Shown piece after piece: positions 1 through 64,000 of a stretch of 64,000 bases of DNA (its first letter is position 1; each line of letters begins with the position of its first letter). The notes under the pieces are model-generated. The model was not told the origin of the DNA, did not search any database, and saw nothing but the letters and a program-made list of their open reading frames with translations. A program made the position numbers and the translations under genes. Source of the DNA: Bacteroidia bacterium (GTDB lineage Bacteria; Bacteroidota; Bacteroidia; CAIKAF01); contig JACVCJ010000006.1 of NCBI GenBank assembly GCA_016742095.1, forward strand, positions 1-64,000. Direction: 5' to 3'.

Positions 1-44
<44 letters not shown>

Positions 45-2339
45 GTGGTGTTGAGACTATGCGAAACAATTCTGCTCGGCTTTGCCCTTTTGATCTTCCT
101 GGTACAATTACTGCCTCTTTTTGCAGGTAAGGCCTTACTTTTTTTATTTTCAACAGGAATTTTGTCACTTGCGTACCTGTTCGCATCATACTGGTTATTC
201 AACAGTGGTGATAGAAAGAAAGTCCCGGTCCCTTTGCTTGCCGGATTATGTTTTGCCCTGGCCCTGGCTTCCCTTCCCTTCAACATATGGGTATGGCAGG
301 AGTTTGTATGGGATATGCTGCCTATTCCTAATATTCTGTTTTGTATTGTACTGGGCATATTTCTGATGCTGAAACGTGCTGTGTGGAAACAGGATAGGGA
401 TATGCGCCGGATTTTTATCCGTTCGTTGTGTATTGCCGGAATTACAGCCTTTTTTGCGTATATGCCTTATAGATCATCACGACCGTATCGTTCGGTATTG
501 AAGTTACTAAACCGTGGTGATTTTCTTTTGCTGGCAAACATAGATATGTTTAATTATTCCGATGCCTGTGAGGCAGAACTGAAAGCAGGTAACTGTGAGC
601 AGGCCCTGCAATATGCCAAAGATGCAAACCTGGCCGGACGTATATGGGTCGGGCTTCCTGCCGGAGAAGAAAACATGGAAGAGGAATTAATACTGGAGAA
701 ACCCTTAGAGCCGGATGCTCTTGGCCTTTTTGCAAAGAATATTCTAAAAACAGATAGACGCCGTGAAAAAAGAAACAGAATTGCATCTACCTACGAAAAC
801 CTTTACTTGGCGTACGATTGTCAGGCTAAAGTTATGTATAGCGGGGGGCTGTATGAAGAAGCTCTCGAATATTTGAAAAAGGCTGATTGTGCACTTAAAT
901 TATGTGATCATAAGGATGAACATTGGAGAGTACAGGAAGTATTTGCCTCATATAGTACTGCGCTCTGCTACGCTGAAATGGGACAGAATGAGGAGGCAAT
1001 AGCATTGCTCGAGAATGCTGTTGAAGCCTATATTGCCCTCAGGGATCGCGCTGATATAGAAATAGTTCCCTTATTAAGAAATCTTGCCTATAACTATGCT
1101 CAGATAGGATTATATACGTATTCTTTATATGTAAACAGGGCTGCATTGAAGATTATCGGTGAAGATCCGCAGACAGAAAATGAGCGGCACGAGTATGTGG
1201 AAAATTACCATATGCTGGCTCAGACACTGCTGAAAATGGACGATCCGGAAGGGGCTATGTATTACGCTGAAAAAGCAGGTACTTTTGCCGGGAATAATAG
1301 CCTGGATTACGCAAATAACTATATAATAAAAGGGCTGGTGAAAATGCGTACGGACAGGTACGCGATGGCTGAATCTGCATTTAGATCGGCACTTGAGCAG
1401 TATACAGCTAAGGGAAGTAAAAAGAAATACCTGGCCCTGGCCTTAACCGGCCTTGCCAAAGCGGCTCTGGCCCAGGGAAAGTACAGCGAAACAGGAGCCT
1501 GTCTTGAAAAATGTTTACCTTATACGTTTGCTGCTTACGGAAAAAACAGTACACAATATATTACTGTGCTCAAAATAAGAGTGGCACTTCATATTGCTTT
1601 GGCCGGTTATGAAGCTGCAGCTGCAGATATAGATGAAGTCATGGATATTTACGAAAACGGGCTTTCAGAAGATAGCACAGCAATTTCGGAAACAATAATG
1701 CTGCTGGCGTACATACAGCTTGCCACGGATAAACTGCCCGGTGCAAAACTAAGTACCGAAGAATGCCTGCGCCTTTTAGAGGTAGAGAGTGCAACAGAGC
1801 TTAAGGGGAACAGTTCTCTGAAGAATAACATCGCTTATGTAAATTATTATACCGGTGAATGGAAAGCATCTGAGGAACTTTATTGCAATGTGATAGAGAT
1901 AGAAGAAGAAGCCGGCCGTATAAAATCGGAAGCTTTGGGAACAGCTTACAATGGACTGGGACTCATTTATACGGAGAAAAATCGTTTGCCGGAAGCGGAT
2001 TCCTGCTTCGGTAAAACATTGTCCGTATGGCATACGATATATAACAGGCCACATCCGCGGATGGCTACGTTATACCAGAATCAGGCTTTGCTGAGACTTA
2101 AACAGAATAAACCTGAGGAGGCTGAAGATCTGTTACTAAAAGCATTGGAAATAAACCAGACTTTTCTGCCGGAAGATCACGATGCCTTCGGAGATATCTA
2201 TAAAGTACTCGGAGACATTAGACAGAAGCAGAGAAAACCAGCAGATGCCGGAATTTATTACGGCAAAGCCCGGGTTATTTATTATGCCAAGTTTGGAGCT
2301 GATCATTCCAAAACTCGCATGCTTTCGGCATATAAATAA
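45..2339 (+). CDS. Membrane-anchored tetratricopeptide-repeat protein; N-terminus uncertain because it abuts the poly-G end
   Basis: 764-aa ORF, hydrophobic N-terminal segments, then repeated TPR-like helices (ALCYAEMGQNEEAIALLENAVEAY; ALGTAYNGLGLIYTEKNRLPEADSCFGKTL). Confidence 0.8.
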   Translation: MVLRLCETILLGFALLIFLVQLLPLFAGKALLFLFSTGILSLAYLFASYWLFNSGDRKKVPVPLLAGLCFALALASLPFNIWVWQEFVWDMLPIPNILFCIVLGIFLMLKRAVWKQDRDMRRIFIRSLCIAGITAFFAYMPYRSSRPYRSVLKLLNRGDFLLLANIDMFNYSDACEAELKAGNCEQALQYAKDANLAGRIWVGLPAGEENMEEELILEKPLEPDALGLFAKNILKTDRRREKRNRIASTYENLYLAYDCQAKVMYSGGLYEEALEYLKKADCALKLCDHKDEHWRVQEVFASYSTALCYAEMGQNEEAIALLENAVEAYIALRDRADIEIVPLLRNLAYNYAQIGLYTYSLYVNRAALKIIGEDPQTENERHEYVENYHMLAQTLLKMDDPEGAMYYAEKAGTFAGNNSLDYANNYIIKGLVKMRTDRYAMAESAFRSALEQYTAKGSKKKYLALALTGLAKAALAQGKYSETGACLEKCLPYTFAAYGKNSTQYITVLKIRVALHIALAGYEAAAADIDEVMDIYENGLSEDSTAISETIMLLAYIQLATDKLPGAKLSTEECLRLLEVESATELKGNSSLKNNIAYVNYYTGEWKASEELYCNVIEIEEEAGRIKSEALGTAYNGLGLIYTEKNRLPEADSCFGKTLSVWHTIYNRPHPRMATLYQNQALLRLKQNKPEEAEDLLLKALEINQTFLPEDHDAFGDIYKVLGDIRQKQRKPADAGIYYGKARVIYYAKFGADHSKTRMLSAYK

Positions 2340-2365
2340 TGTCATATCACAGGTTTTAATATAAA

Positions 2366-2396
2366 ATACCGGTAAAACATTACGCTTTACCGGTAT
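2366..2396 (-). terminator. Hairpin between convergent genes; likely intrinsic terminator for the minus-strand lectin gene
   Basis: Perfect 11-bp arms ATACCGGTAAA / TTTACCGGTAT; minus-strand continuation TTTTATATT. Confidence 0.6.
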
Positions 2397-2424
2397 GGTG
2401 TATGGGAGTGGAAAAAGAAACAAC

Positions 2425-2823
2425 TTAAACGCCGGCTGCGATGCCGAAAATTTCTACAACGATATCATTGTAGTCATTGTCCGTGCCATCTTCTATGAGG
2501 CATACAAAATTGTTGGCCACATTTTTCATACCTGCATCGGTAGGATATGCCCCGCTGTAGTTTTTACTGTTGAAATTGCTGGAGCCGGACGTATTTGTAA
2601 TAACGAGCTGCAGGTTGGCGGATTGTACAGCTACATAACCATACCCCAGGATATCGATCTTACCGGGCTGGTAGGTGCCTGTCGTGTAGTTAAAGTAAAT
2701 GTTTTCCCCGGAAGCGTCCTGCAGGATCACATTATAGGAGCCGGCTGTCTGGGCTGTAACGTTCCAGAAAATAAGTTGTCCGGTGGGAAAATTAGTGATC
2801 GGGATATTGATAGAATTTGCCAT
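2425..2823 (-). CDS. PA-IIL/LecB-like calcium-dependent lectin
   Basis: 132 aa, no signal peptide; C-terminal NNFVCLIEDGTDNDYNDIVVEI closely matches the LecB calcium loop (NFALVGSEDGTDNDYNDAVVVI, recalled from memory). Confidence 0.8.
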   Translation of the reverse strand: MANSINIPITNFPTGQLIFWNVTAQTAGSYNVILQDASGENIYFNYTTGTYQPGKIDILGYGYVAVQSANLQLVITNTSGSSNFNSKNYSGAYPTDAGMKNVANNFVCLIEDGTDNDYNDIVVEIFGIAAGV

Positions 2824-3075
2824 AATCAGGAATTTAAAAAATGAATAAAAAGATTGTTGCTGTTACCGGAGCAGTCAAAGCCGGGTGGGGTGATTCGGGC
2901 GAGACCTTTGCCGGAGGCGGCGCATGGGCATAGTATCCCTGCTGCGCTTTGTGTGTGTGGAGGCGCATAATGTATTGGGTTTAAGGTGAAACGATTTGGT
3001 TTGGTGAAAGTAGATCAAAATAAAGTTCCTTGGGCTTGCAAGGACGTAATTTTTTGATAATCAGTGCTTTTTGTC

Positions 3076-3120
3076 CAGGTATAAATACCTGTTATTTCTG
3101 AAAGCAGATAATTATACCTG
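3076..3120. promoter_or_regulatory. Inverted repeat CAGGTATaaATACCTG plus a further ATACCTG half-site; possible operator
   Basis: 7-bp arms at 3076-3082 and 3085-3091; third half-site ATACCTG at 3114-3120, upstream of the 3188 CDS. Confidence 0.35.
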
Positions 3121-3187
3121 TAAGAGTAATTTATGGCGTGTGAATACGTGAAAAATAGTACATTGCGTTTACGTTTAAATCACCTTT

Positions 3188-4336
3188 ATGGAACTGAAAG
3201 ACCCTATACCCCGCACTGCTGAAGAGATACAGCAGCAGATAACCGAATTATTCGATTACAACCCGTTGCCAAGGACGGAATATGCTCCCGACCTTTTTTC
3301 CCTTTCGGGCTTTCCGCATTACGAAGATGTGCTCAGTAACTGGTACGCGTTCTTTTTTCGTACGGAAGAGAAACATGGTTTCGGAAGACTTTTTGTACAG
3401 GCGCTGCTGGATGTTATCCGCTCAAAAACATCAGACATCCCCGGCAGTTTTATGGACCACCGGGTGCAATGTAAGCGGGAAGTACAAACAAAAAAAGGAA
3501 ACTACATCGACCTGGTACTATATGATGAGGAAAACGATGTGAATAGTTTTAACCAGTCCATACTTATTGAAAATAAAGTATATCATATTCTACATAACGA
3601 TCTGATAGATTATTATGACAGTATAAAAACCAAGGCTGGCGAGCATAAACAGGGTGTTCTGATGACTCTATGGCCATTGGGAGACCTGCCGCCAGGTTAT
3701 GTGAACATAACACACCGGGAATTCATTGGAAAAGTGCTGTCATTACTACCTCAGTATTGGGGTGGGTCCGGTGAAAAATACCTTATTTACCTGAAAGATA
3801 TCGAACAAAATATTCAACGTTTAACATCCGAAATGCAAATGAATACCAACATCCGTTTTTATATAGAAAATACATCGAAATTTCACGCTATGCAGGAGGT
3901 GGCCAGAGAGGCTTGCGAATTTATTTATGGACAGATTGAGGCAACAGCTTATCTGTTGAAACTAGAGCCGGATGGTAAGCAATATGATTATCGACATATC
4001 TGGCAACGTGGTGTAGATCATGTTTACTATACAGTTTTACTAACGGACTTTTTCAAAGACGGAAAAACGATACATGTTGCTCTTGAACTTTGGACGAAGA
4101 AAGCACTGGACCTGATGGCCAGTTATAATACTGCATGTGAGGATGTTCATGTCGGAAAAGATGTAATAGTGAAACCTTCATATGATGGTAAGTCAAACTT
4201 TCATTATTATGCTTTTAAAACGTATACTATTGAACCGGATCAGATTGAAAACCTGTCTGAAATACTTGCTACAGGTATAAAAGAAGATATGGAGCCGATC
4301 CGTAAGGCAATAACGGCAGTATATACAACCGCATAA
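3188..4336 (+). CDS. PD-(D/E)XK nuclease superfamily protein (PDDEXK_4-like)
   Basis: NYIDLVLYDEEND...QSILIENKVYHILHNDLIDYYDSIK: D...ExK core in the context typical of this family. Confidence 0.75.
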   Translation: MELKDPIPRTAEEIQQQITELFDYNPLPRTEYAPDLFSLSGFPHYEDVLSNWYAFFFRTEEKHGFGRLFVQALLDVIRSKTSDIPGSFMDHRVQCKREVQTKKGNYIDLVLYDEENDVNSFNQSILIENKVYHILHNDLIDYYDSIKTKAGEHKQGVLMTLWPLGDLPPGYVNITHREFIGKVLSLLPQYWGGSGEKYLIYLKDIEQNIQRLTSEMQMNTNIRFYIENTSKFHAMQEVAREACEFIYGQIEATAYLLKLEPDGKQYDYRHIWQRGVDHVYYTVLLTDFFKDGKTIHVALELWTKKALDLMASYNTACEDVHVGKDVIVKPSYDGKSNFHYYAFKTYTIEPDQIENLSEILATGIKEDMEPIRKAITAVYTTA

Positions 4337-4401
4337 TCCTAGTTTGCTGTATTCCCATTCACTCGGAAGAAAACTCATAGCTGCGAGCTCATAGCTCAAG
4401 A

Positions 4402-5883
4402 CTACATAAACGGCGAGATCAGCCGCACGATCCGTTCCAACAGTTTACGTCCGCGGGAGCGGCGCTTCTGTGTGGCCAGGGTAAGTTCCCGGGCGTCTTC
4501 CAGGTCTTTGTAAAAAATATCGGCCAGCTGTCCGGCGATCTCTTCGTCGTAGATCAGGGCCGAGACTTCAAAATTGAGGTCGAAACTGCGCACGTCCAGG
4601 TTGGCGGTACCCACAGAGGACAGCGTGCGGTCGATCACATAGGTTTTGGCATGTATCAGTCCTTTGGTATACTGGTATACTTTTACGCCGGCGCGCAGCA
4701 GACTGTCGAAATACGCGCGGGAGGCCACATCGACCAGGGTAGAGTCGCTGCTCGCAGGCACCAGCAGCTTTACGTCTATACCGCTCAGCGCAGCCAGTAC
4801 AAGGCTTTCCTGCAGACTGGAATCCGGGATGTAATAGGGCGTGGTGAGCAATATTTCTTTGCGGGCCAGGTTGATGGACTGCATAATGGAATACAGGATG
4901 TTGGGAAGGTCGGAATCCGGGCCGCCTGAAACGATCTGTGCGTGGTAGGTGGCTTTTTCCGGTATACCGGCATAGGGGAAATAACGCCGGTCGATCAGCA
5001 GGTCTTCATTACAGCAGAAATTCCAGTCGGACACGAATACCTGCTGCAGCGCCAGGGACGAAAGGCCTTTGATCATGATGTGCGTATCCCGCCAGTACCC
5101 TTCTGAATCCGGGCTGTTGATGTAGCGGTCGGATACGTTGATGCCGCCGGTGAAACTGGTATGTCCGTCGATCACCACAATTTTACGGTGATTGCGGTAA
5201 TTGAGGCGGTTGGCAAAACGGATGAGGCGGATCTTGTTAAAAGGATGGGCCTGGATACCGGCCGTGCGCAAGGAACGTACGATGGTTTTACGTATGCCGC
5301 GGCTCCCGAAATCGTCGTACAGGAAACGTACCTCCACTCCTTCGCGGGCTTTTTGGATCAGGATATCACATATTTCACGGCCGATGCGATCGTTCTCGTA
5401 AATGTAATACTCCATGTGAATGTGCGAACGGGCTTTTTTCAGCTCATCGATCAGCAGGGGAAACAGTTCTTCGCCGTTCAGCAGCAGGCGTATCTCTTCA
5501 TTGGGCAGCACGTGGTTACTCCCTGTTTTTTTATCGGAAAGCAGCTGTATCAGGCCTTTGTAGTGCTGTAATACCTGGCGGTCGGAAGCGGACAGGCAGC
5601 GCTCGGCCTCCTGCAGAAAGTGCCGGAAATCGGTCTTTACCGCTTCGTCTACCACCAGTTTACGGTTATACAATTTTCGCTTACGGTAATTGATACCGAA
5701 GTAGAAATAGAACAGGATACCGAAAACGGGGACAAATACGGCAAACAAGAGGTAGGCCAGGGTCTTGCTTACCGAACGTGTATCGTAAATGATACGCATG
5801 CAGGTAAATACGAGCAGCAACAGGTAGATCACCTGTACAATAATGAACCATTTAGCATCTACAAACCAGGCAGATTGGAGCAT
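4402..5883 (-). CDS. cls: Cardiolipin synthase (phospholipase D family)
   Basis: Two HxK motifs (NHRKIVVIDGHTSFTGGIN; IHAKTYVIDRTLSSVGTANLD), N-terminal TM helices. Confidence 0.92.
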   Translation of the reverse strand: MLQSAWFVDAKWFIIVQVIYLLLLVFTCMRIIYDTRSVSKTLAYLLFAVFVPVFGILFYFYFGINYRKRKLYNRKLVVDEAVKTDFRHFLQEAERCLSASDRQVLQHYKGLIQLLSDKKTGSNHVLPNEEIRLLLNGEELFPLLIDELKKARSHIHMEYYIYENDRIGREICDILIQKAREGVEVRFLYDDFGSRGIRKTIVRSLRTAGIQAHPFNKIRLIRFANRLNYRNHRKIVVIDGHTSFTGGINVSDRYINSPDSEGYWRDTHIMIKGLSSLALQQVFVSDWNFCCNEDLLIDRRYFPYAGIPEKATYHAQIVSGGPDSDLPNILYSIMQSINLARKEILLTTPYYIPDSSLQESLVLAALSGIDVKLLVPASSDSTLVDVASRAYFDSLLRAGVKVYQYTKGLIHAKTYVIDRTLSSVGTANLDVRSFDLNFEVSALIYDEEIAGQLADIFYKDLEDARELTLATQKRRSRGRKLLERIVRLISPFM

Positions 5884-6034
5884 AGATCGTGTTTTTTGGT
5901 ATGCATGGCGGCTACTATACGCCGTTCTTCAAATGTAACATAATCTTTCTGAAAAAGGGTAGAAAAGTCAGTCCCGCACAGCCGAACTTTTAGTACATTC
6001 ATACCCGGCAATCTTCACACACAAATTACCGCAT

Positions 6035-7525
6035 ATGCAGCACAAAACACCGCACACACAGACCGATATACTGATGGTGGGCGCCGGTATCATGAGTACC
6101 ACCCTGGCCATGTTGTTAAAAGAACTGGACCCGGACTTGAAGATACGTATCCACGAAGTGCTCGATAAGCCTGCACAGGAGAGCTCCAACGCCTGGAACA
6201 ATGCCGGTACGGGACATGCCGCCCTCTGTGAACTGAATTACACGCCCATGCTGCCCGACGGCAGTGTCGATATCAGCAAGGCGCTGGAAGTGAATACGGC
6301 CTTTGACCTTTCGCGGCAGTTCTGGACCTACCTCGTAAAAAAGGGCCTTATCCATAACCCGCAGGCTTTCCTGCATCCCGTGCCACATTGCAGTTTTGTA
6401 CGCGGTGAAGCCGATGTGGCCTACCTGAAAAAACGTTTCGAAGTACTATCGGCACACCCGCTGTACAAAGGAATGGAATATACCGAAGACCGGGCCCTGC
6501 TCAGCCGCTGGATGCCCCTGGTGATGGAAGGCCGCGATCCGCATGAAAAAGTGGCTGCCACGCGCATGAGCACCGGAACGGACGTGGACTATGGAAAGCT
6601 TACCCGCCTGTACCTGGGGCACCTGGCTAAAACGCACGACTTTTCGGTTAGCTATCACAGCCGTGTGATGGACCTGGAACGCAGTGGTGATGGCTGGAAC
6701 GTGGAGATCCGTAACGAAAAGAACGGGGAACATCAACGTATCCGTGCAACGTTTGTGTTCGTCGGTGCCGGTGGCGCGGCGTTGCCCTTACTGCAGAAGT
6801 CGGACATCCCGGAGGCGCGGGGCTATGCGGGCTTCCCGGTGAGCGGGCTCTGGCTGCGCACGGACAATCCGCTGATCACATCCCGGCACCATGCCAAAGT
6901 CTACGGGAATGCAGCCGTGGGAGCGCCTCCGATGTCGGTACCGCACCTGGACACACGGCATGTGGACGGTAAAGTATCCCTGCTGTTCGGCCCCTTTGCC
7001 GGCTTTTCTACCAAATTCCTGAAGCACGGCTCTTACCTCGATCTGTTTGGCTCCATCGACCGGGAGAACCTGTTACCCCTGCTGGCCGTGGGCCGCGATA
7101 ATTTTGCGCTGGAAAAATACCTGGTGGGTCAGGTGCTGGAATCCGACGAAAAACGTTTTGCCGCGCTGCGCGAATTCTTCCCGCTGGCCAAAGAGTCCGA
7201 CTGGCACCTGGAACAGGCCGGGCAACGCGTGCAGATCATCAAAAAGGACAAAAAACACGGCGGCGTGCTCAAATTCGGCACCGAAGTGATCTGTTCGGCC
7301 GATCATACCATCGCAGCCCTGCTGGGCGCTTCGCCGGGTGCTTCCACGGCGCCGGCCATCATGCTGAGCGTGATAGAACAATGCTTTCCGGAAAAGTTGC
7401 AACGTGCCGACTGGCAGCAGAAACTGAAGGAGATGATCCCGTCTTACGGTATTTCCCTGCAGGAGGAATCGGCCTTTTGCCTGAAGTTAAGGAAGGAAAC
7501 GGGCGCAGTGCTGGGGATCGGGTAG
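6035..7525 (+). CDS. mqo: Malate:quinone oxidoreductase
   Basis: [66 protein letters not shown]. Confidence 0.95.
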
Positions 7526-7546
7526 GGGCGGTAGCAAATGAAAAAG

Positions 7547-8719
7547 TTAGCTTTGTAAAGTTAGAATATGCTTTATGAAAGATTCAAGGGTAAGAATTCT
7601 ATGCCTAAATTCTTTAGGAAAACTGCTTAGATAAGATTTTGGAACTACAAGACAGACATTATACTTATACATTTCTTCCAACTGATGCGTTGAAATGCCC
7701 TGCTGAAGAGTAAACAAATGTTTGGTTTTTATTCGGTCAGCCTCGTTAAGTACTTGTCGCCATCTGTCTTTACAAGTCGTCTTCGATGCAAGTACAGCCA
7801 GCTTATTTGTATCAAATCTTGAGTTAGAATAATCATCAGAACCCGGAAACAGGAAGTCTGGTTTCTTCTTGTCTTCAGTGATAACCTGAGTATTGAATTT
7901 TAAGTGAAAAATACTAAAAACTTCAGACAGATGATGCTCTAACGATTTTCCGGCCCTGCTCTTTCTTCGATTAAGAAATGTATTGGCAGTTGTAATAAAT
8001 TCTTCTACGGAAGAAAATGGTATTTTTATTATATCAGAGTATCTAACATTTTCTAATGTCTTAAACAACTGAAATTCGGCCTCAAGCCAGTTTAATAATT
8101 GTTTATCAGGATCAGTTCTAATATGACCGGGATTAATACCCCAAACAGTATTATAACACAACCGGGCTCTTGCAGCAAGATCTGCAGTCGGAGGGAAATC
8201 AACAGTGAGTTGACTGATAAAATTGTGAAAGCAATTTAAAAGGAGATCTTCTATATTTTGTTGAAATTGCTTAGGGATAATGCCATTTATGTCCGATGAG
8301 GAAATGTTCAGAGCTGTGACGAATTGATCAATATCCTCATCTGACTGTAATACGAAAGCATTATAGTAATCATTAGAAACTTTTACAATGACAAGAAGAT
8401 CCCCAATGTTTTCATCATGTAAATAAGGGAAATTTCTGCCAAATCGCGTAAGACGATACTCATTGCGCGTACCGGTTCCATAATATATAAAACGGCTTTG
8501 TGTTTCGAAGTCATTCTGCCATTTAATAGTAATGTATATGTCTTTATTGGATCCTTTTTCGCCTTCACTGTCAAAAAAGAGCGGCCAAGCGTTTTTATGA
8601 ATGTGAAAACCTGCCTGATGAGCGCCAGTAGCACCTACATCATTTGCCGTGATGAATTTACAGAAGGCTACTTGGGCATTTTGCGCAGAGCTTATGGCTT
8701 TATTTAATATGCTTTCCAT
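7547..8719 (-). CDS. EcoRII-type (type IIE-like) restriction endonuclease
   Basis: N-terminal effector-like region ([22 protein letters not shown]) and C-terminal KKPDFLFPG...[34 protein letters not shown]. Confidence 0.85.
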
Positions 8720-9926
8720 TTATTTTTAAAAGTTCTTTTATTAGCTCACCAGCTACGGCCTGTATCAAAGGTACAGTCACCGAATTGCCAAACTGACGAT
8801 AAGCCTGATTATCAGAAACCGGAATAATAAACTTATCAGGAAACCCCTGCAGACGTGCACATTCCCGTGGAGTAAGCCTTCTGGGATTCAGTCCGTCCTG
8901 CGGAATAAGTATTTCGGCACCGTCTTTGTAATAACGTGCGCTCATAGTCCGTGAAACACCGTTCAAATCTGTCAGGCCAAATCCAAAACCGTTTCCCTTG
9001 GCTTTATGCTTATTGGCATAGTCCTGCAAATAGTTCCACAACTTATCTGACAATGTGTATTTGCCATCAGGATCTTCCATAAGAATATCTTTGATCTTTG
9101 CTTTCTGTACAGGATATTTGGGAAATTTAAACGTTTCCTGATTATTAAATATATCTCTTCTAAAGCCAACTATAATTATACGTTCGCGATGTTGTGGAAC
9201 ATAATATTTGCCATCTAATACTTCAGCATGTACATTGTATCCCAGCTCATCCAGAGTACTCTGAATTACCTTAAACGTATTGCCTTTATCATGTGATCTC
9301 AGGTTTTTTACGTTTTCCAGCATAAAAACGGGAGGACGCTTATGTTTGAGAATACGGGCAATATCAAAAAACAAGGTGCCCTGTGTTTCATCAAGAAATC
9401 CATGCTTTCTGCCAAGTGCATTCTTTTTGCTTACACCGGCAATCGAAAATGGCTGACAGGGAAATCCGGCCAGAAGGATATCATGATCGGGAATATTAGT
9501 TTCTTTAATTTGAGTGATATCCCCAAATGGCACTTCGCCAAAATTGGCTTCGTAGGTTTTTTTTGCAAAATTATTCCACTCACTGGTGAAAACACATTTG
9601 CCACCTAAATTCTGGTATGCAAGGCGAATCCCACCAATACCTGCAAATAAATCGATGAACTTAAATTTAGCCTTTGCGGGAGGGGGAAAAGGCACATCAT
9701 ATTTCAATGAAATATAAAGCTGGTCTTCTACACCGGGCTTAAATTCATCAAGGTACTCTTCCGCACGAAGCTTAAAATATTGAGATGCTCCATTTTCCTG
9801 ATTTTGCCAATAATGGGAAAGATTGGCAAATCCATCATTCAGATGTTTGTCAATATTGATATCCAGAGCTTTCTTAATATCACTGTATTTGGTCATTGCC
9901 TGTTTGGATGCTTTCTTCGATTTCAC
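8700..9926 (-). CDS. dcm: C5-cytosine DNA methyltransferase, Dcm/M.EcoRII type
   Basis: [86 protein letters not shown]. Confidence 0.95.
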
Positions 9927-10308
9927 GTATACAAGATGCTAAATTTTTTCGGACGTCTTTACTCCAGAAACGTAAAACTTTCCACCCTTTTTTAACGAGC
10001 TCTGTGTTAACGAGTTCATCTCTTTTGATGTTCCCTTCAATTTTGTTCCACCAAAAGTCACGATTAGTTTTTATACGATGCTTCTCAGTCTCCCAGTTTT
10101 TACCATGAAAATACTCACTATCCACAAAAATAGCCAGTTTATACCTTTTAAAAGTGAGGTCTGGTTTGCCGAAGACAGATTTATCATTCTTGCGATAACG
10201 ATATCCCAACTGCCATAATGTTTTGGCCAAAAGAACCTCATCCCGGGTTCCCTTACTCTTAATGGCTTGCATGTTTTTACGCCTCTGTTCTTTTGTAAGA
10301 ACGTCCAT
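9880..10308 (-). CDS. vsr: Very short patch repair (Vsr-like) endonuclease
   Basis: [39 protein letters not shown]...KPDLTF...[10 protein letters not shown]; overlaps the methyltransferase start. Confidence 0.88.
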
Positions 10309-10348
10309 GAGGCAAAGTTAACAAATTACATCTTTAGTCAGGCTATAC

Positions 10349-10690
10349 TTAAGGGATTGTTTTACTAAACCCTTCTCCCAACCCCGCCTTCAGGACCTTT
10401 ATCCCTTCGATCTTCCCCTTCCTGTCTTTATAAAATTCCACCACGATCTCCGGCTGATCGGCGCGGTAAAAACAGTCCTGCGTTTCGGGAATAAGTTCCT
10501 GTCCGAAAGCGTTATGGTACAGTTTCGCTTTACGATACAGGATGCGCTGTGTACCGTACACGCCTGCGTAACGTTTTTGTATACGCGGTGCCGGTTGCAG
10601 CGGAATATGCGGCCATCCGGTTCTACGGTTTTACCGAAGGCAATACACATACCTATATCCGTTGAAAACCAGCCCTTACATTCAAATAAT
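10349..10690 (-). pseudogene. Probable decayed C-terminal remnant of a DUF3471-like or related protein
   Basis: RYAGVYGTQRILYRKAKLYHNAFGQEL...QPEIVVEFYKDRKGKIEGIKVL reads well but has no proper N-terminus; an adjacent frame holds upstream-like sequence. Confidence 0.35.
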
Positions 10691-10757
10691 TTACCGGCGT
10701 ATCCGGAGTCGCATAAACCTGTATATTTGTTTATACCGATAACAAAATAACAATTCT

Positions 10758-11237
10758 ATGAGATCCCGCCTACTTCTGCTGTTCCTCTGCACCGCCCTGC
10801 TCTCTGCCTGTGGTCCCGCCGCTGAAAAGCAGGCTCCGGCAGCCGTTTCCGAAGCTGTGGAAACCCCGGAACAAAAGAACGAGAAACTGGTACGTACCTA
10901 TTTCGATCATTTTAACCGGCACGACTGGAATAAGATGGCCGCTATGTACTCCGATCCGGCCGAATTCCGCGATCCCTCCTTCGGTAAAGACCCCGTAAAA
11001 CAGACCCGCGCCGAAGTAGCCAAAAAATACGGGGAAATGGGCGCCGTCTTCCCGGACATGCGCGATGAGATCACGGCCGTATATGCCTCCGGCGATAAAC
11101 ATGTAACGGTGGAGTTCACTTCCCGGGCCACCGATCCCGACGGATCGAAATTCGAACTGCCGATCTGTGTGGTCTTCACCATCGAGAACGGCCTCATCAC
11201 AAAGGATTATACCTATTACGATAACACCGGAGAGTAA
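10758..11237 (+). CDS. SnoaL/NTF2-like lipoprotein
   Basis: Lipobox LLSAC; VRTYFDHFNRHDWNKMAAMYSDPAEFRDP. Confidence 0.75.
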   Translation: MRSRLLLLFLCTALLSACGPAAEKQAPAAVSEAVETPEQKNEKLVRTYFDHFNRHDWNKMAAMYSDPAEFRDPSFGKDPVKQTRAEVAKKYGEMGAVFPDMRDEITAVYASGDKHVTVEFTSRATDPDGSKFELPICVVFTIENGLITKDYTYYDNTGE

Positions 11238-11400
11238 TTTCAGTCCGCAACGGGAAACTAAACGGTAATACGCTGCCGGTGTATCGCTTGCGGATACAGA
11301 GTAACATGGGCGGGTACGCGGCCCGCGGGATCGAACTGTAACACAGAATGAACTTTCAGGCGGTATGCGTGTACAAAAGGGTACAAAAACAATTGCCGGT

Positions 11401-12171
11401 ATGAGATCCATCGCCATCATCCTTTCCGTTTTTTTCCTGGCGCTTTCTGCGCAGGCCAGATGTAGTTCCCGTGGCCTGTATACCTATCCTTCCGAAGGGG
11501 AACTCAGCGCTAATTCCCTGTTTCTGCTCGAAGGGTATGCCCTGAGCCGGGAAGTGGTACGCGGCCTGAATGCAAAATTCCCCGTATATCTTTTGTCGGA
11601 CAAGGGTGAAAAAGTAAAACTGATCGTAAAAGAATACAATGAGGGTCAGTTCTACCTGAGCCAGGCGCTCTTACAGCCGGAAAAAGGACTGAACATGGGG
11701 GAGACCTATACTTTTTGTATCGACAGTCTGCCGCCGTACGAAGCCCTCGGACGCTATAATGCCTCTACGGGAAAAAATGAAAAGCTGCGTTATACCATCA
11801 GTAAAACGGCCGACCTGGAAAAGCCGGTATTGAGGTCCGGACCTGTTTTCTGGAAAGATGAATACGCAATGTTCGGCTGTGGCCCGCTGAGTTATGTGCA
11901 TTTCCGTATGGATGTGGAAGACCGCTCGCTGCTGCTGGTAAAAGCTACGGTACAGGATATGCAGAGTGGTAAGACCAGCACGTTCTACCTGCTTTCGGGC
12001 GGCAGGGAACTTAGCCTGGGACACGGCATGTGCTCCGGTTCTTTTGCCTTTGAGCAGGGGAAAGAATACGAAGTGCAGTTTGCGTATATGGATGCGTCGG
12101 GAAACCGCCTGGAAACCCCGTCCGGGAAAATACGTTTCCGCGGACCAGTGCCCGGGGAACGGGGCGGATGA
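11401..12171 (+). CDS. Secreted protein of unknown function
   Basis: Signal peptide MRSIAIILSVFFLALSAQA; ATG at 11401 preferred over 11365. Confidence 0.65.
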   Translation: MRSIAIILSVFFLALSAQARCSSRGLYTYPSEGELSANSLFLLEGYALSREVVRGLNAKFPVYLLSDKGEKVKLIVKEYNEGQFYLSQALLQPEKGLNMGETYTFCIDSLPPYEALGRYNASTGKNEKLRYTISKTADLEKPVLRSGPVFWKDEYAMFGCGPLSYVHFRMDVEDRSLLLVKATVQDMQSGKTSTFYLLSGGRELSLGHGMCSGSFAFEQGKEYEVQFAYMDASGNRLETPSGKIRFRGPVPGERGG

Positions 12172-12211
12172 TCCGCATTATTTTTGTACTTTTGAGTACA
12201 TTCGCTTCTTC

Positions 12212-13198
12212 ATGAAAAAGATCCCGCTGCGATCCTGCTGTCTGCTCGTACTCCTGTTCATTCATTTGTCTGTTTTTTCGCAACAGAGGAAAGAACCGCT
12301 CCCGACCGTGTTTTTCGGACAACTCCGGGAAGAACAGACCCCGGCTGATCTTAAATTGCAGGGACCGGTAAAGTCTGTAGAGAAACATACTTACTTTGCC
12401 CGACTGAATGCGTCGGGAATACCTGAAAAAGGCCGTGATTACCAGGGAGGGATATACCATGAAAATTACCGCTATGTGTTCGATCCGCAGGGACGTATCC
12501 TGGAACGCGGACAACGGCACCTGAACACAGACACCTGGTTTACATTTACGTATACCTATAACGAAAAAGGATACAGGGCAACGGAAATTTCGGGCGGACG
12601 GCTCCTGAGCATATATACCTACGATACGGCAGGCAGGCTCTCTGAGATACGCTGGCCGGAGCCTGAATACAGGCGTACCCGTGCCGATACCCGCGATTCC
12701 TTCCTGTACGATGCCGGGGGACTGCTCAAAGAACAATGGCGTTATTCCGACGAGGGAGAAGGTATCATAACACGCTACGGCGATGTGCTCCTGCGCGATT
12801 CGGCAGGCCGTATCCGGTACATACAGGCTTTCAGCGGTGTGTATTTGCGGCATATTTCTACCTACAAGTATACCCCGGATGGTTCTACGGAGATACGTAC
12901 CCGGTATACGGGCGGGCTTAAGGAGCCGGAATCTGCCTACTGTAAGCTGGATGCGGAGGGCAATGAACTGCTGTCGGAAACCTGGTTTTCCGGAGGTAAA
13001 ATGCCTTCCCCGAAAATAGAGTCTGCGTTTAATGAGCATAACGAATGCATACGTGAAAAACAGACCTATCCTAATGCGGAAGAACAGTTTGAACGGCAGT
13101 ATGAATACGACGAAAAAGGAAACTGGATACGTATGACCGAATTCAAGAACGGCAAGCCCGAAAGTATTCACGAACGTACGATCACATACTATCCCTGA
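12212..13198 (+). CDS. Secreted YD/RHS-like repeat protein
   Basis: Signal peptide MKKIPLRSCCLLVLLFIHLSVFSQ; YTYNEKGYRATEIS, YTYDTAGRLSEI, YEYDEKGNWIRM; ATG at 12212. Confidence 0.7.
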   Translation: MKKIPLRSCCLLVLLFIHLSVFSQQRKEPLPTVFFGQLREEQTPADLKLQGPVKSVEKHTYFARLNASGIPEKGRDYQGGIYHENYRYVFDPQGRILERGQRHLNTDTWFTFTYTYNEKGYRATEISGGRLLSIYTYDTAGRLSEIRWPEPEYRRTRADTRDSFLYDAGGLLKEQWRYSDEGEGIITRYGDVLLRDSAGRIRYIQAFSGVYLRHISTYKYTPDGSTEIRTRYTGGLKEPESAYCKLDAEGNELLSETWFSGGKMPSPKIESAFNEHNECIREKQTYPNAEEQFERQYEYDEKGNWIRMTEFKNGKPESIHERTITYYP

Positions 13199-13225
13199 AC
13201 CACAAATTTCTCCATATTTGTAACT

Positions 13226-14980
13226 GTGAAAAAACTACTTCCCCTCCTTTTTATCCTGCTGGCTGCTCCGGGTGCGCAGGCGCAAAACCCCGTTACATAC
13301 CCGACCTACAAAGAGATCGTAACGCATTTTTTCAGCCGGTATATGCTAACGGAAGGCGTATCCGGCCCGGCTACCGTGTTCGAAAAAAGACCCACGGGCT
13401 GGTGGGTGCGTCTGCAGGATGAACTGTATACGGAAGTCGCTTACTACCAGCTCTGGAAAAGCGAAGACGGCAGTTATCCTCCGGTTGACCTGCTCCCGGC
13501 AAAGGGTACGCGTGCGAATCAGTCAGCCGTCGATGTATTGTTAAACGATACGTACCGAAACGCCTATTACGCGCTGGAACCCTATTACGGCTATACCGGC
13601 TGGACGGAGGATGTGATCCGTACGTTCGGCAACCGTAACGACCTGACGGATACCCTGCTCTACGGGCTGGGCAATGCCTGTTCGCTCTACGCATCCGACC
13701 TGCTTACGAACAACAGTGGCCTGTCCGACCCGGAGAAAATGTTCCGGCCTGATGAAAGGACCGGCCTCATCAGCGCCGCAGAGCTGGCCGTCTACCGTGA
13801 ATACCGGCATAAGGCCATTGAACTGCTGGAACAGCTGAGTCGCCGTAACCCGGATTTTCAGACCCTGGTAGGGCCCATCCGGCTGAAGTACTGGAACGAG
13901 GTAGTGGTAGCCTTCTGGGACGTATGGGAATATTACGGCGAAGAAGAAGCCCGCAAAGAACTGAAGCCCGACCTGTACAACGCCTTTTACCTGGACCTGG
14001 CCGCCAACCAGCTGGAATCCTGTCCGAAGAACGCCATCCTGTTCAGCGCGGGCGATACAGATACATTTCCCTTGCTGTATATGCAGGTGCAGAAGGGTTT
14101 CCGTCCCGATGTGCGCCTGGTGAACATGAACCTGTACCAGATCCCGCATTATGCCAATGCCCTGCGTCGTCCGTTCTTTGGCGCGGAGCCGCTGCCCTTT
14201 GGCATGAGCCCGGAAGAGACCGCCGATCCGCGTTTTGAGTACGTATTGCTGGAAAACAGCGAAGAACCGCTCGCTGTCACGGACATTCCCGGCCACCTGG
14301 AAGCCCGATATCCCGCGGCCTACCGGCATAATTTCCGTTTTACATTTCCCTCTTCCTCTTTTTCGTACAACGATCATCTTACCTTAAAAGCAGGGGCAGG
14401 CTACCTGCTGCGCAACGATCTCCTGTTCCTGAACCTGCTGCGGGTGAACAAAGAACAGCGTCCGGTCTGTTTTACGCTCAGTCACAGCGATTACATGCAG
14501 GCGGGCGACAATATGAGCATCACGGGCCTGGTGTTGCAGCTGCAGTACGACAAACGCTATTATTATGAGGCGAAAGATGCCGAAGCCGTGTACGACCTGC
14601 TGATGAAGCGGCTCCGTACCAGTCCGGGCATCCGTCTGCAGGCTTCGGAAACGAGACTGGTGTTCCCTTATACCTTTGGATTTATGTACCTGGCGCGCAC
14701 CCTGGCCGACAAGGGCGATAAAGTACGTACAGAACAACTGCTCGACCGCTATTTCAGCCTGTTCGGTGAAGTACTGCCCGCATCCGATCCCTGGAACCTG
14801 TACCTGGTAGAACTGTATTACCGGGCCGATGCCTTTGCAAAGGGAAATGCCCTGGCGGCCCGTATGGTGCCCGGACTGGAATATTCTGCCGACCGCATGG
14901 ACCAGGCCACTCTTACCAACCTGCGCGAACTGATGGAGAAATATAAACAACCCGCCATTATTGCCAAAGACAGGAAATAA
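13226..14980 (+). CDS. Secreted protein containing a region resembling the soluble C-terminus of DUF2723 proteins
   Basis: GTG start, signal peptide; NAILFSAGDTDTFPLLYMQVQKGFRPDVRLVNMNLYQIPHYANALRRP. Confidence 0.6.
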   Translation: MKKLLPLLFILLAAPGAQAQNPVTYPTYKEIVTHFFSRYMLTEGVSGPATVFEKRPTGWWVRLQDELYTEVAYYQLWKSEDGSYPPVDLLPAKGTRANQSAVDVLLNDTYRNAYYALEPYYGYTGWTEDVIRTFGNRNDLTDTLLYGLGNACSLYASDLLTNNSGLSDPEKMFRPDERTGLISAAELAVYREYRHKAIELLEQLSRRNPDFQTLVGPIRLKYWNEVVVAFWDVWEYYGEEEARKELKPDLYNAFYLDLAANQLESCPKNAILFSAGDTDTFPLLYMQVQKGFRPDVRLVNMNLYQIPHYANALRRPFFGAEPLPFGMSPEETADPRFEYVLLENSEEPLAVTDIPGHLEARYPAAYRHNFRFTFPSSSFSYNDHLTLKAGAGYLLRNDLLFLNLLRVNKEQRPVCFTLSHSDYMQAGDNMSITGLVLQLQYDKRYYYEAKDAEAVYDLLMKRLRTSPGIRLQASETRLVFPYTFGFMYLARTLADKGDKVRTEQLLDRYFSLFGEVLPASDPWNLYLVELYYRADAFAKGNALAARMVPGLEYSADRMDQATLTNLRELMEKYKQPAIIAKDRK

Positions 14981-15011
14981 TATCTTTAACAAACTCAAAA
15001 CCATAATACGC

Positions 15012-15767
15012 ATGTCCTTAAACAAACTGCCGAAGTATTCAGGTATGGCATTTTTACTGCTTCTGTTGGCCTGTAAGGGCAAAGAACAGCCGGTTACTAC
15101 AGTTCCGCAGAAATCTGCTCTGGAAAAGCAGGTAGAAAAAAATAAGGATTCCACGCTGAATGCCCTGGAAAAGAAACGGTTCGAAAATCTGAACATCAGC
15201 GAGGGAGCGCCCATTGCGTTCCGTTCTTGCGATGCCATTGCTATACCGCTGGAACTGGAAGAGCGCTATGTGGAAAAAGGGGAACGGGTCCCTTCGTATT
15301 TCAATATTGCCGTTTTGCGCCCGGGAGCGCCCGGGGCTTCCCTGGTATTTGAGAAACCGGTATATATTGAAGATATCCGCATTTTTGAGTACGATATAGC
15401 CAAAGACGGGGAAGAGCTATACTACAGCGAAGAAGATCAGCGCTATTCGGCACATTTCAACAGCCTGCTTTTCCTGGACGTGTACAATTATGTGAATTTT
15501 GAGAAAGGAAAACGTAAACTATTGGTATACGATCTGAAAAACGATAAACTGACACAGCTTAGTCCCGATTCGGCCGATCTGCAGAAATGGTACATTTTCA
15601 ATGGTAGCAGCCGCATCCTGATGTACTGTGATTATGGAACGCAGGAGCAGCCAGACGAAAACCTGATCTTTGCTGATTTTCGAAACTTCCGCGCGCCGGT
15701 CCCTGCCTTGGAAAAACAACGCCTGCTGCAGATGAAACGGGAAATGATCAAAGACGAAAAGGAGTAA
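15012..15767 (+). CDS. Lipoprotein of unknown function
   Basis: FLLLLLACKGKEQP lipobox; ATG at 15012 preferred over 14961. Confidence 0.65.
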   Translation: MSLNKLPKYSGMAFLLLLLACKGKEQPVTTVPQKSALEKQVEKNKDSTLNALEKKRFENLNISEGAPIAFRSCDAIAIPLELEERYVEKGERVPSYFNIAVLRPGAPGASLVFEKPVYIEDIRIFEYDIAKDGEELYYSEEDQRYSAHFNSLLFLDVYNYVNFEKGKRKLLVYDLKNDKLTQLSPDSADLQKWYIFNGSSRILMYCDYGTQEQPDENLIFADFRNFRAPVPALEKQRLLQMKREMIKDEKE

Positions 15768-15815
15768 ATTTTTTTCGGCACAACATTCCCTTTTTTTGAA
15801 TAATTTTACCGGGAT

Positions 15816-16613
15816 ATGAAAAGCCTTAAGCCCTTTGCGGCGGTATTGCTGTTGTGTATCCTGCTCCCGGCCTGCAGCGGGGGCTCCGGCTCCATCAACC
15901 TGTTTTCGGTACAGGACGATATAAAGCTGGGCCGCGAAATGCGCGACGAGATACTGAACAATACCGTAGAATACAAGATATGGTCCCGCGAGAAACACCC
16001 GGACGCCTACCTGTACCTCGACAGTCTCAGGAACGAGATCATGCGCTCGGGTAAAGTGGAATACCGCGACGCTTTTGACTGGGAACTGTACATCATTAAG
16101 GACAACGGCGTGGAAAACGCATTCTGTCTGCCCGGCGGCTATATTTTTGTCTATACCGGCCTGGTACAGGGCATGAAAAGCGAGGACGAGCTGGCCGGCG
16201 TACTGGCCCATGAGATCGCTCATGCCGACCGTCGCCACAGCACCGCCGCGCTTACCAAGGAATACGGGGTGGGTATCCTGTTGTCCATCATCCTGGGCGA
16301 GGATTACGAAATGGTTTCGCGCCTGGTGGGATCCATGATCAGCCTGGAATACAGCCGCGACAACGAAAAAGAGGCCGACCGCAAAAGTGTGGAATACCTC
16401 TGCAATACCCGTTTTGATGCGGCAGGCAGCGCCCGTTATTTCAAGAAACTTTCCGAAGACGACGGCGAACAGGAGGTGCCCGAGTTCGTGAGCACACATC
16501 CCAGCCACGAGAACCGCGTGAGTCTTATCGAGGAGGAAAAGAAAAAGCAGGGCTGCGAAGAAAAAAAAGCAAAAGAATATGCGTTTACACATATTAAGGC
16601 TCTGTTCGAATAA
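15816..16613 (+). CDS. M48-family metalloprotease lipoprotein
   Basis: LPACSGG lipobox; [18 protein letters not shown] zinc motif; [10 protein letters not shown]. Confidence 0.9.
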
Positions 16614-16684
16614 GTGAAAAACGGATGATTTGTAGTAATTTTGTGCCCTTGCCATTTTTGCGGTAATTTCTGTATTTGAAGTCA

Positions 16685-19504
16685 ATGAAAGCACAGCCGA
16701 TAGAAGCATACGATCCCAGGGAATACATACTCATCAAGGGGGCCCGCGTCCATAATCTCCGGAATATAGACGTAGCCATACCCAAGAACAAACTCACGGT
16801 AATTACCGGGCTTTCGGGTTCGGGCAAGTCCTCGCTGGCTTTCGAGACCCTGTATGCCGAAGGGCAGCGCCGCTACGTAGAAAGCCTCAGCGCCTACGCC
16901 CGGCAGTTCCTGGGCAAGCTCGATAAGCCCGATGTGGACTGGATCCAGGGCATAGCCCCGGCCATTGCCATCGAACAAAAGGTGAACATACGCAACCCGC
17001 GCAGTACCGTAGGTATATCCACCGAAATTTACGACTACCTGAAACTGCTGTACGCACGCATCGGTCGCACCATTTCGCCTGTAAGCGGAAACACGGTGCA
17101 GAAGCACAGCACGGGCGACGTGATCCGTTTTATACAACAGCTGCCCGACGGAACCCGTGTGGCCGTGGCCTGTCCGCTGGTACTGAAGATGGACCGCAGT
17201 CTGGAAAAACAGCTCGACATCCTGCAGCAGCAGGGATACAGCCGCCTGATAAAGAACGGTGAACTGGTCCGTATCGACGACCTGGACGCCAAAGCCCTGA
17301 AAAAACTGGACGCTTCCGACCTGGACCTGCTCATTGACCGCTACAGCGCCTCGCAGGACGATGATTTCAGCGGACGTGCCGGTGACGGTATCGATGCCGC
17401 ATTTTACGAAGGTTCCGGAACCTGTTACGTATATGTATACAAAACGGATACACCTGAAAAATATACTTTCAGCAACCGTTTTGAACTGGACGGCATGGAG
17501 TTCGAAGTGCCGTCGCTCAATCTTTTCTCTTTCAACAATCCCTACGGGGCCTGCAAGACCTGCGAAGGCTTTGGCTGGGTGCTGGGTATAGACCAGGACC
17601 TCGTGATCCCCGATAAGAACCTTTCCGTATACGAAGGTGCCGTGGCCTGCTGGAAAGGCGATAAACTCAGCGAGTGGAAGGACGATTTTGTACTGAAGGC
17701 CGGTAAAAAAGGCTTCCCGGTACACCGGCCCTACCACGAACTGGATGATGCAGAACTGGACCTGCTCTGGCACGGCGACGGTACCGTGAACGGTATCGAC
17801 GACTTTTTCCGCTTCGTGGAAGAACAGACCTTCAAGATACAGTACCGCGTGCTGCTTTCGCGCTACCGTGGCCGCACCGTATGCCCCGACTGTAAGGGCA
17901 CACGCCTGCGCAAGGATGCCAATTACGTGAAAGTGGCTGGCCGGTCCATTTCCGAGATCGTACTGATGCAGGTGGAAGATGCCCTGGAGTTCTTTAAAAA
18001 CGTGGAACTCAGCGAAAGCGAACAGGAAATTGCCCGCCGCCTGCTGCTGGAGATCGTGAACCGTCTGCAGTACCTCTGCGACGTTGGTCTGGGCTATCTT
18101 ACCCTGAACCGCCGCAGCAATACGCTCAGCGGGGGCGAAAGTCAGCGTATACACCTGGCCACTTCACTGGGCAGTGCCCTGGTGGGCAGCATGTACATCC
18201 TGGACGAACCCAGCATCGGGCTGCACAGCCGGGATACGGAACGCCTCATCCGTGTGGTGAAGAACCTGCGCGACCTGGGCAATACCGTGGTGATCGTAGA
18301 ACACGACGAAGACGTGATGCAGGCCGCCGATCATGTGATCGACATCGGTCCCCTGGCCGGGCGTCTGGGCGGCGAAGTGGTGTTCAGCGGTCTGCTGAAA
18401 GACATTACAGCCTGTAAAGAAAGTTATACCGGCCGCTATCTCAGTGGTACCCTGGAAATACCGGTGCCCGGCATGCGCCGCAAATGGAAAAACTACCTGG
18501 AACTGAAAGGCGCCCGTGAAAACAACCTGAAACGCGTAGACGTGAAATTTCCGCTGAACTGCATGGTAGCCGTTACGGGCGTGAGCGGATCGGGCAAGAC
18601 CACCCTGGTAAAACAGGTCTTTTACCCGGCCCTGCTGAAACACCTGGGCGGTTTTACAGAAAAAGGCGGCGCGTACGAATCGCTCGAAGGACACCTGAAA
18701 AGCATACAGTCCGTGGAACTGGTGGACCAGAACCCGATCGGTAAATCCTCCCGCAGTAACCCCGTTACCTACCTGAAGGCCTACGACGAGATCCGTAACC
18801 TGTACGCCTCGCAGCCGGCGGCCAAACACAACGGGCTGAAACCGGCCGCGTTCTCCTTTAACGTAGCGGGCGGACGTTGCGATGTGTGCGAAGGCGAAGG
18901 CTTTATTACGGTAGAGATGCAGTTCATGGCCGATGTGACCCTGCCCTGCGAGAACTGTAAAGGCAAACGTTTTAAGGAAGAGATACTTGAAATAAATTAC
19001 CGCGAAAAAAGCATTTCCGATATACTCGATATGACCATCGACGAGGCCATGGATTTCTTCTCCGCTGATGAAAAACACGGCCGTAAGATCGCCGAAAAAC
19101 TGCGTCCCTTGCAGGATGTAGGCCTGGGCTATATCAAGCTGGGGCAGTCCTCATCTACCTTATCGGGCGGGGAGGCACAGCGCGTAAAACTGGCGTATTT
19201 TCTCAGCAAAGGCAATACGGCCGGCAATACCCTGTTCATTTTCGATGAACCTACCACCGGTCTGCATTTTCACGATATCCACAACCTGCTCAAGGCCTTT
19301 CACGCGCTCATCGAGAACGGGCACAGCATTATGGTGATCGAACACAACCTGGACGTGGTAAAATGCGCCGACTGGATCATTGACCTGGGCCCCGATGGCG
19401 GAAAAGCCGGCGGAAACGTCCTGTTTGAAGGCACACCGGAAGATATGCTGAAAATGGCAAAGCAGAACTACACCGCTTCTTTCCTGGCCGAAAAACTGAA
19501 GTAA
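16685..19504 (+). CDS. uvrA: Excinuclease ABC subunit A
   Basis: Two ABC ATPase cores ([51 protein letters not shown]), CxxC zinc motifs, two LSGGE signatures; ATG at 16685. Confidence 0.98.
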
Positions 19505-19543
19505 AACCTTGTCCTTCCCCTGTACAGATCGTATATTTACCCA

Positions 19544-21007
19544 ATGTACAGGCAGGGAAACCTATTCCGCGATATCCCGTATTACCTGCTTCCCCTGGCG
19601 GGAGTGCTCCTGCTGTGCGTGGTAAAATACCGCCTGCTGATGCTGGGCAATTACCAGTCGGACATATACCTGCTCTACCAGGCGGCGAACGACTGGCTGC
19701 TGGATAAACCCCTGTACACGGAAAACAGTTACGGCCACCTGATGAAACAGCACACCTATTACCTGTTGCCGCTTTTTGCCCCATTCACACAGCTGGGCGG
19801 CGTCTTCGGACTGGTAGTGCTGCAGGCCCTGCTGTACCTGGCCGCGGTCTTTTCCTGGATACGGGCCGTAGACAGGCCGCAACGCCTGAAGATAAGCCTG
19901 ATGCTTACCCTGCTTTTGTGCGGCCCGCTGGGTTTTTATGTATTCGATGATCCCGTTTACGGCTGGCATGTGGAAAACCTGCTGCTGCCGCTTACGCTCT
20001 GGGCCGCCGCTGCCCTGTACCGGCAACAGCGTTACCTGTCCTGGGCCCTGCTCATCTGCATCACACTCACCCGCGAAGACGGGGCTTTACAGGCCGCGGG
20101 GCTCCTGTCAATATACACCTGGTTCCGGCAGCGCAGCGGTACATTGCCGCTGAATAAAGCGCTGAAACGTATTATCGTGTACTACGCCGTGGCAGCGGGC
20201 GTACTGGCGCTTTCCCTGCTCCTTATCACAGCTTTCCCGGGTTCGCGTCTGCACGGACTGCCTGCGGGCTGGGCATTTTTTATACAGGATCCCGACACCC
20301 GGGACGTATACCTGGGCACACTTATTGTATACTTTATAGCCCTGGTACTGGTATTGCCCCTGGGCTTCCGGCTTTTTTACCAGGGCCGCAACTACGACTG
20401 GCTGGCGCTCATTTTCATTGTACCGGTGCTGCTCAGCGGGCTGGCCGGCGGACTTTTCTATTTCCCGGATACATTCTATTCGGTGCTGTGGCCTCCACGT
20501 TTAGTATATACATGGAGCCTGTGTATCGTTTTTGTACTGTACCTCGTACTTTTCCAGCGGCGCAGCATGCGTTACTCTATCCGCTGGATCTGGGCCCTGC
20601 TGCCTGTATTGCTCATAAATGCGGGTGCGCTTTACCTGCCTGTGTTCTATAAAACCTACAATCCCTGGTATTTTCTGCGGCAGGCGTTCTCGGCGCCCGA
20701 TACGGAGCTGCGGCAGACGATCCGGGAACTAAAGTGTGTTTCTGCAGCACTCCCGGAGCGGCAGACCCTGCTGGTGGACCGTAATTTTGCCGTGTATTTC
20801 CAGAAGCACGATTTTGTGCTTTGCGATGGACTGCAGCATCCGCCGGGTAAGGAGCTTTCTGTAGCGGTATTGCACGACGATACGTATTTCCGCCAGACTG
20901 CCTCTTTTCAGCCGGCAGATTCCCTGCGCAGCGAAAACATCCGTATTTATTTTGACCGGAAAGACCATCCGCTGTATAATGTGCTGAAAACCTGTATTCA
21001 TAACTGA
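19544..21007 (+). CDS. DUF2079-like multi-pass membrane protein
   Basis: Multiple TM helices; YQSDIYLLYQAANDWLLDKPLYTEN; LYRQQRYLSWALLICITLTREDGALQAAG. Confidence 0.7.
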   Translation: MYRQGNLFRDIPYYLLPLAGVLLLCVVKYRLLMLGNYQSDIYLLYQAANDWLLDKPLYTENSYGHLMKQHTYYLLPLFAPFTQLGGVFGLVVLQALLYLAAVFSWIRAVDRPQRLKISLMLTLLLCGPLGFYVFDDPVYGWHVENLLLPLTLWAAAALYRQQRYLSWALLICITLTREDGALQAAGLLSIYTWFRQRSGTLPLNKALKRIIVYYAVAAGVLALSLLLITAFPGSRLHGLPAGWAFFIQDPDTRDVYLGTLIVYFIALVLVLPLGFRLFYQGRNYDWLALIFIVPVLLSGLAGGLFYFPDTFYSVLWPPRLVYTWSLCIVFVLYLVLFQRRSMRYSIRWIWALLPVLLINAGALYLPVFYKTYNPWYFLRQAFSAPDTELRQTIRELKCVSAALPERQTLLVDRNFAVYFQKHDFVLCDGLQHPPGKELSVAVLHDDTYFRQTASFQPADSLRSENIRIYFDRKDHPLYNVLKTCIHN

Positions 21008-21065
21008 TATTTTCAAGTGTGCGGCGATATGAAAATCGCTATTTTTAGAAAAAAGTTTACCAACC

Positions 21066-23078
21066 GTGTTCAACTACCTGGACCGCATACCGTTTTTCAG
21101 GCTGGTGCTGGCATTTGCGTGCGGCATCCGCTGTTGCGACTGGCTTTGTCCACCGGCGCTTTTCCCCTGGATATGGCTCAGTCTGCTGCTGCTCTTGTTG
21201 CTGCTGTATAAGGAATTCCGCTTTCCGTATGATACCGGCATTTTCAACGGAGCCTGGCTCTTCATTTTTTTCGGGGCAGGCTTCGTATATACATCGTTGT
21301 ATTACGGGCCGGGAAAGGAGCCGCCGCTGCCTGGGGAAGCCGGTAAATACCTCGTGCATGTGAACGGTCCGCCGGTACGGAAGAGCAGCAGTATAAAAGT
21401 ACCGGCACGGCTTTTTGCGCTGAGTGATTCTGCCTTTCTTCCGGCCGGTAGTTTTTTATACTTCCGGGCAGGGGAGGCCGATACGGCGGACATACGACAG
21501 GGAGATGTACTGCAACTGTACTTTCGCCCGGAGCTGTTCCGGAGCCCTGCGAACCTGTACGAATTCAACCTGAAACGCTATTACGCACGCAAAGGGGTAC
21601 ATTATACAGGTTTTATACAGCCCGGAAGCTGGCGTAAGATCGGGAACCATACCCCGGCCCTGGCAGATCTGCGGCAGAAACTGGTGAACAGAGTACACGG
21701 CGCATTTAACGATCCGGAGGAAGCCGATGTGGCCGCCGCCCTGGTATTCGGTTATGAAGACGATATCGATGCCTCTACGAAAGAAGCCTTTCAGAAAAGC
21801 GGTATCACGCATGTGCTGGCCGTTTCGGGGCTGCATGTAAGTATTATCTGGTGGCTGTTGTCTAAGATTTTCTTTTTCCTGGGCGGTAAAAAATGGAAGG
21901 ATATACTGCGTATATTCATCATTCTGGCTGGTCTGTGGCTGTATGCCGCCGTTACGGATTTTGCGCCTTCCATACTCCGGGCTACGGTCATGTTTAGCTT
22001 CCTGATGTGGGCCGGCTTCCGGAACAAGGGGCACAACAGCTGGAACATCCTGTTCGTATCGGCATTTTTTATCCTGCTGCTTTCACCCGCCTACCTTTTC
22101 GATGCAGGTTTCTGGCTGTCGTACCTGGCCGTAGGAGGCATTATGTATTTTGTGCCGCGCTGGCAGCAGTATACTACCGGTCTGCATCCGGCGCTGCGTA
22201 CCCTGGCCGATCTGCTGATCGTAACCCTGGCGGCACAACTGTCCACCGTTTTTTATACCCTACACGTATTCGGTACTTTTCCCAACTGGTTCCTGCTGAA
22301 TAACATGATCGCAGTTCCGCTCAGCAGCGTGGCGCTTTTTGCAGGACTGGCCTATTGCATGCTGGCGGATGTTCCGTACCTGGCCGAAATGAGCGCTCTC
22401 GTGTTTGAACTCGGCACCCGGCTTATGATGGAATCGGCCCGCTTCTTCGAAAAACTGCCCTATTCCTATACAGAGGGCATCTCATTCAGCCTGGCAGAAT
22501 GCCTGCTTTGTTACATGCTGGTAGGTGTACTGGCCTTTTTTGCCCGTATGCGCAGGGTAACACAGCTTTACCTGGCGGGCGCACTGTTCTGCCTGCTTCT
22601 GCTGTCCTTTGCATTTCGTATATACAGGGCTGAAAGGCAGCATTTCCTCCTGATGTATGCACTGCGCAACGGGGTACACGTGGAATATGTCTTCGGAAGG
22701 CGCAGTTTTGTACTGTATAGCCGGAACGCACAAAGCAGCCTGAATTTTTCTGTGCAGCCTTTTCACCGGAAGAAACTGCTTGCCGCAGAGCAGAATATCC
22801 CACTGGCCTACCGTTACTACCGTATTTCCGGGGAGCGTATGCTTTTCCTGGAACATACGGAATACCCGCCCCCGGAACCGGCCGGGATCTGGCACATTTG
22901 TACCCGCAGCAGACCCCGTAAAATACTGGAACAGGCGCCGTACAAACCCCGGCTCATCGTGCTGCACGGCATTGTGCCACCTGCCGCACTGGAAAAATGG
23001 AAAGCGGAGGCCCGGCGTTTCGGGATACCGGTTTATGTACTGCAGGAGCAGGGCATGTGTATATGGCAGGCTGTCTGA
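21066..23078 (+). CDS. comEC: ComEC/Rec2-type competence protein
   Basis: FGYEDDIDASTKEAFQKSGITHVLAVSGLHVSIIWWLLSKIF core; GTG start. Confidence 0.9.
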   Translation: MFNYLDRIPFFRLVLAFACGIRCCDWLCPPALFPWIWLSLLLLLLLLYKEFRFPYDTGIFNGAWLFIFFGAGFVYTSLYYGPGKEPPLPGEAGKYLVHVNGPPVRKSSSIKVPARLFALSDSAFLPAGSFLYFRAGEADTADIRQGDVLQLYFRPELFRSPANLYEFNLKRYYARKGVHYTGFIQPGSWRKIGNHTPALADLRQKLVNRVHGAFNDPEEADVAAALVFGYEDDIDASTKEAFQKSGITHVLAVSGLHVSIIWWLLSKIFFFLGGKKWKDILRIFIILAGLWLYAAVTDFAPSILRATVMFSFLMWAGFRNKGHNSWNILFVSAFFILLLSPAYLFDAGFWLSYLAVGGIMYFVPRWQQYTTGLHPALRTLADLLIVTLAAQLSTVFYTLHVFGTFPNWFLLNNMIAVPLSSVALFAGLAYCMLADVPYLAEMSALVFELGTRLMMESARFFEKLPYSYTEGISFSLAECLLCYMLVGVLAFFARMRRVTQLYLAGALFCLLLLSFAFRIYRAERQHFLLMYALRNGVHVEYVFGRRSFVLYSRNAQSSLNFSVQPFHRKKLLAAEQNIPLAYRYYRISGERMLFLEHTEYPPPEPAGIWHICTRSRPRKILEQAPYKPRLIVLHGIVPPAALEKWKAEARRFGIPVYVLQEQGMCIWQAV

Positions 23079-23120
23079 ACCTTGCAAATACCGTGTTTTT
23101 TCTGCACCTTTGGTCTGTAA

Positions 23121-24383
23121 ATGAAAGGGTTTGCCTCTATACTTTTCTGTTTTGTATGTGTTGTACAGGCTGCAACGGCTCAGTTTGCGGGCTGGGGAAC
23201 GTACGACAGTACCAATTCGCCCCTGCCTTCGTCTTTTATAACCTCGGTGGCCATCGACGGCGATAATGTGGTATGGGCCGGTACCAACAAGGGTCTGGCT
23301 TCGTTCCGCGAGTTGCTGCAATGGGACGTATATACTACGGCAAACACCAATCTGCCCGATAACTGGATATCCAGGGTAAAGACCGATCCTGCGGGAAATG
23401 TGTGGGTAGGTACGCTGAATGGTGTGCTGGCCCGTTACAACGGCAACAATACCTTCACGGTCTTCGATGCGTCGAATTCGCCGCTGGGGGCCTTCTGCGT
23501 GACGGATTTTGTATTCGAGGGCAGCACCGTGTGGGTGAGTACCGAAGGCGGAGGCGTGTTCCGTTACAACGGCAGCTGGTCGGGCTACAACAGCCAGAGC
23601 CTGGGACTACCGCTGGACGTGGCACTTTCGGCAGCCATCGACGGGCAGGACCGTAAGTACTTCGGTACGGCCAACGAGGGGGTTTTCCGGCTCTCGGGCA
23701 ATACCTGGACGCGTATTTATACGCTGAATACCAATCTGCCCTACGATAATATCCGTGCGATAACGGTAGAGAACGATACGGCCATATGGTTCGGGATCGG
23801 GCAGCAGGTGAACGACAGTTGTCTTACCCGTTACGACGGCAGCCAGGTTACTATTTTCGACAGTCTTACGGCATCCGGTTTCCCGATGCGCAACATACGC
23901 CACATATACACGGACGGCAGCGGCAACAAGTGGATCGCTTCGAACAACGACGAGGAAGGCGGCCTTTTCCTGTACAACGATACAACGTTCCGGGTGTTCC
24001 GCGAATTTGCCTCGGGACTGGCTTCGAACCGGGTATACGAAAGCGTGATGGACGACAGCAGTAACCTCTGGGTGGCTACTTTTCGCGGCTTGTCTGTGTT
24101 TAACGAGAACAACCAGTACCTGTCGGAAGAGGGACCGGCTTCCGCGGCCCAGTTTGTAAAGGCCTGGCCGAATCCCGCCACGGAAGAGCTCCGTTTCGAA
24201 CTTCCACAGAACGGCAGCTATACATTCGATATGCTGAATGCCACGGGCAGCACGCTGCGTTCCGAACGTCTACAGGCCGAAGGTACGGTGCTGCTGGATA
24301 TACGTAATTTGCAGCCCGGCATTTATTTTATGCGTTTTTCAGGAGAAGAACAGCGATATTTGCTGCGTTTTGTAAAAATGTAG
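23121..24383 (+). CDS. Secreted beta-propeller (two-component-regulator propeller repeat) protein with type IX secretion sorting tail
   Basis: Repeats such as DPAGNVWVGTLNGVLARYNG and DGSGNKWIASNNDEEGGLFLYN; C-terminal KAWPNPATEELRFELP...LQPGIYFMRFSGEEQRYLLRFVKM. Confidence 0.85.
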   Translation: MKGFASILFCFVCVVQAATAQFAGWGTYDSTNSPLPSSFITSVAIDGDNVVWAGTNKGLASFRELLQWDVYTTANTNLPDNWISRVKTDPAGNVWVGTLNGVLARYNGNNTFTVFDASNSPLGAFCVTDFVFEGSTVWVSTEGGGVFRYNGSWSGYNSQSLGLPLDVALSAAIDGQDRKYFGTANEGVFRLSGNTWTRIYTLNTNLPYDNIRAITVENDTAIWFGIGQQVNDSCLTRYDGSQVTIFDSLTASGFPMRNIRHIYTDGSGNKWIASNNDEEGGLFLYNDTTFRVFREFASGLASNRVYESVMDDSSNLWVATFRGLSVFNENNQYLSEEGPASAAQFVKAWPNPATEELRFELPQNGSYTFDMLNATGSTLRSERLQAEGTVLLDIRNLQPGIYFMRFSGEEQRYLLRFVKM

Positions 24384-24385
24384 AA
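24348..24385. repeat. Left copy of perfect 38-bp direct repeat
   Basis: GAACAGCGATATTTGCTGCGTTTTGTAAAAATGTAGAA, identical to 26147-26184; encodes EQRYLLRFVKM-stop of the upstream CDS. Confidence 0.97.
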
Positions 24386-24449
24386 TCAGCAACAGGACGA
24401 ATAAAAGTTCTTTTATCAGTAGTAAAAAGAGTCTGCATACTTATTTTAG

Positions 24450-24480
24450 CATGGACATTTTGTCTATGCATTTGTCCATG
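24450..24480. repeat. Palindromic unit 1 (31 bp)
   Basis: CATGGACATTTTGTCTATGCATTTGTCCATG; 8-bp arms CATGGACA/TGTCCATG. Confidence 0.85.
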
Positions 24481-24512
24481 CGTAGCGTCAATTACTGGAA
24501 CATTGGGGAGAG

Positions 24513-24543
24513 CATGGACACAATGTCTATGTGTTTGTCCATG
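24513..24543. repeat. Palindromic unit 2 (31 bp), imperfect copy of unit 1
   Basis: CATGGACACAATGTCTATGTGTTTGTCCATG; 26 of 31 positions match unit 1; starts are 63 bp apart. Confidence 0.85.
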
Positions 24544-24547
24544 TTCA

Positions 24548-26065
24548 TCATTTAGGAGGATACACGTACCTGTAATTATTAGACCTTGGCGCTTCTTTGT
24601 TATCCGCAACTAATCCAAGCTTTTTAAATTTGGATAAATGCCTGTAAGCTTTCTTATCATCAAATCCGAAACGTGTGGCATAATCCTTTTTAGAAACAGT
24701 TCCCAGACTTTTTACCCAATCAAAACCTGCCAGTTCTTCTCTATTTAATCCTGCAAGTTTTTCGTTGCCGGGAATATCTTTCAAAGCATTTATACTTCTT
24801 GAAAAGGTAAGGGAGAGATAAGGCGCCTGGTAACTATATACCGGCATCGGAAGATGAAAACGATCCTGCATATTCCTGAACGTTTCCATTCCGAGGCCTG
24901 ACTCTTCCATCCATCCCATTTTGTTAAAAATGTAAGCTATTTTCGGATTTCGGTTGAGCGAAGGGGCCCGGAAGTCTGTTACTTCTTCCAGTGTTACAGG
25001 CGAAACAGGCTGCCCAGGACTTTTAATGACGATCCGGGTATCATCAATTTCTATGAAAATTTTAGCGCCCAATAATTCATAATCTCTATGAATGATAGCA
25101 TTGATAACAGCTTCTCGCAACGGTTCCAGCGGAAATGTTAAATCGAAACTTCTCCTGAATTTATTTCGGATCACTTCAGAATGCAGAACTTTTGTCAACC
25201 AGGTTTCTACCTGTTCCGGGATAAGAACAAGCGGTCCGTCAAAGTCTTGCGAAGAAAACGGATTATTGCCGTATTTAACTTTTGCCTTAATGACTGCCTG
25301 AGGATACTTTTCACGTGCATTATGACCAAACAGCAGCAATCCGAATCCGGTGGGGATGTAACGGTTGTTTACCTTTTCCGTGAGACCAATTCGTTCAAAA
25401 TGGTCCCAGAGTTCGTCAAAGTCTATATTGAACGGTAATCCAGATCGTTTAATGTAAAAATCCAGGGCTTCCCGGGAAAAATAGCTGAGTGCAGCAGAAT
25501 AATCCGGTTTTTCCAGCGGAGAGAGTGTTACGATTTCATCCCGGATAACTGCCTCAGCCCGTTGAATAGCCTGTTTTAAAAAATCCCGGTTTGCTTCTTC
25601 GATCTGACGCTGAAATTCCGGATAAAACATATGTACGGTAATGCCATTATCCTGGAGAAATTTAATGCCTTTACGGTCTACATCCGGATCCGGGTCTTCA
25701 ATACCGATCCATACTTCCTTTATTCTTGCATTTACGATGCGTTCGGCACAACCGAGCTTTGGATGCTTTCTGGCTCCGGGTGCACAAGGCTCCAAAGTGG
25801 CAAAAAGTATACATCCGTCTAACGCTTCTGAACGTTTTTTCCGTTCAAGTAGCGTATATTCAGCATGATCGCCGAGCCTTAGCTCACCCCGGCAGGCGGT
25901 TTCCGTTGTGCCGTCCGGTTTAAGAAGTACTGCCCCGACTTTGGGACTTATTTTAAGATCGGGTCTTGATTCAGCTACGGATGTTTTCATCACATCGATA
26001 GCCATTTGCATATAAACAGCAGGATCCATAGATCCCTTACGGGTTGTTGACGGTGATTTTGGCAT
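24548..26065 (-). CDS. Nucleotide/RibD-type deaminase fused to RecG-like/HATPase_c_4 region and C-terminal winged helix
   Basis: DHAEYTLLE + TLEPCAPGARKHPKLGCAERI zinc-deaminase motifs; PLEPLREAVINAIIHRDY...IVIKSPGQP...GWMEESGLGMETFRNM (GHKL/HATPase_c_4-like); C-terminal VSKKDYATRFGFDDKKAYRHLSKFKKLGLV wHTH-like. Confidence 0.85.
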   Translation of the reverse strand: MPKSPSTTRKGSMDPAVYMQMAIDVMKTSVAESRPDLKISPKVGAVLLKPDGTTETACRGELRLGDHAEYTLLERKKRSEALDGCILFATLEPCAPGARKHPKLGCAERIVNARIKEVWIGIEDPDPDVDRKGIKFLQDNGITVHMFYPEFQRQIEEANRDFLKQAIQRAEAVIRDEIVTLSPLEKPDYSAALSYFSREALDFYIKRSGLPFNIDFDELWDHFERIGLTEKVNNRYIPTGFGLLLFGHNAREKYPQAVIKAKVKYGNNPFSSQDFDGPLVLIPEQVETWLTKVLHSEVIRNKFRRSFDLTFPLEPLREAVINAIIHRDYELLGAKIFIEIDDTRIVIKSPGQPVSPVTLEEVTDFRAPSLNRNPKIAYIFNKMGWMEESGLGMETFRNMQDRFHLPMPVYSYQAPYLSLTFSRSINALKDIPGNEKLAGLNREELAGFDWVKSLGTVSKKDYATRFGFDDKKAYRHLSKFKKLGLVADNKEAPRSNNYRYVYPPK

Positions 26066-26078
26066 AAGTGTTGGGTAA

Positions 26079-26120
26079 CTGAATTACAATATACAAAATA
26101 AATTGCCTGAAATTACAATA
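26079..26120. promoter_or_regulatory. Paired direct repeat upstream of the deaminase-fusion gene; possible operator
   Basis: CTGAATTACAATA (26079-26091) and CTGAAATTACAATA (26107-26120); shared AATTACAATA copies 29 bp apart, 14-55 bp upstream of the minus-strand start at 26065. Confidence 0.4.
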
Positions 26121-26146
26121 CGTCCAATAATAGGTTTTAACATACG

Positions 26147-26184
26147 GAACAGCGATATTTGCTGCGTTTTGTAAAAATGTAGAA
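26147..26184. repeat. Right copy of perfect 38-bp direct repeat
   Basis: Identical to 24348-24385; immediately upstream of the thioesterase start at 26189. Confidence 0.97.
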
Positions 26185-26188
26185 GCGT

Positions 26189-26599
26189 ATGTTTGAATTT
26201 ACGGCACAGCGACGGGTAACCTACGGCGAAACCGATAAAATGGGCTATTTATATTACGGGCATTATGCCGAATATTATGAAACGGGCCGCGTAGAGGCAT
26301 TCCGCTCCATAGGCCTGGTGTATAAAGAACTGGAGGAAACCGGGATCATCATGCCCGTGCTGGAACTGCACTGCAACTACCACAAACCGGCTTTTTACGA
26401 CGATATGCTCAGCATCCGCACCATGCTGCCCAAATACCCCGACGGCGTAAAACTGTACTTTGAATACGAGATCCGTAACCAGGAAGGTACCCTGCTGAAT
26501 ACGGGAAATTCCACGCTTATCTTTTTTAACGTGGCCAACCGTAAACCGGTCCCGGCGGCGGAGATCATGGGCGAAAAACTGGCCCCCTTCTTTACATAG
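26189..26599 (+). CDS. 4HBT/YbgC-type acyl-CoA thioesterase
   Basis: RRVTYGETDKMGYLYYGHYAEYYETGRVEAFR hotdog-fold motif. Confidence 0.9.
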   Translation: MFEFTAQRRVTYGETDKMGYLYYGHYAEYYETGRVEAFRSIGLVYKELEETGIIMPVLELHCNYHKPAFYDDMLSIRTMLPKYPDGVKLYFEYEIRNQEGTLLNTGNSTLIFFNVANRKPVPAAEIMGEKLAPFFT

Positions 26600-27260
26600 C
26601 CCCGTTCAGTACGAACTGGATGATATTGGCGCCCATCTGCAGGGCCTGACGGCGCTTTTCCTCAGTGTCGTTATGCACGTCGGGATCTTCCCAGCCGTCG
26701 CCCAGGTCGGTCTCGTGCGTGTAGAACACCACCAGCCGTCCCTGGTAGGTCAGTCCGAAGCCTTTGGGTGGTTTATTATCGTGCTCGTGAATTTTGGGAA
26801 GTCCGTTCTTAAAATCGAATTTCTGATGGTAAATAGGGTGGGAGGCCGGCAGTTCCGTAAGTTCCAGTTCGGGGAACAGGCGTTTCAGTTCCGGGCGTAT
26901 GAACTTGTCCATACCGTAATTGTCGTCGATATGTAAAAACCCGCCGGCCATCAGGTACAGGCGCAGGTTCTTCAGGTCGGCCTGGGTAAACACCACATTG
27001 CCGTGCCCGGTCATATGCACAAAGGGATAATTGAAAATATCGGGACTCGAAACCTCCACCACGTCCGGCTCGGGATGAATGGACGTTTTAAGCTGGTTAT
27101 TGCAGAACTTGATGAGGTTGGGCAATGCACTGGGGTTGGCATACCAGTCGCCCCCGCCGTTGTATTTGAGCAGGGCTATGCGGTAGGTCTGGGCCTGCAG
27201 GGTAAAGGTCCCTGTCAGGAACAGGACCAGGAGGCAGATTTTTTTAATGGGTACATGCAT
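26592..27260 (-). CDS. DUF4159-domain secreted protein
   Basis: Signal peptide; FVHMTGHGNVVFTQADLKNLRLYLMAGGFLHIDDNYGMDKFIRPELKRLFPE. Confidence 0.8.
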   Translation of the reverse strand: MHVPIKKICLLVLFLTGTFTLQAQTYRIALLKYNGGGDWYANPSALPNLIKFCNNQLKTSIHPEPDVVEVSSPDIFNYPFVHMTGHGNVVFTQADLKNLRLYLMAGGFLHIDDNYGMDKFIRPELKRLFPELELTELPASHPIYHQKFDFKNGLPKIHEHDNKPPKGFGLTYQGRLVVFYTHETDLGDGWEDPDVHNDTEEKRRQALQMGANIIQFVLNGAM

Positions 27261-27316
27261 ATTCTATTAACAAAATTCGGCATCATTTATTTTCTTTGCA
27301 AACCTTTTTGCAGGGA

Positions 27317-28216
27317 ATGAAACAAAACCCCCACTTTTTTTCTTTAGAGAACCGGGCATGGCAACTGCTGGTACTGCTGGCACTGGGTATTACCTGGGGC
27401 AGTTCTTTTATTCTGATGAAGCAGGGCCTCAAGGGGTTCAACGGATTCGAGGTGGCGGTTATCCGTCTCAGTTTCAGTTTCCTGTTTCTGCTGCCTTTCC
27501 TGTGGAAGGACCTGCGCGGGATACCGGCAAAAAAGTACCTGTGGCTGGCCCTGGCCGGCTGGCTGGGCAACGGACTGCCGGCTTTCCTGTTTGCCATCGG
27601 GCTCAGTAAGATCAACAGTTCGCTGGGCGGTATCATCAACAGCACGGCGCCTATTTTTACGCTGATCATCGGCAGTACTTTGTTCGGACTGCATTTTAAG
27701 AAAGCGGCCATCGGCGGTGTACTGATCGGGCTGGCCGGCACGGTGTACCTGGTGGCCACGGGCAGCGGTGGTGGCGACAGCAGCAACCTGTACTATGCCC
27801 TGCTTCCCCTGCTGGGTTCGGTTTGTTACGGCTTTTCCACCAATATCATTAAAATGCGTTTACAGGAACTGAAGCCGCTGGTGGTTACCGGTGGAGCGCT
27901 TTCGTTCGTGGCCCCGGTGGTGATCCCGGCCATGTTCATTATGGGCCTGCCTTCTGAGGCGATGCAGGATGCGGTACACGGAACGGCCTTTTTCTACAGC
28001 GCCCTGTTGGGTGTGGTGGGAACCAGCCTGGCGGTACTCGTTTTCAATTACCTCATAAAACATACGAGCGTACTGTTTGCCGCCTCGGTAACCTACATCA
28101 TACCGGTGTTTGCCATGGCCTGGGGTTTTATCTTCGGTGAAGATATCACCGTACATTATTTCCTGGGCATGGGTGTGATCATCCTGGGCGTATGGCTCGT
28201 GAACCGGGCTAAATGA
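27317..28216 (+). CDS. EamA/DMT-family transporter
   Basis: Multiple TM helices with duplicated EamA pattern; GITWGSSFILMKQGLKGFNGFEVAVIRL. Confidence 0.9.
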   Translation: MKQNPHFFSLENRAWQLLVLLALGITWGSSFILMKQGLKGFNGFEVAVIRLSFSFLFLLPFLWKDLRGIPAKKYLWLALAGWLGNGLPAFLFAIGLSKINSSLGGIINSTAPIFTLIIGSTLFGLHFKKAAIGGVLIGLAGTVYLVATGSGGGDSSNLYYALLPLLGSVCYGFSTNIIKMRLQELKPLVVTGGALSFVAPVVIPAMFIMGLPSEAMQDAVHGTAFFYSALLGVVGTSLAVLVFNYLIKHTSVLFAASVTYIIPVFAMAWGFIFGEDITVHYFLGMGVIILGVWLVNRAK

Positions 28217-28444
28217 TCGGGCGCCGGGTTTTCTGCACAGGTTCAGAAACAAGGCTATGGCTCAGTAGCGTATGCTGTTCACGGACAGCCAGGTATAACA
28301 ATTTACAGGTCTATGTCTGATCTGCCAGGATGTTCATACTGCCCTTTGTGCGGACAGAGGTTGTTTTGGAATGCCGTTTTATACGGGAAACAGGCCCCGC
28401 CGTAGGCAGAGTCCCCGTTAATGTAGTGTACCTGTATACATTCT

Positions 28445-28801
28445 TCAGTAGCGCCGGTAGGCTACAATAAGCAGTAATACAAGCAGTATCAGGTTAAATC
28501 CTATGGGTTTATATTCTTTTTTACGCAGGTGATAAGCTGCGGCCAGCGCCATAACAAGGGCCAGCGCCATGGCGGCAATGGGCGTAAGCACAGGCGCAAT
28601 ACCGGTCAGGTAAGGCACAATAAGTCCTATGCCTCCCAGTAGTTCGGCAATGCCGATGAGCTTAACCCCCGCAGGCGAAAAATCGTTGACCCAGGGCATA
28701 GACGCGGCAAGTTTTGCCTTCGGCAGGGTCGATTTCATGATGCCGGCAGCCAGGAACATGGTGGCGAGGATTCCCTGAATGATCCAGATGGCAATTTCCA
28801 T
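28445..28801 (-). CDS. DoxX-like membrane protein
   Basis: Four TM helices; LIGIAELLGGIGLIVPYLTGIAPVLTPIAAMALALVM. Confidence 0.85.
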   Translation of the reverse strand: MEIAIWIIQGILATMFLAAGIMKSTLPKAKLAASMPWVNDFSPAGVKLIGIAELLGGIGLIVPYLTGIAPVLTPIAAMALALVMALAAAYHLRKKEYKPIGFNLILLVLLLIVAYRRY

Positions 28802-28977
28802 AATCTGTTATTATCTTCCTCTTGTACAATACGATAAAAGGCCGGTGCAGGTTGCGTTTGTGCATAACCTTTTCAGGGAAATAACAGGCCATACCGCATT
28901 TCTGCCCGGGCGGCGACTTTTGATGCAGGGGAATTCTTTTCGGCAGGGGACGCTGGCATGGTACGGCAATATAGCAA

Positions 28978-29008
28978 ATAAAAAAGCCGCAGAATTACTC
29001 CTGCGGCT
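28978..29008 (-). terminator. Intrinsic terminator of gap
   Basis: AGCCGCAG/CTGCGGCT stem at 28985-29008; minus strand continues into a T tract. Confidence 0.85.
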
Positions 29009-29030
29009 GTATCGTAAAACGATATAGTTC

Positions 29031-30515
29031 TTAATAATAGGTAGCGCGGCGTACTTTGGCCAGGTGTTTGGCCAGGCGTACTACCTGGCGGGTATAACCG
29101 TACTCGTTGTCGTACCAGGCATACAGCGTGGCGGTGAGGCCGTCTTCGCTGACGATCGTGGCCTGGCTGTCGAATACCACGGCGCAGGAGTTACCTACAA
29201 TATCGCTGCTTACCAGCTCTTTGCTGTAAGCGTATTCGATCTGTTCCACCAGGGTACCGAACAGGGCTTCTTCGCGCATCATATTGTTGATGGTCTCTTT
29301 GTCGGTCTTGTTTTTAAGACGCAGGATCAGGATGGCCAGGGACCCGTCCGGTGTGGGTACGCGCACGGCATTGCCGGTGAGGCGGCCTTTCAGATCGGGG
29401 AATACCTTGAACACGGCTTTGGCAGCGCCGGTTTCGGTAATTACCATGTTGAGGGCAGCCGAACGTCCGCGGCGCGAACCCTTGTGGTAGTTATCGAGCA
29501 GGTTCTGGTCATTGGTATAGGCATGCACGGTTTCGATGTGTCCGCTTTCGATGCCCAGTTTTTCTTCCACCACTTTAATGACCGGTACAATGGCATTGGT
29601 GGTGCAGGAGGCGGCGCTCCATATTTTTTCGTTGTCTACGTCAAATTCGTTCTGGTTCACGCCGTACACGATGTTTGGCATTTCGCCTTTGCCGGGGGCG
29701 GTGAGCAGCACTTTATCGGCACCTTTCGATTTCAGGTGTTCGCCCAGACCTTCGCGGTCGCGCCAAACGCCGGTGTTATCGATGATAAGTGCATTGTTGA
29801 TGCCGTAGGCCGTGTAATCGATCTCCGAAGGATGATCGGCATTGATCAGGTATACGGTGTGCCCGTTGATGATGAGGGCATTATTGGCCGGATCTTCGGT
29901 AATGGTACCGGCAAAGTGGCCGTGTATGGAGTCGTTGCGCAGCAGGTCGGCGCGCTTGTAAATGTCGTTCTCTTTATGACCGCGTACCACAATGGCGCGC
30001 AGGCGCAGTTGTTTACCGATACCGGCCTGTGCCACCAGCTCGCGGGCCAGCAGTCGTCCGATACGGCCGAAACCGTACAGTACCACGTCTTTGGGAGCGG
30101 TACCGTGATTTTTAACGTCGGTCAGGTCTTTCAGCTTATCGCCGATAAATCCGGCCAGGCTGGCGAAGTTGGCTTTTTCATTGTCCCATTCTACCAGCAG
30201 TTTACCGATGTCGATACGCGAGGGGGCCAGGTTGATCCTGCTCAGCTCCTCGGCGATCTGCAGGGAATCGTAGATAGAAAGGTGGGGTTTTTGCGAAACA
30301 TTGCGGGCGTAACTGTGGTGGTTGATGATCTCACTGGCGCTCTGGTCGATCAGCGGCTTACGGAAGATCACGGTCTCCACGCCTTTGTCGTAGTACAGTT
30401 CGCTGATGAACTTGATGAACTTTACGGCGGTCTTTTCGTAGTCAAGCCAGGTTTTCAGTTCGTTCTCAAAAGTCTCGATGCCCTTCCCTGAAGGTGCGGT
30501 TTTTGTTTCGCTCAT
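29031..30515 (-). CDS. gap: Glyceraldehyde-3-phosphate dehydrogenase with N-terminal extension
   Basis: DVVLYGFGRIGRLLARE; SAASCTTNAIVPVIKVVEE active site; WYDNEYGYTRQVV. Confidence 0.95.
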   Translation of the reverse strand: MSETKTAPSGKGIETFENELKTWLDYEKTAVKFIKFISELYYDKGVETVIFRKPLIDQSASEIINHHSYARNVSQKPHLSIYDSLQIAEELSRINLAPSRIDIGKLLVEWDNEKANFASLAGFIGDKLKDLTDVKNHGTAPKDVVLYGFGRIGRLLARELVAQAGIGKQLRLRAIVVRGHKENDIYKRADLLRNDSIHGHFAGTITEDPANNALIINGHTVYLINADHPSEIDYTAYGINNALIIDNTGVWRDREGLGEHLKSKGADKVLLTAPGKGEMPNIVYGVNQNEFDVDNEKIWSAASCTTNAIVPVIKVVEEKLGIESGHIETVHAYTNDQNLLDNYHKGSRRGRSAALNMVITETGAAKAVFKVFPDLKGRLTGNAVRVPTPDGSLAILILRLKNKTDKETINNMMREEALFGTLVEQIEYAYSKELVSSDIVGNSCAVVFDSQATIVSEDGLTATLYAWYDNEYGYTRQVVRLAKHLAKVRRATYY

Positions 30516-30546
30516 TATATATGGTTTGTTTATGAATATTTGTAAA

Positions 30547-30578
30547 GTAAAAAGAGGCTTGGGGACACCAAACCTCTT
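30547..30578 (-). terminator. Intrinsic terminator of the primary sigma factor gene
   Basis: Minus strand AAGAGGTTTGGTGTCCCCAAGCCTCTTTTTA. Confidence 0.75.
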
Positions 30579-30595
30579 ATGTATAAAAAATTATT

Positions 30596-31459
30596 TTAGC
30601 CGAGATAGTATCGCAGTAATTTGCTGCGCGAACTCTGACGCAGGCGTTTCAGCGCCTTTTCCTTGATCTGCCTTACACGCTCGCGGGTGAGGTCGAACTT
30701 TTCGCCGATCTCGTCGATCGTAAGTCCGTGGTTCATGCCTATACCAAAGTACAGTTTGATGATCTCTTTTTCGCGTTCGCTGAGGGAGTCCAGGGTGCGT
30801 TCGATCTCCTGCTGCAGGCTTTCCTTGAGCAGGTCTACGTCGGCACGGGGAGAATCGGTGTTCACCATTACGTCGTACAGGGTACTTTCCTCGCCGGAGA
30901 TCAGCGGGGCGTCCATGGAAACGTGACGGCCGGCGATCATGATGCTGTCCTTGATCTTGTCTTCGGGGATGTCCATCATCTGGGCCAGTTCTTCTTCGGT
31001 GGGTTCACGTTCAAATTCCTGTTCCAGTTTAGAGAAGGCCTTGTTCAGTTTATTCAGGGAACCTACCTGGTTCAGGGGCAGGCGTACGATACGGCTGTGT
31101 TCGGCGATGGCACTCAGGATCGACTGACGGATCCACCATACGGCATACGAAATGAATTTAAAACCGCGGGTCTCGTCAAAACGCTGCGCAGCCTTGATCA
31201 GGCCGAGGTTTCCCTCGTTGATCAGGTCGGGCAGGCTCAGACCCTGGTTCTGGTACTGTTTGGCAACCGATACCACGAAACGCAGGTTGGCTTTGGTCAG
31301 TTTCTCCAGTGCCACCAAATCTCCCTGTTTGATACGTCGGGCCAGTTCAACTTCCTCTTCTGCAGTGATCAGTTCTTCTTTACCGATCTCCTGTAAGTAT
31401 TTGTCTAATGAACGGCTCTCTCTGTTGGTTATTGATTTGGTGATTTTTAGCTGCCTCAT
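30596..31459 (-). CDS. rpoD: RNA polymerase primary sigma factor (RpoD/SigA family)
   Basis: [83 protein letters not shown]. Confidence 0.95.
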
Positions 31460-31524
31460 TCTGAAAGATTATGAATTGTTTATATGAGAATTAATTCTAC
31501 GTTAAGAGAGGGTAAATCAGGGTG

Positions 31525-31555
31525 CAAAGATACGCCCTGTTTTATGCTTTGTCAA
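31525..31555 (-). promoter_or_regulatory. Bacteroidetes-type promoter upstream of the sigma factor gene
   Basis: Minus strand TTG-N20-TATCTTTG. Confidence 0.65.
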
Positions 31556-31606
31556 GTGTTATTCTAAAAAAAATGTGGATTTTACGTATGCCGTATATCC
31601 CACAAA

Positions 31607-33028
31607 TTATATGCCAAAAGCATAATAGGCTCTCGTACCGTTGGGGTAAATTCCTTCGATATACACCGAACTTTCTGAACGTGCGATCACGTTTTCGAGC
31701 ATTTCGAGCGTTTCTACCGGCTCATTGTTAACTTTTGTTATAATATAGCCTTCTTTGATGCCGATGCCGCGAAACTTGCCCGCACTTACGCTTTTTACCC
31801 TGAGTCCCTTGATGTTACCCATTTCGTTGCCCAGTTCTTCAAATTCGGCACCGAAAGATTTGATCACGTCCGAACGCGAAGAGGCCAGCTCGGGATTCCC
31901 GTTACTGTTCTTCAGGGTCACGCTCAGCACTTCTTCCTTTCCGTTGCGGTTCACGGTAACGTTTACTTTATCTCCCGGGCGGTACAGGGCAAGCTGTTCC
32001 TGCAGTTCGGAAACGGTGAAGGTATTGCGCTCGTTGATCTTTTTGATGATGTCGCCCTTCTGCAGTCCGGCTTCGGAAGCGGCCCCGTTCTGGGTCACAT
32101 TGTCCAGGTACACGCCGCGCAGGTCGTTAAAACCCTTGTCTTTGGCAAATTTAGAGTCGATATCGCGTATGCTTACCCCGATAAAGGCCCGCTGTACCTT
32201 GCCGTATTCGGCCAGGTCGTTGATGATCTTTTTTACCAGGTTCGACGGAATGGCAAAGGAATAACCGGTGTAGGAACCCGTGTTGGAGGCGATGGCCGAG
32301 TTGATGCCCACCAGCTCGCCGTTGGTGTTTACCAGGGCGCCGCCGCTGTTGCCGGGGTTCACCGCCGCATCGGTCTGTATAAAGGACTCGATGGCCAGGT
32401 CTTTGTGAATGATATCGATCTTACGCGATTTGGCGCTTACGATACCGGCCGTAACCGTAGAGTTAAGGTTAAAGGGATTGCCCACGGCCAGTACCCACTG
32501 ACCCACCTTTACATCGTCTGAATTGGCAAAACTGATGTAGGGCAGTTTGTTTTCCTGCACCTGCACCAGGGCCAGGTCGGTAGACGGGTCCGTGCCGATC
32601 ACTTTGGCCTTGTAGGTACGTTTGTCGTTCAGGGTCACCTCGATCTCATCGGCCCCTTCAATTACGTGGTTATTGGTTACGATATACCCGTCTTCGGAGA
32701 TGATGACCCCGCTGCCCGAACCGAGCTGCGGACGGCCCTGCCCGAAGGGACTGCCGAAAAAGAAGTCCTGGAAGGGATTCATACCCGCTTTTCCCTTGGA
32801 AACGGTCTGGATGTGCACCACACAGTTGATGGTGTTTTCGGAGGCTTTGGTAAAATCGGCCGCCATCATTGCGGAGCCGTCGTTCACATACGAAGCCTGG
32901 TGTACGGGTGCGGCATCGGCTACGATGCCCTGTTCATGACGGTTGAGATCGGAGTAGAGTTTTAATGCGCCCAACGAAGCTGCACCTCCAATGAAACCGG
33001 CTAAAACGAAAGATGCAATTTTTTTCAT
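31607..33028 (-). CDS. HtrA/DegQ-type periplasmic serine protease with PDZ domains
   Basis: SGVIISEDGYIVTNNHVI; STDLALVQV; AAVNPGNSGGALVNTNGELVGIN; start at MKKIASF (33028). Confidence 0.95.
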   Translation of the reverse strand: MKKIASFVLAGFIGGAASLGALKLYSDLNRHEQGIVADAAPVHQASYVNDGSAMMAADFTKASENTINCVVHIQTVSKGKAGMNPFQDFFFGSPFGQGRPQLGSGSGVIISEDGYIVTNNHVIEGADEIEVTLNDKRTYKAKVIGTDPSTDLALVQVQENKLPYISFANSDDVKVGQWVLAVGNPFNLNSTVTAGIVSAKSRKIDIIHKDLAIESFIQTDAAVNPGNSGGALVNTNGELVGINSAIASNTGSYTGYSFAIPSNLVKKIINDLAEYGKVQRAFIGVSIRDIDSKFAKDKGFNDLRGVYLDNVTQNGAASEAGLQKGDIIKKINERNTFTVSELQEQLALYRPGDKVNVTVNRNGKEEVLSVTLKNSNGNPELASSRSDVIKSFGAEFEELGNEMGNIKGLRVKSVSAGKFRGIGIKEGYIITKVNNEPVETLEMLENVIARSESSVYIEGIYPNGTRAYYAFGI

Positions 33029-33201
33029 ATCAGTTGTGTCTTTTTTATTTTTAAATGCATACAAAATTACGCGGTTCCTGCACTTTTTAGTATTTAAAAT
33101 TAGGTTAATACCTCTAAAATGATTGTTAAAATGCATCAAAAAGCCGGCCGTCGTTTTTTAAAGCGAAAAAATTACCTTTGCGCTAAACCGGATCGATATA
33201 C

Positions 33202-33747
33202 ATGGCAGAACGTTACAGGATATTGTTTAATTTCGGAAGTATAGGCGGACTGGCAGCCTTTGCCTGGTTCCTGCTGATCTATGCCGCGGGCTTTGCGCCC
33301 CTGGGCCTGTTGCGCTTTACCGGTTTCTGGATCCCGGCGCTGATCATTTTCCTGAGCATCCGCCGGCAGTCGAAAAATGTCCTGCCCGAAGACGGTTATA
33401 TGTTCGGCCGTGCGTTCTTCGACGGAGTTACCACCGCTTTCCTGCTGGGAGCGCTCAAAGGCATGCTGGTGTTCGCCTTTATCAAGTTCCTGGCGCCCGA
33501 AGTGCCCGAAATGAGCTATGCCGAGCTGGAAAATACCATGAACTGGATGGAAAGCCGCAATATGCTGCTGGCCTCCGACCGCCAGAATATGGAAATGTTA
33601 ATAGAACAGGGCCGGGCCGAACGCTATACGGCCTGGGGAGTGGTAAGCACAGAAATTTCTATGTACTTTTACGGAGCAGTGCCCGTATCGGTGATCGGCG
33701 CACTTATTTTTAAGAAACCCGCAAAGAATAATGAGCAGCAAGCCTGA
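33202..33747 (+). CDS. DUF4199-like membrane protein
   Basis: Multiple TM helices; YMFGRAFFDGVTTAFLLGALKGMLVFAFIKF. Confidence 0.75.
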   Translation: MAERYRILFNFGSIGGLAAFAWFLLIYAAGFAPLGLLRFTGFWIPALIIFLSIRRQSKNVLPEDGYMFGRAFFDGVTTAFLLGALKGMLVFAFIKFLAPEVPEMSYAELENTMNWMESRNMLLASDRQNMEMLIEQGRAERYTAWGVVSTEISMYFYGAVPVSVIGALIFKKPAKNNEQQA

Positions 33748-34690
33748 TATTTCGGTCGTAGTACCGCTTTTTAACGAAGACGAATCCCTGCCCGAACTGG
33801 TGGAATGGATCGATCGTGTAATGGTACAGAATGCGTTTTCGTACGAGATCATCATGGTGGACGACGGCAGCCGTGACCGTTCCTGGGAAGTGATACAGGA
33901 ACTGCGCCTGCGTTTCCCCGAACTCCGTGGCCTGCGTTTCCGCCGTAACTACGGTAAATCGGCTGCGCTGCACGTAGGTTTCGAGGCCGCCCGCGGTAAG
34001 GTGGTCATCACCATGGATGCCGACCTGCAGGACAGTCCCGACGAAATTCCCGAACTGTACCGCATGATCAGCGAAGAAAAATACGACCTGGTCTCCGGCT
34101 GGAAAAAGAAACGCTACGATAACGCCCTTACCAAGAACCTGCCTTCGAAACTGTTCAATGCCACGGCACGCTATGCCTCCGGCACCAAACTGCACGATAT
34201 GAACTGCGGCCTCAAGGCCTACCGCCTGGACGTGGTGAAAAGCATCGAGGTATTCGGCGAAATGCACCGCTACATACCCGTACTGGCCAAAAACGCCGGT
34301 TATACCCGTATCGGCGAAAAGGTAGTGGAACACCGCGCCCGCAAGTACGGCGTGTCCAAATTCGGTCTCAGCCGCTTTGTGAACGGGTTCCTCGACCTCA
34401 TTTCCATTACCTTCCTGTCCCGTTTCGGTAAAAAACCCATGCACTTTTTCGGCGCACTGGGCACCCTGCTGTTCATCCTGGGTTTCGGTATCGCTATTTA
34501 CCTTTCGATGGCCAAACTGATCTGGGGTGTGTATAAAATGACGGAACGTCCGATCTTTTACCTCGGTATCCTGAGCATGATCCTCGGTACCCAGTTTTTC
34601 CTCACCGGGTTCCTGGGCGAAATGATCAACCGGAATGCCCCGGAACGCAACTCCTACCTGATCGGCGAAAAGCTCGGCATCGAAGACTGA
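33731..34690 (+). CDS. Family 2 glycosyltransferase (DPM1/GtrB-like)
   Basis: DISVVVPLFNEDESLPELVEWI; VDDGSRDRSW; DADLQDSPDEIPEL; two C-terminal TM helices. Confidence 0.92.
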   Translation: MSSKPDISVVVPLFNEDESLPELVEWIDRVMVQNAFSYEIIMVDDGSRDRSWEVIQELRLRFPELRGLRFRRNYGKSAALHVGFEAARGKVVITMDADLQDSPDEIPELYRMISEEKYDLVSGWKKKRYDNALTKNLPSKLFNATARYASGTKLHDMNCGLKAYRLDVVKSIEVFGEMHRYIPVLAKNAGYTRIGEKVVEHRARKYGVSKFGLSRFVNGFLDLISITFLSRFGKKPMHFFGALGTLLFILGFGIAIYLSMAKLIWGVYKMTERPIFYLGILSMILGTQFFLTGFLGEMINRNAPERNSYLIGEKLGIED

Positions 34691-34795
34691 GCCGCTGCCC
34701 CAGACGGGTGAAAACACTTAAAAAAGTAAAACAGGTATAGTTCTTTACGGAAAAAAACAGTAGGTTTGATTAACCTAAATTCAAATACGTTGATC

Positions 34796-37714
34796 ATGAA
34801 AAAACTCCTACAAGCATTCCTGTTATGCCTGCTCTTATTGCCGGAAGGTTTGTATGCTCAGATCCAGGGGGAGGGGGGAAGTCCCAGGGGCTTTAAATTT
34901 GCCTCGGACACGCGTAACGTGGACGCCTATTTCTTTCCTGCACCGGATGTGAACGCATTACTGGCCGAGGATGCTCTGAACGAAAAAACAGGTTCAGGGC
35001 CCTGGCGTTTCGGTCATAAATATTTTACCTCGTACAACCTGAACAACAGCGGCACCTGGAAGGCCCTTCCGGACGGCGCCAGGATCTGGCAGCTGAAAAT
35101 TACCTGCCAGGATGCACTTACGGTGAACCTGCTGTTCGAGAATACACAGATCCCCGAAGGCAACCAGCTGTTTGTATACAACGAAGACAAGGATTTTATC
35201 CTGGGAAGTTTTACCCAGGACCATATTTATGAAGGACAGCTGGGTACCGAACTGGTCCCCGGTAATACCATTATTGTGGAATATTATGTTTCGGCGGCCA
35301 ATAACGGCAATCCCGGCAGTGTACAGGTCAGCAATGTGATTCACGGTTACCGCACCGCCGGCGAATTTGCCGAGAAAGCCTTCGGCAGCTCCGGCAGCTG
35401 CAATATGAACGTGAACTGCCCCGACGGTGCAGCCTGGGCCCAGCAGAAACGCGGCGCCGTTATGCTTGTTTCCGGAGGCAGCGGCTTCTGTTCCGGTTCG
35501 CTCATCAACAATACACAAAACGATGGTAAGCCTTATGTACTTACCGCCAACCACTGCTACAGCAACCCGGCCAGCTGGGTGTTCCGATTCAACTGGGAGT
35601 CGGCCACCTGTACCAACCCGGGTTCTTCGCCTACCTTCCAGAGCCTGAGCGGCGCCACCCTGCGCGCGCGCCGTACGCCTTCGGACTTCTGCCTGGTAGA
35701 GATCACGGGCGGACTGGCAGGAGGGACCGTTCCGCAAAGCATGAATCCTTATTTCAACGGCTGGAACAATGGCAATACACCGCCAACGGCTTCGGTGTCC
35801 ATTCACCACCCCTCCGGCGATATTAAAAAGATATCCTTTGATGACGCTGCTTCTGTTGCCGTACAGGCTATGGGTTCCAGCGAGGCAGCTTCCAGCTGGC
35901 AGGTAGAATGGGACCGCAATACCACTACGGAAGGCGGTTCTTCCGGTTCACCGCTGTTCGACCAGAACAAGCGTATCATCGGTCAGCTCTGGGGCGGCGG
36001 CGCTTCCTGCAGCAATCTCTCATCGTTCGACTATTATGGCCGCGTCTACAACTCATGGCAGCCCACGGGCAGCAACAGCACCAACCAGCTTAAGTACTGG
36101 CTCGATCCCAACAATACAGGAGTAACCTTTATCGATGGTTATGATCCCTATGCGGTAACCCTGGCCTACGATGCACAGATGGCTTCCATCGGTGCGCCTG
36201 CGGGCAGTACCTGCAATACCAGCATTACGCCGCAGGTGACCATTAAGAACAATGGTACCAATACACTTACGTCGGCTACCATATTGTACCGCATCGATAA
36301 CGGCGCCAACCAGAACTACAGCTGGACAGGCAGTCTGGCTACGGGTGCCGGTACCGCCGTGACCCTGCCGGCACTGAGTACGACCAGCGGAAACCATACT
36401 TTTTATGCACGCATCACTTCGCCCAACGGCAATACCGACGGCAATACAGGTAACGATTCCCTGAATTCGGTATTCAATGTTATAACACCGCTCGGACTGC
36501 CTCTTACACAAGGATTCGAGGGTACCTTTGTACCGACCGGCTGGACGCTGGGAAACCCCGATAACCAGACCACCTGGGCCAAAGCTTCCACAGGGATGAA
36601 CTCTGCTGCCTCGGCCTTCATGGACAATTTCGATTACAACGGCGCCGGCCAGCTCGATTACCTGGTGTCTTCGCCCTTCAGCCTGGCAGGCCTTACCAAT
36701 GCCACCCTTACCTTCGACGTGGCCTATGCCCGTTACAGTGCACAATACTCTGACGGAATGCGTGTAGAAGTATCTACCGATTGTGGCAGTACCTGGACTG
36801 CGGTTTACAACAAATCAGGAACCACCCTGGCTACGGTGGCCGACAATACCAATGAATTCACTCCTACGGCCGCCAACCAGTGGCGTAACGAAACGGTGGA
36901 CCTGTCTTCCTATACGGGTTCTGCATCGGTGCGGGTGCGTTTTGTAGGCGTGGCCGGTTATGGTAACAACGTATACCTGGACAATATCCTGATCTCGAGC
37001 GGTGCAGTGGCAGCACCCACAGCTTCATTCACGCCTCCGTCCGTTACGGTATGCCAGGGAGAGGCCGTAAACTTCAGCAATACTTCCACCGGTTCGGTGA
37101 CCAGCGTTAACTGGGCATTTGCAGGAGGCTCTCCGGCCAGCAGCACATCCAATACGCCGGTAGTTACCTATAATACGGCGGGCACCTACAATGTGGCGCT
37201 CAGCGTTACAGGTCCGGGCGGTACCAATGTGTCCAACGGCACGGTGACCGTACTGGCGGCTCCTGCCACACCGGTAGTGACCAACAGCGGCGGCGTACTG
37301 AGCACGGGAAGCTATAACAGCTACCAGTGGAACCGCAACGGAGTTCCGGTTACCGGTGCTAATGCACAGACCTATACACCGGTGCAGGGAGGTTCCTACA
37401 CCGTTACCGTAACGGCCGCCAACGGCTGTGACGCAACTTCTTTGGCAGTAATATCCAATGTGTCGCTGGATGAGGCCTGGATAAGCAGCATTTCCATCTG
37501 GCCCAACCCGGCATCGGACGTACTGAACATAAAAGCCGGCGATGACCTGGATATACAGGTAAGCCTGTACAATGCAGTAGGACAGAAGGTGTACACAGGC
37601 GGCAAATCTGCAGCCTTCCATACCATACCGGTACAGAACCTGGCCGCAGGCATGTACATAGCAGAGATAACACGGGACGGCAAACAGACTTTACAGAAAG
37701 TCGTGATCCGTTAG
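34796..37714 (+). CDS. Secreted trypsin-like/lysyl-endopeptidase-type protease with adhesion and PKD-like domains and T9SS sorting tail
   Basis: VLTANHCYSNP and TTEGGSSGSPLFDQNKRIIGQLWGG catalytic motifs; PKD-like PTASFTPPSVTVCQGEAVNFSN; C-terminal SIWPNPASDVLNI...LAAGMYIAEITRDGKQTLQKVVIR; start at MKKLLQ (34796). Confidence 0.85.
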   Translation: MKKLLQAFLLCLLLLPEGLYAQIQGEGGSPRGFKFASDTRNVDAYFFPAPDVNALLAEDALNEKTGSGPWRFGHKYFTSYNLNNSGTWKALPDGARIWQLKITCQDALTVNLLFENTQIPEGNQLFVYNEDKDFILGSFTQDHIYEGQLGTELVPGNTIIVEYYVSAANNGNPGSVQVSNVIHGYRTAGEFAEKAFGSSGSCNMNVNCPDGAAWAQQKRGAVMLVSGGSGFCSGSLINNTQNDGKPYVLTANHCYSNPASWVFRFNWESATCTNPGSSPTFQSLSGATLRARRTPSDFCLVEITGGLAGGTVPQSMNPYFNGWNNGNTPPTASVSIHHPSGDIKKISFDDAASVAVQAMGSSEAASSWQVEWDRNTTTEGGSSGSPLFDQNKRIIGQLWGGGASCSNLSSFDYYGRVYNSWQPTGSNSTNQLKYWLDPNNTGVTFIDGYDPYAVTLAYDAQMASIGAPAGSTCNTSITPQVTIKNNGTNTLTSATILYRIDNGANQNYSWTGSLATGAGTAVTLPALSTTSGNHTFYARITSPNGNTDGNTGNDSLNSVFNVITPLGLPLTQGFEGTFVPTGWTLGNPDNQTTWAKASTGMNSAASAFMDNFDYNGAGQLDYLVSSPFSLAGLTNATLTFDVAYARYSAQYSDGMRVEVSTDCGSTWTAVYNKSGTTLATVADNTNEFTPTAANQWRNETVDLSSYTGSASVRVRFVGVAGYGNNVYLDNILISSGAVAAPTASFTPPSVTVCQGEAVNFSNTSTGSVTSVNWAFAGGSPASSTSNTPVVTYNTAGTYNVALSVTGPGGTNVSNGTVTVLAAPATPVVTNSGGVLSTGSYNSYQWNRNGVPVTGANAQTYTPVQGGSYTVTVTAANGCDATSLAVISNVSLDEAWISSISIWPNPASDVLNIKAGDDLDIQVSLYNAVGQKVYTGGKSAAFHTIPVQNLAAGMYIAEITRDGKQTLQKVVIR

Positions 37715-37748
37715 GCTAATATTTCTTCATTTTAAGCGGATAGCTGCC

Positions 37749-37777
37749 TTGTTTCAGGGCGGCTATTCGTATTTTTG
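37749..37777 (+). promoter_or_regulatory. Bacteroidetes-type promoter, very close to the downstream start codon
   Basis: TTG-N18-TATTTTTG; ATG only 5 nt after the -7 box. Confidence 0.6.
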
Positions 37778-37782
37778 GGCCT

Positions 37783-38403
37783 ATGTATATTCCATCGTAT
37801 TACAGGAACTCTTCCACAGAACAGGCCGTGGATTTTATCCGGGCCAATTCGTTCGGCATTATGGTCTATAAGAACGAGAACGGAGATACGGAGGCCGTAC
37901 ACAGCCCTTTCCTGGTACAGGAAGAGAACGGACGTCCGGTGCTGTATACCCATATCGCCCGCGTTCCCGGCCGCATAGCTGCAGGAGAGGTGCTGTGCAT
38001 CTTCAGCGGTGCACACGGCTACGTATCGCCTTTCCTGTATACTTCCGAAAAGAACGTGCCCACCTGGAACTATTCGGCCCTGCATATATACGGCGAAGCA
38101 GAAGAACAGGGCCCGGAACATTACCCGGATTTTATGACCCGCCTGGTGGAATTTTACGACCCGGCCTGGCTCGGAAAGTGGAAAGAGGCAGACCCGGCCT
38201 ATATCGAAGGACTGTACCGCGGCATTATCCTGTTACGTATTCCACTGCAACGTTTCGATTTTGCCAACAAATGGAACCAGAACAAACCGGAACAGGACCG
38301 CCGGAACGTGGCCGCGCATTTCGGGGCAACCGGGAATGCCGCCCTGGCAGAGGATATGCGCCGGAGTATAGATGCCGGAAATAATTTAGACGGGGAAGTG
38401 TAG
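37783..38403 (+). CDS. FMN-binding negative transcriptional regulator (PaiB family)
   Basis: MYIPSYYRNSSTEQAVDFIRANSFGIMV; ARVPGRIAAGEVLCIFSGAHGYVSPFLY; KWNQNKPEQDRRNVAAHF. Confidence 0.9.
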   Translation: MYIPSYYRNSSTEQAVDFIRANSFGIMVYKNENGDTEAVHSPFLVQEENGRPVLYTHIARVPGRIAAGEVLCIFSGAHGYVSPFLYTSEKNVPTWNYSALHIYGEAEEQGPEHYPDFMTRLVEFYDPAWLGKWKEADPAYIEGLYRGIILLRIPLQRFDFANKWNQNKPEQDRRNVAAHFGATGNAALAEDMRRSIDAGNNLDGEV

Positions 38404-38434
38404 CAAAATGCGCAGCTAAGTATACCTTTGCGGC

Positions 38435-38941
38435 ATGAAAAAGCAACAGGCCGTATTAGGATTATTCTGTGCCATTGGCTATTTTGCCTGGAAGATCGCC
38501 TTATTCTATACCGACAAACAACACGATATACTGGCCCGTTTCCCGGTGGCGCCCCTGCTGGGTCTGCTCGGACTGGCCATTATTTATGCCGTGGTGCGCT
38601 ATACGCCGGCTCCCTTTTCACCGGTGGAAGGATTTAAATCGGGTGCGCGTACCGCTTTGGTGGCCGCCCTGGCTACAATGGTGTTCGTTTTTGTATACTA
38701 CCGCCTCATCGATCCTTTTTTCTTTTCCGTACAGAATGCAGAAGTAAAAGCCTCTATTGAAGCCATACCCGATGTAGCACAACGTACGCAGGCGCTTCAG
38801 AATTTCGAGAACAACAAGAAGTTTTTCGATCCCGTCAATTATTCCGCACTTACGCTTTCGGGCGTAGCGGCCTTCGGAATGCTGATGTCGGCAGTAACGG
38901 CCGGTCTCTATGAAATGTTCCGCAAGTTCAATACCATGTAA
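38435..38941 (+). CDS. DUF4199-domain membrane protein
   Basis: Multiple TM helices; FKSGARTALVAALATMVFVFVYYRLIDPFFF. Confidence 0.75.
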   Translation: MKKQQAVLGLFCAIGYFAWKIALFYTDKQHDILARFPVAPLLGLLGLAIIYAVVRYTPAPFSPVEGFKSGARTALVAALATMVFVFVYYRLIDPFFFSVQNAEVKASIEAIPDVAQRTQALQNFENNKKFFDPVNYSALTLSGVAAFGMLMSAVTAGLYEMFRKFNTM

Positions 38942-39736
38942 TTATACGGCCGATCCCCAGATGATCTGCACATAATTGTATTCGTACCGGATCTCCAGGT
39001 ACCCGAATGCCCCGTAGGCACTGTGCTCGATGCGTATACCCAGAGGCCAGGCATTTTCGCTGCAGTCGCTCATAACGGCCGTAACCGTGTATTCGGCGTC
39101 GAAACTTTCTGTGGAGCCTTCCCGTTTCAGCGCACGCGTGTAGGTGCTGCCGGCTTTGGGATAATTATCGCCGGCAGCGATCACGTCCCCGAACTCTTTC
39201 TGCAATGCCCGGATAAATACAAAAGCTTGTGCGGCGCTCATATCTTCAATAACGAGACGGTTTTCATACCATTCATAGCCGACCCGTGTTTCCAGTACGA
39301 TGTTATTGGTATAGAATGTTTTGTCTGATGAATAGCTGAGTTCATCGGTGATCTCTTCGCCACCGGAAACAGGCGAATAATGAAGTGTTCCGGCTTTTAC
39401 GGCCGTGCGCTTCAGGTATTCTTCCAGGGTTTCGGTAGCTTTGGGAGGGGCAATACGGCTTATAAAGGCGTGTACCACGTAACCGGTCTTGCCTTCGTAG
39501 CTTACTCTCTGCCAATGGCTGTCCACTTCTTCTGATTCGTAGGAAGCAAGCTCACTGCCGGGCAGCAGGTCTATCTTAGCCCCGAAAGGGATCTTTACCA
39601 GGGCCTGGCCGCCGGTGCCGGGTGTACTGCGCAGGTTAAGCCCCGATGCCGCACTTACGTACCAGTTGTCCTGGGCTATCAGGGATAAGGAAAGAAACCA
39701 GAACAGAAGGCTGAAGAGAAATGCCTGTTTTTTCAT
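38942..39736 (-). CDS. Secreted bacterial-SH3-domain protein
   Basis: Signal peptide MKKQAFLFSLLFWFLSLSLIAQ; YVSAASGLNLRSTPGTGGQALVKIPFG...GKTGYVVHAFI. Confidence 0.8.
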   Translation of the reverse strand: MKKQAFLFSLLFWFLSLSLIAQDNWYVSAASGLNLRSTPGTGGQALVKIPFGAKIDLLPGSELASYESEEVDSHWQRVSYEGKTGYVVHAFISRIAPPKATETLEEYLKRTAVKAGTLHYSPVSGGEEITDELSYSSDKTFYTNNIVLETRVGYEWYENRLVIEDMSAAQAFVFIRALQKEFGDVIAAGDNYPKAGSTYTRALKREGSTESFDAEYTVTAVMSDCSENAWPLGIRIEHSAYGAFGYLEIRYEYNYVQIIWGSAV

Positions 39737-39826
39737 GCCGGAGTATGATTTTATATGCAAATATGGTTTTAAATTAATTCATTTGCATAGCTTTTTGCAA
39801 GCATTCATAACCAACAGGGCATATTC

Positions 39827-40837
39827 ATGATCGTTATAACGGGGGCAACCGGTTTTTTAGGTGCACATGTACTGCAGATGGCGGTAGCAAAGTACGGACG
39901 TGTAAAGGCGGTGGTCCGCGGCAGTTCGGACTTTTCTTTCGTTACGCGCGTATTTGAGCGCTATGCTGCCGACGCTTCCGATATCGGTAAGGTGGAATGG
40001 GTGCAGGGCGATATCCTCGATTATTTTTCGCTGGAACAGGCTTTCGAAGGCGCCGAGACCGTACTGCACTGTGCGGCTACCGTATCTTTCTGGAAGAAAA
40101 AACGGGCCGAAATGTACCGCGTAAATGCCGATGGTACGGCCAATGTGGTAAATGCCTGCCTGCACTGCGGCGTAAAGAACCTGCTGTACGTCAGTTCCAT
40201 TGCCGCCCTGGGACGGGCCGATCTCAGCGAACCCGTTTCTGAAAAAACGCCCTGGAAAAATTCGCCCGAAAATTCCTGGTACGCCGTAAGTAAAAATGCT
40301 GCCGAACGCGAGGTATGGCGCGGCTGCGAAGAAGGTCTCAGCGTATTGGTGATAAACCCGGGTGTAATACTGGGTTATGCAGACTGGGAGCGGAGTTCCG
40401 GGCGTATCTTTAAAACCCTGGCCAAAGGCACGTCCTTTTACACGGGCGGCAGTAATGGCTTTGTAGATGTACGCGACGTTGCCGGGGCGCTTTTGGCCCT
40501 GCACGAGGCCGGTATCCGGAACGAAAAATTTGTACTGGTATCCGAAACGCTGACCTTTAAAGACTTTTTTACCCAGATGGCCATGGCCCTGCATGCAAAA
40601 GTACCTGCAAAACGCATCGGTACAGGCTGGCTCCGTTTGCTGGCCCGCCTCAGCGAAGGTTTTTCGGCCCTTACGGGAAAAGAACCGGCCCTCACGGCTG
40701 AAATAGCGCGTACTTCCACACAGAACAGCGTATACGACAACCGCAAGATACAGGAGGCTATCGGCTTTGCATTTACCCCGCTTTCGGAGACGATACGCCA
40801 CACCGCAGAACTTTACCTCGAAGAAAAAAACGGATAG
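39827..40837 (+). CDS. NAD-dependent epimerase/dehydratase (extended SDR)
   Basis: MIVITGATGFLGAHVLQMA; YAVSKNAAEREVW. Confidence 0.9.
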   Translation: MIVITGATGFLGAHVLQMAVAKYGRVKAVVRGSSDFSFVTRVFERYAADASDIGKVEWVQGDILDYFSLEQAFEGAETVLHCAATVSFWKKKRAEMYRVNADGTANVVNACLHCGVKNLLYVSSIAALGRADLSEPVSEKTPWKNSPENSWYAVSKNAAEREVWRGCEEGLSVLVINPGVILGYADWERSSGRIFKTLAKGTSFYTGGSNGFVDVRDVAGALLALHEAGIRNEKFVLVSETLTFKDFFTQMAMALHAKVPAKRIGTGWLRLLARLSEGFSALTGKEPALTAEIARTSTQNSVYDNRKIQEAIGFAFTPLSETIRHTAELYLEEKNG

Positions 40838-40840
40838 GAC

Positions 40841-40870
40841 TTGTTTTTATGGCGAATGCTCTTAATTTTG
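40841..40870 (+). promoter_or_regulatory. Bacteroidetes-type promoter for the 40896 CDS
   Basis: TTG-N19-TAATTTTG. Confidence 0.65.
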
Positions 40871-40895
40871 AAGGGCTAAACCAAGAAACAAACTC

Positions 40896-42533
40896 ATGAA
40901 GAAGATCCTCACTCTCGCCGGACTGCTGGTTTCAGCTGCCCTGTACAGCCAGCACCTGGTATCGCACCAATTCCTTAAATCTTACGACAACAGCCAGATC
41001 GACAGTATTTACTCCTCTATGGGATTACCGTCCCTGCTGCTGCCCAACCAGTACAAGATCAATGTATATCGTCTGCTGTACAATACGGTAGGGCCCGACA
41101 GCGTTACGCCGGTAGTGGCTTCGGGACTGATGGTGCTGCCCAAGGACAAGGGCTGCGCGTCTACCATACTTTCGTACCAGCACGGTACCATGACGCGTCG
41201 CGTGGATGCGCCCTCGTACCGCCAGGGCGAATGGATACTGGGTGTGGCCATGGGTTCGGACGGCTATGTGGGCCTGTTGCCCGACTACCTGGGCCTGGGT
41301 CTCGATACCTCGATGGTACACCCTTACCAGCATGCCCGTTCAGAGGCCACGGCCGTGATCGACCACATCCGCGCCGCGCGTGAGGCCTGCGCACAGCTCA
41401 GCTATGCGCTCAACGGACAGGTACTGCTTACCGGTTATTCACAGGGCGGGCACGCTACCATGGCCACGCATAAAATGATCCAGGGCAGTTTTTCGTCCGA
41501 GTTCAATGTTACGGCCTCCGTACCTATGTCGGGCCCCTACAGCATGAGCGGTGTAATGAAAGACGTAATGCTTTCCAGTCAGCCCTACCCGTCGCCGTAT
41601 TACCTGCCATACGTACTGTTCTCTTTCCGCAACGTATACGGTGTGTATCCCAATGCGTCCGATTTCCTGGTGGCTCCGTACGATGCGGTACTGCCCCCGC
41701 TGTTCAATGGTGTGTATGGCAGCGGCACCATCGACAATGCCATGCCCAATGTGCCCAAGAATATCCTGAAACAGACCGTACTCGACAGCTTTACGAACGA
41801 TCCTAACCACATCTTCCGCCTGCTGCTCGATGAGAACGACGTATACAAATGGGTACCCCAGGTGCCGGTACATATGCTGTATTGCGAAGGCGATAATTCC
41901 GTTCCTTTCGAAAATACCATCGTTGCTTATGATTATATGACAAACGCAGGGGCCACCAAAGTATCGAAGAACAATATCAACAGCGCGCTGGACCACTATG
42001 AGTGTGCCCAGTTTGCCATGCTGGAGATGCGCACCTTCTTCGATCCCCTGCGCATGGACAAGGTTTCGCTGAGCTTCAGCACCGTTCCGCCTTCCAATGC
42101 AGGCGCACAGGACGGAGCCATCACCGTGCATGTTTCCGGCGCAGAGCCACCCTATACCATCTCCTGGAATACGGGCGGTTCCTCGTCTACACTTACGGGC
42201 ATCGGAACGGGCACTTATACGGTAACGGTAAGTTCTCCCTCGGCCTGTGCCCCGGTTACGGCCAGCTATTTTGTGAACCCGATGGGTGTTTCGGTGCAGG
42301 AAGCCGAAAAAACGACGCTCTCCGTTTTCCCGAACCCGACCACCGGTCTGCTGAACATACAGTCGGAAACCATGATCGGCGAAGTGGAGATCTACGATAC
42401 CATGGGTAAAAAAGTATATGCATCTAAGGAAAACAGTACACAGGTTGCATTAGACCTCCAGGCGCTGAAACCCGGTGTGTATATGGTAGTTGCCGGTCAG
42501 AAAGAACCTGCGCGCATTGTCATTTCGCGCTAA
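40896..42533 (+). CDS. Secreted alpha/beta hydrolase (secretory-lipase-like) with T9SS sorting tail
   Basis: Signal peptide; VLLTGYSQGGHATMATHK nucleophile elbow; SVFPNPTTGLLNIQSE...LKPGVYMVVAGQKEPARIVISR. Confidence 0.85.
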   Translation: MKKILTLAGLLVSAALYSQHLVSHQFLKSYDNSQIDSIYSSMGLPSLLLPNQYKINVYRLLYNTVGPDSVTPVVASGLMVLPKDKGCASTILSYQHGTMTRRVDAPSYRQGEWILGVAMGSDGYVGLLPDYLGLGLDTSMVHPYQHARSEATAVIDHIRAAREACAQLSYALNGQVLLTGYSQGGHATMATHKMIQGSFSSEFNVTASVPMSGPYSMSGVMKDVMLSSQPYPSPYYLPYVLFSFRNVYGVYPNASDFLVAPYDAVLPPLFNGVYGSGTIDNAMPNVPKNILKQTVLDSFTNDPNHIFRLLLDENDVYKWVPQVPVHMLYCEGDNSVPFENTIVAYDYMTNAGATKVSKNNINSALDHYECAQFAMLEMRTFFDPLRMDKVSLSFSTVPPSNAGAQDGAITVHVSGAEPPYTISWNTGGSSSTLTGIGTGTYTVTVSSPSACAPVTASYFVNPMGVSVQEAEKTTLSVFPNPTTGLLNIQSETMIGEVEIYDTMGKKVYASKENSTQVALDLQALKPGVYMVVAGQKEPARIVISR

Positions 42534-42542
42534 GTATATACA

Positions 42543-43244
42543 TTACGCATTTACAGGAAGAGCATCCGTTTCGGGTGCTCTTTTTTTATCGGCAGCGATG
42601 GCCAGTTTCAGGTACAGACCCATGAACCAGGCGCCGGCGGCACAAAAGATATGCCAGAGGAAATGCGTGCCCTGGGGTATAATGTCCAGCGTGGTCTTTT
42701 CGTCCACATAGCGGCAGAGCAGGGCCAGTACAAAGAGCAGCAGCGCCGCCGAAAAATAACCGATGCCCGCGCCTTTGCTGCGTATGGCGTGTAACAGCAT
42801 GGGCAGGAACATAAAGGTGCCGCGCAGGAAATACGAGCTGTTCACCCGGTCCTGTCCGCTCAGGAAACGCATGGAAAAGAGGGTGAGACCGATAAAAATA
42901 ACGGTAAGTATCACCGTGGTAAGCCATTTGCCCAGTACAATGCGCCACATATAAATGCTTACGCCCAGGGTGAGTATAATAATGGGCATAAAGTCCATGA
43001 ACGTGAGCCATATACTGTAACGGAACGCATGGTACAGGGTACTGCCGATGCCGCCGAGGATCAGCAGCGGAGCGCAGTAATAAATAAGGAAGCCGTAGGT
43101 TTTTCGTTGCGGCCAGAGTTGTATCACAAACAGGAGGGCAGGTATAAGGAAGGCCAGCGATGAAAAGGCGTTCCAGGGTTCTACCAGGAAATTTTCAGGA
43201 TGAGTTTCCCGGTAAATTAATCCGCCGTCGAGTGGTTTTTGCAT
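42543..43244 (-). CDS. Ceramidase-family (alkaline ceramidase-like) membrane protein
   Basis: Multi-TM; NFLVEPWNAFSSLAFLIPAL; GGIGSTLYHAFRYS; HFLWHIFCAAGAWF. Confidence 0.8.
   Translation of the reverse strand: MQKPLDGGLIYRETHPENFLVEPWNAFSSLAFLIPALLFVIQLWPQRKTYGFLIYYCAPLLILGGIGSTLYHAFRYSIWLTFMDFMPIIILTLGVSIYMWRIVLGKWLTTVILTVIFIGLTLFSMRFLSGQDRVNSSYFLRGTFMFLPMLLHAIRSKGAGIGYFSAALLLFVLALLCRYVDEKTTLDIIPQGTHFLWHIFCAAGAWFMGLYLKLAIAADKKRAPETDALPVNA
42558..42587 (+). terminator. Intrinsic terminator of the 40896 CDS, located inside the 3' coding end of the opposing gene
   Basis: AAGAGCATCCG-TTT-CGGGTGCTCTT then T-rich; one T-G wobble. Confidence 0.8.
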
Positions 43245-43296
43245 GGCTTTGTGTTTCTTTGTAAGACTAACGCAAAAATGTATTTAAATTGTTTGT

Positions 43297-44112
43297 ATGA
43301 CAAATCCGCAGCTGGTATTTAACGGAAAAATTACGTCTGCCGCGCGCATCACGCTGCCTGATATGGACCGGGCCTTTCGTTTCGGCGACAGCTGGTTCGA
43401 GACCATGTTGCTGCGGGGAAAAAATATCCGTTTCTGGGCCGATCACCAGCAGCGCATTGCAGAAGCCGCCGCCGTATCCGGTTTCGATGTGCCGGACCTG
43501 AGTTCGGTGCCCGAGCTGGCCTCGCGCCTGTCGGACATGCTCGCGGATGCCGATGCCTACCGGGTGCGCCTTACCCTATGGAGGGCCGAAGGCCGCGGAT
43601 ATACGCCGCTTTCCGGCAAAACGCACTGGCTGCTGGAAGTTACCGAGACCGAAATGCCTTCCGGGGAACCTCAGCGCCTGGGCATCTGCACCCGAGCAGT
43701 TATTTTTTCGGGCCGCGGTTTTTCGGGCAAAACCGGCAACAGCGCACCGTATGTACAGGCATCTGCCGAAGCGTTACAGAAGGGCTGGCAACACATTCTG
43801 CTGCTGAATGAGCAGGGCATGATCGCCGAAACGGCCAATGCCAATATCTTCTGGAAGAAGGACGATACCTATTATACGCCGGCCCTCTCCACAGGCTGCA
43901 TTGCCGGGGTGATGCGCCGCAACGTACTGCGCGCCCTGCAAAACGAAAGTATTGCCTGTGAGGAGGTACTGATGCCTCCTGCGGCATTGCAGGATGCCTC
44001 CGAAATTTTTGTGAGCAATGCGCTCATTGGTATAAAGAACATACATTTGTTCGATCAAAAGCAATATCCTGCCCATGCCGAAAAAATCTTCCGCAGCTTC
44101 TTCCAGGCCTAA
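43297..44112 (+). CDS. Class IV aminotransferase (PabC/IlvE/Dat-like)
   Basis: DRAFRFGDSWFETMLLRGKNIRFWADH; NEQGMIAETANANIFWKKDDTYYTPALSTGCIAGVMR. Confidence 0.9.
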   Translation: MTNPQLVFNGKITSAARITLPDMDRAFRFGDSWFETMLLRGKNIRFWADHQQRIAEAAAVSGFDVPDLSSVPELASRLSDMLADADAYRVRLTLWRAEGRGYTPLSGKTHWLLEVTETEMPSGEPQRLGICTRAVIFSGRGFSGKTGNSAPYVQASAEALQKGWQHILLLNEQGMIAETANANIFWKKDDTYYTPALSTGCIAGVMRRNVLRALQNESIACEEVLMPPAALQDASEIFVSNALIGIKNIHLFDQKQYPAHAEKIFRSFFQA

Positions 44113-44887
44113 AAGATCCTCCGGGAAAAAAAGGAGTCCGCTCCTGCGTGTACTTCGTTTCCTGCTGTTTACGTTCATTACTTTTTTCGCCGGAAGTATA
44201 CTCTGGGTGTTGCTGTATGCTTTTCTGCCGGTTCCCGGTACGCCACTGATGATTATACGTAAATGGGAGAACCGCTCTGAGAAAGGTTTCCGTACGCAGT
44301 ACGACTGGGTCTCCCGCGATAAAATATCTCCCAACCTGCAGCTGGCCGTGGTTTGCAGCGAAGATCAGAATTACCTGAAACACGCCGGTTTCGATTTCGG
44401 GGCCATTGAAAAGGCCCAGCGCCAGAATGAAAAAGCGGGCCGGATCGTGCGCGGGGCAAGTACCATCAGTCAGCAGACCGCCAAAAACGCCTTCCTGTGG
44501 CAGGGCCGTAGCTGGTTCCGCAAGGGACTGGAGGTATGGTTCACATTCCTGATCGAACTGTTCTGGAGCAAGGAACGCATTATGGAAGTGTACCTGAACA
44601 TTATTGAAATGGGCGATGGCATTTACGGGGCCGAAGCGGCTTCCCGGGCTTATTTTAAAAAGAGCGCGGCGAGCTTGTCGCCCGAACAGGCCGCCCTGAT
44701 CGCTGCCGTACTGCCTAATCCCCGCCGTCTTTCTGCCGCCCGGCCCAGTGCCTACACCCGCAGCCGCCAGGCCTGGGTATTGCAGCAGATGCGTTTCTGG
44801 GGCATGAAGCTCGATTACGACAAATACGACAGAGCTCCCGAAGGGGAGAAAAAACAGGAAAAGCCGCGGAAAAAACGGAAAAAGTAA
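44075..44887 (+). CDS. mtgA: Monofunctional biosynthetic peptidoglycan transglycosylase
   Basis: VCSEDQNYLKHAGFDFGAIEKA; RGASTISQQTAKNAFLWQGRSWFRKGLEVWFTFLIELFWSKERIMEVYLN. Confidence 0.93.
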   Translation: MPKKSSAASSRPKRSSGKKRSPLLRVLRFLLFTFITFFAGSILWVLLYAFLPVPGTPLMIIRKWENRSEKGFRTQYDWVSRDKISPNLQLAVVCSEDQNYLKHAGFDFGAIEKAQRQNEKAGRIVRGASTISQQTAKNAFLWQGRSWFRKGLEVWFTFLIELFWSKERIMEVYLNIIEMGDGIYGAEAASRAYFKKSAASLSPEQAALIAAVLPNPRRLSAARPSAYTRSRQAWVLQQMRFWGMKLDYDKYDRAPEGEKKQEKPRKKRKK

Positions 44888-44890
44888 GGC

Positions 44891-45613
44891 TTACAGGATA
44901 TCGTTCAGGCTTTTGAGCCCGGGCGTACGTGCGGCAATAAGTCCTTCGGCATATTTTACCCCGATATTCAGCCCGAAATTGGCCGCCCGGAAGCGGATAT
45001 GGTCCAGGAATTCGGGTGAGGCAATGAGCGTGCCCGGTTCGGTACTGGCCGGATCGTAGAACTGTGAACTGTGGGCAAGGATACTCTCCATTTTCAGGTC
45101 GAAAAATTCACTGATGTCCACCAGCAGATCGGGCTCCAGGTCGTAGAACTGTATGTAGTGAAACACGGTCTTCGGGCGCCAGGGCTGCTGGGCCGCACCG
45201 TCTTTATCTTCCGTGTGTATCTTGGCCAGCCCGGCATAAAAGCAGGATTCCAGCACCAGCGCGGCGGCTCTTCCGTGGTCGGGATGCCGGTCGTGCGGGG
45301 CATTGCACAGCACAATATCGGGACGGTGACGGCGCAGGGCCTGTATCACTTTCAGGCGGTGGGCATGGTCGTTCTCGAAAAGTCCGTCCTCCATTTCCAG
45401 GTTTTCGCGCAGGCGAAGGCCCAGCATTTCCGAGGCGGCAGCGGCTTCTTTCAGGCGACCCTGTACGGTACCGCGGGTACCCATCTGTCCCAGCGTAAGA
45501 TCTACAATGCCTACGGCGTCGCCGGCGGCCGCATGCCGGGCCAGTATTCCACCGCAGCCCAGTTCCACATCGTCGGGGTGTGCCCCGAACGCCAGTATAC
45601 GCAGTTTATCCAT
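44891..45613 (-). CDS. bshB1: Bacillithiol biosynthesis deacetylase BshB1
   Basis: LRILAFGAHPDDVELGCGGILARHAAAGDAVGIVDLTLGQMGTRGT; NAPHDRHPDHGRAA. Confidence 0.92.
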   Translation of the reverse strand: MDKLRILAFGAHPDDVELGCGGILARHAAAGDAVGIVDLTLGQMGTRGTVQGRLKEAAAASEMLGLRLRENLEMEDGLFENDHAHRLKVIQALRRHRPDIVLCNAPHDRHPDHGRAAALVLESCFYAGLAKIHTEDKDGAAQQPWRPKTVFHYIQFYDLEPDLLVDISEFFDLKMESILAHSSQFYDPASTEPGTLIASPEFLDHIRFRAANFGLNIGVKYAEGLIAARTPGLKSLNDIL

Positions 45614-46091
45614 TCTTCGATTCGATCCAGTTAATGATCTCGATGCTGAGCGGACTTTCGGCCGGCGCTATGTTCTTTACATAGTTCCCGTTTTCATCGA
45701 TCAGGTATTTATGAAAATTCCACTGCGGGGCTACGGATTCCACTCCGTTCTGTTCTTTTTCGCTGAGCCAGGCAAAGATCGGGTCGCGCTCTTCGCCCAG
45801 TACGGCGCGCTTGCTGAACACGGGGAAGGTAACGCCGTAGTTCATCTCACAGAATTCCGCAATTTCGGCATCGCTGCCCGGTTCCTGGCCGGCAAAATCG
45901 TTCGAGGGAAAAGCCAGTATCTCCAGCCCGGAATCCTTATATTGTTCGTACAGTTCCTGCAGCGGCGCGTATTGCGGTGTAAGTCCGCAGGCGCTGGCCG
46001 TATTCAGTACCAGCAGTTTTTTGCCTTTGTAGACCGAAAAATCGATCTCCCGGCCCTGCAGGGTCGTAGCTTTGAATTGATGAAAATTCAT
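45606..46091 (-). CDS. Glutathione-peroxidase-family thiol peroxidase
   Basis: LLVLNTASACGLTPQYAPLQELYEQYKDSGLEILAFPSNDFAGQEPGSDAEI; WNFHKYLIDENG. Confidence 0.92.
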   Translation of the reverse strand: MNFHQFKATTLQGREIDFSVYKGKKLLVLNTASACGLTPQYAPLQELYEQYKDSGLEILAFPSNDFAGQEPGSDAEIAEFCEMNYGVTFPVFSKRAVLGEERDPIFAWLSEKEQNGVESVAPQWNFHKYLIDENGNYVKNIAPAESPLSIEIINWIESKNG

Positions 46092-46271
46092 GTTGTTTCG
46101 CTTTAGACTGCAAAAGTAGCATATTTATAGCTTGTGCGCCGTGTTCAATGGGCCCTGTATGTCTAAAAAAGAGGTGATGATCCGCTGAGATGAGGTGTTT
46201 TTACGGAAGTGGGGCAGGTGCCCGCCGAGTGCTTCTTTTTGTTTTTTTAATTTTAAGACCATACCCTGCAC

Positions 46272-46301
46272 TTGTTTCACCGGGCTATCTTGCTATTTTT
46301 G
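46272..46301 (+). promoter_or_regulatory. Bacteroidetes-type promoter for tpiA
   Basis: TTG-N19-TATTTTTG. Confidence 0.6.
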
Positions 46302-46332
46302 TACAATAGCGAATTGTAAGGATCTGTGAGGT

Positions 46333-47085
46333 ATGAAAAAACTGATAGCGGGAAATCATAAAATGTTTACCGGGGTAAAGGAAGGACTGGCGCTGGCGTC
46401 GGAGATCGCGCGTAACGCGGCGGATTTCGGGAATGCCCAGGTGGTGCTGTTTCCGCCGTTTACCCATTTGTGCGTGTTTCATGAGCAATTGCAGGGCCTG
46501 CCCCTGGAAACGGGTGCCCAGAACTGCTCGGATATGCCCGAAGGCGCTTTTACGGGCGAAGTCTCTGCCGGTATGATCAAAAGTACCGGTGCTACCCATG
46601 TACTGCTGGGGCATTCCGAACGGCGTACCCTGTTCGGCGAAGGGCATGAATTGCTCTGCCGCAAGATAAACCAGGCCCTCGATGCCGGCTTGCAGGTGGT
46701 GTACTGTTTTGGCGAAAACCTGCAGGATATGGAAGAAGGCCACCGTTTTTCGAAGATCGAGGAACAGCTGCAGGCCGTATTTGAATCCTTTTCGCAGGAC
46801 GAACTGGACCACCTGGTACTGGCCTATGAACCCGTTTGGGCCATCGGTACCGGCAAAACGGCCAGCCTGCACGAAGCGGAAGAGGCCCACGCCTTTGCCC
46901 GGGAACTGATGCGCAACAAATACGGCACCGATGCCGGCAATGAACTCCGCATCCTGTACGGGGGCAGCGTAAAAGCCACGAATGCCCGAGAACTGCTTTC
47001 GAGCAGCGAAATAGGCGGGGTGCTGGTAGGCGGAGCCTCGCTCGATGCCGCCGAATTTTTACAAATCATACAGGCCGCAGGGTAA
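46333..47085 (+). CDS. tpiA: Triosephosphate isomerase
   Basis: MKKLIAGNHKM; HVLLGHSERRTLFGE; VLAYEPVWAIGTGKTAS; ILYGGSVKATNA. Confidence 0.97.
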   Translation: MKKLIAGNHKMFTGVKEGLALASEIARNAADFGNAQVVLFPPFTHLCVFHEQLQGLPLETGAQNCSDMPEGAFTGEVSAGMIKSTGATHVLLGHSERRTLFGEGHELLCRKINQALDAGLQVVYCFGENLQDMEEGHRFSKIEEQLQAVFESFSQDELDHLVLAYEPVWAIGTGKTASLHEAEEAHAFARELMRNKYGTDAGNELRILYGGSVKATNARELLSSSEIGGVLVGGASLDAAEFLQIIQAAG

Positions 47086-47089
47086 TTTT

Positions 47090-47926
47090 ATGGAATACAA
47101 AGAGTTGAAAATGGATCTTCTGCCCGGCACGGATGCACAGGTGGCCGAGGAAATACTGGTGGCCGAACTGGCGGAACTGGGTTTTGAAAGTTTTTATACG
47201 GAGAACGGTACCCTGAGCGCTTTTATCCCCGCAACTACGGAGATCGACACCGAACATCTGCACATGCTCACGGCGGCCTGGGCTGCCGATCTGCGCTGGA
47301 CACAGCACGAACAGCAGAACTGGAACGAAACCTGGGAGAGGTCTTTTGAACCGGTGGAACTGGGCAACGAAGTATACGTATACGCCCGTTTTCATGAACG
47401 GAAGCCCGGCTTTAAGCACTATATCGAAATTACGCCTAAAATGTCCTTCGGTACGGGACACCATTCCACCACGCGGCTGGTGATGCAGCTGCTGCTGGAA
47501 ACGGAACTGAAAGACAGATCGGTGCTCGATGTGGGCACCGGTACCGGTATCCTGGTCATACTTGCCCATCAGCTGGGGGCGACGGAAATTGCCGGCACCG
47601 AAATAGAACCCTGGGCCCTCGAAAATGCAGAAGAAAATTTCAGCATGAACGGCCTTACCCGTTTCACCCTCTTCGACGCCGCCCTGAAAAGCGATGATTA
47701 CGGCGTGTACGATGTGGTGATCGCCAATATCAACCGCAACATCATACTGCACATGAAAGACGTTCTGCTGGCTTCCCTGAAACCCGGCGGCACACTTATC
47801 CTGAGCGGCTTTTACCAGTCTGATATACCTCTGTTACAGGAAACATTCCGCAAATTAAATGTAGAACTGCAGCGCAGCCTGACGGAAAACGACTGGTGTG
47901 CCCTGCTTCTTACCAAACACATGTAA
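47090..47926 (+). CDS. prmA: Ribosomal protein L11 methyltransferase
   Basis: FGTGHHSTTRLVMQLLLE; VLDVGTGTGILVILAHQLGA; VIANINRNIILHM; ATG at 47090. Confidence 0.93.
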   Translation: MEYKELKMDLLPGTDAQVAEEILVAELAELGFESFYTENGTLSAFIPATTEIDTEHLHMLTAAWAADLRWTQHEQQNWNETWERSFEPVELGNEVYVYARFHERKPGFKHYIEITPKMSFGTGHHSTTRLVMQLLLETELKDRSVLDVGTGTGILVILAHQLGATEIAGTEIEPWALENAEENFSMNGLTRFTLFDAALKSDDYGVYDVVIANINRNIILHMKDVLLASLKPGGTLILSGFYQSDIPLLQETFRKLNVELQRSLTENDWCALLLTKHM

Positions 47927-47928
47927 GC

Positions 47929-50900
47929 ATGCAAAAAGTAGTGTTAAGCGCCATCCTGTTCCTGGCATTTACAGGCGGTATACTGTCGCAGACAGAACCG
48001 TTCTCCAAAGACAAGACCAAATTCCTGACCGAGCTCAAGACCACGTTCAACAATTTTGACCGGGTGCGCGGTAAATACTATTCCGATAAGATCGATTCCC
48101 TGACCAAAGCCAACGCGTTCCCCGACCAGGCAGTAGCGCCCGCGGCCGATCTGCTGAATGCCATGGCCCGTAAAAAACTGCGGGTAATGCCGCACTACTC
48201 CGGGTTTGTGGACGTGCTGTTCGCCTTTATCATTAAGGAAAAAATGGCCGAAATGCCGCTCTGGACGCAATCGGTGCATCATGTAATGAATACCAAGACC
48301 CAGGGCAGCCTGAGTACCTACCTCGAGAACTCGGCGCTGTTCTATACCTACGGCACCATTTATAAGTCCATGTCGGTGCAGTGGCGCATCAGCGGGGGCG
48401 GCTATACCTTTATGTACCAGGAGGGAAAAGACCCCTTTTTTAAATTTACCAATACCGATCTGCAGGGCCTCAGCAAAGGCGACAGTTCTTTTGTACTGAA
48501 TACCGATGCCCTGTGGGACCCTTTCCAGGAAACCTGGACCGGCACCAGGGGCAAAGTGACCTGGGAACGGACGGGGCTGCCCGCCTCGGAAGTATACGCC
48601 GAACTGAACAAATACCGCATCAGTCTTAAATCGGCCGAATATTCCGCAGATTCAGCATACCTCTACCACTCCGGCTATTTTAAGGAGCCTGTGATCGGCA
48701 GCCTGGAAGACAAAATGATGTCGGCCGTGAACATAGAGAACGTGATCTACCCGCGCTTCACTTCGTATGAAAAACGGGTTAAACTCAACAACCTGGCCGA
48801 AGGCGTACGTTACGAGGGCGGTTTTACGCTCAAGGGCAATAAATTTATCGGTACCGGTGATGTGGCCAATCCCGCCTTCATCTTTATCGACCGGGATAAA
48901 AAGCCTTTCCTGGTGATGGGTGCCCTGGGCTGGGTGTTCCGCGAGAACCAGATCCTTTCGGACCGGGCTTCGGTAACCATTTATATGAAGACCGAGACCA
49001 AACTCGACAGCCTTTACCATCCCGGCTGCCAGGTAAAATATTTCACCGACCGCAAAGAACTGCAGCTGCTGCGCCAGGGCGAAGGGATACAACAGAGTAA
49101 ATTCAACGATACCTATCACAATATCGACTTTGAAACGGAAGCCATCTTCTGGAAAGTGAAGGAAGACAAACTGGTACTCAGTTCGGCCAAAGGCTCCTCG
49201 CGTGACAGCGCCGTGTTCTACAGCGATAACTATTTTAGGCAGAGGCAGTACGACAAGCTTTCGGGCCTCGACGACCCGGATCCCCTGGCCATGATCAAGA
49301 CCTACTGCGACAAGCACAATACCAATACCTTTACCGCACAGGAAATGGCCAAATGGTTCAGGGACGACGTAAGCGATATCCGCATCCTGCTGGCCCGCCT
49401 GTCCATCAGTGGTCTTATCAACTACAACCCCGATAACGAAAGGGCCGACGCCAAAAAACGCTTTTTCACCTTTGTAGGTTCGCGTTACGGCCGCAACGAC
49501 TACGACGTCATTGAACTGGGCAGCGCCGGACTGCGGCCCAACGGTTTCATAAGCCTCATCGATTACCGCCTGGAACTGGACGGTGTAAAACGGATACCCA
49601 TGAGCGATTCACAGCGCGTGGTACTGTACCCGGAAGCCCAGCACGTGCTCATGCGCGAGGATATGGACATGTATTTTAACGGGGGCGTAGTGGGCGGACA
49701 GTTCACTTTCCTCGGAAAAGCCTATGAGTTCGATTACGATAAGTTCAAGATAAAAATGCCTACCGTGGATACCATCCTGGTGCGTGTGCGGCGCCTGCTG
49801 CCCGACGAGTTCGGCCAGTACCCGCCCATTATCCTGGGTACGCCCATCGAGCAGGTGAACGGCGAGCTGGAGATCGATGATCCCGCGGGTAAATCGGGCC
49901 TGAAAGCCATAGGCCGTTACCCCGTTTTTACCAGCAAGAAACCCAGTTATGCCTATTACAGTCAGCGCTGGGTAGAAGGCGGCGTGTATACCCGCGACCG
50001 TTTCTATTTCCAGATCGATCCCTATGTGCTCGACAGTCTCGATACCTTCGACCCGCGTAAACTGAGGCTGCCGGGTACATTCACCTCAGCCGATATCTTC
50101 CCGGACATACGCGAGGAATTGCAGGTGATGCCCGATTATTCGCTGGGTTTTGTGGGCGAAACGGGCGCTTCGGGACTGCCGGCCTACGGAGGTCCGGCCA
50201 AGTTCTTCAATACGCTGACCTTGTCCAACCAGGGCCTGCGCGGTAAGGGTGTACTCGAATACCAGAATTCAAAGACCTCGGGTAAGGACTTCCGGTTTTA
50301 TCCCGATAGTATGAATGCCTGGGCCCAGGGCTTTAACGTGCCCGCATCAGCGAAAACGCCCGATGTAAAAGGCGACTCGGTATACATACACTGGGAACCG
50401 AAAAACGGTATGTTCGGCGTAAAAAATATGGGCAAGCCCTTCGATATGTACGGCGGCAAAGTAGCTCTTACCGGCAGGGTGGAGGTAACTACTGCCGGAC
50501 TGCTGGAAGGGGGCGGTGTGGCCGATATCGGTAACGCCACCGTGGCTGCCAAGAAATACAGCTTTTCGCCGAAAAAATTCAACAGCGACAGTGCCGATTT
50601 CACCCTGAAGAACCTGAACGTGGATGCGATCGATACGTCGGGCATTGCACTGACCACCACCAATATGAAGACGGAGATCAACTTCGAGGAGAAAAAAGGG
50701 AAGTTCATCGCCAACGACGAAAATGCCTTTGTGGATTTCCCGATCAACGAATACCGGGCTTTCAGCGAACGGGTGGACTGGAACATGACCGACAACAATG
50801 TAGAACTGAAGACCGTAAAATCGGTGGAGGAAGGCTTTCGTATGGTTTCTACGCGGCACGGGCAGGATTCCCTGGAATTCAAGGCCCAGAGCGCACTTTT

Positions 50901-52344
50901 CAAAACCGCCGAAAAACGCATCGAGGCCGAGGGGATCAAATACATCGATGTGGCCGATTCCCGCGTATTACTGTCCGACGGTAAGGCCAATATCATCCGC
51001 CGGGCGGACATAGAACCCCTGCAGAAAACAAGTATACAGATGCCTGTGGGCACACAGAACCACCTGATCGAGAACGCCACGGTGGACATCGGCGGTAAAT
51101 ACGCCATTACCGGGGAAGGGGAGTATGCCTATAAAGACAAGACCGGCCGCGAACAGAAAATAAAAATGCATACCATTAAGGTAGACAGCATAAAACAGAT
51201 GACGGCCACCGGCACCCTGGAACCGCAGGACAGTCTTAAACTGATGCCGCATGTACTGTACAAAGGCTATTTTAACCTGTATGCGCAGAACCCGGAGCCG
51301 GAGATCAACGGTTTCATCACCATGGACCACAGTTGTCCGCAGTTCTCCAAACGCTGGATGCGCACCCGTGGCTTTATCGGGGACGGCGACATCAGCATAC
51401 CGGTGCCTGCCGACGCCAAAGACGATACCCAGACGCCCATGTTCAACGGTTTTGCCTTTGCCAGCGACAGTTCGGGGATATACCCGGTACTGATGTCGTC
51501 CAAGAAGACCTATGCCGATTACGAGGCCCTGACCATCAGCGGTTACCTTAAATACGACCTGGCTTCGGGCGAGTACCGCATTGCCAGCAAGGAAAAACTG
51601 GCCGATCCTGCACTGATCGAGAATTACGTAGCCTTTAACCCCAATACCTGTATGGCATACGGCGAAGGTCCGCTGCAGCTTACCGGTAAAATGGGACAGG
51701 TACGTATTTCCACGGCCGGCGTGATCCGCTTCCTGCCCATGGACACCATTACCGAGGTAGAAGGGGTGATCGGCATGGACTTTCCGCTCGATAACGAACT
51801 CTGGAAATACATCGGCGATAAATACAAGGAATACGCCTCTTCGGGCCCGGATTTTAAAGAAGAAGCCACCCTGCGCTCCCTGCTGTACCTGCTGGATACC
51901 AAAGAACGCGACCGTTTCCAGTCACGTATCCGCGACGGCAAGCTGGAAAAACTGCCCGAGCCGCTCAACAGCAGCCTGTTCCTTACCGGGGTGAACCTGA
52001 GCTGGAACAAACGCAGACGCTCCCTGATGTACAGCGGCAGCGCCAACCTGCTGAGCCTGAACCGCAACCTCTTCGATAAGGGTGTGCAGGTATACGTGGA
52101 AGTGGTGCGCAAGCGTTCGGCCGAAGGCGTGAACATGCTCATCGAGTTTGGCGACGGCGTACAGTACTACTTCAGTTACAGGCTCAATGTAATGCAGGTG
52201 TACAGCAGCGATACCGAGTTCAATAAAATACTGATGCAGATGGACCCCAAACGCCGCACCTTCGAGGCGAAAGATCAGCCGAACTACCAGTTCACGCTCA
52301 GTTCACAGCGCCGTATGGACCAGTTTAAAGCCCAGTTTGAATAA
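47929..52344 (+). CDS. Very large secreted protein of unknown function (about 1,471 aa)
   Basis: Signal peptide MQKVVLSAILFLAFTGGILSQ; uninterrupted ORF with consistent codon usage; no domain recognised with confidence. Confidence 0.85.
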   Translation: MQKVVLSAILFLAFTGGILSQTEPFSKDKTKFLTELKTTFNNFDRVRGKYYSDKIDSLTKANAFPDQAVAPAADLLNAMARKKLRVMPHYSGFVDVLFAFIIKEKMAEMPLWTQSVHHVMNTKTQGSLSTYLENSALFYTYGTIYKSMSVQWRISGGGYTFMYQEGKDPFFKFTNTDLQGLSKGDSSFVLNTDALWDPFQETWTGTRGKVTWERTGLPASEVYAELNKYRISLKSAEYSADSAYLYHSGYFKEPVIGSLEDKMMSAVNIENVIYPRFTSYEKRVKLNNLAEGVRYEGGFTLKGNKFIGTGDVANPAFIFIDRDKKPFLVMGALGWVFRENQILSDRASVTIYMKTETKLDSLYHPGCQVKYFTDRKELQLLRQGEGIQQSKFNDTYHNIDFETEAIFWKVKEDKLVLSSAKGSSRDSAVFYSDNYFRQRQYDKLSGLDDPDPLAMIKTYCDKHNTNTFTAQEMAKWFRDDVSDIRILLARLSISGLINYNPDNERADAKKRFFTFVGSRYGRNDYDVIELGSAGLRPNGFISLIDYRLELDGVKRIPMSDSQRVVLYPEAQHVLMREDMDMYFNGGVVGGQFTFLGKAYEFDYDKFKIKMPTVDTILVRVRRLLPDEFGQYPPIILGTPIEQVNGELEIDDPAGKSGLKAIGRYPVFTSKKPSYAYYSQRWVEGGVYTRDRFYFQIDPYVLDSLDTFDPRKLRLPGTFTSADIFPDIREELQVMPDYSLGFVGETGASGLPAYGGPAKFFNTLTLSNQGLRGKGVLEYQNSKTSGKDFRFYPDSMNAWAQGFNVPASAKTPDVKGDSVYIHWEPKNGMFGVKNMGKPFDMYGGKVALTGRVEVTTAGLLEGGGVADIGNATVAAKKYSFSPKKFNSDSADFTLKNLNVDAIDTSGIALTTTNMKTEINFEEKKGKFIANDENAFVDFPINEYRAFSERVDWNMTDNNVELKTVKSVEEGFRMVSTRHGQDSLEFKAQSALFKTAEKRIEAEGIKYIDVADSRVLLSDGKANIIRRADIEPLQKTSIQMPVGTQNHLIENATVDIGGKYAITGEGEYAYKDKTGREQKIKMHTIKVDSIKQMTATGTLEPQDSLKLMPHVLYKGYFNLYAQNPEPEINGFITMDHSCPQFSKRWMRTRGFIGDGDISIPVPADAKDDTQTPMFNGFAFASDSSGIYPVLMSSKKTYADYEALTISGYLKYDLASGEYRIASKEKLADPALIENYVAFNPNTCMAYGEGPLQLTGKMGQVRISTAGVIRFLPMDTITEVEGVIGMDFPLDNELWKYIGDKYKEYASSGPDFKEEATLRSLLYLLDTKERDRFQSRIRDGKLEKLPEPLNSSLFLTGVNLSWNKRRRSLMYSGSANLLSLNRNLFDKGVQVYVEVVRKRSAEGVNMLIEFGDGVQYYFSYRLNVMQVYSSDTEFNKILMQMDPKRRTFEAKDQPNYQFTLSSQRRMDQFKAQFE

Positions 52345-52345
52345 T

Positions 52346-52990
52346 ATGGAATGGATCATCACAGTTGCGGCCGGTTACCTGCTGGGGAGCATTCCCTCGG
52401 CGGTGTGGTTCGGTAAGCTTTTTCACGGAGTGGACGTACGGGAGCACGGCAGCGGTAATGCCGGGGCTACCAATGTATTCCGCGTACTGGGAAAGCGCAC
52501 GGGCTTTATTGTACTGTTTGCCGATATCCTGAAAGGTTCCCTGGCGGCCCTGGTACCTCTGTGGCTGCCTGCGTTCGGTAAAGAGGCCGGGGCAGAACTG
52601 TTGCTCAACGCACAGCTGGCGGGTGGCACGGCGGCCATACTGGGGCATTTATACCCGGTATTTGCCGGTTTCAAAGGCGGAAAAGGCGTGGCCACCATGC
52701 TGGGCATTATGCTCGCCATACAGTGGCAGGCCTCGCTGGTATCGATCGGGGTGTTCCTGCTGATATGGCTTTCGTTCAATTTTATTTCGCTGGCCAGTAT
52801 GTCGGGCGGACTGGTATTTCCGCTGGCCTATTTCCTGCTTTCAGATAAACAGGGAACGCTTATGTCGGTGATTGCGGTACTGATCCCCCTGCTGCTTATT
52901 TACACGCACCGTAAGAACATCCGCAAGCTGCTGAACGGTACGGAAAGTAAAATGTACGCCTTCCGCAAAACAAAAACTGTTGAAAAATAA
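52346..52990 (+). CDS. plsY: Glycerol-3-phosphate acyltransferase PlsY
   Basis: GYLLGSIPSAVWFGKLFHGVDVREHGSGNAGATNVFRVLG; GHLYPVFAGFKGGKGVATMLG. Confidence 0.96.
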   Translation: MEWIITVAAGYLLGSIPSAVWFGKLFHGVDVREHGSGNAGATNVFRVLGKRTGFIVLFADILKGSLAALVPLWLPAFGKEAGAELLLNAQLAGGTAAILGHLYPVFAGFKGGKGVATMLGIMLAIQWQASLVSIGVFLLIWLSFNFISLASMSGGLVFPLAYFLLSDKQGTLMSVIAVLIPLLLIYTHRKNIRKLLNGTESKMYAFRKTKTVEK

Positions 52991-53033
52991 CACGATGCTG
53001 TTTATAAGTGAAATGCGTTTTTTTTTCAATTTC

Positions 53034-53063
53034 TTGCACAACTCAAATTATTGCCTACCTTTG
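53034..53063 (+). promoter_or_regulatory. Strong Bacteroidetes-type promoter upstream of the small lipoprotein gene
   Basis: TTG-N19-TACCTTTG. Confidence 0.7.
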
Positions 53064-53101
53064 CCCCTGCTTATTTAAAAATCAATAAAAGAAAAAAGAA
53101 A

Positions 53102-53557
53102 ATGAAAGGCTTAACTAAACTTTTCGCAGGCGTATTCGCTGCATCTATCCTGGCTTCTTGCGGTGGTGGTAACACACCTGACAAAGCTGCTACTGAGTTC
53201 CTGAACGCAGTTAAAGCTGGTGACAAAGCTAAATACGAAGCTGTTTCTACAGAAGCTACCAAAAGCATGATGACCAACAGCGGTCTGAAAATTGCTGACG
53301 TTAAAGACGTAAAATGTACAAACACTTCTGATACTACAGCTACATGTACTTACTGCTGTGAAGAAGGTAAAACGGAAAGCTCTAACCTGAACCTCGTTAA
53401 ACGTAGCGACAAATGGTTAGTAGATATGAAAAAAGAAGCTGGTCTGAACGACGCTATGAACTCTATGACCGAAGGTCTGGAAGCTGCTGGCGATTCAGCT
53501 GCCGGTGCTGTTGAAGCTGCTGGTGATGCTGCTACTGCTCCTGCTGAGACTAAGTAA
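53102..53557 (+). CDS. Small lipoprotein, DUF4878-like, probably highly expressed
   Basis: MKGLTKLFAGVFAASILASCGGG lipobox; PDKAATEFLNAVKAGDKAKYEAVSTEATK; Ala/Pro-rich tail. Confidence 0.75.
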   Translation: MKGLTKLFAGVFAASILASCGGGNTPDKAATEFLNAVKAGDKAKYEAVSTEATKSMMTNSGLKIADVKDVKCTNTSDTTATCTYCCEEGKTESSNLNLVKRSDKWLVDMKKEAGLNDAMNSMTEGLEAAGDSAAGAVEAAGDAATAPAETK

Positions 53558-53581
53558 TTTTTTCTGATTACAATATTTAGA

Positions 53582-53611
53582 AGCTCTGACAATTATTGTC
53601 AGGGCTTTTTT
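53582..53611 (+). terminator. Intrinsic terminator of the small lipoprotein gene
   Basis: AGCTCTGACA/TGTCAGGGCT stem (one wobble) then TTTTTT. Confidence 0.85.
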
Positions 53612-53636
53612 ATTTTTGCAGCCTACTTTTCTATCT

Positions 53637-54326
53637 ATGTTAAAGCGTAAGATACTCCTGTCTCTCTTTTTTATCCTCCTGTTTGCCGCAGGATTCCGTC
53701 TGTTCGATACCTTTCGTGTGGAAGCCGGCGAACAGGCGACCAAAGCCTACGGAGACCCCTCCAGATTCTACCGTTTATCTGCCGAAGACCTGGACAAAAT
53801 GCAGAGCGGCGATATCATCCTGCGTAAAGGACATGGCTCCGTAAGCGATATCATCGATAATATGTACCCCACGGGCTACCATCTCTCGCACTGCGCCGTG
53901 GTGATCCGGGACCCGGACAGCCTGTACGTGATCCACACCGTAAGCAGCGAACTGAGTATGGGCGATGGCGTACAGACCGAAAATATGGACAAATTCGTGC
54001 GGGAAAGCGTGCGCAATTCCATTATGCTGGTGCGCCCCAAAGCCGATTCACTCACCCGCATAAAGATCGCGGATGCCACCAAAAGCTTCCTGAACAAGAA
54101 AATTCCCTTCGATAATGCCTTTGATATCAGCGATACCACGCAGTTTTACTGTACAGAGCTTATTTACCAGGCTTATCGTAGAGTATACGGTAAAGATATG
54201 TTCCCGGAGCGTTTAAGTACCGATCATCCCAATTACCTGGGCATAGACGCCCTGCTCGATACCACCAAGTTCGAGCGCATCATTACCCATCAGAAGATAG
54301 ACCCGGACCATATGCCGGTGCAGTAA
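53637..54326 (+). CDS. YiiX/YebB-like permuted NlpC/P60-type cysteine hydrolase
   Basis: MQSGDIILRKGHGSVSDIIDNMYPTGYHLSHCAVV; FYCTELIYQAYRRV. Confidence 0.8.
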   Translation: MLKRKILLSLFFILLFAAGFRLFDTFRVEAGEQATKAYGDPSRFYRLSAEDLDKMQSGDIILRKGHGSVSDIIDNMYPTGYHLSHCAVVIRDPDSLYVIHTVSSELSMGDGVQTENMDKFVRESVRNSIMLVRPKADSLTRIKIADATKSFLNKKIPFDNAFDISDTTQFYCTELIYQAYRRVYGKDMFPERLSTDHPNYLGIDALLDTTKFERIITHQKIDPDHMPVQ

Positions 54327-54333
54327 AGAAGCC

Positions 54334-55134
54334 TCAGGCTTCGCTCTTCCGCCTGTTTTTATCCTCGAAACGCAGGTGTTTCACCGATTCACCGCTGTCG
54401 CGCAGTTCGATCAGCGAATCGATGCCGATCTTCAGGTGATTGTGCACAAAGGTATCGGTTACGTGTTTATCGCTGTTCTCCGTTTTTACACCTTCGGGGT
54501 TCATGGGGTTATCCGATACCAGTAGCAGGGCGCCGTGCGGTATACCGTTGGCAAAACCGACCAGGAATATGGTGGCGGTTTCCATATCGATGCCCATGGC
54601 GCGTATTTTACGCAGGTACACTTTAAATTCCTCGTCGTGTTCCCATACGCGGCGGTTGGTGGTGTAAACGGTGCCGGTATAATAGTCCAGCTCCATTTTA
54701 CGTATGGTGTGCGAAACGGCCATCTGCAGGCGGAAAGAGGGCAGGGCCGGTACTTCGGGCGGCATATAGTCGTTGCCGGTACCGTCGCCGCGTATGGCGG
54801 CAATGGGTAAGATCAGATCGCCCAGTTTGGTTATTTCCTTCAGTCCGCCGCATTTACCGAGGAAAAGCACGGCTTTGGGTTCCACGGCGCTGAGCAGGTC
54901 CATAACGGTAGCGGCCATGGCCGAGCCCATACCAAAGTTAATAATGGTAATATCGTTGCAGGTGGCCGATTGCATGGGACGGCCGATGCCCTGTATATCT
55001 ACGCCGAACTGCTCGGCGAACCACATTACATAATTACTGAAATTGGTAAGCAGTATGTATTTTCCGAAGGATTCCAGCGGGGTGCCGGTGTATCGCGGCA
55101 GCCAGTTCTTTACAATTTCTTCTTTCGTCTTCAT
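54334..55134 (-). CDS. amn: AMP nucleosidase
   Basis: MQSATCNDITIINFGMGSAMAATVMDLLSAVEPKAVLFLGKCGGLKE; RGDGTGNDYMPPEVPALPSF; MGIDMETATIF. Confidence 0.92.
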   Translation of the reverse strand: MKTKEEIVKNWLPRYTGTPLESFGKYILLTNFSNYVMWFAEQFGVDIQGIGRPMQSATCNDITIINFGMGSAMAATVMDLLSAVEPKAVLFLGKCGGLKEITKLGDLILPIAAIRGDGTGNDYMPPEVPALPSFRLQMAVSHTIRKMELDYYTGTVYTTNRRVWEHDEEFKVYLRKIRAMGIDMETATIFLVGFANGIPHGALLLVSDNPMNPEGVKTENSDKHVTDTFVHNHLKIGIDSLIELRDSGESVKHLRFEDKNRRKSEA

Positions 55135-55168
55135 ATCGGTTTATCTCCTTTGCGGGATGCATATTTAC

Positions 55169-55194
55169 AAAAAAACGGGCTCAGGGCCCGTTTT
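55169..55194 (-). terminator. Intrinsic terminator of the Sua5-type gene
   Basis: AAAACGGGC-TCAGG-GCCCGTTTT; minus strand ends in a T run. Confidence 0.8.
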
Positions 55195-55212
55195 CGTATG
55201 GTGTTTATTTCG

Positions 55213-55836
55213 TTATGCTTCTTCGAGCAGCTCAGCTCCGAGGCCGGCGCGCAGTATGGTGATCTCTTCACCTGTACAGTCGAGCACGGTGCTGGGTTCG
55301 TTGTTGCCATAGCCGCCGTCGATCATCAGGTCTACCATTTCGCCCAGGCGGTTATGGATCAGTTCGGGATCGGTGGTGTATTCCACTACGGAGTTATCGT
55401 CGTGTACCGATGTGCTCAGCAGCGGGTTGCCGAGGCTTTTTACAATTTCCTGTGATATACGGTTGTCCGGGATGCGGATACCTACGGTTTTCTTTTTGTA
55501 ACCGAAGATATCGGGTATTTTACCGTTGGCATTCAGGATAAAGGTAAAGGGACCGGGCAGGTAACGGTTCAGCGCTTTGAACACGTTATTGTCCATCGGT
55601 TTGGTGTAACTGCCCAGCGGTTTCACGTCGGACAGGATCAGGGAAAAATTGGCCTCGTCGAGACGAACGCCTTTGATACTGCATAGCTTCTGCACGGCAT
55701 CTTTATTGTGCGAATCGCAACCAAAAGCATACACCGTATCGGTAGGATAAATGATCACTCCGCCGTTGCGTAAAACGGCAACAATCTTTTCGATCTGGGC
55801 TTCGCTGGGTTGCAGCTCATTTAATTTGAGTATCAT
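55213..55836 (-). CDS. L-threonylcarbamoyladenylate synthase (Sua5/YrdC/YciO family)
   Basis: LRNGGVIIYPTDTVYAFGCD; KTVGIRIPDNRISQEIVKSLGNPLLSTSVH. Confidence 0.93.
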   Translation of the reverse strand: MILKLNELQPSEAQIEKIVAVLRNGGVIIYPTDTVYAFGCDSHNKDAVQKLCSIKGVRLDEANFSLILSDVKPLGSYTKPMDNNVFKALNRYLPGPFTFILNANGKIPDIFGYKKKTVGIRIPDNRISQEIVKSLGNPLLSTSVHDDNSVVEYTTDPELIHNRLGEMVDLMIDGGYGNNEPSTVLDCTGEEITILRAGLGAELLEEA

Positions 55837-55862
55837 ATGTATATAATTTTAGTTATCGGAAC

Positions 55863-56531
55863 TTACAAAGCGGCTTTCTGGGCGGCTTTGGCATGGTCTT
55901 CCAGGAACTGTTTCAAACCATTGTCCGTAAGCGGGTGCTTCAGCAGGGCCATAATGGCGTTGAGCGGACAGGTAACCACGTCGGCCCCCACCTTGGCGCA
56001 CTGCAGTATATGCATCGGATGGCGTACCGAAGCGGCCAGCACCTGCGTTTTATAACCGTAATTGGCATAGATCTGCACAATATCCTCGATCAGCAGCATA
56101 CCGTCGGTCGAAACATCGTCGAGGCGGCCGATGAAGGGCGATACATAGGTAGCTCCGGCTTTGGCGGCCAGCAGGGCCTGTCCTGCCGAAAATACCAGGG
56201 TACAATTGGTTTTTATTCCTTTGGAAGAAAAATATTTTATGGCTTTAACGCCGTCTCTGATCATGGGTACTTTAACGGTGATCTGCGGATGAAGGGCGGC
56301 CAGCAGCTCTCCTTCGGCGATCATTTCCTCGTATGTGGTAGCTATTACCTCGGCACTGACATCTCCGTTCACAATATCGCAGATCTTCAGGTAATGGGCT
56401 TTAATGTTCTCTTCGCCCGTGATACCTTCCTTGGCCATCAGGGACGGATTGGTGGTAACCCCGTCCAGCACTCCCAGTTCCTGCGCTTCTTTGATCTGTT
56501 CCAGATTGGCCGTGTCAATGAAAAACTTCAT
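55863..56531 (-). CDS. fsa: Fructose-6-phosphate aldolase / transaldolase-like
   Basis: [92 protein letters not shown]. Confidence 0.93.
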
Positions 56532-56635
56532 ACTTCTTTAACTGTTTTCTAATCGTGAATAAATATAAAAAAAATCGGGTTCATTTTTATTAATATATCG
56601 ATGAACCCCGTGAATATTTCGGCGTGTTGTGATGC

Positions 56636-56668
56636 AACAAAAAAGCATTGCCGGTATGACAATGCTTT
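56636..56668 (-). terminator. Intrinsic terminator of the acyl-CoA dehydrogenase gene
   Basis: AAAGCATTG/CAATGCTTT arms; minus strand continues TTTTTTGTTG. Confidence 0.8.
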
Positions 56669-56687
56669 CTGAATTCCTTATAAATGT

Positions 56688-57866
56688 CTATTTGAAGGCG
56701 TTAAGACCTGTGACGTCCATACCTGTAATAAGCAGGTGTATGTCGTGGGTACCTTCGTAGGTCACCACCGACTCCAGGTTCATCATATGGCGCATAATGC
56801 TGTATTCCCCGATGATGCCCATACCGCCCAGCATCTGGCGGGCATTGCGGGCTATGGTCAGGGCCATGTCCACGTTGTTGCGCTTGGCCATGGATATCTG
56901 TGCCGGAGTGGCTTTGTCTTCGTTCTTAAGGGTGCCGAGGCGCCATACCAGCAGCTGTGCCTTGGTGATCTCGGTGATCATTTCGGCCAGTTTTTTCTGC
57001 TGCAGCTGGAATCCGCCGATCGGGCGGCCGAACTGTTCTCTTTCCATCGAGTAACGCAGGGCCGTATCGTAACAGTCGAGCGCGGCTCCGATGGCTCCCC
57101 AGGAAATACCGTAACGGGCGCTGTTCAGACAGCTCAGGGGGCCTTTCAGGCCTTTTACGCCCGGGAAGATGTTCTCTTTGGGTACTTTTACGTTATCGAA
57201 CACCAGTTCGCCGGTGGCACTGGCGCGTAAGCTCCATTTGCTGTGGGTCTCGGGTGTGCTGAAACCTTCCATGCCGCGTTCTGCCACGAGGCCCTGGATC
57301 TCGCCCTGTTCGTTCTTGGCCCATACAACCGCGATATCGGCAAAAGGGGCATTGCTGATCCACATTTTGGCTCCGTTCAGGACCACGTGATCGCCGGCGT
57401 CTCTGAACCAGGTGGTCATACTGCCCGGATCGCTGCCGTGGTTAGGCTCGGTGAGACCGAAACAACCCATCATTTCGCCTTTGGCCAGTTTGGGCAGGTA
57501 TTTCTGTTTCTGCTCCTCACTGCCGAATTTCCAGATCGGGAACATCACCAGGGAACTCTGTACCGATGCTGTGGAACGGATACCGCTGTCGCCGCGTTCC
57601 AGTTCCTGCATAATGATACCGTAAGCGATATGGTCGAGCCCGTGACCGCCGTATTCAGCCGGGATATAAGGCCCGAAAGCGCCTATTTCGGCGAGTCCCC
57701 TGATCAGGTGTGACGGGAATTCGGCACGTTGTGCATACTCCTCGATGATGGGAGAAATTTCTTTTTTTACGAACTGGCGTACCGTTTCGCGGATAAGGCG
57801 GTGTTCTTCGGTAAGCAGGTCTTCGGTAAGGTAATAGTCGTGATACTGGAATTTATCTGCGGCCAT
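56688..57866 (-). CDS. Acyl-CoA dehydrogenase, glutaryl-CoA dehydrogenase-like
   Basis: GCFGLTEPNHGSDPGSMTTWFRD; LSCLNSARYGISWGAIGAALDCYDTALRYSMEREQFGRPIGGFQLQQKKLA; YEGTHDIHLLITG; start at MAADKF (57866). Confidence 0.9.
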   Translation of the reverse strand: MAADKFQYHDYYLTEDLLTEEHRLIRETVRQFVKKEISPIIEEYAQRAEFPSHLIRGLAEIGAFGPYIPAEYGGHGLDHIAYGIIMQELERGDSGIRSTASVQSSLVMFPIWKFGSEEQKQKYLPKLAKGEMMGCFGLTEPNHGSDPGSMTTWFRDAGDHVVLNGAKMWISNAPFADIAVVWAKNEQGEIQGLVAERGMEGFSTPETHSKWSLRASATGELVFDNVKVPKENIFPGVKGLKGPLSCLNSARYGISWGAIGAALDCYDTALRYSMEREQFGRPIGGFQLQQKKLAEMITEITKAQLLVWRLGTLKNEDKATPAQISMAKRNNVDMALTIARNARQMLGGMGIIGEYSIMRHMMNLESVVTYEGTHDIHLLITGMDVTGLNAFK

Positions 57867-57900
57867 AGTCTCAAATGATATATAATTGTTCGCTGTATGT

Positions 57901-58950
57901 TTAAATAATGAGCATTGCGTCTCCGTAAGCAAAGAGGCGGTATTTCTCCCTGATGGCCTCTTCGTAGGCTTTTTCGCAGAGATCGGTCCCCATAAAAGCG
58001 GCCACCTGCATCAGCAGGGTGCTTTCGGGCAGGTAGAAATTGCAGAGCATGGCGTCGGCAATGCTGAAATCGTAAGGCGGGTAAATAAATTTATTGGTCC
58101 AGCCCTTGAATTCCTTCAGGTGTCCTTTGGTGGTCACCGATGTTTCGATGGCGCGCATTACTGAGGGGCCTACGGCCAGTATCTTTTTACGGGCATCGAT
58201 GGCGTCGTTCACAATTTCGGCAGTTTCTGCCGTTATGATGCATTCTTCGCTGTCGGTCTTGTGTTTGCTCAGGTCTTCCACCTCTACGGCGCGGAAGCCG
58301 CCCAGGCCCACGTGCAGTGTAAGTTCGGCAAAGTTGATGCCTTTGATCTCGAGGCGTTTCAGCAGTTCACGGCTAAAGTGCAGACCGGATGCGGGCGCGG
58401 TTACGGCGCCTTCTACCCTGGCAAAATAGGTCTGGTAACGTTCAAAATCCTCTTCATCCGGCTCCCTGGAAATGTAGGGGGGCAGGTGCGGGGCGCCCAG
58501 GCTGTAGAGCAGGGCCTTGAACTCGTCGTGCGGCCCGTCGTACAGGAAACGCAGGGTACGTCCGCGTGAGGTTGTATTGTCGATCACTTCGGCCACGAGC
58601 ATATCGTTTTCGCCGAAATAGAGTTTATTACCGATCCGTATTTTACGGGCGGGGTCTACCAGTACGTCCCAGAGTTTGCTTTCCGCATCCAGTTCGCGCA
58701 GCAGTACCACCTGTATCTTGGCCCCGGTCTTTTCCTTGTTGCCGTACAGGCGCGAAGGAAAAACGCGGGTATTGTTCAGCACAAAAACATCCCCTTCGTC
58801 AAAATAGTCAAGAATATCCTTGAATGTTTTGTGTTCGATGGTTCCGGTCTTGCGGTTCACAACCATCATCCGGCTGTCGTCACGGTTAGCCAGGGGCCGG
58901 TCCGCTACCAGTTCGGCCGGGAATTTGTATTTGAATTGGGATAACTTCAT
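57901..58950 (-). CDS. queA: S-adenosylmethionine:tRNA ribosyltransferase-isomerase
   Basis: [58 protein letters not shown]. Confidence 0.95.
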
Positions 58951-59061
58951 GAAGTGCTTTTAAAAGTGCGCAAAATTAATAAATAATAGCTGGGTTTTGC
59001 AAATTCTTTTACCGGCGGCCCCGCAGGCGGCAGGCAGGCCTGTTGCGCGTGAGATCTGCTC

Positions 59062-59098
59062 CAAAAAGAAACGGACCCTCCCGGGGGAGAGTCCGTTT
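59062..59098 (-). terminator. Intrinsic terminator of the 59122-60678 gene
   Basis: Arms AAACGGACCCTCC / GGAGAGTCCGTTT with loop CGGG; minus-strand T-rich tail. Confidence 0.8.
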
Positions 59099-59121
59099 TT
59101 CATAAACACAGGACAACTATA

Positions 59122-60678
59122 CTAGTTCAAGACAAGCTTTCCGGTTTGGGTTTTGCCATCTTTCAGGCGGGCATTCAGGACATAGGTGCCGGCTTTAAGG
59201 TCAGTGCGGCTTATGTTTACCTGCGATTGCCCCGGCGACACTACGGAATGCACCAGCTTTCCGCTCAGGTCATAGATATCGATACGCTCCAGGGTACCGT
59301 TTTCTTTTATGCGTACGGCAAAATCGCCGTTGCTCGGGTTCGGGAAGATGTCCAGGGCCAGGCTCTGTGCAGGGGTTTCCTCAACACCTACGTATACCTG
59401 CTGGGGCATATTCATACCAACTACCATACGCGGTACGGAATACCACATAATGGTGTCGATGTATTTGCGGGCATGCGAAGGGCTCATGCTCGGGTTCGTT
59501 TCCAGTTCGGAACCGTGGATATCGGGCCAGCCAAAGATCGCGCCGGATGCATTTACGGTAGCCGAATCCCACCAGTGCCAGGGTGAACCCTGTTCGTTAC
59601 CGTTCAGGCCCGGGGGCAGACGGAACTCGTACAGACCTTCGGCCTGCGCTTTGGCGTTCAGGGAATAACCGCGTGCAGAAACGGCATCGTTAAAGGTAAA
59701 GCTTACGATCGGGGCATTGTTGCCGATGCTCACGAATTTTTTCACTACGGTGCGTGTTCCGTGTACGTCCACCACGTCTTCCTGGGTGGTCGGTACAATT
59801 ACGGTCCCGCTGTCGTACGGGGCAAACTGGTCTTTCCAGGCATGGAAACCTACTTTTACCGGTTCGCCGCCTTCTACCCAGCTGATATCGCCGAGGGCGC
59901 CGCCCAGGTTCATTTCAAAAGCTACCTTGTTGGTAGGACCGGGGTGATTGTATACGTTCACTGCGCCGCCAACACCGTTCACATCGCCTACATAGGCGGG
60001 GTTCACTACCGAGTTACCGTTGCTGTCCTGGAATTTAGGCAGATTGGTCTCGGCCTGTTTGTCCAGGGTGGTATAGGCCATGGTCACATAACCGCCGGAA
60101 CCTATGCCGCAGAGGGCAATACGGTTCGTATCCACACCGTAGGTGGCCGCGTTCAGCTTCAGGAAGCGCACCATGGTCTGAACGTCGTGGATAGAACGGT
60201 ATACCGCGTTCAGGATGGTTCCCGTACGTACTTCCTGGGAAGCGGAGGTCGGGTTCCAGCCCAGGCGGTAGCGCATCGAAATGGCTACAAAACCGCGTCT
60301 GGCAAAACGGTTGGCCAGTTCTACGTTCACGCTGTCGTCTTTATCGCCCGTAGCGCTGCCGTTACGGTATTTGGGAAGGAAGTTCCCGGTGTGTACAATG
60401 ATCACTGCTGGGCGGTTGGTCTCTGTATCGCCTGCAGGTGCATAAAAGTCGGCCGTAATATCGCCCTGGGTCGGCGTATATCCGAGCGGAGGAATTGCTC
60501 CGGGATTTGCCGGTGGTATAGGGGAGCCCTGTAAAGGAATGAAGTAGTAATTGTTGCCGTAAACAACGTCCGCGGTTTTGGTAACGGAACTGAAAAAATT
60601 CTCCGTTACGTAGCGCTGGGCGTTGAGTCCACCGATCAACAATCCAACTCCTAATAGTGTCATTACTCTTTTGTTCAT
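59122..60678 (-). CDS. Secreted alpha/beta hydrolase/esterase-like protein with T9SS sorting tail
   Basis: PAVIIVHTGNFLPKYRNGSATGDKDDSVNVELANRFARRGFVAISMRYRLGWNP; ALCGIGSGGYVTMAY; DIFPNPSNGDFAVRI...LKAGTYVLNARLKDGKTQTGKLVLN. Confidence 0.85.
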   Translation of the reverse strand: MNKRVMTLLGVGLLIGGLNAQRYVTENFFSSVTKTADVVYGNNYYFIPLQGSPIPPANPGAIPPLGYTPTQGDITADFYAPAGDTETNRPAVIIVHTGNFLPKYRNGSATGDKDDSVNVELANRFARRGFVAISMRYRLGWNPTSASQEVRTGTILNAVYRSIHDVQTMVRFLKLNAATYGVDTNRIALCGIGSGGYVTMAYTTLDKQAETNLPKFQDSNGNSVVNPAYVGDVNGVGGAVNVYNHPGPTNKVAFEMNLGGALGDISWVEGGEPVKVGFHAWKDQFAPYDSGTVIVPTTQEDVVDVHGTRTVVKKFVSIGNNAPIVSFTFNDAVSARGYSLNAKAQAEGLYEFRLPPGLNGNEQGSPWHWWDSATVNASGAIFGWPDIHGSELETNPSMSPSHARKYIDTIMWYSVPRMVVGMNMPQQVYVGVEETPAQSLALDIFPNPSNGDFAVRIKENGTLERIDIYDLSGKLVHSVVSPGQSQVNISRTDLKAGTYVLNARLKDGKTQTGKLVLN

Positions 60679-60723
60679 AGCTTCCAAGTATTTATTAGGT
60701 AAATATAGAAAAATTTACAAATC

Positions 60724-63612
60724 TTAACGTTTATTCCGGTTTTTTTTATTCCCACGGCCCCACAGCTCATTGTCGAACTGTATGGAGATATAGGCCAGTC
60801 TTCCTACGCGCGGACCGCCGTACACCTGGTACACCATATTGTTGGTAAGGTTCTGGGCGCCGATCTTAAAGGTGGTCTTAGCTTTTTTGTAGTTCCAGCT
60901 GATCTGTGCGTCCAGCGTACCGTAGGAGGGAATTTCCCCGGTGAACTGCGGCGAGCCTTCAAATCGGAAACCCTCTACCCATTTGTAGTTCACGTTAAAA
61001 CCCCAGTTGTTCAGGCGTACCTTCTTGATCTTCCACATAATATCGCGGGCGCCGATACCTACGTTAAACTTATGGCGCGGCGTGTTGAAGGCCGGTATCA
61101 GCGGATCGGTGCTGCCGCGGCGGTCCAGCTCATTATAGCTGTAGTTACCGTTGATGTTGAAGAATTTGGCAAAATTGTAAATGGCCTGCACCGAAACCCC
61201 GCGGGTGTGTACAATGTCTTTGCTGTTGCTGGCCACACGCAGTACGGTGGTGTTCACCGGCAGTGAGGTGAACAGGTTAAAGTCGGTCTCTACGCCTATG
61301 CGGTACCCGATAAAGTTGTTGTACAGGCTGTAATAGGCGCTGAAATCGAGGTAGAAATTATTGCCGAGCGTACCTCGGTAACCGATCTCGGCCGTGTATA
61401 CGCGTTCGGGGCGTACGGGGTCTACGTTGAAATAACGCAGCTTGCCGAAGTCGGGCACTTCGCCGCGTATATAGTCGATGAAGGATTCGGTGGTGATGAG
61501 TGAATCATAGCCCGAAATATTACCGCGCAGCGTGGCCCGGCCTACGTTGTAGTTGAAGTACTGGTCGGCAAGGGTGGGGTTACGTATAGCCGAAGAAAAG
61601 CTGAAACGCAGGGTATGCTTGCGGTGTGGCGTATATACCACCGAAAAGGCGGGCGACCACAGGAAGGGGAAGTTGATGTTCTTGTCCACGCGGTTGGTGA
61701 GGCTCAGCAGCACTTTTTCCAGTTTAAGGTCGACACCCAGGTAGGCGCCGGCCTCAAAGTTGTAGATACGGGTGCCGGCCGTATCGATAAAGATGGTGCC
61801 CTGTGAATTGGGCGCGTACAGGCGGGCGGCCAGACCGGTGGTAAAGGTGATGCGGTTCTTCCATACGCGGAATTTGTATTCGCCGTGTGCATGGTACAGG
61901 GCGCTGCGGTCTACAAAGCGGCTGCCGCCCTGGCCCAGCGGATTGGAGGTAATGGAATCGAATGCCGCCTGGAATTCCGGGGTGCCGGGCATCAGGTAGT
62001 ACATAGAATCCATATAGGCCCGCATAATATTGTGCATGGCCACCAGGGAATCGTGGTACAGGGCCATTACGGCATCGGCCTGCAGGTAATCGTAGGCATT
62101 TACGGGCTGCTGGTAATTGGGCATGCCGGGCAGACCGGGAGCTCCGTTACCGCCGCGGATCATGGCATTGAACGAGGTATTGCCCGGTACGGTCGGATTG
62201 GCAGGGGAGTTAAGTGCCCATAATTTTTTGTATTCGGCATTCCAGGCGCGCTGCGGATCGTTCTGGGCCTGGAACAGGTTCGATTCCAGCAGGCGTACGT
62301 TCTGCATCAGGAAGGCCGTTACCACTGCATCGTAGGTCTTACCGGCATCTTCGTTGGTGGCATACATGCGGAAGAACCATTTGTCTTTTTCGCGGAATTC
62401 GATCTTGTTCTGGAAAAAGAGAATGTCTTTCAGGTTGTAGCGGTTCTCGCCCTGGTACACCGTGGTACCGTATCCGAAATTACTCACGGCCATGGCCTCC
62501 ACCTTGGGCGTGATCATAAAGTGCAGGGCCACATTGGCCTTGATGTTCTTGGAGTTGTAATTTACCAGGTCCGTTTCTTTATAACCGGTGCGGTAAATAT
62601 AGCCCAGTCCCGGGAAGTTCTTGCGCGTAAGGCTGTCGCTCACCCAGTCGTACAGGCCGGCCAGGGCTTCGTCGCCATAGCGGTTCACGGCATCGTAACC
62701 GCCGGGGTTGTCCTTGCCGGCTTCGCTGTCGGTAGAGGGATTGTAATTGGTCGCCTGCCAGTCATTGGCACGCATATAGTACATATTCACCTTGTAAGCG
62801 AAGATATCGCGGCCTTTTTTGTTCTGGAATTTCTGTGCCCAGCGGGCGGCGCCTTCAAACAGGAGGCGTTCCCCGAATTTGGCCGAAACGCTGAGTCCCG
62901 TAAAATCGAACGGACTTTTGGTCTCCATATTGATAACGCCGTTAAAGGCATTGGGGCCGTAGAACGAAGAAGAGGCGCCCTGTATGATGTCTACCCGTTT
63001 AATATCGAGCTCTGAGGAGCCCAGGAAGTTACCGAGCGAAAAGTTGAGGCCGGGCGACTGGTTGTCCACCCCGTCGATCAGCTGCAGCGAGCGTACCGGC
63101 GAGGTGCTGTTGAAACCGCGGGTATTGATCACTTTAAAACCGATGGAGGCCGAGGTAAGGTCTACGCCTTTCATATTTCCCAGGCCTTCGTAAAAGCTGG
63201 CCGAAGGCGTTTCCTTAATGGCGATGATGTCCATACTTTCCACGGTGAGCGGGGCCTGCTTCTGCTTTTCGGATATACGGCTGCCCGTAATTTCTACCGT
63301 ACCCAGGGCCTTCTGGTCGGGGTCCATTTTGATCACGATCTTTTCATTGGGCGACTTTACCTCGTATTCCTGTCTGGCATAGCCCAGGGCGCTTATCACC
63401 AGGGTAACCGGCAGCTTGGGAACGGTGAGGGTGAAATTTCCTTCCGGGTCGGTGCCCACCCCGTTGCGTGTGTCTTTCTGCATGACCGTTACGGCATACA
63501 TGGCTTCGCCGCTGCCCGCATCGGAAACTTTTCCGCTGATCTTTACCTGGGCCAGGGCGCTTGTAAGCGAAAGAAACAAAAAAGAAAGAAATAGGGTAAA
63601 CCGTTTTTTCAT
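60724..63612 (-). CDS. TonB-dependent receptor with N-terminal carboxypeptidase-like regulatory domain
   Basis: KISGKVSDAGSGEAMYAVTVMQKDTRNGVGTDPEGNFTL; plug SSSFYGPNAFNGVINMETKSPF; C-terminal barrel strand ending VGRLAYISIQFDNELW. Confidence 0.92.
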   Translation of the reverse strand: MKKRFTLFLSFLFLSLTSALAQVKISGKVSDAGSGEAMYAVTVMQKDTRNGVGTDPEGNFTLTVPKLPVTLVISALGYARQEYEVKSPNEKIVIKMDPDQKALGTVEITGSRISEKQKQAPLTVESMDIIAIKETPSASFYEGLGNMKGVDLTSASIGFKVINTRGFNSTSPVRSLQLIDGVDNQSPGLNFSLGNFLGSSELDIKRVDIIQGASSSFYGPNAFNGVINMETKSPFDFTGLSVSAKFGERLLFEGAARWAQKFQNKKGRDIFAYKVNMYYMRANDWQATNYNPSTDSEAGKDNPGGYDAVNRYGDEALAGLYDWVSDSLTRKNFPGLGYIYRTGYKETDLVNYNSKNIKANVALHFMITPKVEAMAVSNFGYGTTVYQGENRYNLKDILFFQNKIEFREKDKWFFRMYATNEDAGKTYDAVVTAFLMQNVRLLESNLFQAQNDPQRAWNAEYKKLWALNSPANPTVPGNTSFNAMIRGGNGAPGLPGMPNYQQPVNAYDYLQADAVMALYHDSLVAMHNIMRAYMDSMYYLMPGTPEFQAAFDSITSNPLGQGGSRFVDRSALYHAHGEYKFRVWKNRITFTTGLAARLYAPNSQGTIFIDTAGTRIYNFEAGAYLGVDLKLEKVLLSLTNRVDKNINFPFLWSPAFSVVYTPHRKHTLRFSFSSAIRNPTLADQYFNYNVGRATLRGNISGYDSLITTESFIDYIRGEVPDFGKLRYFNVDPVRPERVYTAEIGYRGTLGNNFYLDFSAYYSLYNNFIGYRIGVETDFNLFTSLPVNTTVLRVASNSKDIVHTRGVSVQAIYNFAKFFNINGNYSYNELDRRGSTDPLIPAFNTPRHKFNVGIGARDIMWKIKKVRLNNWGFNVNYKWVEGFRFEGSPQFTGEIPSYGTLDAQISWNYKKAKTTFKIGAQNLTNNMVYQVYGGPRVGRLAYISIQFDNELWGRGNKKNRNKR

Positions 63613-63762
63613 AAGCTAACGTCGTAGGTTACACAAAACTAATTTTTTTTTAATACCGGACAAGGGAATCACAAATTTTAATTTACCGGGGTACAAATAC
63701 GCTAAATGTAGTACAAGCGGGACGGAACAGCGGCCATACCTTTACAGTGCCAAATTATTTAT

Positions 63763-64000
63763 ATGTCTGCATCCCAAACACTCCGCACCGCACTGAACCT
63801 TGGGTTCATGAGTATCCTATATCTGCTTTCCGTATATACGTACGGACAGAGTTGCATCGATGATCTGGGCGAGTCTGCCCGTCGCCTGCATGCTTCCACG
63901 GAGGCCTATTCGCCTGCCGACGTTTCATGGGACTACGTAGATGACGAATACGTACCGGTAGGCGGGAATTACGATTCGCTGATATCGGCCGGTATGAGCC
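63763..64000 (+). CDS. Partial exported protein, truncated by the window end
   Basis: ATG at 63763, open to the edge: MSASQTLRTALNLGFMSILYLLSVYTYGQSCIDDLGESARRLHAS. Confidence 0.6.
   Translation, partial: MSASQTLRTALNLGFMSILYLLSVYTYGQSCIDDLGESARRLHASTEAYSPADVSWDYVDDEYVPVGGNYDSLISAGMS

Follow-up and report, generated by a model that had tools for sequence, protein, structure and literature searches.

The twin palindromes directly behind the deaminase-fusion gene in the window (the whole 64,000-nucleotide stretch of DNA analysed here) are best explained as an array of cognate double-stranded DNA sites for the wHTH domain of that gene's own product, a reading to which we assign a probability of about 0.68. 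That the wHTH binds this array at all is the firmer prediction, and is likely to be correct. Conservation of the array in 22 of 22 homologous loci, its phasing, the covariation between its arms and the wHTH, and the joint movement of gene and array are all documented at the level of sequence. The same arrangement follows every relative found, although the docking sequence differs among loci, which suggests that the protein moves and evolves together with its site.

The distal (24450–24480) and proximal (24513–24543) units were found exactly where the original prediction had placed them, with starts 63 bp apart; 4 nt separate the end of the proximal unit from the stop codon of the gene at 24548–26065 (minus strand). 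Both units lie on the minus strand, and their layout relative to the gene is direct–direct–inverted. On the gene-sense strand, half-site A of the proximal unit (CATGGACA, 24536–24543) is followed by the gap AACA, half-site B (CATAGACA, 24524–24531), the gap TTG and the inverted half-site C (TGTCCATG, 24513–24520); in the distal unit, the same half-sites A (24473–24480), B (24461–24468) and C (24450–24457) are separated by AATG and AAA. The two units are 85% identical over 33 nt. The single G-U pair previously ascribed to the inner arm pair exists only if the plus strand is read; on the gene-sense strand, this position is an A·C mismatch. Consistent with the earlier view that the units do not resemble terminators, no terminator was called at either of them (criterion: a GC-rich hairpin with a T tract), and no sigma-70 promoter was called at the units.

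A genome-wide search for further copies (3.7 Mb, up to 3 mismatches) returned only the two units in the window, and the three-arm pattern had no match in Markov-model copies of the window (5 × 64 kb); the twin units are therefore real and specific rather than part of a dispersed repeat. The inner palindrome alone has one more occurrence in a regulon search of the genome (C20:17236), where it lacks the third arm. Classification as a REP/REPIN element or MITE was rejected, as there are two genomic copies only and no dispersed multicopy family. Twin short palindromes do superficially resemble REP pairs, but with just two copies in the genome and arrays standing in register at all 22 homologous loci, the idea that chance or a dispersed REP- or MITE-like repeat happened to fall beside the gene has a negligible probability, and can be regarded as already refuted.

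The presumed array binder is a protein of 505 amino acids that combines a RibD-like deaminase domain (25571–26014, about residues 18–165), in which the HAE and PC...C zinc motifs are conserved among homologues, a HATPase_c_4 domain (24803–25069, residues 333–421) and a C-terminal wHTH (24557–24745, about residues 441–503), where the covariation with arm sequence resides; all are encoded on the minus strand. The full-length AlphaFold model has a mean pLDDT of 61 with a poor middle, and was used for the deaminase and wHTH ends only. Within it, the wHTH is predicted at pLDDT 86–94, and its recognition helix (about residues 470–482; 24620–24658, minus strand) is placed with high confidence.

The deaminase fold is intact, and its more distant fold matches include APOBEC-group nucleic-acid deaminases, some of them solved with hairpin DNA, which could suggest that the deaminase acts on the hairpin loops, these then serving as a self-editing sensor or timer. 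This is very improbable: both the closest folds and the closest sequences are those of RibD, whose substrates are small molecules; the loop sequence varies (TTG, AAA, TAG, TCA, CCA, AAG and others); and arrays also accompany relatives that have an AlbA_2 domain instead of the deaminase.

A total of 22 fusion-gene loci were gathered from Bacteroidota-type genomes; the inserts of the deaminase subfamily that were examined are chromosomal only. Every one of these loci keeps an array directly after the stop codon, and neither loss of the palindromes nor decay of the arms was seen. The first unit starts 0–40 nt after the stop; there are usually two units and sometimes three or more (at least three in each of L056–L059), and in L060 the twin units are present after the true stop. 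The distance from unit to unit is normally 61–63 bp, with 72 bp in L061. Segments right after the homologous genes matched in 17 of 22 cases at two mismatches or fewer, against 0 of 264 control segments from related loci. No unit occurs within 400 bp upstream of any homologous gene, where isolated half-sites with one mismatch are all that was found, and half-sites are absent from the 3' part of the fusion genes. Searches of viral contigs gave no match to the fusion protein, and searches of plasmids and phages gave none covering 80% of it.

The spacing from half-site A to half-site B is 12 bp in the GGACA class and 11 bp in the CGCCA class, and in L061 every half-site falls on a multiple of 12. 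The arm core varies by locus (GGACA, CGCCA, GCGACA, CCGGCA or CCGCA), with the arm sequences CATGGACA, CTTGGACA, TCTGGACA, TCCGGACA, AAGGGACA, CTCGCCA (L005), CGCGCCA, TCGCGACA, TTCCGGCA and ATCCCGCA represented. Half-sites agree inside a locus, the exceptions being L003, L004 and L049, which carry extra downstream units of another type. In L003 (1290–1540), five consecutive units of three arm types (CTTGGACA, TCTCGCCA and CATGGACA) lie between the fusion gene and hsdM; these mixed units are perhaps scars of earlier modules with other specificity. An orphan twin CATGGACA/CTTGGACA array with a 63-bp period but without a deaminase gene was observed in L036/L048 (G061:C49:81396–81485; about 9393–9490 in L048). 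In G061, it borders a type II restriction–modification (RM) cassette composed of an HTH protein, two cytosine methylases and a probable endonuclease, and tblastn detected no remnant of the fusion (deaminase) gene near it.

The arms change together with the domain that is predicted to read them. In a set of 20 loci, distances between arms correlate with those between wHTH domains at r = 0.69, compared with 0.39 for the deaminase and 0.41 for the middle part of the protein. The partial correlation between arms and wHTH is 0.60 once the remainder of the protein is accounted for (permutation P = 2 × 10−4, with half-sites picked by eye and the 20 loci treated as exchangeable, which ignores remaining phylogenetic structure), whereas that between arms and the rest of the protein, controlling for the wHTH, is 0.04. 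Along the protein, the partial correlation reaches 0.53–0.56 at residues 457–479 and 0.50–0.54 over the wing, and is 0.17 or less just before the wHTH (residues 403–455). Physical linkage alone is insufficient to account for this, because the equally linked spacers between units correlate with the wHTH at only 0.35, and the correlation between arms and wHTH stays at 0.66 when spacers are controlled for. Mutual information computed column by column between arms and protein mainly reflected phylogeny and was left out. The recognition helix reads 'KKAxRHL' in GGACA loci and 'RTAERxLKK' in CGCCA loci. Loci L044 and L047 differ in deaminase subtype but are nearly identical in wHTH, array and the following dprA-like gene, as expected if wHTH and array form a functional module. 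The joint variation of site and recognition helix makes the loci a natural specificity code that is testable by helix swaps.

Among the roles first proposed for the palindromes, that of a cassette-borne site for protein binding has good support from the presence of arrays in 22 of 22 loci and from the covariation of arms and wHTH, whereas a regulatory RNA structure is disfavored. Pairing between arms A and C on the sense strand comprises 273 Watson–Crick pairs, 7 G·U, 6 A·C and 10 other combinations, and the mismatches of the transcribed strand over both pairings amount to 19 G·U, 20 A·C and 29 others. The lack of a G·U excess, together with the fact that unit orientation can flip (in L007 and L045 the unit is reversed relative to the gene), points to a double-stranded DNA array, not an RNA. 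Some toxins are paired with repeat-containing RNAs, and transcribed 3' hairpins could in principle act as an RNA antitoxin, an mRNA stabilizer or an unusual terminator controlling the deaminase. Indeed, the units fold better than shuffled sequence; however, they do so on both strands (z = −3.4 to −4.0), as is expected of any palindrome. Some relatives have direct repeats only, or repeats within the coding region, and are unable to form these hairpins. No Rfam family scored above its gathering threshold at the units, where only snoRNA and miRNA noise appeared below thresholds, and no terminator was called there. The arms, moreover, track a DNA-reading helix. Control through an RNA hairpin is thus improbable, and is largely refuted already.

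Phased repeats are not confined to the deaminase subfamily. In the 200 bp after the stop codon of 30 HATPase_c_4 genes outside it, 190 exact 7-mer repeats were counted at lags of 5–40, with 11 as the strongest single lag; shuffled sequences gave a mean of 17 (maximum 34), and the 5' flanks gave 26. Repeats phased at 10–13 bp, whether downstream of the stop codon or within the coding sequence ahead of the wHTH, occur in 19 of the 30 loci, compared with 3 of 30 mid-gene segments and 2 of 30 5' flanks, and three such repeats were found at none of 151 unrelated gene ends. In some of these genes, in-frame repeats with a lag of 12 lie just before the wHTH and are read as linkers such as GGQDGGQD, AIDRAIDR, TVNDTVND, ISGGISGG and VTEGVTEG; in-frame 12-bp repeats translated into four-residue linkers were seen in L026, L034, L067, L074–L076, L083, L088, L089, L098 and L103. 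Such repeats probably represent binding arrays of this type embedded within the reading frame. Among relatives carried on plasmids in other phyla, TTGGGCAA repeats occur in Rhodothermus, and Azotobacter and Parabacteroides have the linkers RLES and ERVN. Because HATPase_c_4 relatives carry such analogous phased repeats, the twin palindromes are read as one version of a family-wide habit, in which phased half-sites are fixed at the wHTH end of the gene.

Two of the plasmid-borne relatives show further features. On a Streptococcus respiraculi plasmid (L096:2050–2200), a head-to-tail run of at least 15 copies of TTTATTGTAG begins immediately behind the stop codon of an AlbA_2/HATPase_c_4 gene and precedes an integrase gene. 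In the Rhodothermus relative L094 (protein at 1216–1971), the wHTH (residues 194–242 of the protein) gives a sub-threshold match to Pfam Phage_rep_O (E = 2.6 × 10−4), a family of initiators that have their iterons within their own gene.

In the window, gene and array together make up an inserted module that is wider than the originally delimited feature, although the two units within it stand as described: it spans 24386–26146 (1,761 bp; GC content 0.42 versus 0.51 for the window) and is bordered by an exact (100%) 38-bp direct repeat on the plus strand (24348–24385 and 26147–26184). The left copy forms the end of a complete plus-strand host gene (23121–24383), which encodes regulator-propeller repeats and a T9SS C-terminal sorting domain and is convergent with the cassette gene; the right copy is a duplicate of that gene end, and beyond it lies a plus-strand thioesterase (4HBT_2) gene (26189–26599). 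None of the 15 other family genomes searched contained the host gene flanking the insert. The final 8 bp of the inserted module (AACATACG, 26139–26146) are the reverse complement of host positions 26186–26193 (CGTATGTT) past the right repeat, and because these two segments stand on either side of it, the right 38-bp copy lies within a short inverted repeat (window 26139–26193) that might be a clue to the mechanism of insertion.

Longer target duplications, 82–95% identical, are found elsewhere: 42 bp in L044 (nested in 220 bp), 61 bp in L047, 53 bp in L052, 57–104 bp of the hsdR start in L057–L059, and 265 bp in L061. In both L044 (637–3880 region) and L047, the module stands where a DprA-like gene begins, and a diverged fragment repeating the first ~30 codons of that gene lies upstream; in L044, this repeat is nested in the 220-bp duplication (93%) beside a T9SS-tail gene. 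One AlbA_2-type relative without a deaminase (L073) has a 117-bp duplication, and most AlbA_2-type loci have none. Gene and array evidently move jointly as one module. For RM systems, insertion accompanied by 'long and variable target duplications' has been reported (PMC3031569), and insertion of RM genes with long target duplication is the subject of Nobusato et al. (Gene 259:99, 2000), as cited in PMC3874152 and PMC3031569.

As for the suggested recombination or maturation site, the target duplications show that the cassette has moved, but nothing ties the palindromes themselves to a recombination step. One alternative is that the array constitutes the end of a mobile element, bound by the protein, alone or with host factors, to move the gene, with the long duplications as the footprint of the reaction. 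Gene and array are exactly what is inserted in the window, long and variable duplications recur at the loci listed above, L073 among them, and in G061 an array without its gene marks the edge of a type II RM cassette. However, no matching array exists at the 5' end of the module; no recombinase, transposase or nuclease domain was found in the inserted module, nor any integrase in the cassette; unit orientation flips in L007 and L045; most AlbA_2-type loci lack a duplication; and similar duplications have been reported for RM genes without such an array (PMC3031569). A mobile-element end is therefore rather unlikely.

Many of the modules are housed in defense loci, with neighbors whose RM assignments are read from their sequences rather than from a profile search. 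The module is preceded by hsdM–hsdS and followed by hsdR in L007, and is accompanied by hsdS and hsdR in L050; the downstream neighbor is hsdR in L056–L059 as well, hsdM in L003, and a dprA-like gene in L044 and L047. Type IIG-like methylases adjoin it in L004, L005 and L045–L047. Among annotated relatives, a cyanobacterial one lies between hsdS and hsdR, and others are in BREX loci. In the window, L051, L053, L054 and L061, by contrast, the module stands alone among host genes. The array precedes RM genes in L003, L007, L050 and L056–L059, but not in the window, L045, L046 or L049.

On the preferred reading, that of a cognate DNA array, each unit of ~31 bp would offer three half-sites, two of them direct and one helical turn apart and the third inverted, on which the wHTH would load cooperatively; loading as a cooperative oligomer is suggested by the separation of the two units by about six helical turns. 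The bound complex might then exert local control over the defense locus that usually houses the module, a step we hold with less confidence than binding itself. Given binding, local control of the operon is the first-choice consequence, at roughly even odds: the array lies between the gene and hsdR, hsdM or a dprA-like gene in many loci, so that its role would be that of a C-protein operator, except that it follows the regulator gene. Such control cannot be general, because the next gene is convergent in the window and on the other strand in L045, L046 and L049. Classical autoregulation is unlikely since there are no sites at the gene's own promoter, and the Bacteroidota −7/−33 promoter motif occurs in the arrays at expectation, without enrichment.

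A platform role and mobility share the remaining probability, given binding. As a platform, the array would template oligomerization of the protein on DNA and thereby switch its enzyme domain. Either a platform or a movement role would explain why solitary modules retain the array; in the window, the module was inserted singly among host genes, together with its array and with a 38-bp target duplication. A more far-reaching and speculative proposal, which we consider unlikely, is that throughout the defense-linked family with AlbA_2 or deaminase, HATPase_c_4 and wHTH domains, a specificity-matched 3' array is an obligatory working part, for example, an assembling, licensing or moving platform, so that gene and array would form a self-contained nucleoprotein module spreading by insertion with long target duplication. 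If true, this poorly explained kind of insertion would gain a protein and a cis site.

Each of three elements is already known on its own: protein–operator pairs, iterons located within initiator genes, and insertion accompanied by long target duplication. In the open-access literature searched, no description was found of a specificity-diversified array fixed 3' of a whole defense-linked family. The C (control) proteins of RM systems and their paired palindromic operators have been reviewed (PMC3874152). Like them, the present protein is an HTH protein from a defense locus for which cooperative binding to paired repeats, here predicted from sequence, and specificity groups can be described. 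However, the operators of a C protein are part of the C-gene promoter, whereas the present array comes after the gene, keeping register with its stop codon, and the protein also has an enzyme domain. Replication initiators such as phage lambda O and those of RepA_N plasmids have iterons inside or next to their own gene. They share with the family described here a winged-helix-type protein locked to a helically phased array, and relatives here even translate the repeats as a linker; by contrast, the cassettes are chromosomal, show no sign of an origin or of replication and have a different domain set, with only one relative giving a sub-threshold Phage_rep_O match. RM genes inserted with long duplications are comparable in that a defense-type gene is flanked by a long, variable target duplication and the insert lacks a recombinase, but the gene here is not itself an RM gene and consistently carries a 3' array. 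The closest parallel in architecture is provided by SLFN_AlbA_2/HATPase_c_4/wHTH proteins (COG2865-like, DIP2311-like; solved relative 3lmm), which share the HATPase_c_4 and wHTH domains, phased repeats at the wHTH-encoding end, and RM or BREX neighborhoods. In the present subfamily, a RibD-like deaminase replaces the AlbA_2 domain, and twin direct–direct–inverted units stand in place of simple direct repeats. Common, uncharacterized RM- and BREX-linked proteins gain a predicted DNA target that can be read from the genome beside each gene.
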